Positions 1-11,560 of a DNA stretch of 11,560 nucleotides are shown piece after piece; position 1 is the stretch's first letter; every line of letters starts with the position of its first letter. Under the pieces are notes generated by a model that worked only from the letters and a program-made list of their open reading frames with translations, had not been told where the DNA came from and made no database searches. The position numbers and the translations under genes are program-made. This DNA is from an uncultured bacterium (lineage in GTDB: Bacteria > Patescibacteriota > Patescibacteriia > Patescibacteriales > Patescibacteriaceae): NCBI GenBank assembly GCA_937868555.1, contig CALMNI010000008.1:1-11560 (forward strand), given 5' to 3'.

Positions 1-8
1 CGGTGCAT
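1..8 (-). CDS. 5' end of a divergent gene, product unknown (partial)
   Basis: Read on the minus strand, an ATG lies at 8-6 and the frame runs off the left edge after two and a half codons. It is preceded by AAAAGGAG (plus-strand 18-25), with 9 nt between GGAG and the ATG, which is close to ideal SD spacing. This is the only evidence for a gene, and nothing can be said about its product. A competing reading is that bases 1-51 in plus frame 1 (open until TAA at 49-51) are the tail of an upstream plus-strand gene; the SD-ATG pair makes the divergent reading more likely. Confidence 0.5.
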
Positions 9-69
9 GGTGGGAGGCTCCTTTTATGTAACGCTTGAGTCAAACAATTAAATTTTAAAATATAACCGT
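9..69. promoter_or_regulatory. Divergent intergenic region upstream of ppsA
   Basis: This AT-rich spacer separates the minus-strand start at 8 from ppsA. It holds the SD of the leftward gene (18-25), a short inverted repeat TTGAGTCAA (35-43) and a perfect 10-bp palindrome ATTTTAAAAT (52-61). A possible ppsA promoter is TTGAGT (35-40) with TAAAAT (56-61), but the 15-nt spacer is short. TATAAC at 61-66 is an alternative -10 with a 20-nt spacer. Neither is convincing. No SD precedes ppsA, so its message may be leaderless or nearly so. Confidence 0.3.
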
Positions 70-2445
70 ATGATTTTTATAAAAATTTTCAAAGACTTAG
101 GTATTAAGGATGTCCCTTCGGTAGGAGGCAAGAACGCTTCATTGGGTGAAATGTATAGAACCCTTACTTCAAAGAATATCCGTGTTCCTAATGGTTTTGC
201 GACCACAGCCGATGCCTATAGGCATTTTTTTGCTGAAACTGGTTTGATGGAAGAAATTCGAAAAATTCTCAAAGGCTTAAATACCCATAAAGTTGATGAC
301 TTAGGCAAGCGCGCTGAAAAAGTTCGCGCTTTGATTGTTAAAGCAGAATTTCCTAGCCAGCTCAAGAAGGATATTATTTCAGCGTACGACAAGCTTTCAA
401 AAATGTATGGTACGCGCGCTATTCACGTTGCTGTTCGTTCTTCGGCCACTGCCGAAGATTTGCCCGATGCTTCTTTTGCTGGTCAGCAAGATACCTATTT
501 AAATATTTCCGGTCATGAAGCATTACTAAAAGCTGTAAAGTATTGCATTGCTTCGTTATTTACAACCCGCGCTATTTCGTATCGCGTCGATAAGGGTTTT
601 GATCACTTCAAAATTGCCCTGTCAGTCGGCATCCAAAAAATGGTTCGTTCGGATATTGGCTCTTCGGGCGTTATGTTTTCTATTGATACTGAATCGGGAT
701 TTCAAAATGTTGTTTTAATTAATTCAATTTACGGCTTGGGAGAAAATATTGTTCAAGGAAAAGTAAATCCTGACGAATTTATGGTCTTTAAGCCAACGGG
801 CAAAATTATTTACCGGGCTCGGGGAAGCAAGCGCATTAAAATGGTGTATAGGAGCGGAGAAAGCGCTAGGCCGGTTAAAGATGTTCCGGTTCCTGCAACC
901 GATCAAATGAAGTATTCAATTACTGATGAGCAGGTTAAAGAACTCGCTCGCGCGGCTATGATTATTGAAGAGCATTATAAGCGTCCAATGGATATGGAGT
1001 GGGCAGTCGATGGCAAAGAAAACAAAGTATATATTGTTCAGGCCCGACCTGAAACAATCCATAGCGTTCGCGATTATAGCATTGTTGAAGAATATAAGAT
1101 TGCGGAGCATCCAAAAGCTATTGTGGCAGGGAAAAGCGTTGGCAATAAGATAGGCTCTGGAGTTGCTAATCGCATTATGAGCATTAAAGAAATTTCAAAA
1201 TTTAAAAAAGGACAAGTTTTAGTGACTGACATGACTGATCCCGATTGGGAGCCGATTATGAAAATCGCTTCTGCCATTGTGACTGATAAGGGGGGCAGAA
1301 CATGCCACGCCGCTATTGTTTCTCGCGAATTAGGAATTCCCTGCGTTGTTGGTACGGAAAATGGTTCTCGCATAATAAAAGCTGGCGATAAAATTACGGT
1401 AAGCTGCGCTGAGGGAGATGATGGTTTTGTCTATCCTGGTTTTGTGAAATACAGCGTAAAAAAAACTAACGTCAAAGATTTAGCTAGGCCGAAAACAAAA
1501 ATTTTGATGAATATTGGCTCTCCAGAAATGGCCTTTACGTCTTCGTTTATTCCTAATGATGGCGTCGGGTTGGCTCGTGAGGAGTTTATTGTTAATACAT
1601 ATATTAAAATTCATCCCTTGGCCTTAATTAATTATGCAACGTTGACAGATAAAAAAGTAAAGTCGCAAATTGATGCCCTTACGGCCGGATACATCGATAA
1701 GAAAGCTTTCTTTGTTGATCGCTTAGCCCAGGGAGTGGCGCTTATTGCGGCGGCGTTTTATCCAAAGCCAGTAATTGTTCGGCTTTCCGATTTTAAAACC
1801 AATGAGTACGCCAACTTAATTGGCGGCAAGGCGTATGAGCCAGTTGAGGCCAATCCGATGATCGGTTGGCGCGGGGCAAACCGTTATTATGACCCTAAAT
1901 ATGTTGAGGCCTTTGCTTTGGAATGCCAGGCTTTGAAACGGGTTCGGGACGATATGGGATTGGTTAATCTTAAGGTAATGGTACCGATGTGCCGTACCGT
2001 TGAAGAGGGCCAGCGCGTAATTGATCTTCTAGCTAAAAATGGATTAAAGCAGGGAAAGAATGGTCTCGAAGTATACGTGATGGCAGAAATTCCAGTAAAT
2101 ATTATTTTAGCGGAAGATTTTGCGCGAATTTTTGACGGTTTCTCCATTGGCTCTAATGACTTAACTCAATTTACTTTAGGTATGGATAGAGATGCCGGCT
2201 ACTTAAAAGTTGCCGGAACGGCCAATGAGAATAATCCAGCGGTTAAATCTTTAGCTCGCTATCTTATTGAAACGGGCAAGAGGACTAAAACTAAGGTCGG
2301 AATTTGCGGGCAGGGACCTAGCGATTTCCCTGAATTCGCCCGTTTTCTTGTTGAATGCGGCATTGACAGCATCTCTTTAAACCCGGATACTGTCATTAAG
2401 ACAACTATCGATATTCTAAAGACCGAAAAACGGTTAAAACGGTAG
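70..2445 (+). CDS. ppsA: Phosphoenolpyruvate synthase (pyruvate, water dikinase)
   Basis: This cytoplasmic enzyme converts pyruvate, ATP and water to phosphoenolpyruvate, AMP and phosphate. At 791 residues it has the usual length of the family. The N-terminal ATP-grasp/pyruvate-phosphate-dikinase domain (about 5-330) opens with GGKNASLGEM and carries RSSATAEDLPDASFAGQQ at 123-140. The swivelling phosphohistidine domain has GGRTCHAAIVSRELGIP with the carrier His413. The C-terminal TIM barrel has GVGLAREEF (498-506), GSNDLTQ (694-700) and the catalytic Cys746 in GICGQ, so all three catalytic stations are intact. The start gives the normal family N-terminus, although no SD precedes it. It leads a plus-strand cluster, with lepB starting 12 nt after its TAG stop. 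In a fermentative cell with reduced metabolism it could serve gluconeogenesis or run in reverse as a glycolytic step; that is inference. Confidence 0.95.
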   Translation: MIFIKIFKDLGIKDVPSVGGKNASLGEMYRTLTSKNIRVPNGFATTADAYRHFFAETGLMEEIRKILKGLNTHKVDDLGKRAEKVRALIVKAEFPSQLKKDIISAYDKLSKMYGTRAIHVAVRSSATAEDLPDASFAGQQDTYLNISGHEALLKAVKYCIASLFTTRAISYRVDKGFDHFKIALSVGIQKMVRSDIGSSGVMFSIDTESGFQNVVLINSIYGLGENIVQGKVNPDEFMVFKPTGKIIYRARGSKRIKMVYRSGESARPVKDVPVPATDQMKYSITDEQVKELARAAMIIEEHYKRPMDMEWAVDGKENKVYIVQARPETIHSVRDYSIVEEYKIAEHPKAIVAGKSVGNKIGSGVANRIMSIKEISKFKKGQVLVTDMTDPDWEPIMKIASAIVTDKGGRTCHAAIVSRELGIPCVVGTENGSRIIKAGDKITVSCAEGDDGFVYPGFVKYSVKKTNVKDLARPKTKILMNIGSPEMAFTSSFIPNDGVGLAREEFIVNTYIKIHPLALINYATLTDKKVKSQIDALTAGYIDKKAFFVDRLAQGVALIAAAFYPKPVIVRLSDFKTNEYANLIGGKAYEPVEANPMIGWRGANRYYDPKYVEAFALECQALKRVRDDMGLVNLKVMVPMCRTVEEGQRVIDLLAKNGLKQGKNGLEVYVMAEIPVNIILAEDFARIFDGFSIGSNDLTQFTLGMDRDAGYLKVAGTANENNPAVKSLARYLIETGKRTKTKVGICGQGPSDFPEFARFLVECGIDSISLNPDTVIKTTIDILKTEKRLKR

Positions 2446-2457
2446 TCGGTTGCTTAT

Positions 2458-3015
2458 ATGAAACATTTTCTTGAGTCTTTATTTGATATTTCAAAAACAT
2501 TTCTTTTGGTTCTCGTGATATTTTTGGGTGTCCGTTATTTTTTGGTTGGCCCGTTTTATGTTAAAGGTACGTCCATGGAGCCTAATTTTCATGAGCACGA
2601 TTATTTAATTACCGACAAAATAAGCTACCGCTTTAATGAACCCAAGAGAGGAGAAATAGTAGTATTCAAATATCCCGAAGATCCCCAGGAATATTTCATA
2701 AAAAGAGTTATTGGTTTGCCCGGAGAAACAGTCACTATTAAAGAAGGGCATGTTCTCATTGCTGATAGCAAGGGTGACAGTATGCAACTTAATGAAAGTT
2801 ATTTGCCGGCGTATGTTAAAACAATCTCTATGACTGAAGAACCGGTTACGCTTAAACCGGGAGAATATTTCATGATGGGAGATAATCGCAACGCTTCAAA
2901 AGATTCCCGCAGCTTTGGCGCTGTAAGCAAGAATTTCCTTATCGGTAGAGTGTTTTTGCGGATTCACTTTTTCGATAGCTTCCAGCATATAAAAACTCCT
3001 CTTTATACTAAATAA
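2458..3015 (+). CDS. lepB: Signal peptidase I
   Basis: This membrane serine protease removes signal peptides from Sec-exported proteins. At 185 residues it is of the short Gram-positive/CPR type. A single N-terminal membrane segment (about 12-33) is followed by the catalytic domain outside the membrane. Nucleophile Ser39 is in GTSMEPN, general-base Lys82 in FIKRVIGLPGE, and the conserved family box is GDNRNASKDSRSFG (141-154), so the Ser/Lys dyad is complete. It lies 12 nt after ppsA and 7 nt before hisS, with no promoter or terminator between, so co-transcription is likely. No SD is visible before the ATG. Likely substrates include the two surface proteins encoded at 6372 and 9052, whose predicted sites follow VSA and VHA, typical A-X-A-like motifs for this enzyme. 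Confidence 0.95.
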   Translation: MKHFLESLFDISKTFLLVLVIFLGVRYFLVGPFYVKGTSMEPNFHEHDYLITDKISYRFNEPKRGEIVVFKYPEDPQEYFIKRVIGLPGETVTIKEGHVLIADSKGDSMQLNESYLPAYVKTISMTEEPVTLKPGEYFMMGDNRNASKDSRSFGAVSKNFLIGRVFLRIHFFDSFQHIKTPLYTK

Positions 3016-3022
3016 TATTGCT

Positions 3023-4357
3023 ATGTCTAAGCCAATTACTAGAAAGCCCGCTCCAGTTGCGGCAAAACCAGCAAAAAAAATTGATCCGCCATCTCGACTC
3101 AAGGGAATGAAAGATATTCTGCCGGATGAGTGGCGTTATTGGCGGCTCGCAACTGATAAGGCATTACAGCTTGGAAAAACGTACGACTTTGAACGCATTG
3201 AAACGCCCTTGTTGGAAACATTGAGCTTGTTTGAAAAGTCCCACGGTAAAAATAGTGATTTAGTTGTTAAAGAATTATATAGTTTTGTTGATAAAGGAGG
3301 GGATAAAGTCGCTTTGCGTCCGCATGCTAAGGCGTCATTGGCGCGTGCTGTAATGGAGCATTTACTTATTGACGAATTAAAGCCAATGGTAAAAACTTGC
3401 CAACTTGGTCCCTCTTTTCGTTTTGAAAAGCCTCAGTCCGGCCTGTACCGTCAATTATCGCAATGGCATCTTGATATTATTGGAGAGACCGGGCCTATTG
3501 CTGACGTACAGCTTATTCAAATTGGCTTGAATTTCTTTAAAGAATTGCAGCTTGAAACTCAATTGGAAATTAATAGCGTTGGTGATGCGGATTGCCAAGC
3601 CCAGTATGTTGCTAAATTGGCAGAATATTATAAAGAAAGGACAAAGAAAATGAAGCTGCCGCTTGAATTAAAGAAGCAACTTGCTAAACAGCCAATTAGT
3701 GTTTTATTGTCAGGTGATGAACGCCTGCTTGAGATTAATGAAGATGCTCCGCAGATTGTTGATTTCCTATCCGAGGAGGCAAAAAATGATTTTTTCGTGA
3801 TCCTTGAATATTTAGATGCATTAGGGATAGGCTATAATGTGAATCCCCGTCTTTTTGGCCGCTTTGATTATTTCTCAAGAACTCTTTTCGAATTTGTTAC
3901 CCCAGAGGAAGAGGGACGCAAGCAGCAAACGCTTGCCACCGGAGGACGCTATCCGTTGTTGTTTGAAAGGCTATTTGGTAAAAGCGTGCCGGCCGTCGGT
4001 CTAACAGTAGGTTTAGATAGGACGGTAAGCCGTATTCGCAGCTTAAACCTTCCTTTAACGCCGGAGCGGGGAGGAGATATTTATCTTGCTCAATTAGGAG
4101 ATCAAGCTCGGCAAAAGGCCATGATAATGTTTGAAGAATTACGCAAAGCTGGTTTCAAAGTAAGCCAAGGATTTTTACATAATGGTTTAAAGCGCCAGCT
4201 TGAAGAGGCGCAAAAGATGAATGTCCGTTTTACGCTCGTTCTCGGGCAGAAAGAATTAATGGACGGAACTATTATTATCCGCGATATGGAATCCGGAGCT
4301 CAGGAAGTGGTTGATAATAAAAAAGTGATTCATGAATTAGAGAAGCGCTTAAAATAA
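3023..4357 (+). CDS. hisS: Histidyl-tRNA synthetase, divergent active site
   Basis: This class II aminoacyl-tRNA synthetase should charge tRNA-His. At 444 residues it has normal length, after a Lys/Pro/Ala-rich extension of about 24 residues preceding the family's opening GMKDILP (28-34). Motif 2 is GPSFRFEKPQSGLYRQ (129-144) and motif 3 is AVGLTVGLDRT. The C-terminal anticodon-binding domain (about 345-444) is complete, with the family-like stretch LVLGQKELMDGTIIIRD. This argues against HisZ, the HisG regulatory subunit, which lacks that domain. Several usual histidine/ATP-contact positions differ: LRPEGT is LRPHAK (His101, Lys103), the motif-2 region has Leu141 and Asp151 where Arg and Glu are usual, and RGLDYY reads GRFDYF (279-284). 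Arg133 and Gln147 are kept. It could be the organism's true HisRS or a paralogue. No SD; TAA stop, then a terminator. Confidence 0.85.
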   Translation: MSKPITRKPAPVAAKPAKKIDPPSRLKGMKDILPDEWRYWRLATDKALQLGKTYDFERIETPLLETLSLFEKSHGKNSDLVVKELYSFVDKGGDKVALRPHAKASLARAVMEHLLIDELKPMVKTCQLGPSFRFEKPQSGLYRQLSQWHLDIIGETGPIADVQLIQIGLNFFKELQLETQLEINSVGDADCQAQYVAKLAEYYKERTKKMKLPLELKKQLAKQPISVLLSGDERLLEINEDAPQIVDFLSEEAKNDFFVILEYLDALGIGYNVNPRLFGRFDYFSRTLFEFVTPEEEGRKQQTLATGGRYPLLFERLFGKSVPAVGLTVGLDRTVSRIRSLNLPLTPERGGDIYLAQLGDQARQKAMIMFEELRKAGFKVSQGFLHNGLKRQLEEAQKMNVRFTLVLGQKELMDGTIIIRDMESGAQEVVDNKKVIHELEKRLK

Positions 4358-4366
4358 TAATTTGTC

Positions 4367-4386
4367 ATTCCCGCGAAAGCTGGAAT
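4367..4386. repeat. Small palindromic repeat-like hairpin (ATTCC...GGAAT)
   Basis: ATTCCCGC, a GAAA loop and GCTGGAAT form an 8-bp stem with one C/T mismatch and a GNRA-type tetraloop. With its flanks (GTC before, C after) it closely resembles the dispersed element GTCATTCCCGCGAAAGCGG known from many bacterial genomes. It lies between the hisS stop and the terminator. No T-tract follows it, so it is probably not itself a terminator. Confidence 0.5.
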
Positions 4387-4388
4387 CT

Positions 4389-4414
4389 AAAACGGCCCTC
4401 GTGGGGTCGTTTTT
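4389..4414 (+). terminator. Intrinsic terminator after hisS
   Basis: AAAACGGCCC (4389-4398) pairs with GGGTCGTTTT (4404-4413) around a 5-nt loop, with one G-T wobble, and the right arm runs into TTTTT (4410-4414). It is placed to end the ppsA-lepB-hisS transcript and insulates rpsU, whose promoter starts 8 nt downstream. Confidence 0.75.
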
Positions 4415-4421
4415 AGTTTTA

Positions 4422-4450
4422 TTGACTTATTCCTCTATATACGTTATATT
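4422..4450 (+). promoter_or_regulatory. Sigma-70-type promoter of rpsU
   Basis: TTGACT (4422-4427) and TATATT (4445-4450) are separated by exactly 17 nt, each one base from consensus. The predicted start near 4457 leaves a leader of about 39 nt before the rpsU ATG. It lies just after the hisS terminator, so rpsU appears to have its own transcript. Confidence 0.65.
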
Positions 4451-4479
4451 CCAGGAGTCGATTTATATTAATTTTCTAG

Positions 4480-4491
4480 AAAGGCAGGTGA
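4480..4491 (+). promoter_or_regulatory. Extended Shine-Dalgarno of rpsU
   Basis: The leader reads AAAGGCAGGTGA, which matches the extended SD AAGGAGGTGA if one C is bulged. AGGTGA alone is a contiguous 6-base match and ends 4 nt before the ATG, the right distance for that register. None of the other complete genes in the window has a comparable match. Confidence 0.6.
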
Positions 4492-4495
4492 CCGC

Positions 4496-4732
4496 ATGGT
4501 AGAATTTAAACGGAAAAAAGGAGAAACTTTCGAAAGTTTTTTGCGTCGCTTTAATAAGCGCTTGCAGCAAAGCGGCAACCTCAAACAGGCCCGTTCTAAC
4601 CGTTATCACCGCAAGGACAAGAATGAACGTCAGAAAAAGACGAGCGCTCTTATCGGTCTTGAACTCCGCGAGAAAAAAGAATATCTCCGCCGTACCGGCA
4701 AATTTAAAGATGAAATGATGGGACGCTGGTAA
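4496..4732 (+). CDS. rpsU: 30S ribosomal protein bS21
   Basis: This small basic protein binds the 30S platform next to the 3' end of 16S rRNA, where the anti-SD lies. The protein is 78 residues. The N-terminal half carries the family pattern KKGETFESFLRRFNKRLQQSG (about 7-27), a typical bS21 start with the conserved Phe and Arg-Arg-Phe positions. The rest is a highly basic helix (RSNRYHRKDKNERQKK), then a tail EKKEYLRRTGKF like that of CPR-type bS21, making it slightly longer than many bacterial versions. Promoter, SD and terminator are all its own. It converges with the rel gene. The strong SD is notable because bS21 influences how the ribosome uses SD sequences; autoregulation is an inference, not shown by sequence. 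Confidence 0.85.
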   Translation: MVEFKRKKGETFESFLRRFNKRLQQSGNLKQARSNRYHRKDKNERQKKTSALIGLELREKKEYLRRTGKFKDEMMGRW

Positions 4733-4735
4733 AAC

Positions 4736-4769
4736 AAAAACTCCGTCGCTTATAAGCGACGGAGTTTTT
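4736..4769. terminator. Strong bidirectional terminator between rpsU and rel
   Basis: AAAAACTCCGTCGCT (4736-4750) pairs perfectly with AGCGACGGAGTTTTT (4755-4769) around a TATA loop. The T-run 4765-4770 serves the plus strand. Read on the minus strand, the hairpin is followed by TTTTTGTTTT, so the same element can also end the rel transcript. It starts 4 nt after the rpsU stop. Confidence 0.9.
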
Positions 4770-4773
4770 TATT

Positions 4774-4832
4774 CCCCTCCCCATTGAAAATGGGGAGGGG
4801 CCAGGGGAGAGGTGAACCAGGGGAGAGGTGAA
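4774..4832. repeat. Palindrome plus 16-bp tandem duplication (REP-like)
   Basis: CCCCTCCCCAT (4774-4784) and ATGGGGAGGGG (4790-4800) form a perfect 11-bp stem with loop TGAAA. Immediately next come two exact copies of the 16-mer CCAGGGGAGAGGTGAA (4801-4816 and 4817-4832), ending just before the rel stop codon (4834-4836). There is no suitable T-tract, so this is more like a dispersed palindromic element than a terminator. It contains an SD-like string (GAGGTGA), but no gene follows on the plus strand. Confidence 0.65.
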
Positions 4833-4833
4833 C

Positions 4834-6297
4834 CTATTTAAATCCCGGGATAAATCTTTTAAGTGATCCAAGGCGATAGCGCTTGGCGTATTGTTTTATT
4901 TTGGCTCTCGCCCGCCTTGTTTTAACAAATTTTAACCAGTCATAATTAGGGCCAGCTCGCTTTGCATCAATGATAATTTCAACCATATCACCATTTTTTA
5001 CTTCGGCATCAAGCGCAGCCATTTGATGATTAATACGGGCGGCTACGCATTTATTGCCAATGTCACTGTGAACTGAGTAGGCGAAATCAACCGGCGTTGA
5101 ACCTTTTGGCAAATCATGGACATCTCCATTGGGAGTAAAGACAAAAATACGGTCTTGAAAAATATGAAATTTAACTTCTTTAATAAAGTCGCTTGAGGAT
5201 GTTGCTTCGCGCTGTATTTCAAGAATTTCTTGCACCCACTTCGGCATCTTATCTTGGTCACCACCGCGCTTTTGTTTGTAGTACCAGTGAGCAGAAATGC
5301 CGTAGAGTGCTTCTTCTTGCATTTCGAGGGTGCGAATTTGAATTTCAGTTGCTTGTCCGCCGGGACCGAAGACAGTCGTATGAATGCTGCGGTAGCCATT
5401 CGGTTTTGGAACGGCAATGTAGTCTTTGAAACGATTATAGCTCGGACGCCAAATGGCATGAATGATTCCTAATACTTTATAACATTCAGCAACGCTCGGA
5501 ACAACGATGCGCAACGCGAAGACGTCATAGATTTCATTGAACTCTCTTTTTTTATCACGCATCTTTTGCCAAATGCTGTAGAGGTGCTTGAAGCGACCTT
5601 CAATTTCATATTGAATGCCTTCTTCATCTAATTTTTTTGAAATAATTGCTTTAAGCTTTTCGATGTATTGATTTAATTCTGTTTTGCGTTCGATTTCATA
5701 TGTATATTCTAGTTTAGCGTATTCTTCGGGGTATAAATATTTAAAACAAATATCTTCCATTTGCCAGCGTAGGCTCCAGACACCTAATAAACCAGCGATA
5801 GGAGCATAGATTTCTAGGGTCTCCTGTGCAATGCGCCGTTGTTTTTCTTTGGGAAGGCCGTCAAGAGTTCTGAGATTGTGTAAACGGTCTGCGAATTTAA
5901 TGAGGATAACACGCAAGTCTTCGGCCATTGCCAAGAACATTTTGCGCAAGCTTTCGCGGTATCGAGCAATACCTCGATAGCGAATTTTACTGAGCTTGGT
6001 AATACCTTCGACTAAGCGCGCTATTTCTTCGCCAAATTCTAAGCGTATATCCTCTAAGGTTGTTTCGGTATCTTCGGGAACATCATGAAGCAGACCAGCC
6101 ACAATGGTCGGCAGGTCGGCTCGAATTTGAGCAAGGATAAAGGCGGTATGAAGGGGGTGCTGGATATATGGTTCGCCGGTTTTTCTTTTCTGATCACCAT
6201 GCGCGTGTTCGGCAAAAGCAAAGGCTTTCTTCAATATTGAAGTATCAGCGTCCTGATGGCTTTTTTCAACTTGGGCTATAACTTGGTCAATGGTCAT
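4834..6297 (-). CDS. rel: Bifunctional (p)ppGpp synthetase/hydrolase, Rel family, short form
   Basis: This cytoplasmic enzyme makes (p)ppGpp from ATP and GDP/GTP and hydrolyses it, controlling the stringent response. The HD hydrolase domain (about 20-160) is intact: Arg38, His47, His71-Asp72, Glu75-Asp76 in LLHDVPEDT, Asp137 and Asn141 in ADRLHN. The synthetase domain (about 230-342) has Asp258, RFKDYIAVPKPNGY from 289, and Glu318 in TEIQIRT; RFKD is the RxKD signature of bifunctional Rel/SpoT enzymes. A TGS domain covers about 384-443. The protein ends at 487 after a basic helix starting YDWLKFVKT, so the zinc-finger/CC and ACT (RRM) domains of typical 700-750-residue long RSHs are missing. 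No frameshift is evident. The ATG at 6297 has only a weak TAGG before it, and a good promoter lies upstream. Confidence 0.93.
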   Translation of the reverse strand: MTIDQVIAQVEKSHQDADTSILKKAFAFAEHAHGDQKRKTGEPYIQHPLHTAFILAQIRADLPTIVAGLLHDVPEDTETTLEDIRLEFGEEIARLVEGITKLSKIRYRGIARYRESLRKMFLAMAEDLRVILIKFADRLHNLRTLDGLPKEKQRRIAQETLEIYAPIAGLLGVWSLRWQMEDICFKYLYPEEYAKLEYTYEIERKTELNQYIEKLKAIISKKLDEEGIQYEIEGRFKHLYSIWQKMRDKKREFNEIYDVFALRIVVPSVAECYKVLGIIHAIWRPSYNRFKDYIAVPKPNGYRSIHTTVFGPGGQATEIQIRTLEMQEEALYGISAHWYYKQKRGGDQDKMPKWVQEILEIQREATSSSDFIKEVKFHIFQDRIFVFTPNGDVHDLPKGSTPVDFAYSVHSDIGNKCVAARINHQMAALDAEVKNGDMVEIIIDAKRAGPNYDWLKFVKTRRARAKIKQYAKRYRLGSLKRFIPGFK

Positions 6298-6301
6298 GTG
6301 A

Positions 6302-6331
6302 TTGCCTATCTACTAAGTGATATGGTATTAT
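6302..6331 (+). promoter_or_regulatory. Possible promoter of the surface-protein genes
   Basis: TTGCCT (6302-6307) and TATTAT (6326-6331) are separated by 18 nt. The predicted start near 6338 gives a leader of about 34 nt to the ATG at 6372 and would exclude the ATG at 6330. Its -10 box abuts the -10 box of the opposing rel promoter (6333-6338). The -35 is only a four-of-six match, so this is tentative. Confidence 0.35.
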
Positions 6332-6332
6332 G

Positions 6333-6361
6333 ATTATAAAAGTTCGCTTTTGGCAAGTCAA
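6333..6361 (-). promoter_or_regulatory. Sigma-70-type promoter of rel
   Basis: On the minus strand, TTGACT (plus-strand 6356-6361) and a perfect TATAAT (6333-6338) are separated by 17 nt. The predicted start near 6326 gives a leader of about 29 nt before the rel ATG. The -35 hexamer is identical to that of rpsU. Confidence 0.7.
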
Positions 6362-6371
6362 AAAACCCCTC

Positions 6372-9047
6372 ATGAAATTTACTCGAAAAAAATTACTTTT
6401 TTCTTTACTCGCTTTTGCCTTAGTATTCATAAGCGCCTACGCCGTAAGCGCGCAGACGCTTAATACGGGTTTGAGTTTTGGAAATGCAATCGGCTTGTCA
6501 AATCAGGACATACGCCTTACGATTGCAAAAATTATCCGGATCATTTTAGGATTCCTCGGAATTATTTCTGTGGGACTAGTTATGTATGCTGGTTTTATTT
6601 GGATGACGGCCGGTGGCAATGAAGAAAAAATCGGACAAGCTAAAACTATTTTAAAAAATGCGGCCATCGGCTTAGCTGTCATACTCGCATCCTTTGGCAT
6701 CGTTTCCTTTATTATTGGAAAATTGCTTGAAGCAACATCAGGTAATGGAAATACTTCCGGAAGCGGTCCTAATGGAAGTAGTGGTGTAAGCGGATTAGGA
6801 AATGGAATTGTTAAAAGCGTATATCCTGAACCTTTTCAAAAAGACGTGCCGCGCAATACGGCTATCATTGTTACTTTCCGTGAGCCGATGAAAGCATCTT
6901 CCCTTTGCACGACGGTAACATCGCAAGGCTTGTGTGCTCCTGATGCTAAGCTTGTAGCGAATAGCGTAAAAATTTATAAAACTTCTGACGGCAGCGGCGC
7001 AAATAATATTACCAATGCCTCTGCCGCTTCGAGTGATAACATGACATTCGTTTTTAAGCCAGCAGGTCCGAATTATCTTGGCATTCCGACTGGCCCGACA
7101 GACTATACTGTTGCTTTAAGCGGAGGAGTGCAGAAAGCTGATGGCAGCAGTGCTTTTAACTTGTCAGATTTCCGCTGGCCGTTCCAGGTTAACAATACTT
7201 TAGACTTAACATCGCCAAAAATTCTCTCAGTAAGAGAGAAGATTCCTGGTTTACTGGAAGGTGGTATTTTCCCCTTAATGGATAATGGTAAAGATACTGT
7301 ATCCGGTACCTCTCCGGCAGTTCCGTCTAAGGGAACTATTACAGTAAATGGTAAACCAGCAATTTTCCAAAGCGCCGATGCCACTATTGAGCGATTACTA
7401 CCGCCGGGACTAAAAGAAACCGGAGCAAGCGTTACTGGAACGAATCGTTGTGCTGGCGGACCTATTGATATTACTATCGTTAACGGAACTCCTTTAAAGG
7501 CAAGCGTTGCTTATAGCCAACCGGGACTCGAAGGTGGCAACTTAGCAATAGTGGGCAATAGGATAGAGCTTGCACCTTGTGGATTAAGTGTTGCATTTAA
7601 TGCTGGCTATAATGCTGGCAATAGCTGGAGAATTACGGTCGTTTCAGAACGGCAGGCTGATACTTTGAAGGTAGGTAGCAAAATCTATACCTTTGTTTCC
7701 AATGCTGTAAATGATAGCCAAATTAGTGTGGGAGCAACAAACAATGCCACGGCAGCAAATATTGCAGCTGCTATGGATGTACATCCAGAAATGACAGCTA
7801 CGGTTCGTCAAAATATTGTTACTGTCCAAGCAAAAGTCGCCGGCAGCGGAGGCAATAATCTCGAACTTACAACAAGCAACCAAGTTGCATTAGCACTTTC
7901 TCGCATGACAGGAGGAAGTGATCAAAGTATACAATATACTGTAGTCGATCGCCCTGATCAGCCGAAGAACGCAGTTATTCAATTGAATTTCAATGAACCA
8001 ATCAATCCTTTAACTATTGCTGGAGACAGTGTGGCGATAGCTGAAAAGCTACGAGTGGTAAATTCTGAGCCCACTGCTAAGGCAGCTGGGGGTACTTGCG
8101 ATAGCGATAGCGACTGTCGTTCTTATAAATGCTCAGGTAGTTTATGCCAAGGAGATCAACTTGCAGGTAAATTTGTTGTTTCTAATCAGTATAAAACCGC
8201 AGAGTTTATATCTGATATTAAATGCGGAGTAAATGGCTGCGGAGAAAATATTTATTGCTTGCCAGCGAATAGTCATCTACAAATCGAAGCCGCCGCCGCC
8301 GCCCTTATGCCATGTTCTACTAATGCGGATTGCACTGTTGCGCCGTTTAGTACATGCGCTCAGGGTGTCTGCACAGATACGGCAGGCAAGAAAAATTATC
8401 CGGTCGCCGCTTCAATGAACGGTATTATCGACGCCGCTAATAATTCGCTTGATGGAAACCGAAATAATAATCCCCAAGGTCAAGCCGATACTTGGGATGA
8501 AAATAAAACTTCAACTGACAACGCCGGTCGTGGAGACAACTATCGCTGGTCATTTTGGGTGAGCGATCGTTTAGATCTTACTCCGCCGGAAATTATTTCA
8601 ACAAGCGTTAATAATAAGCAGTCGAAAGTTAGTCTTTCCGCGGCGATTGATATAGTTTTTTCTAAGCTCATGCTCTCTTCGAGCCTTACTACTGGAAATG
8701 TTGTTGTTAACAACGGACTGGGAGACGTCACTCATAAACTTATTAATTTGTGGAGTTTGGCCAGTAATCCTGTTGGTTATTGGGTGCAGAAAAAAGATTT
8801 GGATGTTGACCCTGTTGATGGACGGCCAGATCGCACTGACGCGGTTTTGGGTCATGGAACTTTTGGCGATTCAACCTCTTATGCCGCGCAAGTTGGTTCG
8901 GGAGTCAAAGACATTTATCAAAATTGCTACAAGCCTTCTGCCGGTCCTAGTTGCCGTCCAAATGCGCTTATGCCTTCGTGCTGCCGTGATGCTAACGGTG
9001 ATTTACAGCCGACAGCAACTTTAAATAGTGACGGTAATTGCCAATAA
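6372..9047 (+). CDS. Exported surface protein 1: pilin-like N-terminus fused to Ig-like domains
   Basis: This protein has 891 residues. The ATG at 6372 was chosen over 6330 because it begins a classical signal peptide (MKFTRKK, hydrophobic core 8-24, cleavage after VSA at 27). A two-helix module follows (TM 57-79 and 97-118, with a charged GNEEK/QAK loop), resembling the VirB2/TrbC-like T4SS pilin family, then a Gly/Ser linker (123-145). The rest should lie outside: a Big_5-like Ig domain (146-273), an unassigned beta-rich stretch (278-418), a phage-structural-type domain (419-517), a second Ig-like domain (about 522 on) interrupted by Cys clusters (576-592, 648-667), a third opening DLTPPEI (735-741), and a Cys-rich end. 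A (GCC)5 tract encodes Ala640-644. No SD is visible. The next gene starts 4 nt after the stop. A role as a surface appendage or adhesin is inferred. Confidence 0.8.
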   Translation: MKFTRKKLLFSLLAFALVFISAYAVSAQTLNTGLSFGNAIGLSNQDIRLTIAKIIRIILGFLGIISVGLVMYAGFIWMTAGGNEEKIGQAKTILKNAAIGLAVILASFGIVSFIIGKLLEATSGNGNTSGSGPNGSSGVSGLGNGIVKSVYPEPFQKDVPRNTAIIVTFREPMKASSLCTTVTSQGLCAPDAKLVANSVKIYKTSDGSGANNITNASAASSDNMTFVFKPAGPNYLGIPTGPTDYTVALSGGVQKADGSSAFNLSDFRWPFQVNNTLDLTSPKILSVREKIPGLLEGGIFPLMDNGKDTVSGTSPAVPSKGTITVNGKPAIFQSADATIERLLPPGLKETGASVTGTNRCAGGPIDITIVNGTPLKASVAYSQPGLEGGNLAIVGNRIELAPCGLSVAFNAGYNAGNSWRITVVSERQADTLKVGSKIYTFVSNAVNDSQISVGATNNATAANIAAAMDVHPEMTATVRQNIVTVQAKVAGSGGNNLELTTSNQVALALSRMTGGSDQSIQYTVVDRPDQPKNAVIQLNFNEPINPLTIAGDSVAIAEKLRVVNSEPTAKAAGGTCDSDSDCRSYKCSGSLCQGDQLAGKFVVSNQYKTAEFISDIKCGVNGCGENIYCLPANSHLQIEAAAAALMPCSTNADCTVAPFSTCAQGVCTDTAGKKNYPVAASMNGIIDAANNSLDGNRNNNPQGQADTWDENKTSTDNAGRGDNYRWSFWVSDRLDLTPPEIISTSVNNKQSKVSLSAAIDIVFSKLMLSSSLTTGNVVVNNGLGDVTHKLINLWSLASNPVGYWVQKKDLDVDPVDGRPDRTDAVLGHGTFGDSTSYAAQVGSGVKDIYQNCYKPSAGPSCRPNALMPSCCRDANGDLQPTATLNSDGNCQ

Positions 9048-9051
9048 TAGT

Positions 9052-11560
9052 ATGCGCTTTTCAAAAGTAACATTGGTTAAGGTACTTCTTTGCTTCTTCG
9101 TTATCGGAGGAGCGTTTTGGGGTGTTTCGCAAATTGTTCACGCGCAAGATCTAAATACCGGTTTAAATTTCGCATCAAATACCGGCCTGGCAAATGTTGA
9201 TCCGCGCGTCACTGTTGCGCGCGTTATTAGAATCGGCTTAGGCTTTTTGGGAGTATTAGCCGTTGGCTTAATAATGTATGCCGGATTTTTATGGATGAGC
9301 GCGAAGGGCAATGAAGAGAAGGTTGAGCAAGCAAAAAAAATTCTTACAAGTGCAGCTATAGGCTTGGCAATTATATTAGCGGCTTTTGGAATTGCTAGTT
9401 TTATTCTTTCAAAATTATTAGAAGCTACTGGCGGTGGGGGCGGGGGAGATGGGAGCGTATGCAGCCCTGCTTGCGCACAGGGCCAATATTGCTGCGCCGG
9501 CGCTTGTCAGGCGGGAGCTTGCGGCAATTTAATTGGCGGTAATAAGCCTTTCATGGTACGCGGATCAGTCCCTGGTGATGGTACTGTTGACGTTCCTCGT
9601 AATGCCGTTATTCGTTTTCAATTTACTAAAGATGTGCAGCCGCAAAGCGTAAATAACCTTACCTTTGCTGTGCGCGATGGAGACCAAGAAATTAACGGCC
9701 AGCGCACTGTTATTGGCGATTATATCGAATTTAGACCCACTGAGGGTTGCGGCACTAAGGCTGAAGGACAGAAGTGTTTTCCTGCTAACACAACTATTAC
9801 GGTTGAAGCTCGCAATAATAATTACATTCCTTCGGGGCAAGATCCTGTCTTTGGTAATGGTGCTCAAAATGGTTTGACCGTTGGAAACAGTGGTTTTGGT
9901 AAGGGGATTATGAGTGTTCAAGGTGATACTCTTATTTGTGGATCAAAAAATGAAAAATGCGCGATTAGTTTTACTATCGGCGATACGATTGACACGGAAG
10001 TTCCGCGGGTTAATTTAGCTAACCACCAAATTTGTGCTCAAAGCGACAGTACTTTAGAGGCGAGCGCTATTGATAATACAGGTGTTTCAAAAATCGACTT
10101 TTATGTGGCCGGTAATCTTGTGGGAAGCAGAATTAATAATACCTTTCCTTTTATTGGTAGTCCTTATAATGCTAGTTTTATTTGGAATGCAGCCGGCATT
10201 CAAGCAGGACAGAATATTGCTTTAAAGGCAACGGCGTATGATTTAGATAGCAACAATGCCTCTGCTGAGAGGACGATTAAAGTTTCTGCTAGCCACTGCT
10301 GCAATGGCTTGAAGGATGGCGATGAAACTGGTACGGATTGCGGCGGCAGTTGTATGGCTTGCGCTGGACAAGCTTGTGCGGCTGATAAAAATTCTCCGGC
10401 CCAATGTAGTGATGCCATGTGTTCATCTGGTTTTTGCTCGACCTCAGGCTCTACTCCGGCAACATGTGCGGCAGCGGGCTACAATAACATTTCTACCTGT
10501 TGTTTGTGCCAAGCCCGTCCGCAGATTGATTGGGTAAGCCCAGTGGGCGGATTTTGTTCAAACAACCAAGATAAATTTTGCCGCGCCGCAACAGCTGCTC
10601 AAGATTGCGGTACGGGTTCTTGTAATCTCGGCACTCCTAATGGCGCTGCGGGAAATTTTATAACGATTGGCGGCAGTGGTTTTGGCTCTGCTCGAGGTAA
10701 AGTATATTTCACGGGAGCTCGAGGTAAAGTTGAAGCTGATTTGGCTGATGACGCGCAGCTTGGAAATATTGCTTGTGCGGGTGAAGTATGGACCGATAAT
10801 CAGATTATTGCAGTTGTCCCCGCAGGTGCCCAAGCGGGCCCAATAACGGTAGAAAAAAAAGATGGAATTAGCGATGCGACGGACGATGGATACGGTTCTC
10901 TTATTGATAATTTTAGAAAAAATTCTATTATTCGTCCTGGTATTTGTACATTGAGCCCCGACTCAGCGCAGTCCAACAAAACAGTTGTTTATAACGGTAT
11001 TAATTTATTGTCTTCGGAAGCAAATTTTGGAAACTTCTCTAGCTTTATTCCTGCTTTAGAATCATCATTCACGACTGCTAAGTCCGGCAATGCAAAAGTG
11101 CCGAACTTAACAAGCGGGCCAACGACTTCTTTCGTTAATAAGGCAGGTGTGCCAAGTAATTTTATTTCTTTCGTTAAAGAAAATGATCCCTATAGCGGAC
11201 CTATTATAAGCTCCATAGAACCAAGCTCTGGTCCGGTAGGGCAGTATGTTACTGTTCGCGGAAGCGGATTTGGTGATATTCAGGGAACGAGCAAACTTTT
11301 CTTTGGAGATACGTCTGGTAAAGAAGCTGATTATAATTTCCCGGAAATTTGTTCGCAAAGTGTTTGGACCGATAAGCAAATCATTATCAAGGTTCCGGCT
11401 AGCGCGACGCTTGGCAATACAGTATTAACAATCATCCGCGATGGCTTTACTCCGGTTTCTAGTGGGGAACGCGTTTTTCAAGTTACGACAGGTAATCCAA
11501 ATCCAGGATTGTGCCGTATCGATCCGTCCCTAGGCCAGCCGAATAATCCAGTAACACTAT
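9052..11560 (+). CDS. Exported surface protein 2: pilin-like N-terminus fused to Ig-like, Cys-rich and IPT/TIG domains (partial)
   Basis: Starting 4 nt after the previous gene, this frame stays open for 836 codons to the right edge, so the 3' end is missing. The signal peptide ends VHA (cleavage after 31). The pilin-like module (TM about 61-82 and 101-121) matches that of its neighbour without gaps. A six-Gly linker (127-132) and a Cys knot (137-157) follow, then a Big_5-like domain (about 168-315) and a Big_7-like Ig domain with IDFYVAGNLVGS (about 318-413). Next is a Cys-rich module from 416 with DGDETGTDCGGSCMAC, then a series of IPT/TIG-type units (about 490-608, 631-715, 717-812 and one opening at about 817). 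Two share VWTDNQII/VWTDKQII (579-586, 771-778). No SD is visible. It is a paralogue of protein 1 with a different extracellular part; a surface-appendage or adhesive role is inferred. Confidence 0.8.
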   Translation, partial: MRFSKVTLVKVLLCFFVIGGAFWGVSQIVHAQDLNTGLNFASNTGLANVDPRVTVARVIRIGLGFLGVLAVGLIMYAGFLWMSAKGNEEKVEQAKKILTSAAIGLAIILAAFGIASFILSKLLEATGGGGGGDGSVCSPACAQGQYCCAGACQAGACGNLIGGNKPFMVRGSVPGDGTVDVPRNAVIRFQFTKDVQPQSVNNLTFAVRDGDQEINGQRTVIGDYIEFRPTEGCGTKAEGQKCFPANTTITVEARNNNYIPSGQDPVFGNGAQNGLTVGNSGFGKGIMSVQGDTLICGSKNEKCAISFTIGDTIDTEVPRVNLANHQICAQSDSTLEASAIDNTGVSKIDFYVAGNLVGSRINNTFPFIGSPYNASFIWNAAGIQAGQNIALKATAYDLDSNNASAERTIKVSASHCCNGLKDGDETGTDCGGSCMACAGQACAADKNSPAQCSDAMCSSGFCSTSGSTPATCAAAGYNNISTCCLCQARPQIDWVSPVGGFCSNNQDKFCRAATAAQDCGTGSCNLGTPNGAAGNFITIGGSGFGSARGKVYFTGARGKVEADLADDAQLGNIACAGEVWTDNQIIAVVPAGAQAGPITVEKKDGISDATDDGYGSLIDNFRKNSIIRPGICTLSPDSAQSNKTVVYNGINLLSSEANFGNFSSFIPALESSFTTAKSGNAKVPNLTSGPTTSFVNKAGVPSNFISFVKENDPYSGPIISSIEPSSGPVGQYVTVRGSGFGDIQGTSKLFFGDTSGKEADYNFPEICSQSVWTDKQIIIKVPASATLGNTVLTIIRDGFTPVSSGERVFQVTTGNPNPGLCRIDPSLGQPNNPVTL

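Follow-up and report, generated by a model that had tools for sequence, protein, structure and literature searches.

A class-wide gene pair in Patescibacteria that joins a T4SS pilin module to giant surface-domain tails: candidate modular pilins

The window (the whole stretch of DNA analysed, 11,560 nucleotides from an uncultured member of the Patescibacteriaceae) ends in two tandem genes on the + strand. The first encodes protein 1 (P1; 6372..9047, 891 aa, complete), which consists of a signal peptide, a T4SS pilin module and an Ig/Cys-rich tail, as indicated by its open reading frame, matches to PF18895 and PF13205 over cut-off, full-length homologues and an AlphaFold2 (AF2) model. The signal peptide region (residues 1-27; 6372..6452, +) has a hydrophobic segment at residues 8-26 and a helix at 4-24 in the AF2 model, with the cleavage site placed by eye. 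The pilin module (residues 28-122; 6453..6737, +) comprises an N-segment with a GL..xDxR motif, a helix (47-79), a loop (80-83) and a second helix (84-122), as seen by Pfam, hydropathy, alignment and AF2. In the tail (residues 123-891; 6738..9044, +) a Gly-rich linker leads into a chain of beta-domains with 20 Cys, and hydropathy finds no hydrophobic segment after the module. The second gene encodes protein 2 (P2; 9052..11560, +, ATG at 9052), with a signal peptide, a pilin module (residues 32-126 from that ATG; 9145..9429, +) and a tail in which Pfam identifies Big_5, Big_7, a Cys-rich stretch and TIG (9430..11560, +, in part). The P2 reading frame runs off at 11560, where the contig also ends, and its remainder is a 1,136-aa open frame at the start of contig C93 of the same genome (L211:3-3413). 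P2 is about 1,830-2,270 aa long in most relatives, and 1,467 aa in one of them (G004).

Upstream of the pair lie two recurrent neighbours, genes for signal peptidase I (Peptidase_S26, PF10502; 2458..3015, +) and histidyl-tRNA synthetase (PF13393; 3023..4357, +). A gene for a RelA/SpoT-type (p)ppGpp enzyme (PF04607, PF13328; 4834..6297, -) lies divergently next to the pair, as it does in those relatives of the order that were examined. The pair itself recurrently sits before ybeY-dgkA-ftsA-ftsZ, outside the VirB4 locus and the pilin array.

The initial annotation had proposed that the two proteins have a pilin-like, two-helix module of VirB2-type layout in common, followed by more than 700 residues of Ig/TIG/Cys-rich sequence, and each of these points is borne out. 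The two modules align without gaps and have 64 of 95 residues in common, whereas the highest count among 2,000 shuffled versions of the second segment was 18. In profile searches, PF18895 (T4SS_pilin; curated gathering cut-off 26.6 bits) matched P1 with 30.3 bits and P2 with 31.5 bits when the proteins were scanned whole as in the window, and with 33.8 and 38.4 bits, respectively, when the N-terminal pieces were used. Two P2 relatives scanned whole scored 29.5 bits, over the cut-off, and 22.9 bits, under it. Model positions 9-79 of the 80 in NCBIfam NF045849, the Mbov_0395 family of pilin-like conjugal transfer proteins, also align with the P1 module. However, the scores of the N-terminal pieces (35.8 bits for P1 and 33.8 for P2) stay below the cut-off of 40, and that model has no tail whereas P1 and P2 are long-tailed. 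With Pfam matches accepted up to E 1, neither protein showed a T4P pilin family. A PDB sequence search gave no credible relative, and fold searches with the hairpin returned, among the matches listed, generic helical hairpins only.

A hydropathy scan (Kyte-Doolittle, threshold 1.6) finds, in P1 as in P2, no hydrophobic segments other than the signal peptide and both helices of the module. In the AF2 model of P1, helices at 47-79 and 84-122 precede a tail that is mostly beta, and the N-terminal 150 residues modelled alone give helices at 47-79 and 84-123. The predicted topology has the loop inside and both ends outside. The module thus has the layout of the VirB2 class, namely, a signal peptide and then two hydrophobic helices with a short loop, but not the small size of that class, since 769 residues lie beyond helix 2 in P1; in P2, the tail has 710 residues within the window. 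Both modules can be aligned from end to end with the short pilin that comes first in the same genome's array, with which they have a GL..DPR motif in common. Because that short pilin stops directly after helix 2, we read P1 and P2 as pilin, linker and tail.

Big_5 occurs in both tails, and TIG and Big_7 in that of P2. The tail domains bear a loose fold likeness to S-layer and cell-adhesion ectodomains. Pfam found adhesion-type domains in the tails and no catalytic or toxin domain, nor any S-layer homology domain. In the 19 genomes checked, where several P2 are cut by a contig end or an N run, the C-terminal 60 residues of both proteins contain no LPxTG. Since this signal was not found, nor a hydrophobic segment after the module in P1, the proteins do not classify as sortase-anchored adhesins.

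The genome itself carries further copies of the module and genes for secretion, two items that the initial annotation had wished to see looked for. There are 13 PF18895 matches, 10 of them over cut-off with short pilins among these, and the short pilins form a separate array. Genes for a VirB4 P-loop protein (PF19044) and for a PrgI/VirB3-like protein (PrgI, PF12666) lie on contig C88. Two outcomes that the initial annotation would have taken as refutation, no likeness of the module to pilin families and no secretion or pilus ATPase, thus did not arise. VirB6 was not identified by Pfam; a polytopic candidate is present without a match. In the order set, 19 of 21 genomes have a VirB4 match (partial in G018 and split in G014). 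One genome, G016, listed as 92% complete, has the pair and no VirB4 match, which counts against a pilin role.

Both P1 and P2 were found in 19 of the 21 genomes of the order set, our own included. The two genes are adjacent by coordinates in at least 26 of 30 further genomes, 29 of which belong to the same class. The pair, kept in at least 30 of the 33 class genomes sampled, is a class-wide recurrence in the sample and no local oddity. In a different class, a 1,239-aa pilin fusion is located inside a short-pilin array, which favors the modular-pilin reading. A "giant" pilin of 14,266 aa in G105 was discarded: its open frame is 93.6% X and spans 40,000 N, so that only its ends are sequence.

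The tails are orthologous by position, with 38/38 top hits in the same role for P1 and P2 of 19 genomes. A BLASTP comparison of the P1 tail with the P2 tail of the same genome yields nothing at E 1e-3 in 17 of 19 cases, and hits of 37 and 34 bits in the other two. The idea of a module reused with interchangeable tips therefore stands as to reuse of the module (PF18895) and fails as to the tips: swapping of tails between P1 and P2 is ruled out for the 19 genomes tested, and it is the pilin module that is exchanged instead.

The modules evolve in concert within genomes while the tails stay orthologous. P1-P2 module identity is 64.3% within and 49.3% between genomes (0 of 5,000 permutations), and the two modules are well-supported sisters in six genomes. 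Concert with an unlinked short pilin, the array pilin M encoded away from the pair, also appears to exist, more weakly: identities within and between genomes are 48.9 and 43.5 for P1-M, and 50.8 and 45.7 for P2-M, as against 33.3 and 32.4 (P1) and 33.8 and 32.8 (P2) for other array pilins used as a control. Both excesses have the same direction in further genomes. When one genome was drawn per family, the p values were 0.0075-0.061 for P1-M, not always significant, and 0.0015-0.012 for P2-M. For P1 and for P2 each, a genome's own M outranks every M from other families in only 8 of 16 cases. The control excess, taken as means over copies, is about 1 point and was reached by 79, 65 and 19 of 5,000 permutations (P1, P2 and M, respectively); with best copies it is 2.8 (P1) and 2.5 (P2) points (0 of 5,000), roughly half as large as that for P-M. 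Some background excess is therefore present, and composition or relatedness may account for part of the 5 points seen for P-M. The "other" control pilins may include M-like ones missed by the motif.

Residue 64 agrees between P1 and M in 14 of 16 genomes (0 of 4,000 permutations, the best of 98 columns) and between P2 and M in 12 of 16 (1 of 4,000). Taken as proof of co-assembly this residue was rejected, and it is kept as a hint only, since in further genomes the agreement is not significant (P1-M 7/9, expected 5.1, p 0.085; P2-M 8/9, expected 6.0, p 0.081). Recent conversion was not seen in the window's own genome (7/24 fourfold sites equal, expected 0.28).

That the modules are kept alike and the tails kept different suggests built-in adhesins on a secretion pilus. 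With modest confidence, we favor the reading of P1 and P2 as modular pilins that belong to the Patescibacteria T4SS, giant minor pilins that present adhesive tails. The N-terminal part would be a complete VirB2-class pilin (signal peptide and membrane helix-loop-helix, loop inside and both ends outside), and the C-terminus of the hairpin would run on into a long Cys-rich Ig/TIG/fn3 stack outside the cell. After insertion into the membrane in the manner of the short array pilins, P1 and P2 would be recruited by the VirB4-driven machinery that also serves those pilins and would become rare subunits of the T4SS pilus, in its base, shaft or tip, presumably together with the short pilins. The filament or its mouth could thereby show the tails to a partner cell, where adhesion and contact would be their likely role. 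To our knowledge, no T4SS pilus subunit is as bulky as these tails, which range from 769 to about 2,000 residues and could clash within the shaft. The place of the pair before ftsA-ftsZ rather than in T4SS loci also counts against a pilin role. In the F-pilus, both pilin termini face outward with the loop toward the lumen (PMC6635492, partial text), so that a C-terminal tail could be carried.

The nearest known relatives are the VirB2-like pilin arrays of Patescibacteria T4SS, which have the same pilin domain (PF18895), signal peptide and two-helix hairpin as P1 and P2, with VirB4 and PrgI in the same genomes (PMC12102498 and PMC10633639, partial texts). Array pilins are, however, treated as small proteins in arrays, whereas the tails of P1 and P2 run to hundreds or thousands of residues and their two genes stand apart as a fixed pair. 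In one cultured Saccharibacterium, pilin genes are reported to be essential (PMC10633639, partial text). A partner-contact role at the T4SS, as suggested here for P1 and P2, has been proposed for VirB5 and PrgB-type adhesins. PrgB is a separate surface adhesin. VirB5 is a separate helical tip protein (PMC12624023, partial text), whereas the tail of P1 or P2 is covalently part of the pilin. In the partial text of PMC12102498, no PrgB is reported for its Patescibacteria set, the term "Ig-like" is absent, and "fusion" occurs once, for VirB3-VirB4. The design of P1 and P2 is that of PilB of Streptococcus sanguinis, a modular type IV pilin with an adhesive module grafted C-terminal to the pilin module for display on the filament, proposedly at the tip (PMC8179133, partial text). 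PilB differs in its pilin family, class III signal peptide and T4P assembly. In the literature searched (parts of main texts, with few subscription papers), we recognised no description of T4SS pilins fused to long tails.

The main rival, unlikely in our view though serious, is a plain anchor: surface adhesins or envelope proteins that act separately would have taken over the pilin hairpin to span the membrane twice, and would neither polymerise nor need a T4SS. With the signal peptide and module as the only hydrophobic parts, the module must anchor the tail, and the fold likenesses of the tails, the housekeeping and division genes (not T4SS genes) that adjoin the pair and the genome without a VirB4 match all agree with an anchor. 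However, helix sequences and a GL..DPR motif common with short pilins are needless for a mere anchor, as is repeated homogenisation of the P1 and P2 modules, weaker with the unlinked short pilin, and a pilin fusion inside a pilin array does exist.

Gene order also invites the view that P1 and P2 form a surface layer or septal structure tied to division, their pilin origin being historical. The recurrent place before ybeY-dgkA-ftsA-ftsZ and the retention in at least 30 of 33 class genomes fit such a scaffold, but gene order is all that speaks of division, Pfam finds no S-layer homology domain, and module homogenisation with short pilins is left unexplained; we give this view little credence. 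The module could instead be a tag for T4SS extraction, by which P1 and P2 would be drawn out of the membrane and either reach another cell or be deposited on it. Pilin extraction is described as powered by the VirB4-VirB11 ATPases (PMC12624023, partial text), and most Patescibacteria T4SS clusters are without relaxases, so non-DNA cargo is plausible (PMC12102498, partial text). Against cargo stand the adhesion-type domains of the tails, with no catalytic or toxin domain by Pfam, and we regard it as very improbable.

To return to modular pilins, a wider proposition is held more tentatively, as slightly less probable than its contrary: the T4SS pili of Patescibacteria would be heteropolymers, with giant modular pilins as their covalent adhesins, at the tip or in the shaft, as a class-wide partner-contact device. 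Gene conversion would keep the plugs compatible while the two dedicated tails stay distinct, and the same trick would have arisen in other parts of the phylum with different tails. Few ultrasmall Patescibacteria are in culture, so that in most lineages the recognition and holding of partner cells awaits explanation. If the proposal is true, the pair would be a named, antibody-accessible contact candidate for the whole class, and the T4SS pilus would be a display filament and no longer a plain tube. Counts of "VirB2-like pilins" in the phylum could then include both small subunits of the shaft and very large modular pilins.

Judged by their sequences, the two adjacent proteins P1 (6372-9047, plus strand, 891 aa) and P2 (from the ATG at 9052 to the contig end) are each a pilin plus a tail. 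The identity that the initial annotation claimed for their modules (P1 residues 28-122, P2 residues 32-126) is exact at 64/95, the maximum across 2,000 shuffles being 18/95, and the suspected kinship with the T4SS_pilin family was borne out, the N-termini of both proteins scoring above the Pfam PF18895 cut-off. By hydropathy, each protein has three membrane-type segments (signal peptide plus two helices), each of them ahead of the long Ig/TIG/Cys-rich tail. Among the frames from 19 genomes, own included and some P2 incomplete, a hydrophobic 19-mer beyond residue 165 is absent in 18/19 P1 and 15/19 P2, and none of either has LPxTG near the C-terminal end. AlphaFold2 modelled P1 (mean pLDDT 87.7, from 70 sequences) with helices at 47-79 and 84-122 and mostly beta structure after them; a separate model of the N-terminal 150 residues gives the same hairpin, with pLDDT there of about 91. 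The contig end truncates P2, whose remainder lies on contig C93 of the same genome: on a P2-tail profile the window ends at position 595 and C93 begins at 604, and on C93 the rest of P2 precedes the two downstream genes that relatives also have there. Both modules align full-length with M, the first short pilin of the short-pilin array (about 132 aa), which was defined by its motif, GL..xDPR, post hoc, after the sequences were inspected. M-type pilins are 41-47% identical to the P1 module (n=10; own M 45%), and most of them end directly after helix 2, the point where the Gly-rich linker of P1 and P2 starts.

The source genome (1.02 Mb, 202 contigs, listed as 94% complete, with contig C8 taken whole as the window) belongs to a GTDB class that we take to be ABY1. 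A P1-module search gave matches in all 21 genomes of the order, own included, and both proteins were extracted from 19 of them, the exceptions being G008 (P1 cut) and G011; in G014, G016 and G017 other frames intervene between P1 and P2, and some extracted P2 are incomplete. Of 379 genomes sampled phylum-wide, the P1-tail profile matches 39: 31/33 in the class, G213 weakly and within a P2-type protein, and 8/346 outside it (best E 3.8e-7). P2 tails match in 33/33 class genomes, in G241 via the fn3 region alone among the matches listed; nearly all of the matches listed outside the class fall in the final fn3 region. By coordinates, a P1-type frame adjoins a P2-type frame in at least 26 of 30 genomes (29 listed in the same class, one in the same order), and among the class genomes checked by coordinates and loci, G213 and G316 have P2 with no P1 seen. 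The protein database holds 117 P1 matches (own entry included), about 80 near full length; PF18895 and Big_5 occur together in 106 of them, and a handful bear the name 'Ig-like domain-containing protein' or 'pilin'. Among 80 P1-like loci retained from the named genome collection, a hand count gives 27 titled Ca. Falkowbacteria (within the Parcubacteria group of Patescibacteria in the NCBI taxonomy), 6 Buchananbacteria and 1 Uhrbacteria, the remainder being mostly labelled just Patescibacteria, Parcubacteria or bacterium. A contig labelled Chlamydiae (L181) also carries a P1 homologue; mis-binning is probable. A 14,266-aa open frame in G105 (L203, L204) was rejected as an artefact spanning 40,000 consecutive N.

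The gene order signal peptidase-hisS-(other genes)-P1-P2-TSP3 protein-450 aa protein-ybeY-dgkA-ftsA-ftsZ recurs, complete or partial, in the genomes listed, and an extra large gene sometimes lies 3' of P2 (neighbours in the window and in G003 were named from Pfam matches, those elsewhere by similarity or eye). In relatives the giant pair (window 6372-11560, with L061:1786-5136) stands upstream of ybeY-dgkA-ftsA-ftsZ, usually with two small or mid-sized proteins between. As seen at locus L070, the first of two conserved genes after P2 (L070:9123-9533) encodes a small membrane protein whose repeats are of the bacterial TSP3 (calcium) type, and the second a protein of about 450 aa with one TSP3 match, below cut-off (L070:9551-10885). 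The products of these two genes are possible partners of the giant pilins.

A module reused with interchangeable tips had been proposed. In the 19 genomes compared, the tips are not exchanged between the two positions, the tails being orthologous by role (38/38); it is the module that is homogenised within genomes. A tree built from 60 modules requires at least 10 label changes for P1, and likewise for P2, even with well-supported branches alone counted. The two modules are strongly supported sisters in six genomes (G001, G004, G005, G009, G013 and G015), many of the remaining forks being unresolved. Mean P1-P2 module identity is 64.3% in the same genome vs 49.3% in different genomes, a within-genome value that also exceeds the between-genome means for P1-P1 (51.7%) and P2-P2 (50.0%) and was reached in 0/5,000 permutations. 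The excess persists with one genome per family (0/2,000 permutations in each draw), and own P2 is the best match vs other-family P2 in 15/19 genomes, or 20/24 after adding five. P1 and P2 of G013 are nearly identical through the signal peptide and the first half of the module, and 19/31 fourfold sites agree (expected 0.28); agreement is clearly raised too in G002, G005, G007 and G009, less or not in others, and in the window's own genome it is not raised (7/24). Within-genome similarity, fourfold-site agreement and role-orthologous tails together show that the pilin plug has been homogenised recurrently and the payload tails have not. Gene conversion probably accounts for this in some lineages.

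The modules are also linked, more weakly, to M, in comparisons from which genomes without an M-type pilin were dropped (16/19 used, later 9/12). When both come from the same genome, P1-M and P2-M identities lie about 5 points above the between-family level (0/5,000 permutations); the control, a comparison with other array pilins, gives an excess of about 1 point from copy means and of 2.5-2.8 from best copies. When each family is represented by a single genome, p is 0.0015-0.012 for P2-M and 0.0075-0.061 for P1-M. Own M stands above every other-family M in 8/16 genomes, for P1 and likewise for P2. A further set of 12 class genomes, five of them already used for P1-P2 and several of the same family, gave 60.7 vs 47.6 for P1-P2 and, in 9 genomes, 45.5 vs 42.8 for P1-M (p 0.004) and 49.6 vs 45.6 for P2-M (p 0.0006). 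P1 residue 64 (helix 1), conspicuous in the first set, was not significant in the further genomes. The sequence comparisons with M would fit either co-assembly with this short pilin or recurrent exchange with it, and do not prove contact.

The search of the genome for more module copies was fruitful: 13 PF18895 matches, 10 above cut-off, comprising the pair, five in the short-pilin array with which contig C45 ends, a short frame on C194, a 256-aa frame on C47, and four frames of 302-460 aa (proteins of 297-452 aa in the reading used) on C23 (L026) and C61 (L027). In these last proteins the module is mid-protein (about residues 117-205) with a Cys-rich stretch before it, and they are another type of modular pilin. 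C61, which carries two of the module-in-middle proteins, also encodes a 2,727-aa protein (L027:7586-15769) with a CBM_4_9 carbohydrate-binding domain, secreted by eye. As to the T4SS genes sought, a VirB4-type P-loop ATPase and PrgI (VirB3-like) are both on C88, and Pfam identified no VirB6. By family or protein search, VirB4 occurs in 19 of the 21 order genomes (a partial frame in G018, two frames in G014), with no match in G011 and G016. In G001, a single contig, the T4SS core, short-pilin array and giant pair are mutually distant, the array adjoining nusA, dnaN and dnaA (gene names read by eye); in G020 about 21 kb lies between the giant pair and virB4. Also present are T2SSE-type ATPases like those that serve type IV pili (four PF00437 matches), so that the T4SS pilus is not necessarily the sole adhesion organelle.

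PF18895 is present in 57/59 sampled genomes, among the matches listed mostly in frames of 100-250 aa. Outside the class, frames of >500 aa account for at least 8 entries in seven genomes, of which six (all but G063), a non-random choice by length, were inspected. The module is N-terminal on a 1,239-aa protein within a short-pilin array in G042, of another class (L215:5840-9559), on three tandem proteins of 1,012, 844 and 768 aa in G040, on a 1,643-aa protein in G047, and on 606- and 702-aa proteins in G060; it is internal in G026 and C-terminal in G046. These long fusions indicate that modular T4SS pilins occur repeatedly across the phylum, one class having retained the P1/P2 pair as its version. 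Adjoining the 1,643-aa fusion, in another class, are two proteins with three tandem pilin modules each (L217:5990-6919 and L217:6920-7894). Among 14 control genomes, the archaeon Haloferax volcanii alone was above the PF18895 cut-off.

The domain family PF18895 and pilin arrays are already known. Our literature search found no description of long tails on this pilin class, nor of the fixed P1/P2 pair, its place before ftsA-ftsZ, or module homogenisation. P1 matches with E < 0.001 over more than half of the profile, the inclusion rule given in the portions consulted of PMC12102498, and so may already be tallied there simply as a VirB2-like pilin.

In the sections consulted of the papers cited here, VirB2 pilins are described as held in the membrane until extracted by VirB4/VirB11 for assembly (PMC12624023), and the F-pilus pilin as having its loop toward the lumen and both ends outward (PMC6635492), so that a tail at the C-terminus would not have to obstruct the channel. 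The T4SSs of Patescibacteria are of the monoderm type; their pilins are unusual and relaxases are mostly missing (PMC12102498). In one cultured species the pilin genes are essential (PMC10633639), and in other Patescibacteria that live with methanogens the highly expressed genes include those of T4SS pilins and Ig-fold proteins (PMC10936435). The design has a counterpart in PilB of type IV pili (T4P), where an adhesin is joined to a pilin (PMC8179133); the 860-residue modular T4P pilin of Falkowbacteria noted in the same paper is of a different family. From pilin extraction and topology, the T4SS traits and the likeness to PilB, and with polymerisation, place in the pilus and target all inferred, we take P1 and P2 to be giant minor T4SS pilins whose tails would be adhesive.
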